From Limnothrix sp. FACHB-406 (GTDB taxonomy: Bacteria; Cyanobacteriota; Cyanobacteriia; CACIAM-69d): a DNA stretch of 64,000 nt. The stretch lies in contig NZ_JACJSP010000002.1 in assembly GCF_014698235.1 (NCBI RefSeq), positions 124,001 to 188,000 on the forward strand, in the 5' to 3' direction. The notes beneath the pieces were generated by a model. That model had not been told where the DNA came from and made no database searches. It saw nothing but the letters and a program-made list of their open reading frames with translations. Shown here one piece after another: positions 1 to 64,000 of the stretch (position 1 is its first letter; each line of letters opens with the position of its first letter). The translations under genes were made by a program, and so were the position numbers.

Positions 1-499
1 GTCCCCCCGAAAGCTGCTCGGGATAATAGTCCAATCGCTCGCCTAAGCCCACCGCCGTCAACATTTCATCCACCAGCTGATCGCACTCCGCATCGGTGTA
101 ATGGTCATGTAATTCCAAGGACAAGCGGACATTTTGGCGAGCTGTTAGAAAGCTCAAAAGATTGTGGGCCTGGAAAATATAGCCAATGTTGCAGCGAGTT
201 TTTAAGAGCTGTTCTTTGCTGGCTCCACACATTTCTTGGCCCAAAATTTTCAAGCTTCCTTCATGGGCCGATCGCAACCCTCCCAACAAGGTCAATAGGG
301 TGGTTTTTCCAGAGCCAGATGGCCCCGTCAGCAGCACAATTTCACCCGCTTGAATGATCAGGTTAATGTCATGAAGCACCTGTTTTTTGAGATCACCATT
401 GCCAAAATAGTGATTCAAATTCTGAATCGTAATGGCACCGGTTTGGCTAGATGGTTGCCCAAGGACTTGATTCGTAACCTGATCCATGACCTGATCCAT
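1..499 (-). CDS. devA: DevA-type ABC transporter ATPase (partial, 3' end beyond window)
   Basis: ATP-hydrolysing subunit of a DevBCA-type exporter; only the first 166 or so residues are inside the window. An ABC ATPase domain starts near residue 23. Walker A (GPSGSGKT) is at residues 59-66, the Q-loop region reads YIFQAHNLL, and the signature LSGG falls on the last visible codons. Walker B and the H-loop lie outside. The start is the ATG at 499, with another in-frame ATG four codons on. It follows devC by 48 bp, completing the order regulator, devB, devC, devA. In the known family this ATPase powers TolC-dependent export of envelope lipids or related compounds; the substrate here is unknown. 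Confidence 0.88.
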   Translation of the reverse strand, partial: MDQVMDQVTNQVLGQPSSQTGAITIQNLNHYFGNGDLKKQVLHDINLIIQAGEIVLLTGPSGSGKTTLLTLLGGLRSAHEGSLKILGQEMCGASKEQLLKTRCNIGYIFQAHNLLSFLTARQNVRLSLELHDHYTDAECDQLVDEMLTAVGLGERLDYYPEQLSGG

Positions 500-547
500 A
501 ACCTAACCCTCTGCTAGATTGATCTCTCCAAACGTGGGCAAAAATCC

Positions 548-1705
548 TTAGAAAATATCCGCTGGATCCGCTTGATAAAGCTTTTGCATGGCAATCACGC
601 TGGAGGCGCTACACATGGCAATGGTCAACACAAAAACGGTGATGGCGCGATCGAGCCGCATGAAAATTGGCAGGAGGGTGGCGGAATAGGTGATTTGATA
701 TAAACCCATTGCCAAAACCATGCTGGGCAAAAAGCCAATCACTGCCAAAATCAAGGCTTCAGTGATCAAAACGCGCACCAGGAAGGCGTTGCTGTAGCCC
801 ATGGCTTTCATGGTGGCAAATTCCGATAGGTGATCGGACACATCGGAATAGAGAATCTGATAAACAATCACGATGCCCACAATGAAGCCCATGATGGCCC
901 CAAGACCAAAAATGAAACCAATGCCGGTTCCTTCAGCCCAATATTGTTTTTCAACGTTGGCAAATTCTTCAACGGTCAAAACTCGCACATCTTTGGGCAA
1001 AAAGGCAGACAGTTTCTGTTGCATCACCACCGGATCGCTACCCGGTTGCAGTTGAATTAACCCCACTTCAATGTTGCTGGCGGAGCGATCGGGAAACAAA
1101 TGCAAAAAGGTGGAATCACTGACGATCGTGTTGCCATCTGCCGCAAAAGAGGCCCCCAGGGTGAAAGTACCGCTGACGTTCAAGAGCCGATCACTCAACT
1201 CCACTTCTAAACCATGGGGCGATCGGGCTAACCAATCGGCTACCGTGCCATATTCTGGTCGTCCCGCTTGGTCAAACAAAACTGTTTTCAGCAGGGTGAT
1301 TTGATTGAGTTGCTGTTCCACTTCCGGCAGCTTGAAACTGGGCTTTCCCGGTTCCACACCCCAAACCAAAATGGCGCGACTTTCACGGGTTTCTGGATTG
1401 CGCCATTGGCCGGTGTTGATGTAAATAGAACTCACCTCTTTCACCTCGGGCAGTGCGCGAGCTTGATAGAGCCGTTCGCGTTGGAAACTCTTAACAGAAA
1501 AAAGCGTCCGAAACTGAGGATTAATCAGGATTAAATCCGCATCAAGGTTGAGGTGGGGTTTGATGGCTGCGTCGTATAGACCACTTTGGAACCCCAACTG
1601 CATGAACATCAAAATATCTGCAAAAGCAATGCCAGCGGTGGCCACAATTAGGCGGCTTTTCTGGCGCACCAATAATAGCCAAGAAAGGGGAGTTTTTTTG
1701 GGCAT
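548..1705 (-). CDS. devC: DevC-type ABC exporter permease
   Basis: Inner-membrane permease of the DevBCA-type exporter, 385 aa. It has the FtsX/MacB-like topology: one membrane helix at about residues 18-40, a large periplasmic domain (about 45-255), then three helices at about 260-285, 310-338 and 353-373. The ATG at 1705 is preceded by no better start. It lies between devB (upstream, separated by a 15-nt tandem repeat) and devA. Together these form a three-part pump that would use an outer-membrane TolC protein encoded elsewhere. Heterocyst-forming relatives use DevBCA for glycolipid export, but paralogues exist in other cyanobacteria, so the cargo cannot be read from the sequence. Confidence 0.9.
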   Translation of the reverse strand: MPKKTPLSWLLLVRQKSRLIVATAGIAFADILMFMQLGFQSGLYDAAIKPHLNLDADLILINPQFRTLFSVKSFQRERLYQARALPEVKEVSSIYINTGQWRNPETRESRAILVWGVEPGKPSFKLPEVEQQLNQITLLKTVLFDQAGRPEYGTVADWLARSPHGLEVELSDRLLNVSGTFTLGASFAADGNTIVSDSTFLHLFPDRSASNIEVGLIQLQPGSDPVVMQQKLSAFLPKDVRVLTVEEFANVEKQYWAEGTGIGFIFGLGAIMGFIVGIVIVYQILYSDVSDHLSEFATMKAMGYSNAFLVRVLITEALILAVIGFLPSMVLAMGLYQITYSATLLPIFMRLDRAITVFVLTIAMCSASSVIAMQKLYQADPADIF

Positions 1706-1761
1706 GGGGTCGGTTGCAACGCTAGCGAGCGTGCTGGCAAAAGAATTGATTCAATAACAAT

Positions 1762-1821
1762 CAAATGACTGCTAATCAAGTGACTATTAATCAAATGACT
1801 ATTAATCAAGTAACCGCCAAT
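1762..1821. repeat. Four tandem 15-nt repeats between devB and devC
   Basis: Four adjacent 15-nt units, the first TCAAATGACTGCTAA (1762-1776) and the third TCAAATGACTATTAA (1792-1806), fill most of the devB-devC spacer. They run without a gap and differ at only a few positions, the last unit being the most diverged. Slippage at replication is the likely origin. Any effect on expression of devC relative to devB is inference. Confidence 0.85.
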
Positions 1822-1828
1822 TAGCGAG

Positions 1829-3127
1829 TTAGCGAGCGTTGCCCGTGTCGGTTTCGATGCTCACTTCCACTTGCAAATTGGTGAGCGATCGCACGCGGGC
1901 CGTGCTGGCCGGATCGAGCAAAATGCGCACTTCCACCACCCGCCGATCGAGGTTTTCGCCCGGCTGATTGCTAAACACGTTTTGTTGCAACACTTGCAGT
2001 CCCACTTGGGTCACCGTGCCGCGCAAGCTGCCCTGAACAGCTTGGCCCACAATAGTTGCCGGTTGGCCAACGCGCACCAGCCCCACATCGGTTTGGTAAA
2101 CCTCCGCCACGGCCACCATTCGATCGGTCTGGGCCAGGTCAAGCAGGCCGCTATCACCAATCTTTTCGCCTGCCCGGGCATGGATCTTCAAAATTTGCCC
2201 ATCGCTGGGGGCCCGCAAATAAGCCCGTTCCAGGGCCGCCGCCGCCCGATCGCGCGCGGCCCGGGCCGCCGCCACTTCCGCCAAGGCCGTGCGCACATCC
2301 ACCGTCCGCACTTCCGCCACGCTGCTGAGGGTGGACTTGGCCTCTTGCCATTGTTGTTGGCCCGCCCGCTCAACCCGACTCAGCACCGCCGTGGCCTCTT
2401 GCACTTCCTGGCGACCGGTGCGATCGAGCCGGTTCAGTTCCGCCCGGGCTTCCTGAAGCTGCCGAAACAAAGTTTCCACCGACAGCCGCTTGGAATCGTA
2501 CCGGGAGGCAGATTCCGCCCCTTCCTGATAAAGCGCCTCATAGCGCCGATATTCTGATTGGGCATTGGCTAACTCCGCTTCCAGGCGACGGACGGCGGCC
2601 GACTGTTGGGCTAACTGCCCTTGCCACTGGGCCCGCAACCGGCTGAGCTGGGCCCGTTGAGCGTCGGTGTTCCCTTGCCATTCTGCTTGCACTCGGTTCA
2701 CGGCGGCCCGCTGGCTGTTGATGTCACCGGTTTTGGCCCCGGCCCTCACTTGGGCTAGGCGCGCTTCGGCCACCTGCACTTGGCGGTTCGCTTCGTTATA
2801 TTCGGCGGCCAACACGGTTTCCGAAGCCAACAAGGCCACCACTTGCCCCGCCCGCACCTGATCGCCTTCCCGCACGCGCAACTCACTGACCCGATCGCCA
2901 TCCAGCGCCAAGGGAGCCGCCAACCGCACCACCTCCGACTCCGGCTCCAGTCGCCCCAGGGCCGTCACGCCCGATCGCACCACCGGGCCCGGGGTTGAGC
3001 TTTGGGCCTGTTGCTCTGCCGTTGCCCGGTTCCACTGCGACAGCCCGATCGCCCCCAGGGCAATGCTTGCCGCCGCCGCGCTAGCCGCCAGAGCCAGCGT
3101 GTTGAAATTCCTGAACTTTACAATCAC
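1829..3127 (-). CDS. devB: DevB-type membrane fusion protein (HlyD family)
   Basis: Periplasmic adaptor of the DevBCA-type exporter, 432 aa, bridging the inner-membrane permease and a TolC-like channel. A single N-terminal membrane anchor spans about residues 9-28. Residues 50-105 look like the first half of a biotinyl/lipoyl-like domain (GDQVRAGQVVALL). A long Ala/Arg/Glu-rich coiled-coil hairpin covers about 110-300, and the second half of the lipoyl domain and the beta-barrel follow (ERAYLRAPSDGQILKIHARAG and onward). The start is a GTG inside the 3' end of the tetR-like gene, a 47-bp overlap that suggests translational coupling. Confidence 0.9.
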   Translation of the reverse strand: MIVKFRNFNTLALAASAAAASIALGAIGLSQWNRATAEQQAQSSTPGPVVRSGVTALGRLEPESEVVRLAAPLALDGDRVSELRVREGDQVRAGQVVALLASETVLAAEYNEANRQVQVAEARLAQVRAGAKTGDINSQRAAVNRVQAEWQGNTDAQRAQLSRLRAQWQGQLAQQSAAVRRLEAELANAQSEYRRYEALYQEGAESASRYDSKRLSVETLFRQLQEARAELNRLDRTGRQEVQEATAVLSRVERAGQQQWQEAKSTLSSVAEVRTVDVRTALAEVAAARAARDRAAAALERAYLRAPSDGQILKIHARAGEKIGDSGLLDLAQTDRMVAVAEVYQTDVGLVRVGQPATIVGQAVQGSLRGTVTQVGLQVLQQNVFSNQPGENLDRRVVEVRILLDPASTARVRSLTNLQVEVSIETDTGNAR

Positions 3128-3698
3128 GATTGGTTTGCTCCCAGTAGCCCGCTAGCATCTTGGACATCAAAACTGCCTGTTCCGCCAAGTCCAACTGCTC
3201 ACCCAAAAGCATTCGGCGGTACAGCAAGCCACTCACCCAAGCCAAAAAACACTCCAAAACCGGACGATCGTGAATTCCCAAAAAGTCTGCCAGCGCCTGA
3301 ACATAGCGATCGTGGGCCCCCTGAATCAAGGGATGTTTGCGCACCACTTCCCCCTGATGGCGGCAAAACTCCGCAATTAACAGATCCTGCTGGCGAAAAT
3401 ATTCCTCGTTGTCAATCACGCAATTCATCACCACCACAATTCGTTCGGTCAGGGTCAGCGGATGGCTCAACTGACTGAGCACTTGTTCTCCCGTATCCTC
3501 CAAGCTCAGGTAGTCCATGAGTTGGATGAAAAGGTCTTCTTTGCTCTCGAAATAGTGGTAAAGGGTTCCAGTGGAAACACCGAGTCCCTTGGCAATTTCC
3601 CGAATCGTGAGTGCGTGGTAGCCCCGTTCGGCAAACAAAGCAAAGCAACGACTCAGGAGTTCTTGGCGATAGCTCTCGTGATCAACAATTTTGGGCAT
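3081..3698 (-). CDS. TetR-family transcriptional regulator of the dev-type exporter
   Basis: DNA-binding repressor-type protein, about 205 aa from the ATG at 3698 (a TTG five codons upstream is a weaker alternative). The N-terminal helix-turn-helix is the classic TetR pattern: FAERGYHALTIREIAKGLGV followed by STGTLYHYFESKEDLF. The C-terminal 150 residues are helical and would hold the ligand pocket and dimer interface. Its 3' end overlaps devB, so it is first gene of the exporter operon and probably controls it. An inverted repeat about 130 bp upstream (3829-3845) is a possible operator. The inducer is unknown. Confidence 0.88.
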   Translation of the reverse strand: MPKIVDHESYRQELLSRCFALFAERGYHALTIREIAKGLGVSTGTLYHYFESKEDLFIQLMDYLSLEDTGEQVLSQLSHPLTLTERIVVVMNCVIDNEEYFRQQDLLIAEFCRHQGEVVRKHPLIQGAHDRYVQALADFLGIHDRPVLECFLAWVSGLLYRRMLLGEQLDLAEQAVLMSKMLAGYWEQTNRDCKVQEFQHAGSGG

Positions 3699-4426
3699 TG
3701 GCTCAATACGCAAGTGTTTTTAATCGGTTTTTGTGCGGCCACACTACCTCACCTGCGCAGAATTGGCACTGAAATTGGCCTTGAAATCGACATTGTGTAA
3801 TGCATGATCAGGGGTCGATCGATGCCTAATGAATGTCGTATTCATGCCGAATCGATGCCTGAGCAATGCTGAATCAAGGAGTTCATCAGTGAAATCACTA
3901 GCAACTTATTGAGGAAGACTCTCGATTAGTTCCCTAGAGCAATTCTCTTGGGGGTTGTTTTCAGAAACGGTGATCAAGAACGGTGATCAAGAATGGTTGG
4001 TCATTGTTTTCAGGCTTGGATGACTGAATTTTGTAACCGAAATGGTGGCAACTTGGGACGAATCCTCAGCCGAAAGATTCAAGACCAAAAGATTTGCATT
4101 TAATTTGCTAATTTGCATCTTCAGGACTCAAACCCTCTGCATGGGGTCTCAGGCTGCCGGTTGATGAGTTGAGGGTTGGGGTTCTGAACTCGGATTTATT
4201 TTAAATCGAACGTTCGTTATTTTTCTAGTCCCCAACTCAAATTTTTGTCAAAATTTCCGGATAGTAGATTTTCGGTTGATTTTCTGGGGCAGCGCCCCGA
4301 TCGCCCTAACCCTTGCATTGCCGACCCGACACATTTCCCAGGGCGCTGGGTGGGAATGGATAGACTGGAGACGGAGATTGCAATCTATCCATTGCTACTC
4401 CTTGCAGCCATTGAGAATCAGTCGTC
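3699..4426. other. Intergenic region upstream of the tetR-dev operon, with two inverted repeats
   Basis: About 730 bp with no convincing gene. Two palindromes stand out: ATGAAT-gtcgt-ATTCAT at 3829-3845, about 130 bp before the tetR-type start, and CGAACGTTCG at 4207-4216. Either could be bound by a TetR-type dimer; the first is better placed to be an operator of the regulator itself. The stretch also has several loose direct repeats around GATCAAGAA and CGATGCCT. No promoter hexamers are clear enough to call. Confidence 0.35.
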
Positions 4427-4636
4427 ATGACCATCTGGGTAAACGAACAAATGGATCCCGCAGGCATTTCCCACGCTTGCATTGCTTCTACCAGCGAAGA
4501 ACAGGCCCAGGCCTGCTATGAGTCTTTCCAAGAAAATCTGACCGATGAACAGCGCCAGGAGGGTTGGGTGGTGACTATGCGCACCGTGGATTCTTGGGAT
4601 GATGTGCCCGTGGCGGCCCTGAAGCTGAGTGTTTAA
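4427..4636 (+). CDS. Small conserved cyanobacterial protein, function unknown
   Basis: A 69-aa acidic soluble protein. The sequence pattern MTIWVNEQ, HACIAST, FQENLTDEQRQEGWVVTMRT and WDDVPVAALKLS resembles a short protein that I recall in many cyanobacteria, but no function is known to me. The start is the ATG after a cyanobacterial-style, weakly marked leader. There is no signal peptide, membrane helix or cysteine cluster beyond two scattered Cys. It stands alone between the dev operon (divergent) and the GTPase module, more than 300 bp from each. Confidence 0.75.
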   Translation: MTIWVNEQMDPAGISHACIASTSEEQAQACYESFQENLTDEQRQEGWVVTMRTVDSWDDVPVAALKLSV

Positions 4637-4959
4637 GCCGGTTCAGTCGATCGCCCCTTGATTCGCCTTAGTGCTGTCTGAAGTGCTGTCTGAGCCTATG
4701 CAGCAGCCCAGATCAAATCCAGATCAAATCCGGATCAAATTTTGAACCGGTGGTTTTGAATCTGTGGTTCACGGATTCGAGGCCGACCCTAGGGGGCGAT
4801 CGAGATACAATCAGGCCGTTCGGGGCTATTTCTGTGCCATTGCACCCTGTGCCATCACAGATCGGCTTTTGCAGCGCGCTCCTACCGAACCACACCCACC
4901 CTCTTTTTCTGACAAGCTCTGTCGTTTGTTTTTAGGTATCAGCAACAGCGAGGCAAGCC
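4637..4959. other. Intergenic region with short direct repeats
   Basis: No gene seen. It holds two copies of AGTGCTGTCTGA in tandem (about 4669-4693) and three near-identical 11-nt units around AGATCAAATCC (about 4710-4741). A promoter for the coiled-coil gene is expected here but no hexamers are convincing. Confidence 0.4.
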
Positions 4960-5553
4960 ATGGATCGCCAAGACATTCGGGAACGGTTAGGCAACATTGA
5001 TCAAATCCGCGACATCTTGGTCGGCTCCCAGCTTCGCGACTATGAAAATCGCTTTGCGCAAATGGAGTCGGAACTCAATCTGTTGCATCAGGATTTGCAG
5101 GATCGGATTGAGGAGGTGAAGGTTTCCCTCTCAACCCAATTGCAAGCGTCCCTGGAGGCGCTGGATAAGCGGTTGAAGGGGTTCACCACCAAGATGCAGG
5201 AGGAAACCACGGACTTGCAGCAACAGAACGATCGCCTGGGTCGGCGGGTTCAGGCCATCTTTGAGGAGTTGGATCGAGCCTTTGAGGAAAAAACCACGGC
5301 GATTGATGGCCGTTTGAACGAAAGCCGCGACAAGCTGCAAGAGGACATCCGCACCCTGCGTACTCAAATTTTTGAGGAGCTGGATACGCGGTTCTCGTCC
5401 TTGCGCGATAACAAAGTGGAGCGCGAGACTTTGGCGGAGTTGATGTTTGAGCTGGGAATGCGCCTGAAGGGTCAGGATGTGGTTCCGGCGTTGCAAGCGG
5501 CGATCGATCCGCCAAGTGCCCTGTCGGTGGAGTTGGTGTCGCCGGAGGGTTAA
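4960..5553 (+). CDS. Coiled-coil protein of the GTPase/OmpA module
   Basis: A 197-aa soluble protein that is nearly all predicted coiled coil. Heptad-like Leu/Glu/Lys/Arg patterns run from about residue 20 to 160 (for example RVQAIFEELDRAFEEKTTAI and KLQEDIRTLRTQIFEELDTR). A short C-terminal part (about 155-197) reads as a compact helical cap. No enzyme motif, signal peptide or membrane helix is seen. It lies 173 bp upstream of the OmpA-like membrane protein and on the same strand as the Ras-like GTPase, so I read it as a structural or scaffolding partner; that role is inference. Confidence 0.8.
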   Translation: MDRQDIRERLGNIDQIRDILVGSQLRDYENRFAQMESELNLLHQDLQDRIEEVKVSLSTQLQASLEALDKRLKGFTTKMQEETTDLQQQNDRLGRRVQAIFEELDRAFEEKTTAIDGRLNESRDKLQEDIRTLRTQIFEELDTRFSSLRDNKVERETLAELMFELGMRLKGQDVVPALQAAIDPPSALSVELVSPEG

Positions 5554-5726
5554 TCAGAGGGTTAGTCAACGGTTAACCGGACTGGGGCGCAACAATCATG
5601 CGGGCCGGTTCGCCAATCCTGGCCGATCGGGCATTGGGCCAACGGTGGGTTTTTCTCAGGAAGATTTCCTAGACTGGATGGAACCCGTTGTCACTGTTGG
5701 ATTGAGTTGGTTGGAGTGCTGGCCCT

Positions 5727-8177
5727 ATGCCCGATCGCAATCATTCCGAGTCGGAGCCGGTGGAGGATTGGCTAGATCTGCTGAGTCAGTTGGGCCGATC
5801 GTCTCAGTCGCCCACGGAGCGGCCACCCAGTTCGATCGCCCCGCAACCCCAAGGTTCGGTGGCGAGCCGTCTCGCAGTTCCTGATGAAACACTGCAAGGC
5901 CGAGCGGGATCCGACTTAACAGGATCTCGCTCGACCTTGGTAGAAGCCGATTTGGCCGCCGACTTAACAGCCGATTTGGCAGAAAGCCTGGCAGGAAACC
6001 TGGCAGAAAACTCAGCAGATCGTGATGAGTTACCGATCAATCCATTTGGGGCCGATCCGGATTTGTTGACCCCGCCTTCGCCCGCAACGGGGCGATCGGG
6101 GCAAGATACAACCACCAAAGCAGGGAACGGGGCCAACGGCAACGGCGCACCCTCCGAAGGCAACGGTAGCTCAGGGGAAGATGCCTGGGAGCAGTTGCAA
6201 TCGCTGCTGATTGGTGACAACTTTGTCCGCGTGGAAGATCGGGTGGAAGCCCTGCGCGGCAAAATGCAACGGGTTCAGCAGCAGGTGGATGCGATTGAGT
6301 CCCTGCTGCAAAATGCCGATCAACTGGTGGCGCACCTATCGCCCCTGATTGCGCGGTTGATTGAACGGCGGGTGCTGGATGCCCGCGAAGAAATTTGCCA
6401 AGCCCTGTTGCCCACGATCGATCGCCTGATTTACGAGCGATCGCTTCAGGATCGACAAGCCATGGCCGAGGCGATCGCCCCCGTGCTGGATGCGGCGATC
6501 GTCCAGCGAATGCAAGATGCTCCCGCTGATTTGGCCCTGGCGATCGCCCATGCCATTGCGCCCGAAACCGCCTCCGCCATGCGGGAGCAGTACCAGCTTG
6601 ATGCGGACTCGATGATTCAAGCCCTTGGGCCCATGATGGGGGCTTCAATCAAAGAGCAAATTGCCCTAGAACGGGATGCCATGGTGGATGCGCTCTATCC
6701 CGTCATTGGCAACACGATCGCCAAGTACATGAAAGACGCGATCGACTCCATCAACGAAAAGGTGCATAACACCCTGAGTATGGAAGGGGTGGGCCGCAAG
6801 ATGCGAGCCAAAATGCAAGGGGTCTCCGAAGCGGAGCTGATTTTGCGGGAAGCCATGCCCTATCGGGTACAGGCTGCTTTTTTGATCCACAAGGCCTCGG
6901 GTCTGGTGATGAGCGAATGTCAATCCGCTGACCAAGATCCCCTCGAAGGGGACATGCTGGCGGGAATGCTCACGGCCATTCGCAGCTTCGTGAATGATTG
7001 CATGGTGCAAGATGGCAACGTGTCCGAATTGCACGAAATTCAGTACAACGATTCGCAAATTGCCATGGAGGTGGCCGGTTACTGCTATTTGGCGGTGATT
7101 GTGAAAGGTCAACCGTCCAAGGGCTTCTACCGTCAGTTGCGATCGACCCTGGAGCGGTTGGTGGAACGGTACGATCGCCCCCTGCAATCCTTTGATGGCG
7201 ACTCCCGCACCCTGCCGGCCCCCGTTCACACGGCCGTGACCGGCTTGGTGCGACCCATCCAACGGCGTTCGTACCTGAACCTAAATCGGCGGGGTGGGTT
7301 TCCTTGGGCCCTGACGGGGCTAATTTTGGTGCTGAGCGCGGCGATCGCGGCCCCTTGGATTTGGTGGAACTATCAAAACCAGCGCAACCGAGGCCTGTTG
7401 GCGGCCGTGCAAGGGGCCCTGAATACCTCTCCCCAATTGGCGGTGTATAATCTATCCGTTGATTTACAAGGCGATCAGTTGCGATTGCGGGGCAAGGTTC
7501 CCTATCCTTGGCTGCGATTCCAGGCGGAACGCACAGCCACCGACACCTATCGGGCGATCGACCCAAAACGGTTTCAGCAAGCCACACCCCCCAAAAATCA
7601 AATCATTGCCGTGCAGTTGCCCACGGATCCCATTCTGGCTGCTGCCGAGGTGCAGCGGATTGCCAAAACCTTGAACCGGGATGGCAACGTGGTCAACGCT
7701 AGCTACAGCATCGATGCGCAATCTGGCGGAACGGTCACCGTCACCGGCTCCGCCCGCAGCCGAGCCGAAGCCAGCGCGATCGCGGCGGCCTTTGAGCGGG
7801 TTCCCGGCACTAACCGTGTCGTCAATTCGTTGCAAATTGTGATTCCGAGTCTGACCGTTCGGTTGTACTTTGAGTTAGGAGCCGATCGATTCGTTGATGT
7901 CGATATTGCCGGCAAAATCGATCCCATTCGCCAATTCCTGCAAAGTTATCCGGATCTGAACCTGCGCGTGGTGGGCCACAGCGCCCCCACCGAACCGAAT
8001 GCGTCGGCCCTGGCCTTGCAGCGAGCGCAATTGGTGCGATCGGCCCTCATTAGCCGAGGCATTTCGGCCCAGCGGCTAGTGCCCAGTGCCCAGGTTGGGC
8101 CCCCGCCGGATGTGACCCAAGGCGATGGGGAATGGATGAGTCGTTGCGTGCGCTTTGAAGCAATCCCAGCGCCTTAA
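5727..8177 (+). CDS. Membrane protein with LC7/roadblock-like region, BON-like and OmpA-like C-terminus
   Basis: An 816-aa protein. Residues 1-150 are low-complexity (LAADLTADLAESLAGNLAEN and similar). Residues 165-375 contain repeated helices built around APVLDAAI/GPMMGASI/YPVIGNTI. Residues 381-500 (FLIHKASGLVMSE to RSTLERLVERY) look like a small alpha/beta sensor fold of roadblock/LC7 type; this fold call is inference. One membrane helix lies at about 525-548, then BON-like sequence (about 632-705) and an OmpA-like domain (about 710-812, GHSAPTEPNASALALQRAQLV). The usual peptidoglycan-binding Asp is not obvious, the Arg is kept. It would place a cytoplasmic sensor on an envelope anchor. 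The GTPase gene follows on the same strand. Confidence 0.85.
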   Translation: MPDRNHSESEPVEDWLDLLSQLGRSSQSPTERPPSSIAPQPQGSVASRLAVPDETLQGRAGSDLTGSRSTLVEADLAADLTADLAESLAGNLAENSADRDELPINPFGADPDLLTPPSPATGRSGQDTTTKAGNGANGNGAPSEGNGSSGEDAWEQLQSLLIGDNFVRVEDRVEALRGKMQRVQQQVDAIESLLQNADQLVAHLSPLIARLIERRVLDAREEICQALLPTIDRLIYERSLQDRQAMAEAIAPVLDAAIVQRMQDAPADLALAIAHAIAPETASAMREQYQLDADSMIQALGPMMGASIKEQIALERDAMVDALYPVIGNTIAKYMKDAIDSINEKVHNTLSMEGVGRKMRAKMQGVSEAELILREAMPYRVQAAFLIHKASGLVMSECQSADQDPLEGDMLAGMLTAIRSFVNDCMVQDGNVSELHEIQYNDSQIAMEVAGYCYLAVIVKGQPSKGFYRQLRSTLERLVERYDRPLQSFDGDSRTLPAPVHTAVTGLVRPIQRRSYLNLNRRGGFPWALTGLILVLSAAIAAPWIWWNYQNQRNRGLLAAVQGALNTSPQLAVYNLSVDLQGDQLRLRGKVPYPWLRFQAERTATDTYRAIDPKRFQQATPPKNQIIAVQLPTDPILAAAEVQRIAKTLNRDGNVVNASYSIDAQSGGTVTVTGSARSRAEASAIAAAFERVPGTNRVVNSLQIVIPSLTVRLYFELGADRFVDVDIAGKIDPIRQFLQSYPDLNLRVVGHSAPTEPNASALALQRAQLVRSALISRGISAQRLVPSAQVGPPPDVTQGDGEWMSRCVRFEAIPAP

Positions 8178-8502
8178 ATTCCTGATCCATTCCCCATCGA
8201 TCGTGAAGCCAATCGATTCACGACTCGATTCACGATGTTCCTCCCTGGCTTGCCCATGAATGAGCCATCGCTTCGGTTTGCTGGATTTGCCTGCTATGTT
8301 CGACCAGCTTGATTTGCATCATTAACCCGCTGGAACCAGGCTCCTGAGCAATTCCCTTGCTTTGAATCATGTCCTGAATTGCCCATCCGCGATCGCCAGG
8401 GGGCCCGAAAATCGGGAGTTTTGCCGTTGAATTTCGGCCAGTTTCCATCCTGTCTTCTACAATCGGCCCAGTCGCCGGTGCGTTTGCCAACCCCCTAAAG
8501 CC
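8178..8502. other. Spacer between OmpA-like gene and GTPase gene
   Basis: 325 bp without a confident gene. It starts with repeated CGATTCACGA words (about 8213-8235). On the minus strand an open frame ending near 8230 encodes a peptide with a protein-like tail (QIKLVEHSRQIQQTEAMAHS), but no ribosome-binding site or good start was found, so I do not call it. Confidence 0.3.
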
Positions 8503-9075
8503 ATGCAAACCCTTTCAAAAAAAATTTGTTTGGTCGGTGATTATGCAGTTGGCAAAACCAGCCTGATTCGTCGATTTGTGGATCGGCAATTTAGCGATCG
8601 CTACTTGTCCACCATTGGGGTAAAAATCTCTCGGAAGATTGTGCCCGTGCCGCTGCCAGATCCGTCTCTCGATCGGGCCTCTGAGCGGCCGGAGCCGATG
8701 GAATTGCAGTTGCTGATTTGGGATGTGGAGGGCCAAACCAAGTTTCAGCGGATTGCCCCCAGCTATCTTCAAGGATCCTCTGGGGCGATCGTCGTGGCCG
8801 ATGCCACCCGCCCCGACACGGTTAGTCATCTGCGCGACCATGCCAATTTAGTGCGATCGGTCTCGCCCACCAGTGTCGTGATTTTGGCCATCAACAAAGT
8901 CGATTTGATGGACGAGTCCCATAAGCACCATCTACAGCTTCAGGTGGAAACCCTTCTGGCCGGCGTGACCTACTCGCTCTATTGGACTTCCGCCAAAAGT
9001 GGCAGCAATGTGGATGAGATCTTTAGTGAATTAGCCCTGTCCATGGTGCAGCCAGCCATCAGCCGGGGCCGATAG
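8503..9075 (+). CDS. Ras/Rab-like small GTPase
   Basis: A 190-aa GTP-binding protein, full length for a small GTPase. The P-loop GDYAVGKTSL is at residues 12-21, the switch I Thr is in the STIGVKI stretch, switch II reads WDVEGQTKF (WD-x-x-G-Q with an intact Gln), and the base-recognition motif NKVD and a TSAKSG G5-like motif follow. There is no C-terminal prenylation Cys. Bacterial relatives such as MglA act as polarity or envelope switches. The neighbouring membrane protein with a possible roadblock-like domain could be its regulator or effector, as MglB is for MglA; that link is inference. Confidence 0.9.
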   Translation: MQTLSKKICLVGDYAVGKTSLIRRFVDRQFSDRYLSTIGVKISRKIVPVPLPDPSLDRASERPEPMELQLLIWDVEGQTKFQRIAPSYLQGSSGAIVVADATRPDTVSHLRDHANLVRSVSPTSVVILAINKVDLMDESHKHHLQLQVETLLAGVTYSLYWTSAKSGSNVDEIFSELALSMVQPAISRGR

Positions 9076-9210
9076 CTGACTGGGCGTTGGTTTTGGCTTA
9101 GGTTTTGGCTCAGGTTTGGCTCACTCAGTGCGAATGATGCAAGTTGAGCAAGAACGCAGCAAGAACTCAGCACGAATTCAACGCCAAATTAAATGCCAAT
9201 TAAGTGCAAA

Positions 9211-9966
9211 CTAAGCGCGGGTCAACACTGCCGGGGCCGTTTGGATGGGCACCACATCTAGGCGATCCTGACTGGCGCAATATTCCAAATCCTCCAGCAA
9301 ACCCAGCCGCAGCAAGCGTTGGCCGTGGCTTGCCTGGTGAAACAGTTGCAGCAGTCGATCGCGCCATTGGTCATAGAGCGCCAACGCCGCCACGGCCTCA
9401 TCGTTGCCGAACCAATCTGAGTCCTGACCTAGTTTTTCCAACAGGGCAGAAATAATCGCACCAGCGCAGACCGTATCTTCCAGGGAAAAGCTGCCTTCCC
9501 AGCCGGAAGCGGTCATCCAGAGGGTGGCGGGTTGTTGGGCCAACACAAAGTCCACGATCGCCCGTCGATTCACCAGGGCCGCCGCCAAAACAACCGGGGC
9601 GTTTTGGATGGTTTGCAGGGCCCGAGTGCCGTTGGTGGTGCTCATGAACAGGCGTTTGCCCGCCACCCGATCGGGGGTACAGTCTAGGGGAGAGTTGCCC
9701 AAATCACAGCCTTCCACGGTTTTGCCGCCCCGCTCGCCAATCCGAATGCGACGATCGGCCGGCCAAGCCTCGCTGGTGGTCATCAATTCTTCAAGGGTGC
9801 AAAAGGCCTGAACCGATTCCGCTCCGGCGGCCAGCGCTGTGGCGATCGTGGTCGTGGCCCGCAACACATCAATGGCGATCGCACAGTCCGGCGCTGGGGT
9901 CGTCGGCGACTCGCTCCCCGAAAATTGGGGGGTTAACTCCGGGGTATGAAATACAGAAATCTTCAC
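9211..9966 (-). CDS. comB: Probable 2-phosphosulfolactate phosphatase (ComB family)
   Basis: ComB-family phosphatase, about 251 aa, in the archaeal coenzyme M pathway converting 2-phosphosulfolactate to sulfolactate; in cyanobacteria the physiological substrate is not settled. Family hallmarks are visible: [15 protein letters not shown] near the N-terminus, the [13 protein letters not shown] stretch, STTNGTRAL, and the C-terminal [15 protein letters not shown] place the start at the GTG at 9966, giving [11 protein letters not shown], which matches the family N-terminus; the longest frame adds 22 poorly conserved residues. It converges with the GTPase gene. Confidence 0.88.
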
Positions 9967-10519
9967 AGAACAGATTTCTTTACAGAACGCAACGACACCC
10001 TTTAGTGCATCACGATGGGGGCGATCGCGCAAGCATGGTCAGCCCCAAGATGTTCTGGAAATTGTGGATCGGTGCTGAGCCTAAAAGACCGGAATTTCGT
10101 TTGGTTTTGGGAGGATTGTCCCCATCAGCCGACGAAGATCCTAAGGAGGGGACGATTAACGGGAATTAACCATAAACAACTAGGGTTAATTCGGGCTGGC
10201 CGGAATGTTGCTTCAGAACGTCATCGAAGATGATTCAACCAGACCATTCAACCAGACCATTCAACCCGTGACCAGAAGATGGCCATGGGGCGCTAAATTC
10301 AGCTAAATTCAACCGATGGTTGACGGCGGCCCGTTGTGGCCAGCCACTGAGCGAAGTCATGGGGCCAGGCATTTAGAGTCACCATTAAGACCCGTAACTG
10401 AGCGTAGGAGAATGGGGCGATCGCCCCGTCCCGAACCGCCGAAACCCAACCGCAATTCGTCAAGACTCTGGGTGTTTCATCTGCCATCTAGGACAGAATC
10501 TTGCTAGGCTCAAAGAACC
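9967..10519. other. Intergenic region upstream of comB and the Crp-type regulator
   Basis: Divergent promoter region of about 550 bp. It contains a 13-nt tandem repeat (ATTCAACCAGACC twice and a partial third copy, about 10233-10267) and one possible small minus-strand gene listed separately. The 30 bases before the regulator start (CTAGGCTCAAAGAACC) have no clear Shine-Dalgarno sequence. Confidence 0.35.
10299..10487 (-). CDS. Possible small protein (62 aa)
   Basis: An open frame of 62 codons starting MADETPRVLTNCGW and ending RRQPSVEFS. Codon use resembles the neighbouring genes and the composition is protein-like (a helical middle part with VLMVTLNAWPHDFAQWL). No ribosome-binding site is obvious, no family is recognised, and it could be chance. 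It would be transcribed divergently from the Crp-type regulator. Confidence 0.3.
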   Translation of the reverse strand: MADETPRVLTNCGWVSAVRDGAIAPFSYAQLRVLMVTLNAWPHDFAQWLATTGRRQPSVEFS

Positions 10520-11224
10520 ATGCCAACTAACTCTCCGGCAATGCAAACTGAAACCTTTACAGAGCTTTTTCCATTGTTCAATGCGGCCAGTCAAGAAACG
10601 CTCGATTGGCTGTTGGCGGCCGCAGTCGAGCATGATTACCCCGCAGGACGCGCCGTTTTAATGGAAGACTCTTGGGGAAATGCGGTCTATTTCATTGCCT
10701 CCGGATGGGTGAAAGTCCGTCGGCTCTCGGGGGACAAAGACATGACCTTGGCCATTTTGGGTCAGGGTGACTTTTTTGGAGAAATGGCCATCTTGGACGA
10801 ATCGCCTCGATCGACCGATGTGTTGGCCCTGAGCGAAGTGGAACTATTTAGCATCTCCGCTCAACGATTTGTCCAAACCCTGTTTAAAGATTCCCAGCTA
10901 CACCACCGACTGCTGCAACTCATGGTGCGCCGGGTTCGGAATGCCAACACCCGCTTGCAGTTGCGCCGAAAACCGAGCGCCGTCAAATTAGCAAACACCT
11001 TGGCTTCTTTGGCCGATGACTACGGACAACCGGCCGATCGGGGACGCGACATTCTGAATATCCCGATCAAGGATTTGGCAGAAGTCAGTGACATTACCCT
11101 CGAAGAAACCGCCAAAATTATGGCGAAACTGCAAGAAAAAGGTTGGGTGAAGATCGATCCGCACGAAAAAATTATGCACTTGCCCTTTTTGCCACAGTTA
11201 CGACAACTGGCAAGCCAAGGTTAG
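10520..11224 (+). CDS. Crp/Fnr-family transcriptional regulator
   Basis: A 234-aa regulator. Residues 15-125 form the cyclic-nucleotide-binding beta-barrel with the phosphate-binding-cassette motif FFGEMAILDESPRST (about 85-99); the Glu and Arg that contact cAMP in CRP are both present, so nucleotide binding is possible. A dimerisation helix follows (about 120-150). The C-terminal winged helix-turn-helix lies at about 180-215 (IPIKDLAEVSDITLEETAKI). No Cys cluster of FNR type is seen. It lies 107 bp upstream of the M61 peptidase gene, with a weak hairpin between, so it may be a separate unit. Targets are unknown. Confidence 0.9.
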   Translation: MPTNSPAMQTETFTELFPLFNAASQETLDWLLAAAVEHDYPAGRAVLMEDSWGNAVYFIASGWVKVRRLSGDKDMTLAILGQGDFFGEMAILDESPRSTDVLALSEVELFSISAQRFVQTLFKDSQLHHRLLQLMVRRVRNANTRLQLRRKPSAVKLANTLASLADDYGQPADRGRDILNIPIKDLAEVSDITLEETAKIMAKLQEKGWVKIDPHEKIMHLPFLPQLRQLASQG

Positions 11225-11256
11225 TGAGAGGCTATGGAGCGGCATGGTCAGATGGC

Positions 11257-11279
11257 ATGGTCAGTTTGTTGCTGACCAT
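11257..11279 (+). terminator. Hairpin after the Crp-type regulator
   Basis: Perfect 8-bp stem ATGGTCAG / CTGACCAT with a 7-nt loop, 32 bp after the regulator stop. Only a short T-rich tail (TTCCTCTGTTG) follows, so it is a weak terminator at best. Confidence 0.4.
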
Positions 11280-11331
11280 TTCCTCTGTTGTGATTGCATT
11301 CTGTTGATGACGTTTTCTCTTTCTCCGACCC

Positions 11332-13110
11332 ATGACCCAAGCAATTGCTACCCCGCCCGATCGTCGAGCAGCCCAGTTGCCACGGTTAACTTATCAAGTG
11401 GCCATGCCCGAGCCACAAACCCACCTTTTTGAAATTGAACTGGTGTTGAAGGGTTGGCAAAGCACCACCTTAGATCTCAAGTTTCCCGTTTGGACTCCCG
11501 GTTCCTATCTGATTCGGGAGTATGAACGGCATCTGCAAGACTTCAGTGCTTGGGGGGCAAACCAACAGCAACTGCTGTGGCGAAAGCTGGCCAAAAATCA
11601 CTGGCAAGTGGCGATCGGGCAGTTAGAAACGGTCACCATTCGCTATCGGCTGTTTGCTAACGAATTGACCGTGCGCACGAACCATCTCGATCGCACCCAT
11701 GCCTACTTCAACGGGGCAGCCACGTTCCTCTATCCCGTTGGGGGGTTAGAAATTCCGTTGCAAGTGACCATTGCCCTGCCCCGATCAGACTGGCAAGTGG
11801 CCACTGCTCTGCCCTTGGTCAACGATCAAGGAACCCACAAAACCTTTCAAGCGGCCGATTTCGATCAACTGGTTGATAGTCCCTTTGAAATTGGAACCCA
11901 TCAACTGCATCGCTTTGAAGTGCTGGGCAAATCCCATGAATTAGCAATTTGGGGTAATGGCAACCTGGAACCCCAATCGATCCTTGAGGACTTTGAAAAA
12001 ATCATCAAAGTTGAAGCTAACCTATTTGGCGGCCTGCCCTACGATCGCTACCTATTTATTTTGCATCTCACCGGTCAGGGCTATGGCGGCCTAGAGCATA
12101 AAAACTCCTGCTCGCTGATTTATAACCGCTATGGATTCCAGCAAACGGAAAAACGCCATCAGTTCATGCAACTGGTGGCCCATGAGTTTTTCCATCTTTG
12201 GAACGTGAAGCGGATCCGGCCCAAAGAGCTAGAAACCTTTGATTATGATGCAGAAAACTACACGCCGTCCCTGTGGTTTTGCGAAGGAACCACCAGCTAC
12301 TATGATTTGCAAATTCCCTGCCGTGCGGGTATTTATAGCCGAGCAGATTTCCTAACACAATTGAGCAAGGAAATTACTCGCTATCTGAATACACCGGGAC
12401 GGTTAATTCAGCCTTTGGCCGAATCGAGCTTTGATGCTTGGATTAAGCTTTATCGGGCTGAAGCCCACAGTGGCAATAACCAAATCTCCTATTACCTGAA
12501 GGGAGAAATGGTTTCCTTGCTATTGGATTTAAAAATTCGGGCTAAGTTTGACAATGCTCGATCGCTCGATGATGTTTTGCAACGCCTGTGGCAAGCATTT
12601 GGCCAACCAGAAGTGGGCTTTACCGCTCAACAATTAGAGTCCATTATTGCTGAAGTGGCTGAAGAAAACCTGAGTGATTTCTTCCAGCGCTATTTGCACA
12701 CCACTGAAGAATTGCCACTCCAAACCTATCTGCAACCCTTTGGCTTAGAGCTAAGGGGAATTGTCGATCGCGCAGTTCCCCACTTGGGCTTGCGTCTGGC
12801 TACCGAGCAGGGCCGCGAAATGGTGAAATTCACCGAAGCTCAATCACCCGCCTATCATGCGGGCATCGATCCTGGTGATGAAATCCTGGCTCTGGATGGC
12901 ATTCGGTTAGCAGCGGGACAATTGCCCGATCGCCTCCGAGACTATCAACCGGGCGATCGACTCACCATCACCTATTTCCATCAAGATCAACTCCAATCCA
13001 CCACCGTAGAACTGGCTGATCCCAAGCCCAGTCGCTACGAAGTTGCCCTTCTCAAAGACATCAGCCCGCTGCAAGAACAACTCCTCACCGGTTGGTTAGG
13101 AGCTGCCTAG
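11332..13110 (+). CDS. M61-family metallopeptidase with PDZ domain
   Basis: A 592-aa glycyl-aminopeptidase-type protein. Residues 10-170 form the N-terminal beta domain typical of M61. The zinc site HEFFH is at residues 284-288, followed by WNVKRIRP, and the third ligand is probably E318 in WFCEGTTSYYD. A helical domain continues to about 470. A PDZ domain covers about 480-570 (ESPAYHAGIDPGDEILALDG). No signal peptide is seen, so it is probably cytoplasmic. It stands alone, convergent with the phycocyanin operon. Substrates are unknown; relatives prefer N-terminal Gly or Ala. Confidence 0.9.
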   Translation: MTQAIATPPDRRAAQLPRLTYQVAMPEPQTHLFEIELVLKGWQSTTLDLKFPVWTPGSYLIREYERHLQDFSAWGANQQQLLWRKLAKNHWQVAIGQLETVTIRYRLFANELTVRTNHLDRTHAYFNGAATFLYPVGGLEIPLQVTIALPRSDWQVATALPLVNDQGTHKTFQAADFDQLVDSPFEIGTHQLHRFEVLGKSHELAIWGNGNLEPQSILEDFEKIIKVEANLFGGLPYDRYLFILHLTGQGYGGLEHKNSCSLIYNRYGFQQTEKRHQFMQLVAHEFFHLWNVKRIRPKELETFDYDAENYTPSLWFCEGTTSYYDLQIPCRAGIYSRADFLTQLSKEITRYLNTPGRLIQPLAESSFDAWIKLYRAEAHSGNNQISYYLKGEMVSLLLDLKIRAKFDNARSLDDVLQRLWQAFGQPEVGFTAQQLESIIAEVAEENLSDFFQRYLHTTEELPLQTYLQPFGLELRGIVDRAVPHLGLRLATEQGREMVKFTEAQSPAYHAGIDPGDEILALDGIRLAAGQLPDRLRDYQPGDRLTITYFHQDQLQSTTVELADPKPSRYEVALLKDISPLQEQLLTGWLGAA

Positions 13111-13129
13111 GGAATGCGGTTCGTTATGC

Positions 13130-13172
13130 AAAAAGCGGGAGCCACTTCAGATCTTGAAGCTGGACTCCCGCT
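13130..13172 (-). terminator. Terminator at the end of the phycocyanin operon
   Basis: Long stem-loop with outer stem AGCGGGAG / CTCCCGCT (13134-13141 with 13165-13172) and further pairing inside. On the minus strand it is followed by five T, about 165 bp after cpcD. It also lies just after the convergent M61 gene but lacks a U-tract on the plus strand. Confidence 0.75.
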
Positions 13173-13335
13173 GGCGAGACGGATCTTAGTGATGGATCTT
13201 AGCGATTGAAAGGAATGCCGAAGAGGCACGAAACTGGCAAGCAAGTCACGGAGCCTGATCCTTGGGCTAATTCCCACCGGAACTAACCCCTACAGATTCG
13301 AGAATCGATCCAAGAACCTGGGGATGGAACCGTAA

Positions 13336-13590
13336 CTATTCAGCCGCGCCTTCGTCGCCCACAACCACAGGAGTGATGTTGACGATTTTGCCGCCCAACC
13401 GCAGAATCCGTTGCATTTCTTGGTTCATGCGGCTATAGGGAACGTTAATGAAGATACTGCCGCTATTGCGCACAGAATAGGACTGGCGATCGGTTTGGTC
13501 ATTTTGAGCCAAACCCGTCACTTCATAACGGAACACACGGGCCCCAGCAGTGGTGTTGGCCGACGAACCCGCAAGCGCTTGACCGAGCAT
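13336..13590 (-). CDS. cpcD: Phycocyanin rod-capping linker CpcD
   Basis: An 84-aa linker that closes the distal end of phycobilisome phycocyanin rods. The CpcD-type fold is shown by GARVFRYEVTGLAQND, the Ile/Phe-Val-Pro-Tyr-Ser-Arg motif (INVPYSRMNQEMQRI) and the C-terminal GGKIVNITPV. The start ATG at 13590 has a GGGAGAG ribosome-binding site close upstream. It is the last gene of the cpcBACD operon, separated from cpcC by about 350 bp containing two hairpins with U-tracts. That arrangement would reduce its expression relative to the subunits, as fits a capping protein needed once per rod. Confidence 0.95.
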   Translation of the reverse strand: MLGQALAGSSANTTAGARVFRYEVTGLAQNDQTDRQSYSVRNSGSIFINVPYSRMNQEMQRILRLGGKIVNITPVVVGDEGAAE

Positions 13591-13610
13591 AAACTCTCCC
13601 TCAAACTGTT

Positions 13611-13645
13611 AAAAAACTTCGCAGTTAAATGTCGCAGTTTAACTG
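13611..13645 (-). terminator. Hairpin and U-tract just upstream of cpcD
   Basis: On the minus strand CAGTTAAA and TTTAACTG pair perfectly (8 bp, 8-nt loop), followed by CGAAG and six T, only 21 bp before the cpcD start. It looks like an intrinsic terminator or attenuator, or a stabilising end for upstream transcripts. Its closeness to the cpcD ribosome-binding site is unusual. Confidence 0.6.
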
Positions 13646-13673
13646 TGGAATACTGTCTCTTTCAAGACGATAG

Positions 13674-13719
13674 AAAACGAGGTACAACGCATGAATGAAT
13701 CATGATCATTGCACCTCGT
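13674..13719 (-). terminator. Hairpin with U-tract downstream of cpcC
   Basis: ACGAGGT at 13677-13683 pairs with ACCTCGT at 13713-13719, with partial inner pairing. On the minus strand it is followed by four T. It lies about 220 bp after cpcC and before the second hairpin at 13611-13645. Confidence 0.6.
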
Positions 13720-13941
13720 CAATCGCAACCACTACAAGCAAACAGGAGCAAGCAAACAAGTCCCAGCCATTCATGGTTTGGCCCTGTTGCGGCGTGTCAC
13801 CGCTGTGCTGCATCAGCCCAGTCAGCAGCCGTTGCCATCCGACAATCCAAGCCGATCGAGCTGGGTACAGGGCAGGGTGACCAAGCAACACAACCTTCCA
13901 ATGGGGCTGAGTCATCATTCCATTTATTTCAAGCCAAGACC

Positions 13942-14808
13942 CTAAACAGGGGTAACGCTGGCGATTTTGCCGCCTTGACGTTGGATCTTTTGCATTTGAT
14001 CCGACAACCGCGAGTAGGGAACCGTGAAGGTGCGGCTGCTACGACGCACGGCCGGATAGCCAGCGCCCAACAGGCCCGTTGCTTCCACGCGATACAGGCG
14101 ATCGCTTTGGCTTTGGCCAAAAGAGGTGGGGGTGAGGCTGCCTTGGCCCAGGTCTTGCGAATTACGGAAGGCCCAGCCAATGTTGCTGCCCGAGGGACCC
14201 ACAACGGCCGAAGCAGAATTGCGTCCCAACTCCGTGGCTAGACGCGGGCTGATTCCTTCAATCTGTGCCCGATCGCTATTGGCATAGCCCCGGTACAGGT
14301 GGAACATACGCGTAAAGCCCACGGTCTTCTGACCCGTTTGGGTCGCGAAACCGCGGTAGTAGGGAACAATATTTTCGCCAAAAGCGTTTTGATATTCTGC
14401 GGAATCGATGTAGGAATCGATGTCAGCATCAAAGCCTTCGTTTTGGTAGCGATCGAGGTGTTCAATCACTTCCGACTCATCGTAGGGCGCGCGACCCAAC
14501 AGATGCTTCAGATTCAACTCGATCGTCCGAGTTTGGAAGTTGTTATACAAAAACTTCTCTTTGTATAGATCGGACTTCGCCACGGAGCGGACAAATTCCT
14601 GAACCGTGATCGAACGATTACGCAGCAGCGATTCAGAGCTAATCAAGCGCTGGGACTGCATCACATAATCGTTGCCCAGTACCTGACGGTAAACCGCCCG
14701 GATCACCAGTTCAACATCATCTGCCGAAGCATAGGCCCGCAGCTCAACGGGTGCAGCATCTGCATAGGCTGCCGTCCCCAGGCGCGAAGCAGCAACAGTA
14801 ACGGCCAT
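13942..14808 (-). CDS. cpcC: Phycocyanin rod linker CpcC
   Basis: Rod linker of about 288 aa that joins phycocyanin hexamers. Residues about 15-180 form the phycobilisome linker domain ([49 protein letters not shown]). Residues about 235-288 form a CpcD-like domain ending in [20 protein letters not shown]. The start at 14808 ([11 protein letters not shown]) is preceded by GGGAG at the right distance; a longer frame adds five residues. It is the only rod linker gene in this operon, so rods may be short or a second linker may lie elsewhere. Confidence 0.95.
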
Positions 14809-14846
14809 GAACAAATCTCCCAAAAATCACAGCAAGCACGGCTTAC

Positions 14847-14937
14847 AAAAAAGCTCCCGGAAGAGGAGCCAACCAATTGAACCAGGTTACCGTTGCTGGG
14901 CAAACCAGCCACAACCGGCTCGGACACTCTTCCGGGA
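14847..14937 (-). terminator. Terminator-like structure between cpcA and cpcC
   Basis: Perfect 11-bp inverted repeat TCCCGGAAGAG / CTCTTCCGGGA (14855-14865 and 14927-14937) with a 61-nt loop, followed on the minus strand by GC and six T. It begins 10 bp after the cpcA stop. A leaky terminator here would explain higher cpcBA than linker transcripts, as is known for cpc operons in other cyanobacteria. Confidence 0.75.
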
Positions 14938-14946
14938 TTGCATCAA

Positions 14947-15435
14947 CTAGCTCAGGGCTTGGATAGCGTAGTCGATGTAGGTGTTTGCTTCGTTAGCAGC
15001 TTGACCGCTCAGACCGTGGTTAGCCTTGATGCTCTTGAGAGCTTCAACGTACCAGCTGGGGGACAGTTCGAAGGTGCTGTTGATTTCAGCCAAACCAGCG
15101 ATGAGGTAGTCATCCATGGGGCCGGTGCCACCAGCAACCAAGCAGTAGGTGATCATGCGCAGGTAGTAGCCCACGTCACGAGCGCACTTGTCCTTGCCGG
15201 TTTGGGTCGAGGCGTAGTTAGCGCCGTTCATTTGGGTCGTGTAGGGGAACTTGCCGTACACAGCTTGCACAGCAGCGCTCACCAGGCTGTCAGCCTTGGT
15301 GGTCAGGGCGCGAGCAGCTTCCATGCTGGCTTGAGCGCGCTCGAAGCGACCGCGAGCCGATTGCAGTTCAGCGTTGCTCAGGAAACGACCTTGCGAATCA
15401 GCAGCTGCGATAGCTTCGGTGATCGGAGTCTTCAT
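14947..15435 (-). CDS. cpcA: C-phycocyanin alpha subunit
   Basis: A 162-aa phycobiliprotein alpha chain, the usual length. It begins [20 protein letters not shown] and carries the bilin-binding Cys in the [17 protein letters not shown] motif (Cys at about residue 84). The C-terminus is [10 protein letters not shown]. It pairs with CpcB to form the alpha-beta monomer of phycobilisome rods, absorbing near 620 nm when loaded with phycocyanobilin. The spacer from cpcB is about 290 bp, long for this gene pair, and contains an insertion-sequence-like remnant. A strong hairpin follows directly. Confidence 0.97.
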
Positions 15436-15469
15436 AGTCCCGTGTTAGGTGTCTCTAAAGTTAGCGTTG

Positions 15470-15652
15470 TTGACATCTTCCCTACCGCAAGCGGACAGGG
15501 ATTCCCAAACTTCACAGTTTGGGTTTCTGCTTCACACCACCTGCCTCCACCTCGAAGGATGTTTGGTCTTACAGTTGTTCCGCAGACTGAAACCGCTAGC
15601 CTAGCGGCCATTCATCGACTAAAACGCCCTGAAGGGCGGGGCTTTAAACCCT
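15470..15652. mobile_element. IS200/IS605-like remnant (non-autonomous) in the cpcB-cpcA spacer
   Basis: About 180 bp with the hallmarks of the ends of cyanobacterial IS200/IS605 elements but no transposase. One end has subterminal hairpins CCGC-AA-GCGG (15485-15494) and CCCAAAC-TTCACA-GTTTGGG (15504-15523) followed by TTTCTGCTTCACA. The other end has CGCCCT-GA-AGGGCG (15625-15638) followed by GGGGCTTTAAACC, and CCGCTAG-C-CTAGCGG lies between (15593-15607). The TTGACATCTTCC outer end and the GGGCGGGGCTTTAAACC end resemble right and left ends of such elements. The identification rests on remembered element ends, not a search. Confidence 0.6.
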
Positions 15653-15726
15653 GTTTTCCGATAAATCGAGACGAGATTGAAGTCAAAAGAAGATTGAAAT
15701 CCTAAGTGACTTCACGGCAGCTTCGA

Positions 15727-17179
<1,453 letters not shown>

Positions 17180-18253
17180 TTATTGGTCGGAGCCGGCTGT
17201 GGGCTGCTGCCAGCGTTTGAGCTGAAGTAGGTATTGCCCCAAAAACGGTAGCCCTCCGATCGCGGGGAGCAGGTAGCGGGAGGTACACAACAGCCCAAGG
17301 GCGGCCCCGATCGGGGCGGCAAAGTAGGGTTGGTAAAACAAAATGAGGGCTGCGTCCCGAGTGCCCACGCCCGCGAAGGTTAAGGGCAACAGGCCGGCCA
17401 GAATGGCCAGCGGCGAGAGGGCTAAGTTAGCCAGGAAGGGCGCAAAGGCACGCAGGGCCAAGATGAAAAACCAGATTTGCAAAAGATGCAGAAACCAAAT
17501 CACGATCGAGGTGAGGGTGACGATCGCGAGTTGGCGGCGATCGCTCCAAAAGTAGTCGTGCATCAGTTGCCAGGAGTCGCTGAGCCGATCGAGCTTGCGG
17601 CGCATCTTGCCGGGGGCGATTCGCTGACTGGCGGCAAAGACCGATCGCGCAAAGGCGGGCCAGCTCAACAGTGCCACCCCGGAAACTAACCCCCCGATCG
17701 TGGCCAACGTCATGATCCAAAACAGTGGATCCTTGCTGGGATAGAGCAGCAGGCCAAACCCGCACCACACCAGCAACGACAACATATCGCAAGCCTTTTC
17801 AAACACCACCAACGAAAAGGCCAGGGAACCATCCAAATGTCCCCGATCGCGCATGAAATAGGACTTGGCCAGGTCGCCCATTTTGGACGGCAACACCATA
17901 TTCAGCACACTGGCCGCCAAAATCAGCCGATTGGCTTCTCCAAAGCTCAAGGTTGCAGCGGAAACCGCCGCCGACTCGATCGCCGGGGATGCTGCCCGGT
18001 CTGAATCCTCCGAGCTTGCTGGGTTGGGCAACGGAATCCCGCGCGGCATAGCCCCCTGGGGCCTGACCCGGGGCATTAACTGCTGCAACCGCCAGGCCGT
18101 CAGCAAGGTTAAGGGCACAACCATGCCCAAGCTGATGGCCATCCATACCGGATCGCATTGCTGAAACACTTGCACCAACCCGGCAAAGTCGATGCGGGTG
18201 TAAATCACAATCAAAATCAGCAAGCTAACGGCAATTGAAACCCAACGCTTCAT
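17180..18253 (-). CDS. Flippase-like integral membrane protein (lysylphosphatidylglycerol synthase TM family)
   Basis: A 357-aa membrane protein of the UPF0104/YbhN type, with about eight hydrophobic helices (first at about residues 5-25, then 35-55, 105-130, 150-175, 180-205, 240-275, 280-305, 315-345). Conserved patterns include LNMVLPSKMGDLAKSYFMR and LPLTFAGVGTRDAALILFY. Residues 70-100 form a variable Ser/Ala-rich loop. Family members sit in glycolipid and polysaccharide loci and may move lipid substrates across the membrane; the substrate here is unknown. The gene lies 44 bp after a toroid-type gene, so they are probably cotranscribed. Confidence 0.82.
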   Translation of the reverse strand: MKRWVSIAVSLLILIVIYTRIDFAGLVQVFQQCDPVWMAISLGMVVPLTLLTAWRLQQLMPRVRPQGAMPRGIPLPNPASSEDSDRAASPAIESAAVSAATLSFGEANRLILAASVLNMVLPSKMGDLAKSYFMRDRGHLDGSLAFSLVVFEKACDMLSLLVWCGFGLLLYPSKDPLFWIMTLATIGGLVSGVALLSWPAFARSVFAASQRIAPGKMRRKLDRLSDSWQLMHDYFWSDRRQLAIVTLTSIVIWFLHLLQIWFFILALRAFAPFLANLALSPLAILAGLLPLTFAGVGTRDAALILFYQPYFAAPIGAALGLLCTSRYLLPAIGGLPFLGQYLLQLKRWQQPTAGSDQ

Positions 18254-18297
18254 AGAAAATCTCAGGCGGGAAGAATGATGGGGATAGGTTGGCGGCT

Positions 18298-20028
18298 TTA
18301 GGAAAACAGGCGATCGACCTTCAGGGGTTCACCGGGCTGGAGATGCTGAACCTGATTCGTCAAATCCCAGCTTTTTTGGAGCTGACCCGCTTGGTAAGTG
18401 CGGCTCATCACCACATAAATCGAAGTTTGATCAGTACCGATCTCCACTTCTTGCACGGGTTGCCAATCAGGAGCCAGCAACTCATCTTGCACCCGCCAGC
18501 CTTGCCCCACCCATTCCAAACGACGAATAAAACGATAGGGGGTCGATCGCTTGCCCACGATCAAAATCTGCTGCAAAATGCGCCGAATCAGGTTCGGAAA
18601 AAATCGCCCCACACTCAACATCACCAACCGCAAAATCATTAACTTGCTAGGGGTCATGAGGGTTTGTTTTGCCCAGCCCAGTTGCCCACAAATGCCAATG
18701 CGATCGGGTTCCACTTGCAGATCATATTGATCCACCAGATGACCCACAGCATTTTTCAGTTTTTTGCCCTGTTGCACTTGTAGTGAAAATTGCGTATCGG
18801 ATGCCAAGAGATGTTGATTTCGGAAAATTTTGAAAGTGCCCCCTTTGTTGAGGGCTAACAGTAAGGTCAGCCAGTGACCTTCATGGTTTTGGCGACGATC
18901 GATCAAAATTCTGGCTTCTGGCAGCCAAACTCGTAGGGGCTTGGGATCTGGAATGGACGGGCGATCGGGCACAAAATCCCGCCAAGCTAACAAATAATTC
19001 CAAGTGTGATGACCCACAATATGGTCATCCGCATAACAGGCTCCCAATCCCCGTGCGAGTCCTTGCAAAACTTGGTCATTAATCGCCAGGGCCGACGGCA
19101 TCCACCGCCCCACCAATTCAAAGCCATGGGGAAAGAAATTATAGGTATTTCGGCTTGTATATTCCCCTCCAAAAGAGCCATCGGGATGCACAAACCACTG
19201 CACCAACTCCACCGCTTGGGCTAAGGCGGGCTGCAATCTTGGATCCGCCTTGTCGCCCTGCAAAGTCAGCAACCGCGCCAAACAGGAAATGGTGAGGGTG
19301 TGGTAGCCCGGATCGCACCCTTCATATTCTTGAAACCAGCCTTCGGTGCTCTGCCAAGACAAAACCTGATTGAGGCGATCGACCTTGGCCCGTTGCCATC
19401 GATCGGTCTGGAGCCGTTGCCCCAGCAACTCCAAACACAGCACAATCAAGGCCTGGTGATTGGTGAGCCGGCCGCTTTCTTGGTGATGGGCCAACCAATC
19501 GGCCCGCCGACTCAAAAATTGCCAAATTTGCGGATCATCCAGCCCAATTAGCTCACAGGCATCAATGCAGGCCAGCAAAGAAAAGGCCGCCGCCCCTCCG
19601 GCCCGCTCAAAGGGAAAATAATCATCACAGGAGCCATCGGGATGAGAGCTTTGGGCCCCGTAGCGAATGCCGGCCTCAACCCAGCGCCGGAGGTTAGGCT
19701 GCTGATAAAAAGGATTGTTCGGCAAAGGCAGGGCCCAAACCAACGCCAGGGGCAGCACAAATTCCTGGCTCATGCCGCTGGGAAAGTCCACGATTTTGTA
19801 TTGCCAGTAGTTGCGATCGAAGCAACCGTAGGTGGGGCTATGGGGGTTGCGATCGCACAGGGTCAAAATTTTGGGAATTTGGGCGATCGCCGCCTGGGCA
19901 AACTGATCCCGATCGGGCTGTGATGGGAAAGATGAAGGCTGATGAGGCATGGAGCTAGAAAACTCATCGATCGCCATAGGGAAGTGCAGTTGTGGTTGAG
20001 CGGATGTGTGAATTGAGGCGTGGGGCAT
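18298..20028 (-). CDS. Heparinase-like / alpha-alpha toroid protein, function unknown
   Basis: A 576-aa protein. Residues about 45-350 have the repeating helix and Gly/Trp/His pattern of alpha/alpha-toroid carbohydrate-active proteins (CDRNPHSPTYGCFDRNYWQYK, DGSCDDYFPFERAGGAAAFS, EGWFQEYEGCDPGYHTLT, HPDGSFGGEYTSRNTYNFFPHG). Residues 360-576 look beta-rich with a basic helical insert. This resembles heparinase II/III or lyase-like proteins, but no catalytic residues can be assigned with confidence. No signal peptide is seen. The start may be the ATG at 20028 or internal ATGs at about codons 18 and 27. It precedes the flippase-like gene, suggesting a joint role in surface glycan metabolism. Confidence 0.7.
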   Translation of the reverse strand: MPHASIHTSAQPQLHFPMAIDEFSSSMPHQPSSFPSQPDRDQFAQAAIAQIPKILTLCDRNPHSPTYGCFDRNYWQYKIVDFPSGMSQEFVLPLALVWALPLPNNPFYQQPNLRRWVEAGIRYGAQSSHPDGSCDDYFPFERAGGAAAFSLLACIDACELIGLDDPQIWQFLSRRADWLAHHQESGRLTNHQALIVLCLELLGQRLQTDRWQRAKVDRLNQVLSWQSTEGWFQEYEGCDPGYHTLTISCLARLLTLQGDKADPRLQPALAQAVELVQWFVHPDGSFGGEYTSRNTYNFFPHGFELVGRWMPSALAINDQVLQGLARGLGACYADDHIVGHHTWNYLLAWRDFVPDRPSIPDPKPLRVWLPEARILIDRRQNHEGHWLTLLLALNKGGTFKIFRNQHLLASDTQFSLQVQQGKKLKNAVGHLVDQYDLQVEPDRIGICGQLGWAKQTLMTPSKLMILRLVMLSVGRFFPNLIRRILQQILIVGKRSTPYRFIRRLEWVGQGWRVQDELLAPDWQPVQEVEIGTDQTSIYVVMSRTYQAGQLQKSWDLTNQVQHLQPGEPLKVDRLFS

Positions 20029-20276
20029 GGGTCACCAACGATCGCGAGTTCGATCGCAGCAACAACCAAGATACGATCGCCCCGGGCCCCCGCCGTCATC
20101 ACCACCCATCCCAGCCCCTGTCACCGTATCCCGCCGGCCACTCGCTAGGATAGAAACATCATGCAGGTTAATTTTGCGCCAGTTAACTTCGCACCAGTCG
20201 ATTTCTCAGCAACTGCCTTGAACCCCTTGAGTGCCTTGCCCTCTCAACTCAGCCGACTCATGCGGAGGTAGCGATC

Positions 20277-21287
20277 GTGCTCAACCCCACAAAGTCGATC
20301 GTGGACGAACTCACCCGAGAACTAGCAGACGGTTACCGCCAAACCTACGGCGGTATGAAACCGGACTATGCGGAAATTCTCGGGTGGGTTGCCAACATGG
20401 CCCTAGAAAACATCGCCAACAGTGACGCGCTCTACCACAACGTTGAGCACACCATGTACGTCACCCTGGTGGGCCAAGAAATTTTGAAAGGCAAGCATAT
20501 TCGCCAAGGCGGCGTGACCTGCGAAGATTGGCTGCTCTTTCACGTCTCGCTGCTGTGTCACGACATTGGCTATGTACGCGGCGTTTGTCACCGCGATCGC
20601 CCCCAGCAGCGGATCTACGCTACCGGCATTGACGACGAAACCATCGCCCTCCCCACCGGAGCCACCGATGCTAGCATGGCTCCCTACCACGTCGATCGGG
20701 GCAAACGTTTCATCAAAGACCGCTTCAAAAAGCACCGCCTCATCGACACCCAGGCCGTACAAGACAACATTGAACTCACCCGCTTCCCCGTTCCTCAAGA
20801 CAACGACCACGCCGACACCGTAGGCTATCCCGGCCTGGTGCGAGCCGCCGACTTGATCGGCCAACTCTCCGACCCGCGCTACTTACAAAAAATTCCTGCC
20901 CTCTATTACGAATTCGAGGAAATTGGCACCAATCAACAATTGGGCTACCACAGCCCTGATGACTTGCGCGCCAAATATCCCAGCTTCTATTGGAATGTGG
21001 TTTACCGGTACATTGAGCCAGCCCTCGGCCTGTTGGAGCTAACCCAAACCGGCAAGCAAATTGCCGCCAACCTCTATGCCAACGTCTTCCGGGTCGAACA
21101 CCAGCAATACACGCCCTTTTTTGCCCCCGAAGCCCACTCCTTAAGCTCAGCCACTTCCGCTAATTCCACTTCCGCTTCAGCATCCCCTTCAGTAAGCTCA
21201 GGGACTTCAGCCAACTCGGGAACCTCAAGCAGTGGAGCCATCTCCACCAAAAACAACGTGCAAAAACAAGGAAGCCACGCCGATTAG
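20277..21287 (+). CDS. HD-domain metalloprotein (cyanobacterial type)
   Basis: A 336-aa protein with a GTG start behind GGAGGT. Residues 45-260 form an HD-type metal-dependent phosphohydrolase domain: YHNVEHTMYVTLVGQEIL, then LLCHDIGYVRGVCHRD with the HD pair, then GLVRAADLIGQLSDPRY. The natural substrate is unknown; HD proteins commonly cleave nucleotides or cyclic dinucleotides. Residues about 285-336 are a low-complexity Ser/Thr/Ala tail (SSATSANSTSASASPSVSSG) unlikely to be catalytic and probably recently expanded. It is divergent from the toroid gene and convergent with psbO. Confidence 0.85.
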   Translation: MLNPTKSIVDELTRELADGYRQTYGGMKPDYAEILGWVANMALENIANSDALYHNVEHTMYVTLVGQEILKGKHIRQGGVTCEDWLLFHVSLLCHDIGYVRGVCHRDRPQQRIYATGIDDETIALPTGATDASMAPYHVDRGKRFIKDRFKKHRLIDTQAVQDNIELTRFPVPQDNDHADTVGYPGLVRAADLIGQLSDPRYLQKIPALYYEFEEIGTNQQLGYHSPDDLRAKYPSFYWNVVYRYIEPALGLLELTQTGKQIAANLYANVFRVEHQQYTPFFAPEAHSLSSATSANSTSASASPSVSSGTSANSGTSSSGAISTKNNVQKQGSHAD

Positions 21288-21465
21288 GCATGGCTCCCAA
21301 GCAAAGAGTTCTTAGGCAAAGAGTTTCTAGGCGAAGAGTTCTCAACCAAAAAGTTCTCAACCAAAGAACCTAGGGGGCATGATGTGAGGGCTGCCTTGTC
21401 ATAGGGATTCGGTTTCCCCTGCCCAGCGCTGGCCCTGCATGTCCCCCTTGTCCCTTGTTTATGGC

Positions 21466-22296
21466 CTAGGCATCGCTGTCCACACGGGCATAGAAGCGAC
21501 CGACAATCTTCATGTCGCTCGGCTTCTTGGAACCCATGTCGGTATCCGAGGGTTGGTAGCTAACGAAAGTGCCGGCAATTTCGTTGGTGTCAGCGTCCAC
21601 CTTCGACACTTGCAGCGAGATGTTGCCCGTGCCGATGTCGTATTTCTTGACGTTTTCTTTCACCAGTTCGTCGCTGTCAGCATCAGCGGGCAGCGCCACG
21701 GCATTGTCATAGCCGCTGGCCAAACCACGACCCTTCGGATCCAAGAAGGTGGAACCACGATAGGAGGGAACGCGGAATTGGCCCTTCAGGTCGGTGGAAG
21801 AGGTGATGGCCGCTTGACCGGCTTGGCTGGTGGCCACCAGTTGCTTGATCGTGAACAGGAAGGGCACTTCTTCGCCACCGGGCAGCAGCACGGTTGAAGG
21901 TTGGAAGTCAAAGCCATCTTCTTCGGTGAAGGTCAGCGAGCCATCGCTGTTCACGGCCAGGGAGCCTTGAATTTGGTCGAGGGAGCTGGTTTTGCGGGTC
22001 AGCAAACGGCCTTCCACAAATTCCGCTTCTCTGCGCTTGTTAAGGCCTTCTTCTTTTACGTAGTAATTAAGGGGCTGTAAGCACAGGGCTTGAATGCTGT
22101 AATTTTTACCTGCTTCAAGGGCGATCGAACCGCGCGTGACGGTATCGACATCAGGGCAGTTATTCGCCAGACCGGTGTTCCGAATTTCTTCGTAGGTCAG
22201 GGGGCGATCGCTGGCCATTGAGGCATCGCCGCAGGCCGCCGTTAGCACACTCAGGCACAGGGCCAGAAGCGCGGCGATCAAAGCTTTGTATCGCAT
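21466..22296 (-). CDS. psbO: Photosystem II manganese-stabilising protein PsbO
   Basis: A 276-aa precursor of the 33-kDa extrinsic protein that stabilises the Mn4CaO5 cluster on the lumenal side of photosystem II. Residues 1-25 are a signal peptide (RYKALIAALLALCLSVLTAACG), with a Cys that could allow lipoprotein processing. The mature part begins near LTYEEIRNTGLANNCP; family signatures include FDFQPSTVLLPGGEEVPFLF, FRVPSYRGSTFLDPKGRG and the C-terminal GRFYARVDSDA. The start ATG at 22296 is behind TGAGG. It is a single-gene unit. Two to four imperfect copies of an AAGAGTTCT-type repeat lie after the stop (about 21300-21370). Confidence 0.96.
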   Translation of the reverse strand: MRYKALIAALLALCLSVLTAACGDASMASDRPLTYEEIRNTGLANNCPDVDTVTRGSIALEAGKNYSIQALCLQPLNYYVKEEGLNKRREAEFVEGRLLTRKTSSLDQIQGSLAVNSDGSLTFTEEDGFDFQPSTVLLPGGEEVPFLFTIKQLVATSQAGQAAITSSTDLKGQFRVPSYRGSTFLDPKGRGLASGYDNAVALPADADSDELVKENVKKYDIGTGNISLQVSKVDADTNEIAGTFVSYQPSDTDMGSKKPSDMKIVGRFYARVDSDA

Positions 22297-22737
22297 GGTG
22301 AACCTCAATCTCTAAAGTCTTGCTAAGGTCTCAAGGAATATTAGAAGAAGACTGGGACAAGTCTCGTGGCAGCGATCGGCGAGGGGTTACGACCGTAAGG
22401 GGCAAGCAGGCTACCCGATCGGGCAGTTACTAAACCCAAGCCCGCTGTCCAAGGTTTTCTAGATGGCCCGCGTGAAATCACCCGAAGAATCCGCTTGAGC
22501 AAGCGATCTACAGCGCAACACCACGCCACTAGGCATCCGAATTTTGGGGTTAATTGAGAAAACAATCAATCTCAATCAATCCCAACGATCGCTGGATATA
22601 CCAAGCCAAGCGTCCCAATAGAGCATTCTACACGCCTCAGCGACCGCCCAATCGATTTCGCTGATTTGATCGATCGCTTTCGATCATCACCCAAGGACAC
22701 CGTCCCCAAGCTGATTTCTGAGCCAAGCCCCCAAGCG

Positions 22738-22771
22738 CAGCGGGGCCAGATTTAAACATCCGGCCCCGCTG
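22738..22771. terminator. Strong GC-rich hairpin
   Basis: CAGCGGGGCC and GGCCCCGCTG pair perfectly (10 bp) around a 14-nt loop. On the plus strand an imperfect T-rich tail follows (ATTTTGGGTTTGGTTTTG). No plus-strand gene ends here, so it may serve the minus-strand 63-aa gene as a transcript end or be part of a repeat. Confidence 0.45.
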
Positions 22772-22923
22772 CTGATTTTGGGTTTGGTTTTGTGCTTGAC
22801 CCGGTGGTTCCCTCAGTGGCCCCTGTTGTGGAGCAGGGGGCCGGTGGGTGGGGTCTGGATCAGGACTGGGCAATTAACTGGGTGATCAACTGGGCAATCA
22901 GGCGATCGACTGAATCGATTGCT

Positions 22924-22957
22924 CGATTGCTCGATTGCTTGATCAATCGAGCAATCG
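22924..22957. repeat. Foldback of CGATTGCT repeats after the 63-aa gene
   Basis: Perfect 14-bp arms CGATTGCTCGATTG (22924-22937) and CAATCGAGCAATCG (22944-22957) with a 6-nt loop. The left arm is part of three tandem CGATTGCT units starting at 22916. It lies 20 bp after the stop of the minus-strand 63-aa gene and could stabilise its mRNA end; no U-tract follows. Confidence 0.7.
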
Positions 22958-22977
22958 CCTGGCCCCGTGATGCTTGC

Positions 22978-23169
22978 CTAGCTCATGGTGGCTGGGCTGC
23001 GATCATAGCTATCGCTAACCAACTTGCCTTGAATGTGGGTCAGGCGGTTGGCCGCATCGGCGGTCAGACCCATGGTGACGCTAGCGCGGCCTAGCAGGGA
23101 TTGATGACGGTGCTTAACGGAATGGTGACGTTGGGTCATCAGGGCACGAGCGCGGTCGAGACTAGACAT
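22978..23169 (-). CDS. Small basic protein (63 aa), function unknown
   Basis: A 63-aa protein, MSSLDRARALMTQRH followed by a His/Arg-rich stretch (HSVKHRHQSLLGRASVTMG) and a helical tail. The ATG at 23169 has a very good ribosome-binding site (CGGAGGTTG, 7-8 nt upstream), which makes this a real gene despite its size. No family is recognised; the charge suggests nucleic-acid or phosphate contact, but that is a guess. It stands alone between psbO and the alpha-oxoamine synthase, with a large foldback directly after the stop. Confidence 0.7.
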   Translation of the reverse strand: MSSLDRARALMTQRHHSVKHRHQSLLGRASVTMGLTADAANRLTHIQGKLVSDSYDRSPATMS

Positions 23170-23757
23170 GGGAGCAACCTCCGAGGAAAAACTGATTGAG
23201 GGTTATAGCGACAACAACCGTTGATTAACTCCCGGACTGTTGGAGGGCGATGCAGGCATTGCGCCGGGTGGGCGGCAATCCCTGGCCCGATCGGGCCTTG
23301 GTTACTGGCTCTACTGGGCCAGAAATCAAGGTCGGTTTCAGGCCGTTGTCCTATTCCTGAGAGTAGCGCAGATGAAAAATTTCTGCCAATTTCTGTATCA
23401 AGAGTTACGGAATACAAATCTTTAGAATTAGTCCCAAGGGGGTTGCACGCGATCGCGCGGGGTCTGAATAGGGGCCCAGTTGCATGACCAATCCATTGCC
23501 CCTTGCAAGAGCAGGCGCGAACTGAGATACAGTTAAGAGCAATTTGCGAGCGCAACAAATCGCAATACACCGAAACCATCGCAATCCCACACCCTGCCCA
23601 GTGACTGGGAAGGAGACTCGGATCATTACCCCCCGACTCCTAACCCCTCCTAAGCTGTTTTGGCGGGAAATCTGCGGCAGTGACTGCAACGACGCGATCG
23701 CACCCTGGGTCGGATAAGGATCGATCGCAACCAGCAATTTGAGGCGAGGAGAAACCT
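23170..23757. other. Intergenic region upstream of the alpha-oxoamine synthase gene
   Basis: About 590 bp, divergent promoter region for the 63-aa gene and the PLP enzyme. The bases before the GTG start (GAGGCGAGGAGAAACCT) give a good Shine-Dalgarno sequence. No other structure stands out. Confidence 0.45.
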
Positions 23758-25038
23758 GTGGAAGTCGTCAAAGAGTACGTCCAGCGCTGGTATGAGAGCG
23801 ATCTCGATCCAGATGAATATATTTGCCACCAGAAGCAGGGCAACTGGGTCGAAATTGAGGAGGCGACAACGGGGGAACGCTTCGAGGTGCTGACCTTTTG
23901 TACGAATGACGTACTGGGGTTAACGATGAACCCGGCCGTGCGCCAGGCTGCCATCGACTCAATTTTGCAATACGGCACCTCGAATAGTTCCTGCTCGGTG
24001 TTAAGTGGTCGGATTGATCTGCACCGCCAACTGGAAGATGAAATTTCCAGCTTCAAGCATTTGCCTCACACGCAACTGTTCATGAATGCCTGGATGGCCA
24101 TGCAGGCCGTGATTGATGGGTTCTGCCATTTGGCCATTCAGGTGCCGGGCTTTACCCACGATCGCGAAACCCTGATCATGTCGGACGTGTTGAACCACGG
24201 CTGCATCATCTCGGCCTTGGCCCACGCTCGGACGCGATCGGGCAAAACCTTTAGCTATAGCCCCCATGTGCGGGTGAAGGCTTACCGCCACTGCGATGCG
24301 CAAGATTTGGCTCGCAAACTGGAACGCCATGCGCGGCCAGGCGATCGCATTTTTGTGGTGTCGGATGCGGTGTTTTCGATGGATGGGGATGTGGCTCCTC
24401 TGCCGGAAATGATCGAGGTGCTCAGTCGCTATCCCGGCTCCGTGCTGTTGATGGACGAAGCCCACGCCAGCGGCGCTCTGGGGCCCACGGGCCGCGGCAT
24501 CTATGAGCATTTTGGGATTTTGCCCAGCGATGCGATCGCCAAAGGTGTTGTGCCCCTGATCATGACCACCTTCTCGAAGTTTGCGGCTTCGGCCGGTGCG
24601 GCCATCAGCACCCATGTGGCGGAATTCAAGCCGCTGATGAATGTGTCGCCCACCTCGATCGGAACCATTTCCCTGCCGCCGCCAATGACCGCCGCCGCCC
24701 TGGAGAGTATTCGCCAAGTGCGCCAACATCCAGAGCTGGTGAAGCGCCTGCAAGACAACACTCGCTACTTGCGATCGCGGTTGACGGCCGCCAACTTTGA
24801 AGTGATGGGCGAAACCAATGTGTTGCCCGTGTTGCTGCCACCGGACATGAACCCGAAATATTTTGCCCGCCAACTGATGGCTGAGCATGGCATTTGGGTT
24901 TCTCCGATTTGGTTCATTGCCAAGCCTCGGGTGCGGATCACGGCCAACGCGCTCCATACCCAAGACGAGATGGATCGGTTGGTGGATGCCATGGTGCAGG
25001 TGCGCGAGTCCATGTATGCCGCCAGCAAGTCAGCCTAG
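23758..25038 (+). CDS. Alpha-oxoamine synthase family PLP enzyme
   Basis: A 426-aa fold-type I PLP enzyme of the group that includes 8-amino-7-oxononanoate synthase, 2-amino-3-ketobutyrate CoA ligase and serine palmitoyltransferase. It joins an acyl-CoA to an amino acid with loss of CO2. Visible marks are TNDVLGLTMNPAVRQAAIDS, YGTSNSSCSVLSGRIDLHRQLE, LLMDEAHASGALGPTGRGIYE (PLP-ring Asp) and the Schiff-base lysine K274 in MTTFSKFAASAGAA. The N-terminal 40 residues are longer than in BioF. The start is GTG after GGAG. Which acyl donor is used cannot be read; no biotin genes are nearby. Confidence 0.85.
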   Translation: MEVVKEYVQRWYESDLDPDEYICHQKQGNWVEIEEATTGERFEVLTFCTNDVLGLTMNPAVRQAAIDSILQYGTSNSSCSVLSGRIDLHRQLEDEISSFKHLPHTQLFMNAWMAMQAVIDGFCHLAIQVPGFTHDRETLIMSDVLNHGCIISALAHARTRSGKTFSYSPHVRVKAYRHCDAQDLARKLERHARPGDRIFVVSDAVFSMDGDVAPLPEMIEVLSRYPGSVLLMDEAHASGALGPTGRGIYEHFGILPSDAIAKGVVPLIMTTFSKFAASAGAAISTHVAEFKPLMNVSPTSIGTISLPPPMTAAALESIRQVRQHPELVKRLQDNTRYLRSRLTAANFEVMGETNVLPVLLPPDMNPKYFARQLMAEHGIWVSPIWFIAKPRVRITANALHTQDEMDRLVDAMVQVRESMYAASKSA

Positions 25039-25239
25039 GTTGACCTCGGTTGATCTCAGTTGACCCAGGCGGGCCAAGAGCTGCCTAGGATAGATAGCAA
25101 CTGCTGGGACTGCTGGCCAAGATTTTTGACCGAGATTGCTGGTCAAAATTCCTTGCGCCAATCAATCCAAGTCCCTCCTTCACATGCCCTAGGTGGCCGC
25201 CTTGGCCGCTGCTGATTCCTCATCAATTTGGATAATTCT

Positions 25240-25440
25240 ATGACCACCCATTTCATTGAGTTTGAGATTGACTTGAACGAGTCGCCGATGGCGCTGCCCC
25301 AGGCGATCGAAACGGAATTGCATAAACGGGGTGAGCCGTTGCGGTGGGCAGTGACCCAGGTGGAGGATGATTTGGCCAATGTGGAGGCGATTGTGACCAC
25401 GGGCCTGGTGACCAGCGAACCGATCGAGTCGAACGTTTAA
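25240..25440 (+). CDS. Small conserved protein (66 aa), function unknown
   Basis: A 66-aa protein MTTHFIEFEIDLNESPMAL to TGLVTSEPIESNV, alternating beta and alpha as in a small ferredoxin-like fold, with no cysteines. I choose the ATG at 25240 over an upstream TTG. No family can be named. It lies between the PLP enzyme and the DUF3326 gene on the same strand with about 200 and 170 bp spacers, so shared regulation is uncertain. Confidence 0.7.
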   Translation: MTTHFIEFEIDLNESPMALPQAIETELHKRGEPLRWAVTQVEDDLANVEAIVTTGLVTSEPIESNV

Positions 25441-25607
25441 TGGCGCACCGCAGGCCTTAAACTCCAGGCCTTAAACTTCAGACCGGAAGCGCTTGTTTGG
25501 CTCCCGGCTTCATTCCGCAAATATCCGGATCAAACCCGGCCGATGCGCGAGACCGGGGGCCAAGCCGTTGTTGTTCCATGTCCTACGTCTGATGCAAGCT
25601 GTGCCCG

Positions 25608-26696
25608 ATGCAATCTGCGATCGTTGACCGAACTCGCCCGTTTACGGCGGTCTTGCTGATTCCCACCGGCATTGGTGCAACGATCGGGGGTTACGCAGGC
25701 GATGGGCTACCGGTGGCGCGGGCCATGGCCTCGGCGGTGGATTGTTTAATCACCCATCCCAATGTGTTGAACGGGGCCATGCTCTATTGGCCGTTGCCCA
25801 ACACCCTGTATGTGGAAGGCTATGCGCTCGATCGCCTCGCGGCTGGTGACTGGGGGCTGCGGCCGGTGCGCCAAAACCGGATCGCTCTGATTTTGGATCG
25901 GGCCATTGAGCCGGAATTGCAGCGACGACAACTGCAAGCGGCCGACGCGGCCCGAGCCACCTTGGGCATTGATGTGATGGCGGCAATTGTGACCGATCGC
26001 CCCCTGGGAGTGGCTCTCAAAATTTCCGCTTCCGGGGCCTCTTGGGGAACCATTGCCCAACCCGCCAGCCTGCTGAGGGCAGCGGAACGGGCGATCGAAG
26101 CCGGAGCCGAGGCGATCGCCGTGGTGGCCCGTTTTCCCGACGAAGACACCCCCCTAACCACCGCCTATCGTCAAGGCCGGGGCGTGGATCCGATCGCCGG
26201 AGCCGAAGCGGTGATCAGCCATTTGGTGGTGCGAGAATTTGCCGTGCCCTGTGCCCATGCGCCGGCCTTGGTCAGCGGCCCCCCAGTGGCAGACTTGGCC
26301 CCGCGATCGGCCGCTGAAGAATTGGGCCATACTTTCCTGCCCTGCGTGCTGGCTGGCCTGTGGCGATCACCCCAATTCCTGCGCGATTGGGCCCAATGGC
26401 AACCCCTAGACATCACCCGCAACTCGATCGATGTGGTGATTACGCCCACGAGTGCCTGTGGCGGCGCGGCCGTTTTGCATTGGGCCGCCGCCGGGGCCGA
26501 TATCCTCGCGGTGGACGACAACGCCACGACGATGCAAGTCCCCCCCGAAGCGCTGAATTTGCGAGCCACACGGGTGCGATCATACTTAGAGGCGATCGGT
26601 TGGCTCACGGCCCGCCGGGCTGGCCTCTGGCCCGATGCCTTGCGATCGGATCCAATCATGCCGTTATTGCCAACGGTTGATTCGCCTGGGGATTAA
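25608..26696 (+). CDS. DUF3326 family protein
   Basis: A 362-aa protein of the DUF3326 family found in cyanobacteria and plastids, with no known reaction. Conserved stretches are LLIPTGIGATIGGYAGDGLP, HPNVLNGAMLYWPLPNTLYV, IVTDRPLGVALKISASGASW and VVITPTSACGGAAVLHWAAA. The Gly-rich N-terminal loop suggests nucleotide or cofactor contact; that is inference. No membrane helix or signal peptide is seen. Three exact 10-nt repeats follow the stop, then the CPBP gene. Confidence 0.85.
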   Translation: MQSAIVDRTRPFTAVLLIPTGIGATIGGYAGDGLPVARAMASAVDCLITHPNVLNGAMLYWPLPNTLYVEGYALDRLAAGDWGLRPVRQNRIALILDRAIEPELQRRQLQAADAARATLGIDVMAAIVTDRPLGVALKISASGASWGTIAQPASLLRAAERAIEAGAEAIAVVARFPDEDTPLTTAYRQGRGVDPIAGAEAVISHLVVREFAVPCAHAPALVSGPPVADLAPRSAAEELGHTFLPCVLAGLWRSPQFLRDWAQWQPLDITRNSIDVVITPTSACGGAAVLHWAAAGADILAVDDNATTMQVPPEALNLRATRVRSYLEAIGWLTARRAGLWPDALRSDPIMPLLPTVDSPGD

Positions 26697-26700
26697 GCAC

Positions 26701-26730
26701 CACCCATCGCCACCCATCGCCACCCATCGC
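26701..26730. repeat. Three tandem CACCCATCGC repeats
   Basis: Three exact, contiguous 10-nt copies of CACCCATCGC starting 4 bp after the DUF3326 stop. Short slippage repeats like this recur at several gene ends in the window. Confidence 0.9.
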
Positions 26731-26806
26731 TGTTGATTCGCCCTTCAGAGCCATTTTTCATGCACCCCTGCCCTCGCTCCATCCCCGCTCCGCCCCGTCA
26801 AGCCCT

Positions 26807-27388
26807 GTGAATGATTTTGAGGATTTGGATCTAGAACCCCTAGAGCGATCGCAGCTTTTGATGACGATCGCCCTCACTGCCCTGGCCTTTTGGGGAGGGG
26901 CGCAACTGTGGCTCTGGTTGGGCCAAGTGCAGCGCTGGCCTGTGATTTGGTCTTGGACTGGGGTGGCGATCGGGCTGGGGCTGGGCCTCGCCATCACCGG
27001 CCTCAGCGGCGCGATCGCCCTAGTTTGGCCCGGATATCGTCGCAGCGCCCAAGCCTATCTCAACTGGTTGATGCCTTCCCTTTTGCCTTGGGATGCACTT
27101 TGGGTGGGCCTGTTGCCCGGAGCCAGCGAAGAACTGTTCTTTCGGGGGGTGATGTTTCCCGGCTTGGGCGCTGACTGGCTGGCCCTGTTGGGATCTAGCC
27201 TTTGCTTTGGTTGGCTGCATTTGGCAGGACGCAAGCACTGGCCCTACGCCGCTTGGGCCGGCATCACCGGGGCCATTCTCTGCGGCAGTGCTTGGTGGAC
27301 GAGCAATTTGCTGGTTCCCACCATTGCCCACATCACCACCAATGCATTGGCTGTGTTGATCTGGCACTATCAACGAGCCAAGGCCTAG
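26807..27388 (+). CDS. CPBP-family intramembrane metalloprotease
   Basis: A 193-aa integral membrane protein with a GTG start. It carries the three CPBP/Abi motifs: SEELFFRGVMFPGL (Glu-Glu and Arg), FGWLHLAG (Phe and His) and PTIAHITTNAL (His, Asn). About five to six membrane helices are seen, from residue 20 onward. The family includes Rce1-type CAAX proteases and bacterial self-immunity proteins; its substrate here is unknown. A 10-nt tandem repeat lies 77 bp upstream. Confidence 0.85.
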   Translation: MNDFEDLDLEPLERSQLLMTIALTALAFWGGAQLWLWLGQVQRWPVIWSWTGVAIGLGLGLAITGLSGAIALVWPGYRRSAQAYLNWLMPSLLPWDALWVGLLPGASEELFFRGVMFPGLGADWLALLGSSLCFGWLHLAGRKHWPYAAWAGITGAILCGSAWWTSNLLVPTIAHITTNALAVLIWHYQRAKA

Positions 27389-27495
27389 GGGCGAAACCGT
27401 CCAGTACCCGCCCAGTGCGATAGACTAGGGGCTGCCAGCATCCGCCCGCCATTGCGGTTTGCGGCGGCTTTGTTCACTCTCCCAGCTTTTTGCCG

Positions 27496-28137
27496 ATGGG
27501 TTCTCCGTCCTCGATCGCCGTCCGTGAACTGCCGTTGTTCCCCCTTAACGACCTTGTGTTGTTTCCAGGACAACCTCTGCCGCTGCACATTTTTGAATAT
27601 CGCTATCGGATCATGATGAACACCATCCTGGAAACCGATCGACGGTTTGGGGTGTTGATGTCCGATGAGCAAAGCGGCGAAATTGCCACCATTGGTTGTT
27701 GTGCGGAAGTCCTGCGCTATCAACGGTTACCCGATGGCCGGCTGAAGATGTTGACCCTCGGCCAACAGCGCTTTCGGCTGTTGGAATATGTGCGCGAAAA
27801 GCCCTACCGCGTTGGCTTGGTGGAATGGATCCAAGATGATCCACCCAGCGATGATCTGTATGGGTTAGCCGGGGAAGTGGAAACCCTGCTGAAGGACGTG
27901 GTGCGGTTGTCGGCCAAATTGTCCGATCGGGAAATTGAGCTACCGGACGAAATTCCCACCCTGCCCACGGAACTGTCCTACTGGGTTGCGGCCAAGCTCT
28001 ATGGCGTGGCGGCGGAACAACAGGCCCTGTTGGAAATGCAAGATACGGCGGTGCGCCTGCAACGGGAAGCCGAAATTCTGAGTTCAACGCGCAACCACCT
28101 GGCGGCTCGCACGGCCCTGAAAGACGCACTCCCTTGA
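27496..28137 (+). CDS. Lon substrate-binding domain protein
   Basis: A 213-aa protein consisting of a Lon N-terminal (LON) domain without the AAA or protease parts. Marks are LPLFPLNDLVLFPGQPLPLH, HIFEYRYRIMMNTILE, RFGVLMSD and GQQRFRLLEYVREKPY. The helical tail (about 125-213) is the typical second subdomain. The ATG at 27496 replaces a TTG two codons earlier. Stand-alone LON proteins are widespread in cyanobacteria and are thought to bind protein or RNA partners; the exact role is unknown. Confidence 0.85.
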   Translation: MGSPSSIAVRELPLFPLNDLVLFPGQPLPLHIFEYRYRIMMNTILETDRRFGVLMSDEQSGEIATIGCCAEVLRYQRLPDGRLKMLTLGQQRFRLLEYVREKPYRVGLVEWIQDDPPSDDLYGLAGEVETLLKDVVRLSAKLSDREIELPDEIPTLPTELSYWVAAKLYGVAAEQQALLEMQDTAVRLQREAEILSSTRNHLAARTALKDALP

Positions 28138-28242
28138 GGTTTTTTAGGGGTTTCTGGTTTTCAGCTTCTGGTTTTCATCCTGGGCGATCGCCCCATGATA
28201 ACCATGGCCATGAGCCGATCGAGGGTGGTTGTTGGGCTAGTG

Positions 28243-28947
28243 CTATTGGGCCGATCGCAGCGCCGCCAAATCGCCACCACAGATGGCGGGCAAATTGCGG
28301 GTGATTTTGGCAATCTCCCAATCCCACCAGCGAATTTCTAGCAACGCGGCGATCGTCTCCTCATCAAACCGCTTCCGAATGGGTTGGGCCGGATTGCCAC
28401 CCACGATCGTGTAAGGATCAACCGATCGGGTCACCACTGCCCCTGTCGCCACGATCGCCCCATCCCCAATTTGCACCCCCGGCATAATCGTCACCCCATA
28501 GCCCAACCATACGTCATTGCCGATCACCGTGTCGCCCTTGTGGGGCCAGTCGTCGGGCATGGCGGTTTCCCAACCGTTGCCAAACACGGGAAAGGGATAG
28601 TTCGTGAACCAATCGGTGCGGTGGTTGCCACCATTCATGATGAATTTGCACTCGGCGGCGATCGAACAAAATTTGCCGATCCGCAGTTTGTCGCCAATGA
28701 AGTCAAAGTGGTAGAGCACATTGGCTTCAAAGCGTTCCGGCCCAGCGGGGTCATCGTAGTAGGTGTAGTCGCCCACGATGATCTGAGGATTTTTAATTAA
28801 AGGCTTCAAATAAACCAAGCGCCCCTGACCTGGCATGGGATAGGGCTGGTCTGGATCGGGGCCACAGGAGCCAGGATTAGAGGATTCAGGGCTAAAAGGC
28901 TCAGAACTCACAGATTCAGGACGAGAAGATTCAGGACAAGAGGACAT
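28243..28947 (-). CDS. Vat/CatB-type hexapeptide acetyltransferase
   Basis: A 234-aa left-handed beta-helix acetyltransferase of the xenobiotic (XAT) type. The catalytic His lies in [19 protein letters not shown], and hexapeptide repeats follow ([40 protein letters not shown]). Vat and CatB relatives acetylate streptogramin A or chloramphenicol, but chromosomal homologues often have other acceptors, so resistance should not be assumed. Residues 1-35 are an unusual Ser/Pro/Glu-rich tail made of imperfect nucleotide repeats. It follows bvdR by 50 bp on the same strand. Confidence 0.85.
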
Positions 28948-28997
28948 AGACCATTGCTGATAGTCGCCGGTTTCGTCGAACTCGCTTCAAGCAAGTT

Positions 28998-29993
28998 CTA
29001 GAGCAGGTCGATCGGGCGGCCCGTATTGGCCGATCGCGCCGCCGCATCTGCCACCCGCAGGGTGTATAAACTCTCTTCCGGGCGCACATACAGCGGCGTG
29101 CCATTCAGCAGGTAGGCCAACACCGCGTGGGTGTCGCGGGCAAACAACCCCCGCCGACCGCCCACCTCCAGCGGTGTCACCTGATCGCCTTGGATTAGTT
29201 GCCCCTGATCGCCCTCATAAATCAACGTGCCCTGACTGCCGCGCACTTCCAACAGCCGCTGGGAACCGTGAAATCGATCGCCCTTGCCATAGGTGACCGT
29301 GGCGATCGGGCCGCTGCTAAAGATCAGCCTTGCTTCGCACCAACAGGCGTGATAATCCTCCACCTCCGCTGGCCAGTAGCGAGCCACAGCTCCCACCTGG
29401 CGGACGTTTTCAAACACATCCACCAGACGATGGAGCCGAGATAGGGCCCCCACCAGCGGGAATCCAAACAGCGATCGGTTATAAGTCCATTTGCCTGGGG
29501 TGGGAATTTGCGGCGCGATGGTGCTGTAGCGAGCGGAGATCACCTCGCCCACTTTGGGCAGCCAAGTTCGCAGGGATTGATGCACGCCCCCCAACAGCTC
29601 AATGTGCTCCACATGCAACAGCCGATCGCGCGATCGGGCCAATTCCACCAATTCCGCCGCTTCGTTGGGATCCAGCGCCAGGGGATATTCCGTCACCACA
29701 TGGCGATCGGCCTCTAGGGCTGCCCGCACGATCGCCCCCCGCTCGGCGTTGGTGTTGCAAACCATCACCAAGTCCACATCCGAGTGGCTGACCAGCTCCC
29801 GCCAAGAGTCCAGGGCAATCGCCCCGTAAGTTGCCGCAAAATCCGCCACCTTCTCCGGTGTGCGACCCGCCACCGCCACCAGCTTGGCCGCCAACCAATC
29901 TCCCTGTGCATCCGGCAACAGGGCCTCTGCCCGCAACTTTGCCACAAAGCCCGTGCCCACCAGGCCGACGCGCACCGGATTACCCAATAGCAT
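28998..29993 (-). CDS. bvdR: Biliverdin reductase, BvdR type (Gfo/Idh/MocA family)
   Basis: A 331-aa NAD(P)H-dependent reductase that reduces biliverdin IX-alpha to bilirubin. The Rossmann motif VRVGLVGTGFVAKLRAEAL is at the N-terminus. The match to cyanobacterial BvdR, remembered from Synechocystis, is strong in LLHVEHIELLGGVHQ, GEVISARYSTI, FPLVGALSRLHRLVD, YGKGDRFHGSQR, GTLIYEGDQGQLIQG and RRGLFARDTHAVLAYLLNGT. In cyanobacteria its loss affects phycobilisome content, so it fits a phycocyanin producer. It is first gene of a two-gene unit with the acetyltransferase and divergent from petF. Confidence 0.9.
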   Translation of the reverse strand: MLLGNPVRVGLVGTGFVAKLRAEALLPDAQGDWLAAKLVAVAGRTPEKVADFAATYGAIALDSWRELVSHSDVDLVMVCNTNAERGAIVRAALEADRHVVTEYPLALDPNEAAELVELARSRDRLLHVEHIELLGGVHQSLRTWLPKVGEVISARYSTIAPQIPTPGKWTYNRSLFGFPLVGALSRLHRLVDVFENVRQVGAVARYWPAEVEDYHACWCEARLIFSSGPIATVTYGKGDRFHGSQRLLEVRGSQGTLIYEGDQGQLIQGDQVTPLEVGGRRGLFARDTHAVLAYLLNGTPLYVRPEESLYTLRVADAAARSANTGRPIDLL

Positions 29994-30628
29994 GACTACA
30001 GATCACCAACATAGCCCCCCGATCTTAGCCTTTTGCCCCGGTCTCCTAGCGCTGATTTCGGGTGGCGGAAGGGCCGGAAAACCGACAATTCGGGGTGTTT
30101 TTATAAAAATTTCTTATTTTAAAACAAAGCTTTAGCTAGGGTTATAAATCGAAGCAGTCTCAGAACAATAAGCCTGGAAAGCCTTGAAAATATTGGTTTC
30201 AAGACTTTAGACTAAGCCAAGAACCCACAAAAACTCTGCCGATTCTCGCAAAAATATCCAATAAGTATAAGTAATTAGAATCGAATCTGGAAAAACGATT
30301 AAGAATAACGTTCTCGGATCTCTGTGCTCATCCGTAGTAGCAATAAAAATTTCTCGTAACATCAGAAGGCGAGGTTGGCTACGCCGGAAGTGAACCATGT
30401 CTTAACCCCATGGCTTCAGTTGTCGGTGGCCTCAAACGTAACTAAGGGTTCAGTGGGCATCCCGCCGATCGCGTTGACTGAGACTCCCGATCGCGACTGT
30501 TGTGTCAGCAGTCAAAATCCCATGGTCGCAAGTTGGCAACCCCGTGCAAGCTGCGCCATTGACCCGGTTAATCCGTTGCGTTAGCCCCATACCGCCCCTG
30601 TTTTTACGCGAGAGAGAGAGTCACAACC
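29994..30628. other. Intergenic region between bvdR and petF
   Basis: About 635 bp. The middle, about 30080-30370, is clearly AT-richer than its surroundings and contains no supported gene; a 63-codon minus-strand frame there has no ribosome-binding site. The petF side has a polypurine GAGAGAGAGAG ribosome-binding region just before the start. A possible -35 TTGACC sits near 30560, without a convincing -10. Confidence 0.45.
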
Positions 30629-30922
30629 ATGGCGACCTTCAAGGTAACGCTCATTACTCCCGACGGCGAAAAGGTCATCAACTGCGCCGACGATCAGTTC
30701 ATTCTCGATGCGGCTGAAGAGGCAAACCTCGATCTGCCCTACTCCTGCCGTGCGGGCGCTTGTTCGACCTGTGCTGGTAAGGTAACTGCCGGTTCGGTGG
30801 ATCAATCGGATCAGTCTTTCTTGGATGACGATCAAATCGAAGCGGGCTATGTGCTGACCTGTGCTGCTTACCCCACTTCAGACTGCACGATCGAAACCCA
30901 CAAGGAAGAAGAGCTGTACTAA
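30629..30922 (+). CDS. petF: [2Fe-2S] plant-type ferredoxin PetF
   Basis: A 97-aa soluble ferredoxin that takes electrons from photosystem I and passes them to FNR, nitrate and sulfite reductases and bilin reductases. The cluster ligands are Cys40, Cys45, Cys48 ([13 protein letters not shown]) and Cys78 ([12 protein letters not shown]). The C-terminus HKEEELY is typical of ferredoxin I. Ribosome binding comes from GAGAGAGAGAG before the ATG. A strong intrinsic terminator follows within 35 bp, so it is a single-gene transcript. Confidence 0.97.
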
Positions 30923-30956
30923 GCCTTTCTTCGGGTAGCAATGCCCAACTCATACG

Positions 30957-30991
30957 AAACGGGGCCGACGATGGTTGGCCCCGTTTTGTTT
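30957..30991 (+). terminator. petF terminator
   Basis: AACGGGGCC pairs perfectly with GGCCCCGTT (30958-30966 with 30977-30985), followed by TTGTTTTC. Classic intrinsic terminator. Three near-copies of TTTTCACTTCTGAG follow it (about 30989-31033). Confidence 0.9.
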
Positions 30992-31141
30992 TCACTTCTG
31001 AGTTTTCACTTCTGAGTTTTCGCTTCTGAGTTTTTAGCCTTTGGCTTTTGGGGCCCGACTGGGCCCCATCCTTGGGCTGGGTTGGCTGATTTGCCTAGGC
31101 GAGCTGATTGGATTGGCAAGCTGATGGGCGAGCCTATTAGC

Positions 31142-32242
31142 CTATTGTTGTTGCAGTAGCCGTTGCACCCATTCCAGTTGGGTGGTGTCGCGCACAATTA
31201 ACAAAATGCCCAAGCCCAACAGCAGCACCAAACCCGTTTGCATGACGTTTTCTTGAAATTCCTGGGGCAAGGGCCGACCGCCGCGCAGGGCCTCGATCGC
31301 CAGGAAAAAGAGCTGCCCACCATCCAAGGCCGGCAGGGGCAAGATGTTGATGACGGCGAGGTTAATGCTGATCAGCGCCATGAAGGGAAAGAGGTTCCCG
31401 GCATCGGATTGGGCGATGTTGGCTCCCCATTCAATGATTTTGACGGGGCCAGACACTTGGGGTGCAGTTTCTCGGAAGTTGGCCGCCAGGGTCAAGAAGC
31501 CGCCAGCGGTTTGGGTCACCATGTTTTGGAACCGATCGGCTGCCAGGGTCAACACTTCGATCGGGTTGTGGGCGGGGCGATAAACCGGTCGGCCGTTGGG
31601 GGCCAGTTGCACGCCGATGCGCCCTTGCCCCGCTTCATCCAGCTCGGGGGTGACCCGGAGGGTGAGGCGATCGGCTCCCCGTTGCACTTCCAAGATCAAG
31701 GGGCGATCGGGACTCGCCTTGATCTGCTCCATCAACACCTTCACGCTTGCTTGTTCGGCGCTGAGGGTTTGCCCATCGATCGCCTGCACAATGTCTCCCG
31801 CCTTCAGTCCGGCTCGCCCGGCCGGATTGTCAGGAGCCAGCACTTGGGGCACAATCACCCCTGCTTCATAGCGGAAGCCATCGGGCACGCCCATGAAGCC
31901 ATATTGAGCCGCCAAAACTCCATAGGCGAAAATCAAATTAGCCACCACGCCGGCCGCAATCACAATGGCTCGATCAGCGATCGGGCGATTGCGCATCAAG
32001 TTGGGGTCATCGGCAGGAATGGAGCTGTCTTCGTCGTCATCCGGGAAGCCCACAAAGCCCCCGAGGGGAATGGCACGAATGGCGTATTCCGTTTGCGGCC
32101 CCTGATATTTCCAGAGGACGGGCCCAAACCCCAAGGAAAACTTGTTGGCGTAAATGCCCTGTAACCGAGCCGCTGCGAAGTGTCCTAATTCGTGAACGAA
32201 CACCAGCAACGCCAATACACCGATCGCCACCAATACCGACAT
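31142..32242 (-). CDS. rseP: Site-2 protease RseP (RIP metalloprotease)
   Basis: A 366-aa intramembrane zinc protease. The start is the ATG at 32242 giving MSVLVAIGVLALLVFVHELG; the longest frame adds 34 unrelated residues. Zinc ligands are in VHELGHFAAARL near the N-terminus and the third Asp in INILPLPALDGGQLFF near the C-terminus. A PDZ domain lies at about residues 110-200 (APDNPAGRAGLKAGDIVQAI). Four membrane helices are seen. It cleaves membrane anti-sigma factors and signal peptide remnants in relatives. It is divergent from the metal ABC transporter genes. Confidence 0.93.
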   Translation of the reverse strand: MSVLVAIGVLALLVFVHELGHFAAARLQGIYANKFSLGFGPVLWKYQGPQTEYAIRAIPLGGFVGFPDDDEDSSIPADDPNLMRNRPIADRAIVIAAGVVANLIFAYGVLAAQYGFMGVPDGFRYEAGVIVPQVLAPDNPAGRAGLKAGDIVQAIDGQTLSAEQASVKVLMEQIKASPDRPLILEVQRGADRLTLRVTPELDEAGQGRIGVQLAPNGRPVYRPAHNPIEVLTLAADRFQNMVTQTAGGFLTLAANFRETAPQVSGPVKIIEWGANIAQSDAGNLFPFMALISINLAVINILPLPALDGGQLFFLAIEALRGGRPLPQEFQENVMQTGLVLLLGLGILLIVRDTTQLEWVQRLLQQQ

Positions 32243-32710
32243 AGGCTTGCTGCTCAATAGAAATGCAAAAAATGCAAATGCGTGAAAGCTAACGCAATGG
32301 ATGAGGGCTAATACCTGCGAAGAATGCGCAGTGATGCCATACAAAACCCAGCGCAGAAAATCCAGTAAAGATTCAGTTTAGGCGATTTGGCGGTCTTCCG
32401 ATTGCCCAACTCAGGTAACCAACCGAGGGACGGCAGAAGACGCGATCGGGGCTAATCAGTAGTTATTCAGCGGTAATTCAGCAGCAATTCGACGGTAATT
32501 CAGCAGGGTCAAGCGATCGCCCAGGGATCGATCGAGCTTGGCAATTCCGGGGGCGACGGGGACTCAGGGGGGTGTTAGAATTTTTTTGAGAACCATTCTC
32601 AAACTAATCTCCGACATCTCCGTGAGCCACCACCATTGTGCGGCGCTGTTGAGGCGCGGTGGTGGCTGGCGGTTTTGTTGGCCTTCCTTAGGTTGGAACC
32701 CATCGCCTCC
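32243..32710. promoter_or_regulatory. Divergent region between rseP and the metal ABC transporter
   Basis: About 470 bp with no gene. It contains the Zur-like palindrome (listed separately) and several repeats of CGGTAATTCAGCAG type (about 32462-32508) upstream of it. The rseP promoter should lie near 32300-32450. Confidence 0.5.
32587..32601 (+). promoter_or_regulatory. Zur/Fur-like operator
   Basis: TGAGAACCATTCTCA, a near-perfect 7-1-7 palindrome, with the flanks extending the pairing by one more base on each side. Its form agrees with the cyanobacterial Zur consensus (TGATAATnATTATCA). It lies about 110 bp before the ABC ATPase start, in a good place to block transcription. Fur or a manganese regulator remain possible. 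Confidence 0.6.
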
Positions 32711-33460
32711 ATGCTGCAAGTTCGATCGCTGTGTGTTCGCTATCGCGGACTCTCGGTTCTGGACGATGTTTCGCTTGACCTCGCGCCCGGTGAATTGGTG
32801 GGGCTGATTGGCCCCAACGGCGCGGGCAAAAGCACCCTGATCAAGGCCCTGTTGGGCCTCGTGCCGATCGAATCGGGCATGATTACCTTTCGGGGTGTGC
32901 CCTTGCGGCGACTGCGCCATCGTGTGGCCTACGTGCCCCAACGGTCACAAATCGACTGGGACTATCCGATCACGGTGCAACGGGTGGTGATGATGGCCTT
33001 TGCCAAGGCGGCGGGTTGGTGGCGATCGCCCGGCCCAGCAGCCCGGGCCGCAGCTCGATCGGCCATGGAGCAAGTGAATATTTGGGACTTGCGCGATCGC
33101 CCGATCGGCTCCCTTTCCGGCGGGCAACAGCAACGGGTTTTTTTGGCTCGGGCCCTGGCCCAAAAGGCAGAATTTTTTCTGTTGGATGAACCTTTTACCG
33201 GTGTGGACAAGCAAACGGAACTGGTGTTGTTGAATCTGTTTGCTGAACTCCGCGCCCAAGGCCATTTGGTGTTAGTTTGCTCTCACGAGTGGGGCAGCTC
33301 TCTGGAACGATACGATCGGCTGCTGTTGCTGAATCGATCGCTCCTGGCGAACGATCGGCCCCAGGCCGTGATGACCCTGGATAATATCCGGCGAGCCTAT
33401 GGCGAAAATATGCAAACTGCCGATCGCCACAGTCCCTTTGAATCGGTTTTAGCCTGTTAG
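32711..33460 (+). CDS. Zinc/manganese ABC importer ATPase
   Basis: A 249-aa ABC ATPase of the metal-cation (ZnuC/MntA) family. Walker A GPNGAGKST, Q-loop YVPQRSQIDWDYP (typical of metal-ion ATPases), signature LSGGQQQRVFLARAL, Walker B FFLLDEPFTGVD and the H-loop SHEW are all present. I place the start at the ATG giving MLQVRSLCVRY; an upstream GTG would put coding sequence almost on the operator. The permease gene follows 66 bp on. A Zur-like site upstream suggests zinc; no binding-protein gene is next to them. The symbol znuC would be a guess. Confidence 0.88.
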   Translation: MLQVRSLCVRYRGLSVLDDVSLDLAPGELVGLIGPNGAGKSTLIKALLGLVPIESGMITFRGVPLRRLRHRVAYVPQRSQIDWDYPITVQRVVMMAFAKAAGWWRSPGPAARAAARSAMEQVNIWDLRDRPIGSLSGGQQQRVFLARALAQKAEFFLLDEPFTGVDKQTELVLLNLFAELRAQGHLVLVCSHEWGSSLERYDRLLLLNRSLLANDRPQAVMTLDNIRRAYGENMQTADRHSPFESVLAC

Positions 33461-33526
33461 CAAATCCCGTGAGACTATCCTGATTGGAGGTCTAAATTTG
33501 ATTCACCCGAATGCTGAGGGCTAATT

Positions 33527-34426
33527 TTGGACTGGTTGCTTGATCCTTTGCAGTATGAGTTTGTGCGCAATGCGATCGCGATCGGGATGATCGTGGGCGT
33601 AATTTGTCCCGTGGTGGGCAGTTATCTCATTGTGCTGCGGATGTCTCTGCTGGGTGATGTGATTGCCCATGCGGTGATGCCCGGTTTGGCGATCGCCAAC
33701 GCGCTGCGCATTGATTTATCGATCGGGGCGTTCATTTCCGGCATGTGCAGCACCTTCGTCATTGCCTGGATTCGACAGCAATCGCGGGTGCGGGTTGATG
33801 CGGCCATGACCCTAACCTTCTCCACCTTTTTTGGCTTAGGAATCGCCCTGATTTCACTGCTCAAAACGCAGCTCGATTTGGAAGGATTTCTCTTTGGCGA
33901 TATTTTGAATGTCACCCAAGGAGACTTGCTCCATGGGGTAATTGTGGCGGTGATTTTATTAGTTTTAATTAAGCTGCACTATAAAGAATTACTGTTTTAT
34001 ACCTTTGACCCCTTGGGGGCCGAAGCGGCCGGATTACCCACCACTTGGATTCACTACAGCCTGATGGCCGGAGTGACCCTAGCGATCGTGACGAGCTTGA
34101 AGGTGGTGGGGGTGATTATGGCGATCGCAATGTTGGTGGGCCCGGCCATCACGGCCTATTTGTTGGTCAAAGAGTTGCACATGATGATGTTGGTGGGTGC
34201 TGGCTTAGGGGTGTTGGCCGCGATCGGGGGCATGTACAGCAGTTTCTATTGGGATTTGCCCTCGGGCGCGGCGATCGCCCTGGTGATTTTTGGGTTGTTT
34301 TTGATGGCCCTGTTGTTTAGCCCGAGCCAGGGAATTTTGACCCGTCCCCGCCCCAAGGCGACCCGTCCGCGATCGGGTAAGGTTGCGGAATCGGCAGCTC
34401 CCAAACCGACCGCAGACCTGGACTAA
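33527..34426 (+). CDS. Zinc/manganese ABC importer permease
   Basis: A 299-aa permease with about eight to nine membrane helices, of the ZnuB/MntB family. Family marks are IAIGMIVGVICPVVGSYLIV, RMSLLGDVIAHAVMPGLAIA and the LKVVGVIMAIAMLVGPAITA stretch. Residues 270-299 are a charged tail (RPRPKATRPRSGKVAE) unlike the family. A TTG start with GAGGG upstream gives the best full-length protein. It is cotranscribed with the ATPase. The solute-binding protein is not beside it, so it must be encoded elsewhere. Confidence 0.88.
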   Translation: MDWLLDPLQYEFVRNAIAIGMIVGVICPVVGSYLIVLRMSLLGDVIAHAVMPGLAIANALRIDLSIGAFISGMCSTFVIAWIRQQSRVRVDAAMTLTFSTFFGLGIALISLLKTQLDLEGFLFGDILNVTQGDLLHGVIVAVILLVLIKLHYKELLFYTFDPLGAEAAGLPTTWIHYSLMAGVTLAIVTSLKVVGVIMAIAMLVGPAITAYLLVKELHMMMLVGAGLGVLAAIGGMYSSFYWDLPSGAAIALVIFGLFLMALLFSPSQGILTRPRPKATRPRSGKVAESAAPKPTADLD

Positions 34427-34483
34427 CAGCCAATCTGAGCCAGCGATCTCAGTGAATTTCGGTGAACTGTTGATTAACCTCAA

Positions 34484-35029
34484 CTAGCGAATGGTTTGTG
34501 CGGGTGGCCCTTGGTTGGGAGAGGTGGGGAATTGGGGCGTTGCGGAAGGGGTGGGGGTGTTGCGTCTGGGGGCCCAAGCACCACATTCAGTTAGGAGGGC
34601 GCTGGGTTGGTCGCTGTAGGCACTCATGCAGTCGATCGTGATCCTCGATCGATTGGCGGAGTTGTAGCGGCTGGCTGGAACGCCGGTGCTGGTGGCGGCG
34701 GAGCCACTGCCACGATTGGGGTTGCTGCTGGGGCCGCTGGCGGAATTGGGTTGACTGGGCGGCGGCCCGCCGGAGTTGCCGCTGCCGGGCGAGGGCGTAA
34801 TCGGTTCTTCAAGGTTGGGAGCCTGGGCGTTGGGGTTGCGGCAACGGGCCAGGGCATAGGGATCATTTCCCGCGCGGCGCATACAGTCCAACAGGCCGGG
34901 ACTTTGGGCCTGGGCGGTAGGCGTGCCCAAGGTCACAAGGGCCAACAGCCCGATCGCCCCTACACCCCTGGTGATCACGGTGGTGATCGCGAGTTGCCAC
35001 TGAGAAACCATCGGTCGATCGAACACCAT
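34484..35029 (-). CDS. Small secreted Cys-containing protein, function unknown
   Basis: A 181-aa protein with an N-terminal signal peptide (about residues 15-42, ending PTAQAQS). The mature part holds two Cys pairs: CMRRAGNDPYALARC and CMSAYSDQPSALLTEC, each spaced about 13 residues and likely to form disulfides. Between and after them it is Pro/Ser/Asn-rich and probably unstructured (residues 65-130 and 155-181). No family is recognised. Its start is 4 bp after the cobQ stop, and the ribosome-binding site GGAGG is in the last codons of cobQ, so the two are coupled. Confidence 0.75.
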   Translation of the reverse strand: MVFDRPMVSQWQLAITTVITRGVGAIGLLALVTLGTPTAQAQSPGLLDCMRRAGNDPYALARCRNPNAQAPNLEEPITPSPGSGNSGGPPPSQPNSASGPSSNPNRGSGSAATSTGVPASRYNSANRSRITIDCMSAYSDQPSALLTECGAWAPRRNTPTPSATPQFPTSPNQGPPAQTIR

Positions 35030-35033
35030 TGGC

Positions 35034-36545
35034 TCAAACCTCCAGGTAGTCGCACAGCCGATCCAGGGTTAAGGATGTTTCCAAAAGGTCGGCCATTCGA
35101 TCGTACAACTGTTGCCGATGTTGTTGCCAGGATTGGGGGTTGGGGCGATGGGTGGTGATGCCGGCCAAGCGGGTCAGGGTTTGGCGCACCGCCGCCGACT
35201 CAAACAGACCATGGACATAGGTTCCCCAAACGCAGCCTTGGGCCGATCGGGCCCCTTCCGGTTCCGGTGGTTGCTCGATCGGCTCCAGGGTCAACAATGG
35301 ATCGCAAGGGGCGATCGGGCGGGTTTGGCCCATGTGAATTTCATAGGCTTGCCAGCGATCGAGTTGCGGAATGTCGTGCTGTGAGGTTGCACCGGCCTGG
35401 CTGGGCCAATGGGCCGTCACTTGGCGCACGGTTTTTTGTGGAAAATAATCCGTTTCCACCGGCAGCAGCCCCAACCCCGCCATCTCGCCCGCGGCCCCCG
35501 CAATGCCGGTGCGATCGACCAGCGATCGGCCCAACATTTGATAGCCCCCACAAATGCCCACCACCGGCACACCCTGGGCGGCGGCCCGTTGAATGGCCGC
35601 TGCCAGGCCCGTTTCCTGGAGCCAAGCCAAATCCCGCAGGGTGTTTTTGCTGCCCGGCAATACGATCGCCCGGGCGGTGGCCAACTCGGCCGGGCGCGTC
35701 ACCCAGCGCACCGCCACCCCTTGATCGATCGACCAAGGTTGGCTGTCTTGGGAATTGGACAAAAACGGAAACCGAACCCAGGCAATCACAGGGTGATCGC
35801 ATTCCATGGGGGCCTCTTCGGCCGATCGACAGAGGCTATCTTCGCTTTCCGGTTGCAACTCCGCCGCGTAGGGCAAGGTTCCCAAGTAGGGCAGGTGGGG
35901 CAAATGCTGCTGAAAATAGCGATCGGCATCGGCAAATAGCCGCAAATCGCCCCGAAACTTATTCACCACTAAGCCCAATCCCAAGGCCTGAGCCGATCGG
36001 GGCATCAGTTGGTAGGTTCCCACCGCTTGGGCGAAAATGCCGCCTCGTTCAATGTCGCCCACCAACAGCCAGCGCCCTTGGAGATGCTCGATCGGGCGCA
36101 AATTCACCAAATCCCGGTGCATCAAGTTCAATTCCACCGGGCTGCCCGCCCCTTCCAGAACCAACACATCACAGCGATCGCGCCAGTCCGCCAGGGTTTG
36201 CGCCACCACCTCCCACAGGCGATCGATATGTTGGTAATAGTCCGCCGCCGCAATATGTTCCCCGGCCTGACCCAACAGCACCAACTGCGATCGGCTATTG
36301 CCCGAAGGCTTCAACAAAATGGGATTCATCTCCGCCACGGGCCGCAACCCGCAAGCCTCCGCCTGGGCCGCCTGGGCCCGCCCAATTTCGCCTCCTTCCA
36401 GGGTCACGAAGGAATTATTGGACATGTTTTGGGCCTTGAACGGTGCAACCCGCAGACCTTGCCGCCGCAACCAAGCGCAGAGGGCCGTGGTTACCCAACT
36501 TTTGCCCGCGTTGGAGGAGGTTCCTAAAACTGCGATCGACTTCAT
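35034..36545 (-). CDS. cobQ: Cobyric acid synthase
   Basis: A 503-aa amidotransferase of the cobalamin pathway, adding amide groups to the corrin ring side chains (cbiP in the anaerobic pathway). The N-terminal P-loop domain reads VLGTSSNAGKSWVTTALCAW, with FKAQNMSNNSFVTLEGGEIG and EGAGSPVELNLMHRDLVN. The C-terminal glutaminase-like domain has the nucleophile Cys in GICGGYQMLGR and the His in YVHGLFES. Length is as expected. It follows the RTX-type gene by 78 bp with a hairpin between. Confidence 0.95.
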   Translation of the reverse strand: MKSIAVLGTSSNAGKSWVTTALCAWLRRQGLRVAPFKAQNMSNNSFVTLEGGEIGRAQAAQAEACGLRPVAEMNPILLKPSGNSRSQLVLLGQAGEHIAAADYYQHIDRLWEVVAQTLADWRDRCDVLVLEGAGSPVELNLMHRDLVNLRPIEHLQGRWLLVGDIERGGIFAQAVGTYQLMPRSAQALGLGLVVNKFRGDLRLFADADRYFQQHLPHLPYLGTLPYAAELQPESEDSLCRSAEEAPMECDHPVIAWVRFPFLSNSQDSQPWSIDQGVAVRWVTRPAELATARAIVLPGSKNTLRDLAWLQETGLAAAIQRAAAQGVPVVGICGGYQMLGRSLVDRTGIAGAAGEMAGLGLLPVETDYFPQKTVRQVTAHWPSQAGATSQHDIPQLDRWQAYEIHMGQTRPIAPCDPLLTLEPIEQPPEPEGARSAQGCVWGTYVHGLFESAAVRQTLTRLAGITTHRPNPQSWQQHRQQLYDRMADLLETSLTLDRLCDYLEV

Positions 36546-36566
36546 GGGTTCTGATTCGGGTCGAAA

Positions 36567-36603
36567 TGCTGAGGGAAAAGGTCAAAACCCTTGCCCCTCA
36601 GCA
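36567..36603 (-). terminator. Hairpin between the 36.6-kb gene and cobQ
   Basis: TGCTGAGGG pairs with CCCTCAGCA (9 bp). On the minus strand the tail is ATTTCGACC, so termination would be weak. It lies about 20 bp before the cobQ start and could also affect its translation. Confidence 0.4.
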
Positions 36604-36623
36604 CTCTAGCGCTGGATTGGCGA

Positions 36624-37865
36624 TTAAACAAAATCCTTCGCCTTGGTGGAAAGGGCAGATCCCAAATTGCCCGCCAACACCACCTCGTAGTTGTAGCTGC
36701 TGTTGGCCGACAACGCGCCACCGCCTACCCGTTGGGTCATGGAGGTTTTGTCGGGCCGGCGAGGGGCATAGGTGGAATCGGCCTGAACAATCACAGTCCC
36801 ACCCGAGAACCGCAACCCCTTGACCGTTAAGGAATTGGTCCGATCGTCCGCAACACTGACCGTGCGCCGATCGTTGCGAGCCGTCAGGTAGGTGGCGTTT
36901 TGGATGTTGCCCGTGGCCAGGTCAACCTTGGCCAGAATGCTGACCCGGCTGCCACCGCCACCGCCGGGACTGCCATCCGTGTAGCCGCGCAGCCAACCAC
37001 TGCCCGTGAATCGGCTGTAGCCATTGCCCGGCTGAGTGCCCGTGGAGGTAAAGACGGCGTAGAGGTTGGAACCATCCCAAGCCAAGCCCGTGCCCGTGCC
37101 GTCATCATTGGTGGTTTCGTAGTCCGTGCGTACCCATCGTCTGACCCCGTTATTAAAGCTCACCAGGATCGGATCCTTGTTGGCGGAGGTCACTTGGCGA
37201 TAGCCGATGTAGACGGTGGTGGTGCCGATCGTGACTTTGGGGCCGTTTTTCGCGGCGATTGCGGCTTCCGAGTCGTTGATTCCGAAGGTAACGGCGTTTT
37301 TCACCGAAGATTGCACACCGTTGCGAGGCACATTGACTGATCGGGGCAGATCTGGGGCGATTGCGGCGGCCTCCTCCTGAGGCGCTCCGGTCAGGGGATC
37401 CAGCGGGCGATCGGGGGCATCGGTTCCCGATCGGCGATCAAGACGACCAAAATGATCCAAATCCTGATTGAAATCGCCACCCGTTCCACCGCGCCTCAGG
37501 TTGCGATTTTGTCCCCAGGAATTCAACCAAAAATCATCACTGATCTGACCCAAATTAACCTGATCATTCACTCCAGCATCAACCGAAGAATGTTCAGGCC
37601 AATCAACTCCAGAAAGAAGCTGCTTTGTACTGAGAAATTCGGAAACGTGATCAATGTTTTTAATCTCAGAGTTTTTGATCTCAGAATCTTGGGTCTCGAT
37701 CGCGTGATGGGTGCTGAAACCGCCTCCGGAATTGTGAGCATGGGTGGGCGGAAAGTAGGATGCAACCCAACTGGAACCCATCGTCCAACGTGGCTCAATG
37801 CCTTGGCCCAGAACAGCCGTTGCCGAATTGGCCAAGCTTCCTCCCTCAAAATCAGTAGATGCCAT
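36624..37865 (-). CDS. Protein sharing the C-terminal module of the RTX protein
   Basis: About 413 aa. The start at 37865 (MASTDFEGGSLANSA) has GGAG 7 nt upstream; longer frames are poor. Residues 1-180 are unique, acidic and low-complexity (QDSEIKNSEIKNIDHV, a small repeat). The last 230 residues (VQSSVKNAVTFGINDSEAAI to NLGSALSTKAKDFV) are closely similar to the C-terminus of the next gene upstream, including GTGLAWDGSNLYAVFTSTG and STYAPRRPDKTSMTQ. No catalytic residues can be assigned; Trp/Gly repeats suggest a beta-propeller-like fold. It lies 44 bp after its paralogue. Confidence 0.75.
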   Translation of the reverse strand: MASTDFEGGSLANSATAVLGQGIEPRWTMGSSWVASYFPPTHAHNSGGGFSTHHAIETQDSEIKNSEIKNIDHVSEFLSTKQLLSGVDWPEHSSVDAGVNDQVNLGQISDDFWLNSWGQNRNLRRGGTGGDFNQDLDHFGRLDRRSGTDAPDRPLDPLTGAPQEEAAAIAPDLPRSVNVPRNGVQSSVKNAVTFGINDSEAAIAAKNGPKVTIGTTTVYIGYRQVTSANKDPILVSFNNGVRRWVRTDYETTNDDGTGTGLAWDGSNLYAVFTSTGTQPGNGYSRFTGSGWLRGYTDGSPGGGGGSRVSILAKVDLATGNIQNATYLTARNDRRTVSVADDRTNSLTVKGLRFSGGTVIVQADSTYAPRRPDKTSMTQRVGGGALSANSSYNYEVVLAGNLGSALSTKAKDFV

Positions 37866-37909
37866 CAAGAACTCCAGACGATCGTGAGCGGGCCCTGGCA
37901 TCCTAGGCC

Positions 37910-40234
37910 TCAAATGAAATCTTTGGCCCGCGTGGACAGGGCAGATCCCAAATTGGCTGAGAGTACCACTTCGTAGTTGTAGCCCGTGCTGGCGGGCAGC
38001 GCACCATTGCCAACACTTTGGGTCATGGCTGTTTTGTCGGGACGGCGCGGCGCATAGGCCGAATCCGCTTGCACCAGCACATTGCCGCCCGTGAAACTGA
38101 GACCCCGCACAAACAGGGAGTTGGTGGTGTCGTCACCGAGGGGGGCGGTTCCCTTGTCATTGCGAGCCGTCAGGTAAGTGGCGTTTTGGATGTTGCCCGT
38201 GGTGGGGTCAACCTTGGCCAAAATTCCCACTTTGCCGCCGCCGCCGCCGCTGGGGCTGCCGTCTGTGTAGCCCGTGAGCCAGCCACTGCCCGTGAAGCGA
38301 CTGAGGTTATTCCCCGGTTGGTTGCCGGTGGAGGTGAAGACGGCATAGAGATTGGAGCCATCCCAAGCCAAGCCCGTGCCTGTTCCATCATCAACCGTGG
38401 TTTCGTAGTCGGTGCGTACCCAATTGCGCACGCCGTTGGTGAAGCTGACCAAGATCGGATCTTGATTGAGGGCCGACACCTGTTGATAGCCGATGTAGAT
38501 GTTGGTGTTGCCGAGGGTGATTTTGGGGCCATTTTTAGCGGCGATCGCGGCTTCCGAATCACTGGGGCTGAAGGCAACGGCGCTGGCCACGGAGGATTGC
38601 ACCGGGCCACTGGTGGGTGTTGTGGTCGCGCTGGAGCCGCTGGCGGCGCTGTCGATGATGCTGATAGTGGTGGCGTTGATGCTGCCCAGTTGTCCGCCCG
38701 TGGGATTGCTGAGGTTGAGTTGGAAAGTTTCCGTTGGCTCGGCCAGGCTGTCGTTCAGGATCGGGATCGTGAGGCTGGCGACGCTCTGGCCGGCGGCGAA
38801 GGTGAGCTGGCCGTTGATGGCGCTGTAGTCGAGGCCGGCCAGGGCGGTTCCGTTGCTGGTGGCGTAGGTCACCGACAGGGGTTGGGACAGGTCGCCAGTC
38901 CGTCGTACGGGGATGGCGAGGGAGCCGCCGGTTTCGTTGATGCTGTAGCTGTTGCCATCCAGGGAAACGGTGGGGCCGGTGGGGGTCGTGCTGCTGCCGC
39001 CGCCGCTGCCGTCGCGGATGATGAGGGTGGCGGTGGCTCGATCGAGCTGGGCCCCCACGGGATTCGACAACAGCAGGGCCACGGTTTCATCGGTTTCCGT
39101 GAGGCGATCGTCTGTTAGGGGAATTGAGATGGTTTTGCGGGTTTCGCCGGGAGCAAAGGCGATCGCGCTGTTCACGGGGGTGAAGTCTTGGTTGGGGGTG
39201 GCCGTGCCGCTACCGGTGCTGAAGGTGGCCTGGGCGGCGGTTTGCAGGTTGCCGGAACGCTCAATGGTAATCACGGCGCTGCGATCTTGCTCGTTGCCCA
39301 CAAAGCCGCTGCCCAGGAAGCGCAGGATCGCGGTGTTGGCGTTCAGACTTTCTTGGGAAATCACGTTGCTGGCGCTAAAGCTATTGGGGTTGATGCCCTT
39401 GAGAACGGCCAGATAGCGGCCCGTCGCCCGATCGCGGACGATCGTGTCGCCGCTGTTAACGCCGATGCCGGCCGTGAAGTCCAAATCTTCAAACCGTTGA
39501 CCGCTGGGCACGACCAGCCGATCGGCTCCTTCCTGCAAAAAATCCAAAATCACATCGGCCGAGGCGATCGAGCTGCCACCCGCCACCGCACTGATCAAAA
39601 ACAGATCGGCCCCAGCGCCACCGGCCAGGGTGTCGGCTCCCAAATCCCCCGACAGCAGATCATCACCCAGGTCGCCCAGCAGTTGATCATCACCCGCACC
39701 GCCCCAGAGGGTATCGGCTTCCTTGCCGCCGCGCAGTCGATCGTTGCCCTCATTGCCAAAGATCAAATCGCGGCCACGGTTGCCAGCCAATTGGTCATCG
39801 CCCGCTAGCCCCTGGATTTGATCATCACCACTCCAACCCAACAGCAAGTCGCGACCAGCGCCCCCCGTGAGCGAATCGGCGGACTCGCTGCCAAAGTTGA
39901 AGCGGTTGAACCCGCCGCCCGGTTCGCGCCGTTCCCGAAATCCCGATCGCGCAAAATGTTCCAGACCCGAAGTGAGTTGACCCCGCCCGATCGCCCCTTG
40001 CACATCGGGATTTTGGGCTAAATAGTTTGCTTCGTTGTAAAGCGGCAACACCGCTTGCAAAATTTCATAATCGCCGCTGGGGCTGCGGCCTTCGCTGAAA
40101 CCATGCTGTGAAAAATGCGCAAAGCCCGATCGCAGCAAATTACCGCTCACCGCAAGGTTCACATCGGGATTTCGGGCTAAATAATCCGCTTCACGATAGG
40201 CAAAACTCGCCACCTCAAAACCGGTGAAATCCAT
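37910..40234 (-). CDS. RTX protein with Calx-beta repeats
   Basis: A 774-aa calcium-binding protein, probably secreted through type I machinery. Residues 1-107 hold two copies of a 45-residue motif (YREADYLARNPDVNLAV and YNEANYLAQNPDVQGAI). Residues 115-215 are RTX nonapeptide repeats (GGAGRDLLLG, GGAGDDQLLG). Calx-beta domains lie at about 300-410 and 420-528. A 230-residue module (545-774) ends the protein and recurs in the next gene. No signal peptide is present, as expected for RTX proteins. ACGGAG precedes the ATG. Confidence 0.88.
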   Translation of the reverse strand: MDFTGFEVASFAYREADYLARNPDVNLAVSGNLLRSGFAHFSQHGFSEGRSPSGDYEILQAVLPLYNEANYLAQNPDVQGAIGRGQLTSGLEHFARSGFRERREPGGGFNRFNFGSESADSLTGGAGRDLLLGWSGDDQIQGLAGDDQLAGNRGRDLIFGNEGNDRLRGGKEADTLWGGAGDDQLLGDLGDDLLSGDLGADTLAGGAGADLFLISAVAGGSSIASADVILDFLQEGADRLVVPSGQRFEDLDFTAGIGVNSGDTIVRDRATGRYLAVLKGINPNSFSASNVISQESLNANTAILRFLGSGFVGNEQDRSAVITIERSGNLQTAAQATFSTGSGTATPNQDFTPVNSAIAFAPGETRKTISIPLTDDRLTETDETVALLLSNPVGAQLDRATATLIIRDGSGGGSSTTPTGPTVSLDGNSYSINETGGSLAIPVRRTGDLSQPLSVTYATSNGTALAGLDYSAINGQLTFAAGQSVASLTIPILNDSLAEPTETFQLNLSNPTGGQLGSINATTISIIDSAASGSSATTTPTSGPVQSSVASAVAFSPSDSEAAIAAKNGPKITLGNTNIYIGYQQVSALNQDPILVSFTNGVRNWVRTDYETTVDDGTGTGLAWDGSNLYAVFTSTGNQPGNNLSRFTGSGWLTGYTDGSPSGGGGGKVGILAKVDPTTGNIQNATYLTARNDKGTAPLGDDTTNSLFVRGLSFTGGNVLVQADSAYAPRRPDKTAMTQSVGNGALPASTGYNYEVVLSANLGSALSTRAKDFI

Positions 40235-40809
40235 AGATCGGCTCCGTCTAGCAAAACTGATTCGCAGGGAAGGGTAGGAGCTGTCATCGCATTCACTGAA
40301 TCCCTGATGCCGGTGCGATCGACCGTGGGCCCTGACCGCTGAAACCGGTTTTTCACTAAGGCTCCAGTTCCTGGCCTCCTGCCCTCGGATCAGGACAGGA
40401 TCAGGATTGCGAGGATTTGATGACAGACCCTAACGTTTCTTTTCAAAAGTTTTCCTGAGAAACCGGAATTGCGCTCCGAAGCCAAACTAGGTGAGCCTTT
40501 TGGAAATCAAAAGAACTGCAAAAATGATTCCAAAGAGAATTTATCAAGAATGTCTAGAAAACTAAGATGGCTACTTGCAAATTTCATCATTAATTTCATC
40601 GATCAATAACGAAAATGGGTTGAGATTCTATCGCTTTTTCGAGATGTTTTTGAAGCATCGTTGACCCATTTCTGATCAATCAATTTTCTGATCAATCAAT
40701 TTTTGACCAACCTTAATGGAGCAGGGGCACGCCGATCGACATGCCCGATCGCTCTAGATTCAAATGCGAAATTGACGATGGGCAACCACTCGGCCCACTT
40801 CAACGCTGC
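40235..40809. other. Intergenic region between two RTX genes
   Basis: About 575 bp, AT-richer than the coding sequence. It contains the duplicated unit TTCTGATCAATCAATTTT (about 40670-40705). No gene is supported. It must hold the promoter of the 774-aa gene and the end of the upstream gene's transcript. Confidence 0.4.
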
Positions 40810-42069
40810 TCAAAGACCATGATCACTGATGGTGAGGGTAGCAGTTGCCAAATCCAGCTCAGCTCCAACGGGATTGGACAGCAGCAGCATCACGGTTTCG
40901 TTGGGTTCCGTGCGCCGATCGTCTGTTAATGGGATGGTGATTGTTTTGCGGGTTTCGTCGGCCCCAAAGGCGATCGAGCCGGTGATGGGAGTGAAGTCTT
41001 GGTTAGGGGTGGCCGTGCCGCCGCTGGTGCTGAAGCTCACGCTCACGTCCGTTGTCGTGTTCACCGATCGCTCTAGGGTAATGGTCGCCTTGCCGTCCAG
41101 CTCAACGCCCAGAAAATTACCCTTGCTGAACCGAATCACGGCCGGAGTTGGAGGCAAGCTGTCTTGGGACACCACATTGCTAGCGTTGAAGCTGCTGGGG
41201 CTGATTCCTTTCAGGATCACCCAGTTTCGGCCCGTCGCCCGATCGCGCACGATCGTATCGCCGCTGTTGTTTCCTGTTCCGGCGATGAAGTCCAAATCTT
41301 CAAACCGTTGACCGCTGGGCAGCACCAACTGATCTGCCTCGCTGGTTCGGAAATCCAAAATCAAATCCGCTTGGTCGATCGCGCCCCCATCCGTCGCCAT
41401 CCCAATCAAAAAGCGATCGGCCCCCAAGCCGCCAGTCATCGTATCCAGACCCAATTCGCCCGCGAGCCAATCGTCTCCCAAATCCCCCAGTAACTGATCG
41501 TTGCCGCTGCCGCCCCACAGGCTATCTGCCCCTTGTCCCCCTTGGATCCAATCATGGCCATCATCGCCCCATAGCTGATCGCGGCCTTGGTTGCCCAGCA
41601 GGCGATCGTCCCCATCCAAGCCGTGTAATTCGTCATCACCACCCCAGCCTTGAATCCAGTCCCGGCCAATGCCCCCAAGAACCAAATCGGCGTTTTCGGT
41701 GGTTAGCTCCACACGATAAAAACCATCATTGGCGCTGCGGCGTTCCCGGGTTCCTGGGGCGATCGGGGGGATTAATTCACCGTTGGATGGGGAGACAGGC
41801 GTGGTGGCCAGAATTGCAGAATTGGCGACTAAATTGTTCGCTGTCGCATTGAGCAAGAAATCTGCTGTTGAAGCCGCTGCTGAAACCGTTTCGGAAACAG
41901 GGTTTTCGCTTCTAGAAACCGGGTTGACGGGGAAATTGTTGGATGCCAAGTGCCAGAAGCTGAATTTTGGGAAACTTGGGTTCGAGGAGCGGCTGATTTC
42001 AAACGTTTGCGCCCCAGAATTTGATTCTCGACAAGCAAAATTTGCCACACCAAACTCGTTAAAGTTCAT
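40810..42069 (-). CDS. RTX protein with a single Calx-beta domain
   Basis: A 419-aa paralogue of the 774-aa RTX protein. Residues about 1-110 are unique; 115-215 are RTX repeats (GGIGRDWIQGWGGDDELHG); then the matching DQLVLPSGQRFEDLDFIAG block and one Calx-beta domain (about 300-415), ending TATLTISDHGL. The stop falls exactly where the long relative passes into its second Calx-beta domain, so this gene lacks the second Calx-beta and the 230-residue C-terminal module. No signal peptide. ACGGAG precedes the ATG, as in its relative. Confidence 0.85.
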   Translation of the reverse strand: MNFNEFGVANFACRESNSGAQTFEISRSSNPSFPKFSFWHLASNNFPVNPVSRSENPVSETVSAAASTADFLLNATANNLVANSAILATTPVSPSNGELIPPIAPGTRERRSANDGFYRVELTTENADLVLGGIGRDWIQGWGGDDELHGLDGDDRLLGNQGRDQLWGDDGHDWIQGGQGADSLWGGSGNDQLLGDLGDDWLAGELGLDTMTGGLGADRFLIGMATDGGAIDQADLILDFRTSEADQLVLPSGQRFEDLDFIAGTGNNSGDTIVRDRATGRNWVILKGISPSSFNASNVVSQDSLPPTPAVIRFSKGNFLGVELDGKATITLERSVNTTTDVSVSFSTSGGTATPNQDFTPITGSIAFGADETRKTITIPLTDDRRTEPNETVMLLLSNPVGAELDLATATLTISDHGL

Positions 42070-42515
42070 GGGAAAACTCCGTCAGTCGTGGCTGATTTTT
42101 AGGGAATATAATTTTTTCTTCAGAAATTTAGAATTAAAACCGGATCTAAAAGATAGTTTTGTTTTGTAAAGAAAAAGTGCTAAATCGCACTCATAAAAAC
42201 GCTTTTCAATTAAAGAAGCATATGTTTTGATGAGAATGGATTATGAAAAATAAAATACCTAATCAGAAAAAGTTCCGTGAATTCAATTCAATTCGATCAG
42301 TAACTTAGGTGGCTTTTGAGACCTTGAAGTCAGATCAGATTGTTGGCTTCAATTGGAAAAAATTGAAGTAATGGGCACTTTGGCGAAATACTCCCACCTA
42401 GCATTAACCTCGGGCAAAGTCAGGAGTCAAATTTTTTACCCACGGTGCGTCAAATCGGTTGCTTTGACCTACGGAAGGGGTATTGACAGCCGGATAGACA
42501 AACGCCAAGGAGCGA
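42070..42515. other. AT-rich region upstream of the RTX genes
   Basis: About 445 bp, strongly AT-rich between 42100 and 42330. No gene. It probably contains promoter and upstream elements of the 419-aa RTX gene. Nothing else stands out. Confidence 0.4.
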
Positions 42516-43637
42516 TCAGCCTTTGGGGCGATCGAACCGATCGAGCTGGCAATGAATTGGCTCCTGAAAGCGGGGCACGAGGGTCAGGGCCAAGATTCGA
42601 TCCTGGATGCGCTGTAGCCCTAGTTGCTCGATCGCCCTTTGCCCGATCGCCCCCGGTAGCCCCATCAGCCCCATCTTGAGCAAGATTTGCGCCACCAAGG
42701 GCCATTGCTTCAAGACCCCGCGATGACACTGCAACACTTGCCAGGCAAAGCGGGCGGCGGTTTTGGCGCGGCGCGGCTGGGCGGGGCCGTCCAACGCCTT
42801 AAAGAGCAGATATTTGTAGCGGTTGCCCCAAATGATTGCCCGATGGGGAGTGAGCTGGTTGGGCGATCGGGCGATCGCCGTTTGCAAAATTTGCCGACTG
42901 ACGCGCTCCTGTCGCCACACGTTTTCCGATGAGGAGGTGGGCCGTTGGCGATAGAACACGTGGCATTCGGGCACTTGGGCCGCTGGAAACTGCCAAGCCA
43001 ATCGCAGCCACAAATCCCAATCTTCTGAGGGAACCAAGTCTGGCTGAAAACCGCCCACTTGGTTCAAGGCCGATCGACTCACCAGCACATTAGACCCGCT
43101 GGAAACAAAATCCGTGACCAACAGGGGCCCATAGATCCAACCGCTGAAGGGGCTGGTGACCGGCTGCCCGATCGCCCGGCCCGAATCATCGGTGAGTTGG
43201 GTCCAACTGTAAACCCAACCGGCGGCGGGGTTAGCCGTCAGGGCCGCCAGTTGGGCCCGCAGCTTGTCGGGATGCCAGCGATCGTCCGCATCAATGAACC
43301 CAATCCAGTTCCCCCGCGCCCGATCGATCCCACGATTCCGGGCGATCGCCTGTCCCCCATTGGCAAAGGCATAAACCCGAATTCGGCCATCGGCGGCCGC
43401 CATCGACTCAGCCAAGGCCCGGGAGCGATCGTGGCTGCCGTCGTCAATAATCAACAGTTCCCAATCGGGTTCCGTTTGGGCCAAAATCGAGGCCACCGTA
43501 TCCGCCAGGGTGTCTGCCCCATTGAACACCGGCAGCACGATCGACACCCGCGGCCGGTGGTTGTCCTCGGTGCTGTTGTCCTCGGTGCTGCTGGTTTCTG
43601 TGCTGCTGGTTTCGGGTTCGGTGGCTTCCGTGGCCAT
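42516..43637 (-). CDS. Family 2 glycosyltransferase
   Basis: A 373-aa GT-A fold glycosyltransferase. Residues 30-130 hold the nucleotide-sugar domain: VSIVLPVFNGADTLADTVAS, LLIIDDGSHDRS (Asp-Asp), and the metal-binding DADD in GFIDADDRWHPDKLR. A probable catalytic base is in the PSEDWDLWLRLAW stretch. Residues 1-27 are a Ser/Thr/Glu repeat tail (ETSSTETSSTEDNSTEDN). The acceptor is unknown; surface polysaccharide is likely. It follows the MacB-like permease by 14 bp in the same unit. Confidence 0.9.
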   Translation of the reverse strand: MATEATEPETSSTETSSTEDNSTEDNHRPRVSIVLPVFNGADTLADTVASILAQTEPDWELLIIDDGSHDRSRALAESMAAADGRIRVYAFANGGQAIARNRGIDRARGNWIGFIDADDRWHPDKLRAQLAALTANPAAGWVYSWTQLTDDSGRAIGQPVTSPFSGWIYGPLLVTDFVSSGSNVLVSRSALNQVGGFQPDLVPSEDWDLWLRLAWQFPAAQVPECHVFYRQRPTSSSENVWRQERVSRQILQTAIARSPNQLTPHRAIIWGNRYKYLLFKALDGPAQPRRAKTAARFAWQVLQCHRGVLKQWPLVAQILLKMGLMGLPGAIGQRAIEQLGLQRIQDRILALTLVPRFQEPIHCQLDRFDRPKG

Positions 43638-43651
43638 GATCTAGGTGCTAC

Positions 43652-44869
43652 CTAAGCACTGCGAAGGGCCACGATCGGATCCAGCTTGGCCGCCTGTTGG
43701 GCTGGAATTACGCCAAAAAAGAGACCAATCCCGCCCGAGACACCCACAGCCACCCCGATCGCGGTGCTGGAGGGGGCCGCTTCCAAGTCCGTGGCCGCGC
43801 TCACCAAGGCCAAGCCGCCCACGCCAACGGCCGTGCCGATCGCCCCGCCCAAACTGGCCAAAATCGTCGCTTCAATCACAAACTGCATCAAAATATCCCG
43901 TTGGGAAGCCCCGATCGCCTTGCGCAGCCCAATTTCTTGGGTGCGTTCCGCCACCGACACCAGCATGATGTTTGTGATGCCAATGCCGCCCACCAGCAGG
44001 GAAATACTGGCGATCGCCACCAACATCACCTGCAACGTGCCGGTGATCGCCCCCAGGGTGTTTTGCAAATCCTGCTGGTTACGAACGGTGAAATCATCCT
44101 CGCCCACAATTTTGTGTCGTCGGCGCAGCAGGTTTTCAATCTGGAATTGGGCGGCCCGCATCACCGTTTCATCCCGCGCCGACAGGGAAATATAACTAAC
44201 ACTGGTTCCATAGGGCGATCGACGACCCACCAACCGGTTCGCCATGGTGCGTAGCGGCAAAAACACGGTCATGTCCATATCCATGCCGAAGCTGGATCCT
44301 TTGGGCTGCATCACCCCAATCACCTCTGCCCGCAGGTTGCGAACGCGCACAGACTGCCCGATCGGGTCTTGGCCGTTGAACAATTGCCGCGCCACCTCAG
44401 ACCCCAACACCACCACCCGTTGCACCCGTTGACCATCGAGCTTGGAAATGAACCGGCCCCGATCGACCTGGAAATCTCGCACTTCGGTATAGTCCGGCGT
44501 GGTGCCAATGACGGTGACGCTGGCGTTGCGGCCCCGGTAGCTCACCACCTCGTTCCCGGTCAGCTCCGGAGCCACAGCCACCACGGTGGGCACTTCTGTA
44601 GAAATGGCCTCCGCATCTTCCAGCACCAGGGTTTGTGGGGGCCAAAGGGGCCGGCGATCGGCCTCCGGGCTGCCGGGGCGAATAAACAATGTATTGGGGC
44701 CCAAGGATTGCACCTCGGCGGTCACAAACCGTTGGGCCCCCTCGCCCACCCCGATCGTGGCAATCACCGAAGCATTACCAATCACAATCCCCAGCATGGT
44801 GAGGCTGCTGCGCAATTTGTTGGCGGCCAAGGTGGCGATCGCCATTTTGAGGCTTTCCCAGAGGTTCAT
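43652..44869 (-). CDS. MacB-type ABC transporter permease
   Basis: A 405-aa FtsX/MacB-type permease. The first helix lies at about residues 18-42 (LRSSLTMLGIVIGNASVIAT), a large periplasmic MacB_PCD domain at about 50-270, then three helices at about 285-310, 340-365 and 372-398. No ATPase gene is adjacent within the window on this strand, so it may be run by an ATPase encoded upstream elsewhere. It precedes a glycosyltransferase by 14 bp, which suggests export of, or response to, a cell-surface compound. Confidence 0.88.
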   Translation of the reverse strand: MNLWESLKMAIATLAANKLRSSLTMLGIVIGNASVIATIGVGEGAQRFVTAEVQSLGPNTLFIRPGSPEADRRPLWPPQTLVLEDAEAISTEVPTVVAVAPELTGNEVVSYRGRNASVTVIGTTPDYTEVRDFQVDRGRFISKLDGQRVQRVVVLGSEVARQLFNGQDPIGQSVRVRNLRAEVIGVMQPKGSSFGMDMDMTVFLPLRTMANRLVGRRSPYGTSVSYISLSARDETVMRAAQFQIENLLRRRHKIVGEDDFTVRNQQDLQNTLGAITGTLQVMLVAIASISLLVGGIGITNIMLVSVAERTQEIGLRKAIGASQRDILMQFVIEATILASLGGAIGTAVGVGGLALVSAATDLEAAPSSTAIGVAVGVSGGIGLFFGVIPAQQAAKLDPIVALRSA

Positions 44870-45064
44870 CGGTAAGGGCGATCGTCCGGGCGATCAACGA
44901 GGGGACTGGAATTTGCTTTGGACTTTGCTTTCAGAGTTAATCCTAGCGAACTCCCAAAACCCTGCGGCGATCGCTGAGCCTAGTAGCGCGGCTGTTTTAG
45001 CTCGATCGGTCAGGTCAAATGACTGTTGCCGCTACCCGATCGGTAGGCAGCGAAGGTATTAATC

Positions 45065-45203
45065 TCCTGATCATCACGACTGACTCCGCAACGTTGACCC
45101 ACGTCCTACGAGTTGCGGTCAAAGTTCCGTAAATGAGGGCATATTCCGCAGTGACAGGATAACGTCCGTAGTGTCGGAGTTAGTCCGCTAGACTCTGGGC
45201 TAG
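45065..45203. repeat. Seven phased TCC(G/T) repeats upstream of the zinc-ribbon gene
   Basis: Units beginning TCCT or TCCG start at 45065, 45085, 45104, 45126, 45145, 45165 and 45184, spaced 20, 19, 22, 19, 20 and 19 bp. The best conserved are TCCGCAGTGACAGGATAACG and TCCGTAGTGTCGGAGTTAG. A spacing near 20 bp is close to two helical turns, so a protein could bind all units on one face of DNA. The array ends about 25 bp before the zinc-ribbon start. Confidence 0.6.
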
Positions 45204-45228
45204 GAAATGAAGTATTTCAACTTAAATG

Positions 45229-45708
45229 ATGGAAAGATTTCAGGACACAGGAGAGACAGTTCAATCATTTCAAGATCAGGTTCTTGTGCGCTGTCCTCAT
45301 TGTGGTTCATGTGCTGTTGTGCGTTGCACCACTCCTGAAAATTTTCGGTTTTCTCCTCGCAGGTTTTCCTGCAAAGCCTGTGGCTCCTACAAGGATTGGG
45401 CTGAAAGCACAATTTCAAGAACTTGGAAAAATGAGCCACCAGTAGATGACTATTTTCATTACCCTTTATGGTTGCAAGCGCCTTGTTGTGGCCAAACACT
45501 TTGGGCTTACAATTTCGAACATTTAGATTTTATTGAAGTATTTGTCAGCGCAAGATTGCGAGAAAGCCAACGTGACGAAAATGGTCTTTGGTCGAATCGC
45601 AGCTTATTTTCACGCTTGCCGAGATGGATTCAATCAGCTAAAAACCGAGAAGCTATTTTAAAAGTTATCAACAAAATTCGTCAATCAAATGAGGGCGTTT
45701 TTCAGTAG
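45229..45708 (+). CDS. Zinc-ribbon-like protein, function unknown
   Basis: About 159 aa (another ATG lies one codon upstream). The N-terminal half has Cys pairs typical of treble-clef or TFIIB-type zinc ribbons: VRCPHCGSCAVVRC and FSCKACGSYKD, with a further PCCGQTL pair. The C-terminal half is helical and basic. No function can be assigned. Base composition is AT-richer than the neighbourhood, with almost no CGATCG words, as is the next gene. The phased repeats end just upstream. Confidence 0.7.
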   Translation: MERFQDTGETVQSFQDQVLVRCPHCGSCAVVRCTTPENFRFSPRRFSCKACGSYKDWAESTISRTWKNEPPVDDYFHYPLWLQAPCCGQTLWAYNFEHLDFIEVFVSARLRESQRDENGLWSNRSLFSRLPRWIQSAKNREAILKVINKIRQSNEGVFQ

Positions 45709-45902
45709 TACCTCCTAATAAGATGATTGTTCTCAAGTTATTGACGAAGCGGCATGATCTAGGAATTCTAGTGCGGCGGGCTGTCGAAAACTGATTTATA
45801 AGAAACGTGACGAGGATTAAAGTCGCTGACCAGAAACGTTGGGTTTCGCAAAGTCAATGAATAAAAAATATGGCAAACTAAAGCTATCTTTGAGGAAAAT
45901 TC

Positions 45903-46883
45903 ATGAAAGCAATTGTATGTGTAAAGTATGGATCTCCTGATGCTATGCAGCTTAAAGAAGTAGAGAAACCAACTCCTAAAGCAAACGAGGTGCTAATTAA
46001 AATCTATGCAACAACAGTAACGTCAGCAGACATTCGCATCCGAAAGGCTGACCCATTCCCCGTAAGATTTTTCTATGGTTTCGCAAGACCTAAAAACAAC
46101 ACCATACTCGGGTCAGAACTGGCCGGAGAAATTGAAGCTGTTGGTGAAAATGTAAAACAATTCAAAGCAGGTGACCAAGTATTTGCTGGTGCAGGAACCA
46201 GTCTTGGTGCAAATGCTGAGTATATTTGTCTGCCTGAAGCAGGAGCGGTGGCGATCAAGCCTACCAATATGACCTATGAGGAAGCTGCTGCTATTCCTTT
46301 TGGGGCAACAACTGCATTGATCTTCCTGAGAGATAAGGGAAAGATTCAGAGCGGGCAGGAAGTTTTGATCTATGGCGCTTCTGGAGCAGTAGGGATGGCT
46401 GCCGTACAGCTTGCCAAATTCTTTGGCGCACAAGTGACCGGAGTGTGTAGTACAGCGAAGTTAGAATTGGTGAAATCTCTCGGATCTGACAGCGTTATTG
46501 ACTATACGAAAGAGGATTTCACTCAAAACGGTAAAACCTACGATATTATTTTTGACACAAGCGGCAAAAGTTCATTTTCAGGCTGTCTCAGCTCGCTAAA
46601 AAATAATGGCATCTATCTTAGAGCTGTTCATATCAATCTATTGCCGGTACTCCGAGGGCTGTGGACTTCAATTACCAGCAGCAAGAAAGTCATAGGTGGG
46701 GTAGCGATCGAGCGTAAAGCAGATCTGATTTTTTTGAAAGAGTTAATTGAAATGGGCAGGATGAAATCAGTCATCGACAGGCGTTATTCACTGGAACAGA
46801 CTGCCGAAGCGCACAGGTATGTTGAACAGGGATTGAAGAAAGGGAATGTTGTCATTACTGTGGTGCAAAGCAGCAAAATCTAG
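45903..46883 (+). CDS. Medium-chain dehydrogenase/reductase (quinone oxidoreductase type)
   Basis: A 326-aa NAD(P)-dependent oxidoreductase of the zinc-independent type. The N-terminal GroES-like domain is residues 1-125 ([40 protein letters not shown]) and the Rossmann domain follows with [19 protein letters not shown]. The usual structural-zinc Cys cluster is absent. Such proteins reduce quinones or enals. Base composition is AT-richer than the surrounding genes, and the codon choice looks foreign. It lies 194 bp after the zinc-ribbon gene. Confidence 0.87.
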
Positions 46884-47243
46884 CAACTCGCTGTACCAGA
46901 ATTTTCAATAGGGTCTATTAACTTCTAAAACTTGTCTGCGCTTGGTAAATGTAACCGCTAGACTACAAAGGGTTCTAGTAGCGCGACATCCTTGAAATAT
47001 TGGGTCAAAATTGCGGAGCCAGTCGTGGTAACAAGGGGCTTAAGCCCCTTGCTGCTTAACGATCAGGTGACAGTAACAGCCATATCATTTAACCCAGTGA
47101 ATTAAGGCAGCCGTGCTACTAGGTATTCTTGAGGAAGAATATAATTTTGGCTTGGGTGTTTTCCTGAAAAGCTGTAATCCTAGCGATCGCACCCGATCGA
47201 CTGTGCTCGACTCACCGCGCTGACTGCCCGCCCTGTCTATCCC
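46884..47243. other. Intergenic region after the dehydrogenase, with palindrome
   Basis: About 360 bp. It contains CCGCTAGACT (46955-46964), also present upstream at 45185-45194, and the 20-bp palindrome listed separately. No gene is seen. Confidence 0.45.
47030..47049. repeat. 20-bp perfect palindrome, copy 1
   Basis: CAAGGGGCTTAAGCCCCTTG is a perfect 20-bp palindrome. An identical copy is at 63164-63183, and one further base on each side also matches. No transposase is adjacent. Confidence 0.85.
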
Positions 47244-48242
47244 ATGACCTTCTTTAATCTGCGCCCCGACTGGCAATTGCGCGATCGCGAAGCAACGGAT
47301 CCAGCCCTGTTTCTCAATCGCCGCCGATTTTTGCAATCCCTCGCCGGGTTCAGCATTGCCGGTGGTGTTCTGTCGCTGACGGGTTGCCAAAATACACCGA
47401 CTGGCGAGCTGGAAGCGGCCCCACCCCCCGGCCCCACCACTATGCGATCGCCCTTCGTTGGGGTGCAGCGCAATTCCCAATTTGCCGATCCGCAGCGAGC
47501 CGTCACGCCCCAAGACTTGGCCGGCCGCTACAACAACTTCTATGAATTTGGCGGCACAAAGGACATTGCCCAGCGGGCCCAACGGTTGCCCACCAATCCC
47601 TGGACCGTGGAAGTGTCTGGATTGGTCAAGCAGCCTAAAACTTGGGCGATCGAGGATTTAATCAAAGCCTTTGAGATTGAAGAACGCATCTATCGGTTTC
47701 GCTGCGTCGAAGCTTGGGCGATGGTTGTGCCTTGGCTCGGGTTTCCGATGCGCAAACTGATCGAAGCCGTCGATCCTTTGCCCGATGCCAAATTTGTCCG
47801 CTTCACCTCCTATTACAACAAAGACATCGCGATCGGGCCGGCCTGGGCCTATCGCGACCTCCCTTGGCCCTACACCGAAGGCCTCACGCTGGCGGAAATG
47901 GCTAACGACCTCGCCTTTTTTGCGGTGGGTAACTATGGGCAAATTTTGCCGAAGCAGCATGGCGCACCGATTCGGGCTGTCCTGCCTTGGAAATATGGCT
48001 TTAAAGGGGCTAAGTCGATCGTCAAAATTGAGTTTTTGCCCCGGCAGCCCCTGACCTTTTGGAACACTCTGGCTCCTGATGAATACGGTTTTGAGGCCAA
48101 TGTGGATCCCCTGGTTCCCCATCCCCGCTGGTCGCAGGCCACGGAGCGGTTATTGGGATCGGGCCCGCCGCTCGCCTGGAAAACGGTTCCCACCCGTCCC
48201 TACAACGGCTATGGACAATGGGTTTCTGGTCTTTATGCGTAG
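47244..48242 (+). CDS. msrP: Protein-methionine-sulfoxide reductase catalytic subunit
   Basis: A 332-aa molybdopterin enzyme that repairs oxidised Met in periplasmic proteins, formerly called YedY. A Tat signal with LNRRRFLQSLAGFSIAGG directs export of the folded protein. The Mo ligand is Cys154 in YRFRCVEAWAMVVPWLGFPM. Other marks are FTSYYNKDIAIG, LPKQHGAPIRAVLPWKYGFK and the C-terminal PTRPYNGYGQWVSG. Its usual membrane partner MsrQ is not next to it, so electrons must come from a partner encoded elsewhere. Confidence 0.93.
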   Translation: MTFFNLRPDWQLRDREATDPALFLNRRRFLQSLAGFSIAGGVLSLTGCQNTPTGELEAAPPPGPTTMRSPFVGVQRNSQFADPQRAVTPQDLAGRYNNFYEFGGTKDIAQRAQRLPTNPWTVEVSGLVKQPKTWAIEDLIKAFEIEERIYRFRCVEAWAMVVPWLGFPMRKLIEAVDPLPDAKFVRFTSYYNKDIAIGPAWAYRDLPWPYTEGLTLAEMANDLAFFAVGNYGQILPKQHGAPIRAVLPWKYGFKGAKSIVKIEFLPRQPLTFWNTLAPDEYGFEANVDPLVPHPRWSQATERLLGSGPPLAWKTVPTRPYNGYGQWVSGLYA

Positions 48243-48354
48243 GTTAATTATTGCAATGATCATCAAGCTGTAACGATCGCCTCGACCGCTGAATTCTCCA
48301 CAAGCCACAATGGCCAAAGTTCAGGATTTACCGGCCAGCAGAGGAGGCGATCCA

Positions 48355-48627
48355 ATGCCGATCGACTTTCAAAGAGCTTTGGTGATGCGGTTTTGGCAGT
48401 TGGCCCGCTGCCGACCCGTTGCGGGGTATGCCATGTATTTGGATGTGTTGGAGGGGCGATCGGTCTTGGCCATTGATTGCCGGGCCCAGAGTGCGGCCCA
48501 CAAGCTTTGGGAACAGCGGGCCCAACTGAATCAAGCGGCCTGTCAGCTTGGCATTGAGCGCTTGGTGTTGCGGGTGCGGGGTGAAATTTGGCGATCGCCC
48601 TGGCAAGCCACGGCTACGGATTCCTAA
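48355..48627 (+). CDS. Small protein (90 aa), function unknown
   Basis: A 90-aa protein. The ATG at 48355 (MPIDFQRALVM) is preceded by AGAGGAGG with good spacing, better than the ATG at 48310 that would add 15 residues. The sequence has an alternating helix and strand pattern (MYLDVLEGRSVLAIDCRAQS, LGIERLVLRVRGEIWRS). No family is recognised. It lies 112 bp after msrP and convergent with the DUF5615-like gene. Confidence 0.65.
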   Translation: MPIDFQRALVMRFWQLARCRPVAGYAMYLDVLEGRSVLAIDCRAQSAAHKLWEQRAQLNQAACQLGIERLVLRVRGEIWRSPWQATATDS

Positions 48628-48716
48628 TCAATTGCCCTGATTAATTGCCCTTGATCCCATGGTGAATTTCTGACAATTGGTGAACCGTGCCGCATGAATC
48701 GCTGATTGCTGAAGAA

Positions 48717-49169
48717 TTAGCTCAAAATTTCGATTTTGCCAGCTAATTCCGTCGGCTGAAAGGTCTCATAGAGCAACAGCAATTGACGCACTATCCGCCC
48801 GATCGGGAGGGCCAGCGGACTATAAACCACGCCCCCATGATCTTTTTGCGATCCGGCAAACTTCACCAGCGTCACTTCCGCTGTCACGAAAACCAATTGG
48901 TGGCGATAGGCAAACAAAAGCTGGGTAGCATCGCTCTGGTTCTGGAGCTTCACCTCTGTGGGCCGGGTGGCCCGCACCCCATAGCCGCGCAGGGCTGCGC
49001 TGACGGCGGGATCAAGGCTGTCGTCTAGGTAAAATCCCAAGCGTGGTTGGCTCACGGGTTGCGGGGGTGTCAAGAGCATCTCAGGATTGGATATAGCCTG
49101 AAGCGCGATCGATTGCAATTTCCTGAAACTTTCCGCACCCTTTCGCAGCCGCTCCGGAGCGATCGCCAC
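48717..49169 (-). CDS. DUF5615-like PIN-type toxin homologue
   Basis: About 150 aa from a GTG start; the conserved domain begins near residue 44, and the ATG at 49079 would also give a sensible protein. Family pattern: LGFYLDDSLDPAVSAALRGY, SDATQLLFAYRHQLVFVT, HGGVVYSPLALPIGRIVRQL and the YETFQPTELAGKIEIL tail. In most relatives the third acidic position reads like T-x-D-x-D-F; here it is TAEVTL, so one acid is Glu and the other Thr. It may therefore be weak or inactive. It follows a DUF433 gene on the same strand, the usual antitoxin-toxin order. Confidence 0.72.
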   Translation of the reverse strand: MAIAPERLRKGAESFRKLQSIALQAISNPEMLLTPPQPVSQPRLGFYLDDSLDPAVSAALRGYGVRATRPTEVKLQNQSDATQLLFAYRHQLVFVTAEVTLVKFAGSQKDHGGVVYSPLALPIGRIVRQLLLLYETFQPTELAGKIEILS

Positions 49170-49254
49170 AACGCTCAGGGATGAGGTGGGCTACCGGCTC
49201 GATCGGCGCTCAATCAATTGACCGAAAAACGCTCAGTTAAGGACGCACTCAGCC

Positions 49255-49566
49255 CTAATCTCCGCGTAGCTCACTGAGGCGCTCCTGAAGGACGGAGACT
49301 TGGCTTCGCTGAAATCCGGCAACGAAGGCCAGGTCTTCGTGAATGGCCAAGTCCATTTCACTGCGGTGGTCAAAGTAATAGGCCATGGCTGCATAGAGGG
49401 CCGCCAGGGGCAGTTGATAGCGCCCAGCGATTTCCTCGATCGATTGGCCAAGTCGTAGATGCATCAGGGCCACATCGGTCACGGTAATCCGGGTTCCGGC
49501 CAGCCGCGGACGACCGCCCCGAATCCCCGGTGTGGTTTCAATATGGCGTGACAAGCTTTTACTCAT
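49255..49566 (-). CDS. DUF433 family antitoxin-like protein
   Basis: About 103 aa from the ATG at 49566; other ATGs lie up to 219 bp upstream but add no conserved sequence. The DUF433 pattern is clear: TTPGIRGGRPRLAGTRITVT, then VALMHLRLGQSIEEIAGRYQ with a helix-turn-helix-like LPLAALYAAMAYYFDHRSEM. DUF433 proteins often pair with PIN-like toxins such as DUF5615. The gap to the putative toxin is 85 bp. Confidence 0.8.
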   Translation of the reverse strand: MSKSLSRHIETTPGIRGGRPRLAGTRITVTDVALMHLRLGQSIEEIAGRYQLPLAALYAAMAYYFDHRSEMDLAIHEDLAFVAGFQRSQVSVLQERLSELRGD

Positions 49567-49861
49567 CGAACTGGGCTGTGCAAGAGTACCCATTTTGACG
49601 TGTATTTTCTGACATGTATGTTTTGACATGTACTGGCGGCGCATCGAGGTTGAACTTGGCTCAAATTTTGAGAGGCTGTTCCGATGCGGCCCCGTCGCGA
49701 TTGTCACACTTTGGTCAGCTTTTGGGCCGCCAATGACATGGCCAGGAGTATGGCCAAAATCCGGGTGATTGGATTGCTGGTTCAAGCTTTGATTTTAAGA
49801 GAGCGCGGGGATCTTTGCCGGTCAGGGTCAAGCCCTTAATTCGGAGGGCAAACTAGCGAGA

Positions 49862-50935
49862 CTAGCGGGGCAAATCACTGCCGTTCAGTGGCTCCGTAGG
49901 AGACTGTGCCAGTTGATTCAAGGCATCAGCTAAATCTTGGGTCAGGGTGGGGGCGGCCACCTTGGCCGGGCGATCGAGATATTGTGCCAACGGGAGCGAT
50001 CGCCCAATCATCACCCGCACACCACAGCGCCAACCCACCTCCGGCGAACCATATTCCACATGAATCGGCACGATATGCACACCCGAATGGCTGCGTTCCG
50101 CCTGGATTGCCATCCGCGCCAAACCGGGCTTGAGGGGGTGCAGGTGGCCATCGCGGAAAATGTCGCCTTCCGGGAAAATCACCAGGGCCTTGCCCGTTTC
50201 CAGCACTTTGATGCCATGGCGAACGCTGGCAATGCTGGGGTTGGTGGTGTCTACGGGAAATCCACCCATGCGCTGAATAAACCAGCCTTGGAGGCCTCGG
50301 GAAGCTTCGTTGGCCGAAACCATGAAGTGCAAATCGGCGGGGCAGATGGGCCGGCCAATGGCGCAGGGAACCACCAAGGCATCCCAGCGCGATCGATGGG
50401 TGGGGGCAAATAAGAGCGATCGGGCGTTTTGGGGCAAATTTTCCAAGCCCTCGATCGTCACGGAACCAAAATAGGTTGGCAACACAACCCGTCGGGCCAG
50501 GGGATAGAGCACCCGCGCGAGCCAAGGCAACACACAGGAGCGAATCGACCCAGAATCAACCACATGATCCATGGCTTGATGAGTCGTGGCTTGATGGGTC
50601 GAGGTTGGGTGAGTTGAGGTTGGGTGAGTCGGGGTTTGGCAATCCTGGGTTGGGTGAGTCGGGGCTTGAGTTGTGGCTTGATGGGTTGGCCCCGGCGCTG
50701 CTGGGGGTGCGGACTGCTGTCCGCCGGGAGAATCTGCCCGATCGCCGTTGTTGGAGGAAAGATTGCGTTCCGTATTCAGCGGGTCGTCTAGCTGCATTAC
50801 CGTCCCCCGCGCCGTCCCTGGCACCGAATCACTCACCATCGACATGGTGACGGTGCTGCTGGCCGGTCTGGATGGCCCTTGGACAGTCGGGGCGTTCGGC
50901 ACAACCTCAGTAGAAGCAGAGTTTAGACGCATCAT
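49862..50935 (-). CDS. plsC: Acyltransferase of the PlsC family
   Basis: A 357-aa protein. The acyltransferase domain begins near residue 150: HRSRWDAL (H-x4-D motif), then FIQRMGGFPVD and FPEGDIFRDGHLHPLKPG. It would transfer an acyl group to lysophosphatidate or a similar acceptor in phospholipid synthesis, though the exact acceptor is inferred from family only. The first 130 residues are non-conserved and contain a His/Thr/Pro-rich repeat (PTHPTSTHPTSTHQATTHQA) coded by an imperfect nucleotide repeat. The long N-terminus is unlike typical PlsC (about 200-260 aa). plsC is used on domain match. Confidence 0.82.
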   Translation of the reverse strand: MMRLNSASTEVVPNAPTVQGPSRPASSTVTMSMVSDSVPGTARGTVMQLDDPLNTERNLSSNNGDRADSPGGQQSAPPAAPGPTHQATTQAPTHPTQDCQTPTHPTSTHPTSTHQATTHQAMDHVVDSGSIRSCVLPWLARVLYPLARRVVLPTYFGSVTIEGLENLPQNARSLLFAPTHRSRWDALVVPCAIGRPICPADLHFMVSANEASRGLQGWFIQRMGGFPVDTTNPSIASVRHGIKVLETGKALVIFPEGDIFRDGHLHPLKPGLARMAIQAERSHSGVHIVPIHVEYGSPEVGWRCGVRVMIGRSLPLAQYLDRPAKVAAPTLTQDLADALNQLAQSPTEPLNGSDLPR

Positions 50936-51505
50936 GGGCAGCTAGAGTTCCCCGACCGGTTGGATATTCTTCATGGTTTCTGAGGCTAACAATACCAGGT
51001 TGATTCTGCTGGCCAGTTCATGCACCGTCTGGACAAGAGCCGGGGCGGGGATCGGTGGCTGGGGGCCGGCGCTCTCGCCACCACAAGCCTTGGGCGAACT
51101 GGGGCAGACCCGCAGTGAGCGCAACTTTGTTGACCAGGTACGTTGATGGGTGGATTGCTTTTTGTAACAAATCCTTAATAATCATTCTATGGGATCTCAC
51201 CCCTATGGAATTTCACCCCGATCGCGATTACCAGCTCATGGCCGCCAGGTTTCTACTCAATTTCTGCAAAATCTCTGCGAAATGCCTGCGAAATCTTGGC
51301 TCAATCCCGCGCTCCTGTTGGTTCAATCTTTCTGATGGTTCAATCTTTCTGAATTGAGTTTTTTGCGCGGGTCTGGACTGGTCTTGAGTTGATTCCCAAG
51401 CTGATCCCCAAGTTGATTCCCAGCCAAGCTTGCGCAAACCCTGAGCCTGTTGGGCTTTTTCTGAGCGCTGTCTGAATCTTTTGCTAAATCCTTTGCCAAA
51501 ACCCT
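50936..51505. other. Divergent region between plsC and the ABC-2 permease
   Basis: About 570 bp. A minus-strand frame ending 6 bp before plsC (50942-51124) encodes a peptide with a plausible helical tail (VHELASRINLVLLASETMKN), but lacks a good ribosome-binding site and is not called. Near 51380-51430 the words AAGTTGATTCCCA and AAGCTGATCCCCA recur. No gene is supported. Confidence 0.4.
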
Positions 51506-52357
51506 ATGTACGAAGCTACTGCCCGATCGAACGATCGCCCTGTCATGACTCCCAAGGGCGATCGACCCCAGCCCGCCCTTTTCAAAACCTTTTGGGCCGA
51601 TGCCCTATCCGTTTTTTGGGGCGACTGGCTGAAACTGCGGGTGCGGGTTGGGCAGGTGGCCGCTTCGGGGCTGGTGTCCCCGCTGATTTATATCCTGGCT
51701 TTCGGGTTGGGGTTGGGAACCTCCCTTGATGCCGTGGCCAAGCCTTCCGCAGGCGATAGCTATTTGGAATTTATCTTGCCGGGGATGGTGGCCCTGTCTT
51801 CCATGGCCATTAGCTTTGGGGGCACAACATTTTCAATTTGCGGCGATCGCCTGTTTACCAAGACCTTTGAGGAAATGCTGCTTGTGCCGGTGCATCCCTT
51901 GGCCATGCACCTGGGACGGATGATGGCGGGCATTGTGCGCGGCCTGCTGACGGCTGGCTCGGTGATTTTGGTGGCGGTGTTGTTTACGGGCAAGGTTTGG
52001 AGCTTTTTAAATCCGCTCTTTTTGCTGTTGCTGGTGCTCAACTGTGCTGTGTTTGCGGGCTTGGGGGTGATTGTGGGCCTTTCGGTGCAGTCCCTGGAAA
52101 TGGTGGGGCTGTACAACAATTTTCTGATTGTGCCCATGTCCTTTTTGGGGGCCACGTTTTTTGACCCGGCCAAGTTGCCGCCGCTGCTGAAACCGATTGT
52201 CTATTGCCTGCCCTTGACCTACACCAGCATTGGCCTGCGATCGGCTGCTTACCTTCCCCTGAGCGAGTTTCCTTGGTACAGCATCCCAATTTTGCTGGCG
52301 GTGGCCACAGTGTTGGCGTTTTTGGGGGCCCAGCGGTTTTCTCAGCAGCAAGATTAG
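51506..52357 (+). CDS. ABC-2 type transporter permease
   Basis: A 283-aa integral membrane permease of the ABC-2 family, with six predicted helices (about 45-70, 90-115, 135-165, 168-195, 200-225 and 255-275). Typical pattern: SPLIYILAFGLGLGTS, LEFILPGMVALSSMAISFGG, LLVPVHPLAMHLGRMMAG and LKPIVYCLPLTYTSIGLRSA. An ATPase gene is not adjacent, which is unusual. The start may be the ATG at 51506 or the ATG at 51545. Cargo is unknown; relatives export polysaccharides, lipids or drugs. Confidence 0.85.
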   Translation: MYEATARSNDRPVMTPKGDRPQPALFKTFWADALSVFWGDWLKLRVRVGQVAASGLVSPLIYILAFGLGLGTSLDAVAKPSAGDSYLEFILPGMVALSSMAISFGGTTFSICGDRLFTKTFEEMLLVPVHPLAMHLGRMMAGIVRGLLTAGSVILVAVLFTGKVWSFLNPLFLLLLVLNCAVFAGLGVIVGLSVQSLEMVGLYNNFLIVPMSFLGATFFDPAKLPPLLKPIVYCLPLTYTSIGLRSAAYLPLSEFPWYSIPILLAVATVLAFLGAQRFSQQQD

Positions 52358-52919
52358 CGACTGTCCGCATGGTTAATGGGTTGCGATCGCTGGGAATCGG
52401 TTGCCATGGTTTCGCAGCAGTCGATCGCGCTTGGGTTTCGATCGATCTTGATTGGTAGCACCTCAGTGGCGATCGGTCGTAATTGGCTGAGCCGTTATGG
52501 GTTCGCCGGAACCGCCAGAAGCCATACCCGGTCAACGGGGATCAAGATCGCAACATCAGGCGATCGCGATCGCAGACTCTAGCGGGTTTGCGGCCGAAAC
52601 TTAAGGCTAGAGCGCTTCATAGTCTCTAACCCTGTACTCTCGCAACTCTTGACCCAGTGCTTGGGTTGGGTGCGCCCGGTGCTTCCATTCCTCAACACAG
52701 GACAGCTCAGAAACTGGACAACGTGATCCTGAGCCTGAGCCAGGGCCCCGAAACAGAGAGTCAGAAAACCGCTGGATGGTGATTCAGCCCCGCCTCGATC
52801 GCAGTGTGAACCCTGTTAATTGCCGCCGAAACCAAGGCGCGATCGAGACCGGTCAGAGTCAGGCACTTGTTGCCAATCCAATCCAGCCGTTGACGACGGT
52901 GGCTAGGAGGTAAAAAGCT
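52358..52919. other. Intergenic region upstream of the DUF2949 gene
   Basis: About 560 bp with no supported gene. It is rich in CGATCG and GCGATCGC words (HIP1-like, for example at 52560-52572) and otherwise unremarkable. Confidence 0.45.
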
Positions 52920-53126
52920 ATGCAACGTCAGGGATTAGAAGGTCTGGTTCGGTTTTTGCAAGAAGATTTGCAGTTGAGTGCCGCAGATTTGGCGCTGGCC
53001 CTCAAGCACCCCGACAGTGGCAATAATCTGCCAACGATTTTGTGGCAATACGGAGCAATTACCACGCAACAGCTCGATCGGGTGTTCGATTGGCTGGAAC
53101 GGTGGATGTCGCCCGAAGGCATTTAA
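52920..53126 (+). CDS. DUF2949 family protein
   Basis: A 68-aa protein of the cyanobacterial DUF2949 family. The pattern LPTILWQYGAITTQQLDRVF followed by DWLERWM is characteristic. AGGAGGT lies 8 nt upstream of the ATG, an excellent ribosome-binding site. It is soluble and helical with no known reaction. It stands alone; a hairpin follows about 50 bp after the stop. Confidence 0.85.
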   Translation: MQRQGLEGLVRFLQEDLQLSAADLALALKHPDSGNNLPTILWQYGAITTQQLDRVFDWLERWMSPEGI

Positions 53127-53176
53127 CGGCTGGCGGTGCGCGGTTGAGAACAGGTGGTTGGACAAATTTGGCCCAG

Positions 53177-53240
53177 CTCGGAGCCGTGCAAAGTAGCTCC
53201 GAGCGAAGCCAAAGCCGATGCAAAGCCGATGCAAAGCAAA
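53177..53240 (+). terminator. Hairpin and tandem repeat after the DUF2949 gene
   Basis: CTCGGAGC pairs with GCTCCGAG (53177-53184 with 53196-53203). It is followed not by T but by about three tandem copies of AAAGCCGATGC (about 53210-53240), so termination efficiency is unclear. Confidence 0.45.
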
Positions 53241-53404
53241 TTCAGGGCCCAAGGCTCAAAAGCGCGTTGGGCGATCGCGCCAAGGCGGTTCGGTTCTGAC
53301 GACCCCCCAGTTGCTCATTTGCTTGTTAGATTGTGCTTGTTCATCGGAGACCATGCGCACCGTCCACCCGCGAGGTTTGAATCGTGGCCCCAGAACTGAA
53401 CCCC

Positions 53405-53752
53405 ATGTCTAACTTTTGGAAAAGCGAGCCAATCACCGATCGCGAACCGAGCGAATCGTTGATGCGATACATCCAATCCCTCAATCCGGAAACGATCGCC
53501 CATCTGTCGCGGCCGGCTTCCCCGGAAACGATTCGGATGATGGAGCACAACATCGTGGGTTTGCTGGGCGTGTTGCCCAGCGAGCAGTTTGATGTGTCCA
53601 TCACCACCAACCGCGAACATTTGGGGCGGCTGTTGGCTTCGGCCATGATGAGTGGCTACTTTTTGCGGAATGCTGAGCAACGGATGAGTTTTGAAAAGTC
53701 CTTGCAAAACTGGTCGGGTGATTTGGCTGGTGACGCGCCGACGGCGGATTAG
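53405..53752 (+). CDS. DUF760 family protein
   Basis: A 115-aa protein of the DUF760 family shared by cyanobacteria and plastids. The conserved core is SLMRYIQSLNPETIAHLSRP, NIVGLLGVLPSEQFDVSITT and LGRLLASAMMSGYFLRNAEQ. No reaction is known. The start MSNFWKSE at 53405 is more family-like than the frame starting 21 bp earlier. It lies about 24 bp upstream of mutY, so the two are likely cotranscribed. Confidence 0.88.
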   Translation: MSNFWKSEPITDREPSESLMRYIQSLNPETIAHLSRPASPETIRMMEHNIVGLLGVLPSEQFDVSITTNREHLGRLLASAMMSGYFLRNAEQRMSFEKSLQNWSGDLAGDAPTAD

Positions 53753-53775
53753 GCCCGATTCGGTTCAGTAGCCGG

Positions 53776-54921
53776 TTGTTTTATGAACCTTGGGTGATTT
53801 TGCGTTCCTCAATTGCTGAAATCTCAGAACCGCTGCCGGTTTCGGCGGCGGTTTTGCAGCGATCGCTCCTGAATTGGTACGATCGCCACGGCCGCGACTT
53901 GCCTTGGCGAAAACCCCCGGATGTGTTGGATCCTTACCGGGTTTGGGTTTCGGAAATTGCCCTCCAACAAACCCAAGTCAAAACCGTTTTGCCCTACTAC
54001 CAACGGTGGTTCGATCGATTCCCCACGATCGCGGATTTGGCGCAGGCCGATTTGCAAGCGGTGCTGAAAGCCTGGGAAGGCCTGGGCTACTACAGCCGGG
54101 CCCGCAATCTGCACCGGGCTGCCCAGTTGGTGATGGAACGGCATGGGGGACAATTTCCCCGCACCCTGGCTGAGGCGATCGCCCTGCCCGGCATTGGCCG
54201 CACCACGGCCGGCGGCATCCTGAGTTCTGCCTTTAATTTGCCCTTGCCCATTTTGGACGGCAACGTGAAGCGGGTTTTGGCGCGGTTGATTGCCCTGCCC
54301 GTTGCGCCAGCCAAAGCGCTCGATCGCCTCTGGGCTGCCTCCGAAGCGGTGGTCTCGCTCGATCGCCCCCGAGACCTCAACCAAGCCCTCATGGATTTGG
54401 GGGCCACGGTTTGCACCGCCCGGAAGCCGGCCTGTTTGGTTTGTCCTTGGATGGCATACTGTCAGGCGTACCAAACCAACCAGCAGCAGCAAATTCCCGT
54501 GAGCGAACCGAAAGCACCGATTCCCCACAAAGTGATTGGCGTGGCCGTGATCCGCAATCCCCAGGGGCAAATCTTGATCGATCGCCGGCCCGCCGAAGGG
54601 CTATTGGGCGGCCTATGGGAATTTCCGGGCGGCAAAGTGGAACCCAATGAGTCGATCGCCGACTGCATCCGCCGGGAAATTCAAGAAGAATTAGGCATTG
54701 AAATTGCCGTCGGTGAAGAACTGATTGTGGTGGATCATGCCTACACCCACTTCAAAGTGTCGCTGCATGTGCATCTTTGCGAGCATCTCCAAGGGGAACC
54801 CCAGGCGATCGAGTGTGATGAAGTGCGTTGGGTCACCCTTGCTGAAATTGACCAATTTCCCTTCCCCAAGGCCAACACCACCATCATCGAAGCCCTGAAA
54901 CAGCGCTTTCCTGATGCCTAG
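53776..54921 (+). CDS. mutY: A/G-specific adenine glycosylase MutY
   Basis: A 381-aa DNA repair enzyme that removes A mispaired with 8-oxoguanine. The helix-hairpin-helix glycosylase domain spans about 25-235, with the catalytic Asp in LPILDGNVKRVLARLI and the substrate recognition GLGYYSRARNLHRAA. The [4Fe-4S] cluster ligands are in CTARKPACLVCPWMAYC. A C-terminal NUDIX domain (about 250-370, with GGLWEFPGGKVEPNE and REIQEELGIEI) recognises 8-oxoguanine. The start is uncertain: a TTG at 53776 or GTG at 53794. A minus-strand terminator for sat lies after it. Confidence 0.93.
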   Translation: MFYEPWVILRSSIAEISEPLPVSAAVLQRSLLNWYDRHGRDLPWRKPPDVLDPYRVWVSEIALQQTQVKTVLPYYQRWFDRFPTIADLAQADLQAVLKAWEGLGYYSRARNLHRAAQLVMERHGGQFPRTLAEAIALPGIGRTTAGGILSSAFNLPLPILDGNVKRVLARLIALPVAPAKALDRLWAASEAVVSLDRPRDLNQALMDLGATVCTARKPACLVCPWMAYCQAYQTNQQQQIPVSEPKAPIPHKVIGVAVIRNPQGQILIDRRPAEGLLGGLWEFPGGKVEPNESIADCIRREIQEELGIEIAVGEELIVVDHAYTHFKVSLHVHLCEHLQGEPQAIECDEVRWVTLAEIDQFPFPKANTTIIEALKQRFPDA

Positions 54922-54951
54922 AGAAGATTGCTCCAAAAAAATCAGGCTCTA

Positions 54952-54979
54952 AAAATAAGGGCACACGATCGTGCGCCCT
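54952..54979 (-). terminator. Terminator of sat (minus strand)
   Basis: AGGGC and GCCCT pair around CACGATCGTG, giving a strong stem with one mismatch pair. On the minus strand TTATTTTTA follows. It lies about 120 bp downstream of the sat stop. Confidence 0.75.
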
Positions 54980-55011
54980 GCTTGATCTGAATTTATGAAA
55001 ACCAGTTCACG

Positions 55012-55091
55012 AGATCTCTTGCATCAATCAGCCCCCCTTGGGAGAAGGGGTTGGGGGATGAGGGCTGTTAGCTGATTCGCGCAAGAGGTCT
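55012..55091. mobile_element. 80-bp foldback (MITE-like) element
   Basis: Terminal arms AGATCTCTTGCATCAATCAG (from 55012) and its partner at 55071-55091 form about 17 of 21 matched positions as an inverted repeat. The interior has GGGAGAAGGGGTTGGGGGAT, a motif I recall as a common cyanobacterial dispersed repeat. No open frame is present. It lies between mutY and sat. Confidence 0.55.
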
Positions 55092-55102
55092 ATTGAGTAG
55101 CT

Positions 55103-56287
55103 CTAGATTGAGTAACTTTCAGGGATTTTCATTGCCCGGGCCAACTCAGCCGCCACCAAAGGCCGCGAGAATTCCGGCGGCGGCAACTCGCCCCGACGCA
55201 GCATTTCGCGCACCTTCGTGCCCGACAGGTGAATCCGCTCGTCCGGTTCGCTGGGGCTGGTCTTGGTGGTGGCCATGCTTTGGGTGCGCTTGCAGTAGAA
55301 CGCGTGTTCGAACTTCAGCGGCATGATTCCCAACTCACCCGGCGCAAACTCATCGAAAATGTACTGCGCATCGTAGGTTCCGTAATAGTCACCCACGCCC
55401 GCATGGTCACGACCCACGATGAAATGCGTGCAGCCATAGTTCTTGCGAATGAGGGCATGGAAAATGGCTTCCCGGGGGCCCGCATAGCGCATGGCGCAAG
55501 GGTTGATGGCCAAAATCACCCGGCCACGGGGGAAATAGTGCTCCAGCATGATTTCATAGCAACGCATCCGCACATCGGCGGCAATGTCATCGCTTTTGGT
55601 CACTCCCACCAGGGGATGCAGGAACAGGCCATCGGTGATTTCCAGGGCGCACTTGATGATGTATTCGTGGGCGCGGTGGATTGGGTTGCGGGTTTGGAAG
55701 GCTACGATCGACTTCCAACCCTTGTCGCGGAAAGCATGGCGCGAATCGATCGGGTCAATTTGATAGAGCGGGAAGCGAGAATCCGGCTCGCGCTCCAGCA
55801 ACCACACGGGCCCAGCTAAATAAGTCGCCCCTTGGCCATAAACCACCGCCACACCGGGGTGTTTCTCTTCATTGGTGCGATAGACGTTGAGGGCTTCCCG
55901 GGTCTTGTCGTAGTGATATTTCTCCGTCAGCTCCAGCACGCCAATGAAGCGACCGGTGGGATCGTCTAGGCGCACCAATTGCCCTTCGCTGAGGGTGTTG
56001 GCCTGCTCATCGGTCACGGGCAGGGTCACAGGAATTGCCCAGGGCAGCCCGTTGGCCAAGCGCATGTCGTCAACCACGGTCTTGTAGTCCGCTTGGCCCA
56101 TGAAGCCATCGATCGGGCTGAACGCACCAATGGCGATCGCGATCAGGTCACAGACGGCGCGATCGTCCAGGGAAATGCGCGGCAGGTGGTCGGCCTTGCT
56201 CAAGAATTCGGCCTTTTGCTCAGGGCTGGCAATGCGGTTAATCAGCGTGCCGCCGTGAGGGGCGATCGCGTCGGCTATACGGGTCAT
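55103..56287 (-). CDS. sat: Sulfate adenylyltransferase
   Basis: A 394-aa ATP sulfurylase that joins sulfate and ATP into adenosine 5'-phosphosulfate, first step of sulfate assimilation. Active-site motifs are [14 protein letters not shown] (QTRNP/HxxH), the [18 protein letters not shown] region and [18 protein letters not shown] (GRD). Length matches the single-chain enzyme of cyanobacteria. It has its own terminator. Regulation is not visible from sequence. Confidence 0.95.
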
Positions 56288-56417
56288 GGAACTCGGGGTG
56301 AGGTTGCTTCAAGACAATAATCAGTAAAAATTCAACACTAAAATGGTCGCCTTGTGGCCGGCTAGGGGATAGCCAGGGTTTTTCATCTCCAACCACGTTT
56401 TAGTTAAAAAATGCTCT

Positions 56418-57236
56418 TTAGTTAAAAAATGCCCTGGTTTGTAGATATAGCCCAATCACGAGGGGAATGACCACATAGGCATAGGATCGAAGATTTGCAA
56501 TGGCAATGGATCGGCCAAGATGAACTGAAGGGTTGGGCAGCCACTTCGCTAGACAAGCTCCCTCGATCGCCCAACTCATTGCCCAGCCAATCATAAAATA
56601 GGCAAAGGCACAGAAAAGCTCAATCCAAAAGGGAAACTTGGCATTGATAATGCCAATAATGACCAATGCCAATACTAAATTAAAAGGCCAAAACAACAAC
56701 CACAGCCATCGCCAGCCAACAGACCAGGGTGTTAGCTGCCGCAAAGCATCATAGGTTGTCAGTCCCATTAAACCTAAGCAGCCAATGAGTACGAAAGTAA
56801 TTCTTCGGTTCCAGTCATCACCGTAGCTTAAAAACGGTATGCCAACCAACCCAAATGAAAAAACAAGACCTGTGATTGATGAAACCAAATTAGCGCCAGT
56901 TACTGCAATCCAAACTCGCTTAGAGGAATAAGTTTCGCGCTTAAGGATTGTGATTGCTTCAATAGCAATGATGGCCACCAAGCCCCACCCAAAGCTGATG
57001 AATGATGCGAAAAGAGGCAAGTTAAACAGGGGGACAGCCATGGGTGGCCAGCTATTGGCCCAAGCCGCTTGGGGCAGGGCGATCGTCACTAACAGGGCGA
57101 TCGTGCCTGTAACCCAGATCATTAGGCGGGGATAGATTGTGGAAAACGGAAACCAACGAGACCAACAAGGGCGATTTGATTTTTGGGGTGTTGCCCTACG
57201 ATGATGGGTAGGTGGATGATCCATGGGTTGGCGCAT
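56418..57236 (-). CDS. Multi-pass membrane protein, function unknown
   Basis: A 272-aa protein with a signal-like N-terminus (WVTGTIALLVTIALPQAAWA) and about six further helices. A variable polar N-terminal tail (residues 1-38) suggests that the start could be internal, for example at codon 39 (MIWVTG). No family is recognised. It is divergent from the alpha/beta hydrolase gene, with a gap of only about 36 bp between starts. Codon use is less rich in CGATCG than its neighbours but not clearly foreign. Confidence 0.65.
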   Translation of the reverse strand: MRQPMDHPPTHHRRATPQKSNRPCWSRWFPFSTIYPRLMIWVTGTIALLVTIALPQAAWANSWPPMAVPLFNLPLFASFISFGWGLVAIIAIEAITILKRETYSSKRVWIAVTGANLVSSITGLVFSFGLVGIPFLSYGDDWNRRITFVLIGCLGLMGLTTYDALRQLTPWSVGWRWLWLLFWPFNLVLALVIIGIINAKFPFWIELFCAFAYFMIGWAMSWAIEGACLAKWLPNPSVHLGRSIAIANLRSYAYVVIPLVIGLYLQTRAFFN

Positions 57237-57272
57237 TGGGTTGGGACTGAATTTTCATTTGAGGTGGTGATT

Positions 57273-58304
57273 GTGCAGGGAGATATTAATCAAAATACTA
57301 ATCAGGAAGTTAATCAGGAAGTTCATCAGGACACCAATCAGGAATCTGGTCAGGGAATTCATCAAGAAGCCATGAGTGAATTTCCGGAATTTTTACCTGA
57401 AGCAGTGGCAAATTTAACGGAACCAGAGTCGATCGACTTTGTGCGTCAAATTCAGCGCCAAACGATCCAAACTTCCTGGCCCTATCCCCATAGTGTATTG
57501 CCGATCGAAACCAGTTTTGTCACGGGTCAACCGCCGGAATTGCGCGATCGATTGACCGATGCGCCACCTATTTTGTTAGTTCATGGCTTTGACAGTTCAC
57601 TGCTGGAATATCGTCGATTGTTCCCACGCCTAGTTCAGCAATCTGCCACTTGGGCCGTGGACTTGTTGGGGTTTGGGTTCACCGATCGCCCTGAGAAGTT
57701 GGAATTTACCGCTGAAGCAATTCGCACCCATTTATATTGCTTTTGGCAGCAAATCATTGGGCGGCCGATGGTGTTGGTGGGGGCTTCCATGGGAGGTGCA
57801 GCCGTGATGGATTTTGCCCTCACCTATCCGGATGCGGTGCAAAAAGTGGTGTTGCTGGATAGTGCTGGATTTGTGGGCAAACCGATCGCCAGCCGGTTTT
57901 TGATTCCGCCCTTGGGACAATGGGCCACGCAATTTTTGGCGAATAAAAAGGTGCGATCGGGCATTGGGCGCAAGGCCTACGCCGACCCCGATCGTTGTGC
58001 CACCGAAGAGGCCTATCGTTGCGGTGCGTTGCATTTGGGAATGCCCCGATGGAGTGAGGCGCTCATTTCCTTCACTCGCAACGGTGGTTACACCATTACG
58101 GGTGATCGCATTGCCCAATTGCCCCAAGAAACCCTGATTTTGTGGGGCGATCGCGATCAAATTTTGCCCAAAGCCACTGCCCAAAAATTCCAAGCAGCGC
58201 TGCCCAAAAGTCAATTTATTTGGGTGGAAAATTGCGGCCATGTGCCCCATTTGGAACAGCCCGATCGCACAGCCCAAGCAATTCAAAATTTCTTGAAAAA
58301 ATAG
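57273..58304 (+). CDS. Alpha/beta-fold hydrolase
   Basis: About 343 aa from a GTG with GAGGTGG upstream; an ATG at 57372 is an alternative, and longer frames are unlikely. The fold is clear: LLVHGFDSSLLEYRRLFPRL, oxyanion and nucleophile region VLVGASMGGAAVMDFAL (Ser in GASMGG), the acid in LILWGDRDQILPKATA and the His in NCGHVPHLEQPDRTAQAI. Substrate unknown. Residues about 1-33 are Gln/Asn-rich (NQEVNQEVHQDTNQESGQ) from a 12-nt repeat, a feature unlike the family. Confidence 0.87.
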   Translation: MQGDINQNTNQEVNQEVHQDTNQESGQGIHQEAMSEFPEFLPEAVANLTEPESIDFVRQIQRQTIQTSWPYPHSVLPIETSFVTGQPPELRDRLTDAPPILLVHGFDSSLLEYRRLFPRLVQQSATWAVDLLGFGFTDRPEKLEFTAEAIRTHLYCFWQQIIGRPMVLVGASMGGAAVMDFALTYPDAVQKVVLLDSAGFVGKPIASRFLIPPLGQWATQFLANKKVRSGIGRKAYADPDRCATEEAYRCGALHLGMPRWSEALISFTRNGGYTITGDRIAQLPQETLILWGDRDQILPKATAQKFQAALPKSQFIWVENCGHVPHLEQPDRTAQAIQNFLKK

Positions 58305-58497
58305 GGTCTGTGAATCACTTCAATAATGGGATCAATCAGGGATCAGTTTCGGCTTTTCAGATGGTTCCCCATCGCAATTCTCAGTAGTCCGTAGTGTGGG
58401 CACTGCGCACCGAGTCGTTGCTTCATGGCATCTGCGATATGGCGTGCCAATCATTTGAGATAAAGGCCGTATCCTCGCGATTCAGATTGACGGGCCC

Positions 58498-58529
58498 AAA
58501 AAAGGGCGATCGCCCTCAGACGATCGCCC
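58498..58529 (-). terminator. sigA terminator
   Basis: GGGCGATCG pairs with CGATCGCCC (58504-58512 with 58521-58529), 8-nt loop, followed on the minus strand by six T, about 27 bp after the sigA stop. The stem is built from HIP1-type CGATCG words. Confidence 0.9.
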
Positions 58530-58556
58530 CATGCGAGATGAATTGAACCCAGCTTC

Positions 58557-59717
58557 CTAGCGGATATATTCCTTTAAGATGCTGTTGCGGTTCGGGTGGC
58601 GCAACTTCCGCAGGGCCTTCGCTTCAATTTGGCGAATTCGCTCGCGGGTCACGTTGAAAATTTGCCCAATTTCTTCCAGGGTTTTCATCCGACCGTCATC
58701 CAAGCCGTAGCGCAACCGCAGCACATCACGCTCGCGGGCGCTGAGCGTATCGAGCACGCTTTCTAGATCTTCCCGCAGCAGGTTTTTGGAAACGCGATCT
58801 TCCGGCGTTTCGCCGTCAGATTCAATGAAATCGCCCAGGCGCGAATCTTCTTCCTTGCCGATCGGGGTTTCCAGCGAAATCGGCAACTGAGCCGACTTGG
58901 CAATGAACCGCAACTTCTCGATCGTCATTTCCATCCGCGTTGCAATCTCTTCTTCCGTGGGTTTGCGACCCATTTCTTGAGACAGCAACTTGGTGGTTTT
59001 CTTAATCCGCGAAATGGTTTCGTACAAATGCACCGGTAGGCGAATTGTCCGAGATTGGTCAGCGATCGCCCGGGTGATTGCCTGCCGAATCCACCAAGTG
59101 GCATAGGTGGAGAATTTGTAGCCCTTTTCGTGGTCAAACTTTTCGGCGGCACGAATCAGACCCAAGCTACCTTCTTGGATCAAATCCTGGAACGACAGGC
59201 CGCGGTTCATGTATTTCTTGGCGATCGAAACCACCAAGCGCAGGTTCGACTGCACCATTTTGTCCTTGGCGCGCCGACCCACATACAGCCGCTTCCGGAA
59301 TTCCGGCAAGCCCATATTCAACGCTTCGGCCCACTCCCGATCGTTCGGTGCGCGATCGAGTTGATCCAGCAGCTTTTCATGAACCCGTTCGATTTCTAGC
59401 AGGTCAGCAATTTTACGGGCCAGTTCAATTTCTTCGTCAGCTCGCAGCAAGCGGATCCGACCAATTTCTTGAAGATATAGCCGAATTGAATCTTCGGTGT
59501 AGTGCTTTTTCTTAGCAGCCGTACGGCGACGAGATGCGGCCGCTTTGCCAGGCTGCTCTTCGTCTTCCTCGTCGAGTTCGGCAGACGGGTCATCATACTC
59601 ATCAATATCGACCTCATCTTCGTCCTCTGTGGTGAGTAGCTCTAGTTCGACCTCTACATCATCCACAGCATCAGTCAATACATTCATTTCTTCGAGTACG
59701 GTTTTGGCCTGGGTCAT
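58557..59717 (-). CDS. sigA: Primary sigma factor SigA (RpoD family)
   Basis: A 386-aa group 1 sigma-70 factor. The start at 59717 ([16 protein letters not shown]) has AGAGGA upstream; the longest frame adds 79 unlike residues. Residues 30-75 are a highly acidic region. Region 2 is seen in [40 protein letters not shown] and [14 protein letters not shown]; region 4 in [20 protein letters not shown] and [20 protein letters not shown]. It directs RNA polymerase to housekeeping promoters. Its own terminator follows directly. Confidence 0.95.
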
Positions 59718-60446
59718 GCCGAGTCCTCTCGCTCCTTTCAACGAAGTAGGGTAGATATGCAGTGATCGGTGGGAAGTTGGAAACTGCGACGGCTGCGGAA
59801 ACAGGCACTGAAGGGCTGGCAACGCCGCAGTCTGGGCTGGATTTTTTGCCGAGATCCAGATTAGCCCCAGATTTTTGAAATGTCCCAATAAACTGTAGCC
59901 TGTCTTACGAAATTTTGCCGGGACGATCGAAAATTTGCTGGCAATTAACTCCAAAAATCACAACAAACAGGCAAGAAACGGGCACGAAACAACCGATTTG
60001 ACGCTGATTTGCCGCCCATGACCGATCTGGTGTCGGCTGAAGTGGGCAATTTGGCTAGGGTTTAAGTTATGAGTTATTGATATTTCCCTGGATAAGCGGC
60101 AAATGTTGTCAGCAGAGGAACGGTCTTTTTTCCTCGCGATCGCCCCGGTCATTGTCGCTGAAATACTTCCAGCGATTTTGTCTCCCTAGACAGGCTCGAT
60201 TGGGGCTGATTTACAGACCTCCAAGGTGATGCTTCCACGTTCTCATGTGCCTTCCTCTGTTGTAACACGCTCTTTTCTAAATCACAGGGCTATTGATTTC
60301 ATTTGGTTTTCATTTTTCGAGTTTTCATGTTTGGGATTTGAATTGGCTCATCCTTCAGGGCGTGAAGAACAGTTCTGTGGATTGGGTGATTGGCCAGTCG
60401 ATCGCGCATTCATCAACCCAGGATTGACCAAGTATTCAACGATTAT
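59718..60446. other. Upstream region of sigA
   Basis: About 730 bp with no supported gene. AT-rich in parts near 60060-60460. Must contain the sigA promoter; no hexamers are clear enough to call. A plus-strand frame at 60226-60465 has no support. Confidence 0.45.
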
Positions 60447-61208
60447 TTATTCATTGGGCATTTGATCGATCGCCCGATCGATCTCGTGAGCCGTTGGTTT
60501 TGGGGAAGCCGGGTTGAGAGTGTCTTGCTCGATCGAATCCCACAGCCGATCGACCGTCACAAACCGCCACCCCCGATCGCGCAGGGCCGGAATCAGTTGC
60601 GCCACGGTTTTGACCACATCCCGCCCGCCACAGGGCCCATCGTGCAACACAATCAGCGAACCGTTTTGCACCTGATCCAAAACCCGCCGCTGCACCACCG
60701 CCGGCCCAGGATGTGTCCAATCTTCCGGCACAACGCTCCACATGACCGGTCGATATCCCCAACTGCGCCACTGAGCCAAGGCCCCGGGCAAAAATAGCCC
60801 GTTGGGTGGCCGCACATCTCGCACATGGTGTTGCACCCAAGCCGGATCAAGCTGACAGGCCTGGGCGATCGCCCGTTGGGTGCGTTTTAAATCCCGTTGT
60901 AGTTCGTCTGCGCTGAGGCGGGGAAACGATCGGTGATGGTAGCCATGGAGGCCCAGCCAGTGGCCCGCATCCCAAACTTGTTTGGCAACGGCAGGGGCCC
61001 GATCGACCCAACAGCCCAACCAAAAAAAGCTAGCGGTCACCTGTTCTTGATCCAACAGGCGCAACAGGTCTGGCGTATATTCCGGGTGGGGCCCGTCGTC
61101 AAAGCTGAGAGCAATTTCCCGGCGATCGGGATTGCCGGCCCACAGACCCAAGGGAAAGCTGGCCACCAAGACTGGATAGAGGCGTGGATAGAGCCAAGCA
61201 AATTGCAT
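60447..61208 (-). CDS. Polysaccharide deacetylase (NodB type)
   Basis: A 253-aa carbohydrate esterase 4 family protein. Motif 1 ALSFDDGPHPEYT (Asp-Asp), motif 2 GLHGYHHRSFPRLS (H-x3-H), motif 3 RPPNGLFLPG and the C-terminal VLHDGPCGG are all visible. The N-terminus has a hydrophobic stretch (YPRLYPVLVASFPLGLWA) that may be a signal anchor. Such enzymes remove N-acetyl groups from peptidoglycan or cell-surface polysaccharide. Which polymer is used here is unknown. Confidence 0.9.
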   Translation of the reverse strand: MQFAWLYPRLYPVLVASFPLGLWAGNPDRREIALSFDDGPHPEYTPDLLRLLDQEQVTASFFWLGCWVDRAPAVAKQVWDAGHWLGLHGYHHRSFPRLSADELQRDLKRTQRAIAQACQLDPAWVQHHVRDVRPPNGLFLPGALAQWRSWGYRPVMWSVVPEDWTHPGPAVVQRRVLDQVQNGSLIVLHDGPCGGRDVVKTVAQLIPALRDRGWRFVTVDRLWDSIEQDTLNPASPKPTAHEIDRAIDQMPNE

Positions 61209-61300
61209 TGCTAAATGGGCCAGCTAAATTAGCAAACTAGGTTGGCTAGCTCAATTGGCGATCGCGCCGGACGGGGGCGAGGGGTTGTGCCGCCTGAACG

Positions 61301-62233
61301 TTACGGGTTCGTAGGATTGGTGTTTGGAGGATTAGCGTTCGTAGGATTGGCATTGGGCAGCGCCTCGGCCGGTTGCAAAAGCCGCAGCGTGTTGAGGGCC
61401 CGTTCGTAGCCCTCGCGATCGCCCCGCCGGGCAAATAACCGGGCCGCCTGTTGCAAGTTATCCACGGCCTCTTGCAAATTGCCTACGGCCGCTTGGGCGA
61501 TCGCCCGATTGTGAAAGGCTTCCGCATCGTCCGCCGCGATCGCCAGGGCGCGATCGTAGTCCTCAATGGCCCGGAAATAGGCCTGCTGTTGCACCAGCAA
61601 GTTAGCCCGATTGAAATAGGCGTTGGCGTATTGGGGATCCAGCTCGATCGCCCGGTTGTAGTCCGCCATGGCCGCCAAGGAATTGTCTAGGGCCGCGTAG
61701 GCCGTCGCTCGATCGTTATAGGCCTCTACCAAAGCCGGATTCAGCCGCAGGGATTCTGAAAAAGCCTCGATCGCCTGCTGAAGCTTGCCCGCCGCCGCCA
61801 AGGTGGTTCCCCTGGCATAGGCCGCTTGGGCCTGTTGGCTGCGGGCTGCATTGGGCTGGGCTGGTTTGGGTTGTGCCGGGCCCGGTGGCGCATTGCGGGC
61901 CGGTTGGGGCGATCGGGAGCGGGTCGGGTTGGTCGGTTGGGGACGGCGCGGCTGGGATGGCCCTTGGGCCTGAGCGGCCGGCGCGATCGGCCATCCAAGC
62001 AGCCCGATCGCCCCCAAAAGTACCCAAAATCGTCGCCCCTGTCCGTTGAATGGCTTCCAGCCGAACTGAGACCGCTCAAACCCAGACCGCTCAAACCCAG
62101 ACCGAGCAAACCCAAACCGGTCAGACTGGGACTGATCGAACCCAGACCGCTCAACCCTAGGCCGATCTTTCCGATCGCCCGGAAATTGCCCGAGAACCGG
62201 TGGAGTCAATCGTTGTGGATCCTTAAGCCTCAT
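61301..62233 (-). CDS. TPR-repeat protein with long N-terminal extension
   Basis: About 310 aa from the ATG at 62233, which overlaps the end of the DUF2973 gene by 11 bp. Residues 30-60 have an odd repeat of SGF(E/D)(R/Q)S type (SGFERSGFERSQFG). A signal-like segment follows (FWVLLGAIGLLGWPIAPAAQA, about 68-90), then a Pro-rich linker and at least four TPR units (YARGTTLAAAGKLQQAIEAF, YNDRATAYAALDNSLAAM, YFNRANLLVQQQAYFRAIED, FHNRAIAQAAVGNLQEAV). It should bind partners in the periplasm. An Asn/Pro tail ends the protein. Confidence 0.8.
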   Translation of the reverse strand: MRLKDPQRLTPPVLGQFPGDRKDRPRVERSGFDQSQSDRFGFARSGFERSGFERSQFGWKPFNGQGRRFWVLLGAIGLLGWPIAPAAQAQGPSQPRRPQPTNPTRSRSPQPARNAPPGPAQPKPAQPNAARSQQAQAAYARGTTLAAAGKLQQAIEAFSESLRLNPALVEAYNDRATAYAALDNSLAAMADYNRAIELDPQYANAYFNRANLLVQQQAYFRAIEDYDRALAIAADDAEAFHNRAIAQAAVGNLQEAVDNLQQAARLFARRGDREGYERALNTLRLLQPAEALPNANPTNANPPNTNPTNP

Positions 62234-62555
62234 CCGTCGGTTGAGAGTTAGAAGAAGGGTTAGACGAATCTCCCGGCGAAGCATCAAACAACGCATCCAG
62301 ACGGCTGCGGGCATCTTCAACCGTGATTGACTTCATCACCAACAGGGGTTCACGAATCGGCTGCCCCCGATCGTCCAACATTTCCGGGTGCAACGAGATG
62401 GGCGGTTGGGCCGGAGCCGCCGCCCGCGCTGAATGATCCACTCGATCGGCCGTGCGGCCCGCCTCAGTTCCCAGTGTGAAGAGATTGCGGACTAAATTCC
62501 CGATCGCCAAGAATGCCAACACTGCAAAGGCCAGGATATACAACACCTGTAGCAC
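62223..62555 (-). CDS. DUF2973 family protein
   Basis: A 110-aa cyanobacterial protein of the DUF2973 family. Residues 1-30 are a membrane anchor (VLYILAFAVLAFLAIGNLVR). The conserved region is HPEMLDDRGQPIREPLLVMK and ITVEDARSRLDALF. A GTG start fits. Its stop overlaps the TPR gene start, indicating coupling, and the DUF2605 gene lies 64 bp upstream; this pair is also adjacent in other cyanobacteria. No function known. Confidence 0.87.
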   Translation of the reverse strand: MLQVLYILAFAVLAFLAIGNLVRNLFTLGTEAGRTADRVDHSARAAAPAQPPISLHPEMLDDRGQPIREPLLVMKSITVEDARSRLDALFDASPGDSSNPSSNSQPTDEA

Positions 62556-62619
62556 GGCCGTCGTCTCCCTAACGGATGATCTCTAAATAAATAGTCTCTA
62601 ACATGATCTGAGAAGGCGA

Positions 62620-62952
62620 TTACCCCGCCGAACCCGAAGGATTCTGTTCAGCCCGGAACCGCATTGCCACATGCCAGCATTCCTGAACTAGGTTGTGCCA
62701 AGGCATGAGGGTTGACGTTTCAACACCCACCTGGGCCCCCATAGCCTCAAAGAGCAACTGAGTGCTGCTCACTTCCTGTTGGGCCTGCTTGACCCTTGCC
62801 AGCAAGCTTTCCTGTTGCTCATCGCTCAGAAACGACAAGCGCTCCGATTCCAGCAAGGTGCGCGATCGCCCAAACCAATATTGAAAATCTTCAAGCAGCG
62901 GCTGCAAGACGGTCTTCAGCAGATTGGGATCGGGAGGGGTAGGAGCCGACAT
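62620..62952 (-). CDS. DUF2605 family protein
   Basis: A 110-aa protein of the DUF2605 family, soluble and helical. The start MSAPTPPDPNLLKTVLQPL at 62952 is family-like; a longer frame adds 11 residues. Conserved patterns include LLEDFQYWFGRSRTLLESER and LMPWHNLVQECWHVAMRFRA. No function is known. It heads the DUF2605-DUF2973-TPR unit, all on the minus strand. Confidence 0.88.
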   Translation of the reverse strand: MSAPTPPDPNLLKTVLQPLLEDFQYWFGRSRTLLESERLSFLSDEQQESLLARVKQAQQEVSSTQLLFEAMGAQVGVETSTLMPWHNLVQECWHVAMRFRAEQNPSGSAG

Positions 62953-63163
62953 AGGCAAAGTAGAAACTAACCAATCTACATACAAGCTTAACGCTATTCA
63001 TCTTTCGTAACATTTTTTTGGAAGATTTCGCATCGTCTCTTTCAGCGATTTCCCTTTCATCTCTTTCAGCACCAAGGGCCAAGCCATGGTCAGGATGGGG
63101 CCAGTCGTCATGTCTTGGGATCACACAAAAACGGTTACTCTTCCATGCCCTAACCACCCCAGA

Positions 63164-63183
63164 CAAGGGGCTTAAGCCCCTTG
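63164..63183. repeat. 20-bp perfect palindrome, copy 2
   Basis: Identical to the palindrome at 47030-47049. Here it lies between the DUF2605 unit and the MscS-type gene, also without a transposase. Confidence 0.85.
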
Positions 63184-63237
63184 CCCCCACGACTCGTCAC
63201 GGTGGAATCAGGGTTTCGGGCAATTGGACAACCAATC

Positions 63238-64000
63238 CTAAAGCCCCAAATCAAACAGGCGAGCAATCCGCTTGCGCACCCACTGCACCGGGTTGCTGTC
63301 ATCTTCATCGGCCGCAATCAAACCCAAGGCCCGAAGCTGGGCCTGTCGATCGCGCAATTCCTCTTGGCGCACGGACAGTTCCCGCACAATCACCTCCGCG
63401 ATCGGGGGATGCTTTCGCAACAACTCCGTGAACCCCCGCTGATTAATGGCAAACAGCAAGGTTTCCTCAGTGGCGCTCACCGTTGCCGTGCGCGGAATGC
63501 CCAGCATCAGTGCCAACTCCCCAAAAAAGCTCCCCGCCTCCAAATCCGTCAGGTGCTTATCCAACTCCGCCACAAACACCTTCACCGATCCCGACAGCAC
63601 AATGTAAAAACTATTGCCCGGATCCCCTTCCCGAAACAGCAGCTCATCTGGCTTGAGGCGCTGACGATAACCGCACTCAATCACCCGCCGCAGATCCAAA
63701 TCATTCAAATGCGAAAAGTAGTGAACCCGTTTCAGGGCTTCCGTCAGCAGGCTCGATCGCGTTTCGCTGGAAATTTGGCGTTGGGCCAAGGGCGCAGGGG
63801 ATAGAGCAGCCGTTGGATCACTGCCGCGCCCGAGGGGATAGAGCACTTCCGGGTTCCGAAGCCACAAATCCCGTTGAGGGAAGGGAATTTCAATGCCCTG
63901 TTGATGAAATCGATACTCGATCGCGCAGTTGAGGGCATGGCGAGCATCAAACTCCCGTTCATAGCCCCGAATCCAAACCCGCAGATCAAAGTCCAGCCCA
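63238..64000 (-). CDS. MscS-type channel with cyclic-nucleotide-binding domain (partial, 5' end beyond window)
   Basis: C-terminal part of a longer gene; the reading frame stays open to the window edge, so an internal TTG is not the true start. The first visible residues (GLDFDLRVWIRGYEREFDAR and ALNCAIEYRFHQQGIEIPFP) match the end of an MscS channel. A Crp-type nucleotide-binding domain follows (about 75 residues on): FREGDPGNSFYIVLSGSVKV, FFGELALMLGIPRTATV, with Glu and Arg of the phosphate-binding cassette. This architecture is known as bacterial cyclic-nucleotide-gated (bCNG) channels. The nucleotide and gating need test. Confidence 0.85.
   Translation of the reverse strand, partial: GLDFDLRVWIRGYEREFDARHALNCAIEYRFHQQGIEIPFPQRDLWLRNPEVLYPLGRGSDPTAALSPAPLAQRQISSETRSSLLTEALKRVHYFSHLNDLDLRRVIECGYRQRLKPDELLFREGDPGNSFYIVLSGSVKVFVAELDKHLTDLEAGSFFGELALMLGIPRTATVSATEETLLFAINQRGFTELLRKHPPIAEVIVRELSVRQEELRDRQAQLRALGLIAADEDDSNPVQWVRKRIARLFDLGL

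Follow-up and report, generated by a model that had tools for sequence, protein, structure and literature searches.

Why the spacer between the phycocyanin genes cpcB and cpcA is so long in Limnothrix, and what the additional DNA represents, was assessed in a 64,000-nucleotide stretch of the Limnothrix sp. FACHB-406 genome (the window). Both genes lie on the minus strand and encode PF00502 phycobiliproteins (cpcB, beta subunit, 15727–16245; cpcA, alpha subunit, 14947–15435). The 291 nt between them (15436–15726) had been described in a first-pass annotation as longer than usual, with small hairpins and an IS200/IS605-like insert lacking a transposase, and each of these observations held. The spacer was 291–292 nt in all three sampled Limnothrix species, versus 37–173 nt among 80 non-Limnothrix spacers (median over all rows, 81) and 59–73 nt in other genera of the same family. 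Subtracting a 191-bp element, oriented as the cpc operon, leaves 100 nt, an ordinary length for the group. This element occupies the cpc site in all three Limnothrix species and is absent from the other genera sampled, including those of its own family; comparison with related strains returned no conserved spacer devoid of similarity to IS200/IS605 ends. Because the long spacer is confined to the three Limnothrix species, the extra segment entered in the Limnothrix stem and was then kept, and it is now inherited vertically. Comparison genomes were a sister species of the same genus, Limnothrix sp. CACIAM 69d (G001; cpc contig MKGP02000063.1), an outgroup (G002) and a genome with a short cpc spacer without the element (G004).

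Read on the minus strand, the cpc segment consists of a left-end (LE) hairpin joined to the 3′ part of tnpB and a right end (RE), closing with GATGTCAA (15470–15477), which contains a cleavage-site-like TCAA and was placed by copy alignment and an empty site described below. The LE hairpin (CGCCC-TTCA-GGGCG, 15625–15638, followed by TTTT) and that at the RE tip are subterminal hairpins rather than terminal inverted repeats, as in IS200/IS605-derived elements, and further hairpins lie at 15504–15523 and near 15594–15608 (CCGCTAGGCTAGCGG). The LE hairpin with its TTTT is weakly terminator-like and may attenuate cpcA. TTTAT, the target motif (TAM), lies directly 5′ of LE (15661–15665), and the alignment places TTTAT, TTCAT or TTGAT at the equivalent place in other copies. 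No transposase is present in the spacer.

The extent of the element was set with reference to another element of the same genome, which carries tnpB on contig C10 and whose site is empty in CACIAM 69d (TTCAT joined directly to ATTAATG), so that it spans the base after TTCAT through TCAA; insertion 3′ of an AT-rich TAM without target duplication was demonstrated at this empty site. The same rule gives a cpc element of 191 bp at 15470–15660, after TTTAT, in agreement with the copy alignment and diverged copies, such that the boundary at 15470 proposed in the first-pass annotation stands while the other end moves from 15652 to 15660. The empty cpc site of G004 fits the right junction and TTTAT, but its left flank aligns poorly and has diverged too far for the LE position to be fixed from it, and the LE boundary was therefore taken from the C10 empty site.

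A search with the spacer identified diverged copies of the element (70–76% identity) on five other contigs of the genome, with matches that begin exactly at the right boundary, 15470 (E = 6e-29, 2.5e-28, 1.7e-20 and 1.1e-16). With E values of this order within one genome, the family resemblance is not due to chance, and the earlier suggestion that other copies with the same ends might exist was borne out. As in PATE- or MITE-like families, several copies have common ends and are too short for a transposase gene. One copy lies beside an intact tnpB encoding 391 aa. This is the C10 element, which has the same right end as the cpc element and whose protein matches ISDra2 TnpB (8bf8, 8h1j; E = 5e-81). 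We observed the ends, the target-motif pattern, the lack of a gene, the genomic relatives and the Limnothrix-only presence at the cpc site directly, and we regard the identity of the spacer insert as an IS605-type element as close to certain.

A reading without any link to IS605, in which the phycocyanin spacer is simply long and happens to hold local hairpins or else carries a REP/RAYT element, would accord with a folding energy of the spacer that is only modestly unusual (z = −2.0, weak evidence alone) and with the existence of a RAYT gene in the genome, but we give it almost no credence in view of the strength of the matches to copies, the homology to the tnpB gene end, the target motif and the empty sites. 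The genomic copies, the tnpB-end alignment and the C10 empty site refute the ordinary spacer, and the REP/RAYT candidate was rejected since the element is homologous to IS605 ends and to the 3′ end of tnpB and the RAYT gene is on a different contig. Rfam scans of the window, and of the spacer at a relaxed threshold, gave nothing credible and no score above the gathering cut-off.

The element is not merely a set of leftover ends. Its description as a remnant was correct as to IS605 derivation and fell short in that the whole TnpB omega-RNA scaffold has been kept. In IS605-family elements, the guide RNA of TnpB covers the 3′ end of the tnpB gene together with RE, and the adjoining flank supplies the guide (PMC10097598, PMC8612924); 116 nt of the omega-RNA scaffold are ordered in the ISDra2 complex (PMC10097598). 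A covariance model matched 15470–15609 of the window (G000:C2:139470-139609, 147.5 bits), which corresponds to ~140 nt of former tnpB 3′ end plus right end and thus exceeds the length of the ISDra2 scaffold; this region overlaps the tnpB 3′ end and RE of autonomous relatives, and its fold is conserved. A set of 30 tnpB-linked relatives, drawn from many families of cyanobacteria, was 93.6% paired in the fold, with double changes at 19 of 33 pairs versus 6–10 in slid controls, while eight Limnothrix copies lacking tnpB (solo copies) were 92.2% paired with 8 double changes versus 0–3. In both cases the control was made by sliding, and the structure itself came from the sequences under test. Of the 38 tnpB-linked consensus pairs, the three cpc copies keep 35, 34 and 35 (35 in the window genome), and 29 are left in copy L070, in which RE is degenerate. 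The omega RNA includes the hairpin at 15504–15523 (CCCAAACT-GTGA-AGTTTGGG), the loop-adjacent closing pair of which is T-A in the window genome, C-G in CACIAM 69d and T-G in G002.

Within six solo copies, a set that includes two copies outside the solo clade described below (L060 and L061), the best conserved part was a 45-nt omega core (91% identity), which is no longer coding and is not a transposon end, followed by the LE hairpin (85%), RE hairpin (74%), LE spacer (50%) and variable hairpin (41%). Shared ancestry with coding copies may account for part of the conservation of the core. On the ISDra2 pattern (PMC10097598, PMC8612924), the predicted 16-nt guide is CAACGCTAACTTTAGA, the flank 3′ of RE (15454–15469); the omega RNA has the same sense as the cpc transcript, and the guide would thus be cpcA leader. 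Across four genomes this guide was found nowhere beside an intact TAM, occurring only at its own RE flank, where GTCAA replaces the TAM next to the guide, such that the occupied site would not be cut.

In a search of 390 genomes of the class, the short Limnothrix form of the element was confined to Limnothrix and a single further genus of the same family. Solo omega RNAs were also found in other families, where a conserved block of ~140 nt (GGUCACUGACCCACCCGCGACGAUGGA...GGUAGACCGGGAAAAGAGGA.AGGGCAAUGG) stands in place of tnpB. The block was present in 23 of the 390 genomes, representing 21 genera, and at most of 20 block loci it followed a left end that has an NTCAT-type motif and directly preceded the omega RNA, with no tnpB at these 20 loci beyond a 36-residue overlap. 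These loci (L236–L255, e.g. L242:1501-1828, L246, L215, L211) represent non-coding IS605-like elements of ~380 nt found cyanobacteria-wide in ~20 genera, in the order NTCAT motif, LE, ~140-nt block, omega RNA and RE. The block differs in length between members and folds into a covarying structure (98% paired; double changes at 10 of 31 pairs versus 0–3 in controls); at the loci examined, it contains no long open frame. Rfam scans of the solo loci and the block gave no match.

Maximum-likelihood analysis placed all block-type elements in a single clade with the cpc copies, L059, L070 and L063, separate from tnpB-linked omega RNAs (support 97/84), in an alignment of only 142 columns in which coding constraint on tnpB-linked copies could exaggerate the split. 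The Limnothrix solos L060 and L061 fell outside this clade and may be separate deletions. The closest relatives of the cpc element are therefore other tnpB-free elements, and it is not a fresh deletion of the resident tnpB element. We tentatively suggest, at somewhat less than even confidence, that cyanobacteria harbor an old, tnpB-free, guide-only IS605 lineage with the layout LE, mostly a new structured RNA domain of ~140 nt, omega RNA and RE, which would parasitize, in trans, the transposase and TnpB encoded by other elements and use its flank as a homing guide, with the cpc element as a short member in one of the most highly transcribed Limnothrix operons.

Differences between the closest strains were unevenly distributed across the element. 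Of 26 substitutions and indels between the window genome and CACIAM 69d over 1649 bp, 18 fell within a 68-bp patch of the omega part at 15511–15578 (hypergeometric tail about 1e-20; in a further count, 18 substitutions and 1 indel), while the rest of the spacer was identical or nearly so. Comparison with the outgroup G002 indicated that CACIAM 69d is the odd one, and the patch likely reflects gene conversion, recombination or an error in the CACIAM 69d MAG assembly. Comparison by eye with G001 copies identified no donor among them.

We favor, as fairly probable, the overall explanation that the insert is a solo-omega-RNA element that was moved in trans and whose lineage is kept by TnpB guided in trans. 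An element made up of LE, solo omega RNA and RE would have entered the cpcB–cpcA spacer before the three Limnothrix species split, moved by a Y1 transposase supplied in trans. TnpB encoded elsewhere, for which the C10 copy in the window genome is a candidate, would load omega RNAs of the lineage and cut element-free chromosome copies at the site that the flanking guide specifies, after which repair would restore the element and the lineage would thereby be kept. That the cpc copy itself functions as a guide in trans is a weaker proposition, to which we assign slightly less than an even chance. A close TnpB is encoded in the window genome (C10, intact) and in G002 (91% identical), whereas CACIAM 69d has kept the element yet no close TnpB was found in it, which indicates that present retention does not need TnpB. 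No IS200-type TnpA was detected in the draft genome, in which the sole Y1 match is a RAYT-like protein of 161 aa (L058:1426-1911, minus strand) encoded on another contig than cpc; the lack of a Y1 TnpA in element and genome argues against present mobility, although the gene is not expected in derived elements.

These two absences make it a serious rival that the cpc copy is a passive fossil, that is, an IS605-type deletion derivative that was inserted once, is tolerated in the cpcA leader without guide activity, and has a scaffold that has not yet decayed. The substitutions by which sister strains have come to differ in the omega part are in line with such a fossil, as are the pair losses and degenerate RE of L070. 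The conservation of the omega core above the transposon end hairpins in solo copies, the 92% pairing with compensatory changes and the wide distribution of the tnpB-free lineage in the class count against it, and we consider it rather unlikely. It is also conceivable, if improbable, that the element has been exapted in cis, with its hairpins acting on the cpc transcript through partial termination, RNase processing or stabilization and thereby tuning cpcB relative to cpcA and the linkers. The LE hairpin with TTTT is found in all three cpc copies and in no other copy, and the spacer outside the patch barely differs between the two closest species, and both points favor such a role; however, the stem has just 5 bp and 4 T and is only weakly terminator-like, phycobilisomes need about 1:1 subunits, and neighboring genes have diverged as little as the nearly invariant spacer.

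The favored solo-omega-RNA reading can be placed among known systems. Like ISDra2 of Deinococcus radiodurans, to whose TnpB the resident C10 TnpB is a close homologue, the cpc element is inserted 3′ of a TTGAT-like TAM and has an omega RNA composed of the tnpB 3′ end and RE with the flank as guide (PMC8612924, PMC10097598), but it lacks tnpA and tnpB, so its omega RNA could work only in trans. The same RE and omega region, a similar LE and a TTNAT-type TAM are found in IS1341-type (tnpB-only) elements such as C10, whereas in the cpc element the tnpB body is missing entirely, and the element groups with solo omega RNAs and not with C10. For IscB systems, standalone omega RNAs were reportedly described by Altae-Tran et al. 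in 2021, and there, too, the guide RNA is encoded apart from the nuclease gene, but those RNAs belong to IscB, which is Cas9-like, while the cpc-type ones are TnpB-type and lie inside mobile elements with complete ends. The cpc element also resembles the PATEs of Haloquadratum walsbyi, which, in the part of the published account drawn on here, are transposase-free IS605-type derivatives with near-terminal palindromes, without terminal inverted repeats or target duplication, some of which arose by core deletion (PMC3119063). That part of the account describes PATEs as fused terminal sequences with guide RNA unmentioned, in contrast to the complete, conserved omega-RNA scaffold of the cpc element (PMC3119063). 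The cpc element is PATE-like but carries an omega RNA and belongs to a tnpB-free lineage, and is new in that respect; a search of the open-access literature turned up neither non-autonomous elements that carry an omega RNA nor the spacer insertion.

Cas12 descends from TnpB, whose gene normally also produces the guide RNA. Guide-RNA-only elements that form their own clade in ~20 cyanobacterial genera would, if the reading is true, represent natural guide RNAs that operate separately from the nuclease. Cyanobacteria are often polyploid, and such hosts would be open to gene-drive-like homing. Homing of this kind has been shown for IS200/605 in plasmids (PMC11870625). The cpcBA spacer is also a standard typing marker, two thirds of which is a transposable element in Limnothrix; the middle of this element can change abruptly between near-identical strains and may thus mislead spacer-based trees.

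Other tnpB families were apparent in the genome. Another TnpB family is represented by L046 on contig C2, the site of which is empty at CACIAM 69d locus L179 (TTGCTGAC joined directly to CAACCG); its right terminus is the same GATGTCAA as in the cpc element, with a different omega region. A second, apparently recent tnpB family (L050, L051, L056 and the contig-end copies L052–L055 and L057) is found at many contig ends and probably represents the repeat at which the assembly breaks; in its IS607-like arrangement, an overlapping frame precedes a TnpB-like C-terminal domain. In two solo elements, L061 (near position 1136 of the minus-oriented locus) and L063 (near 1042 of the plus-oriented one), the TTCAT motif is the reverse complement of a start, ATGAA, and the insertions leave the opposite-strand gene that begins with this start intact.
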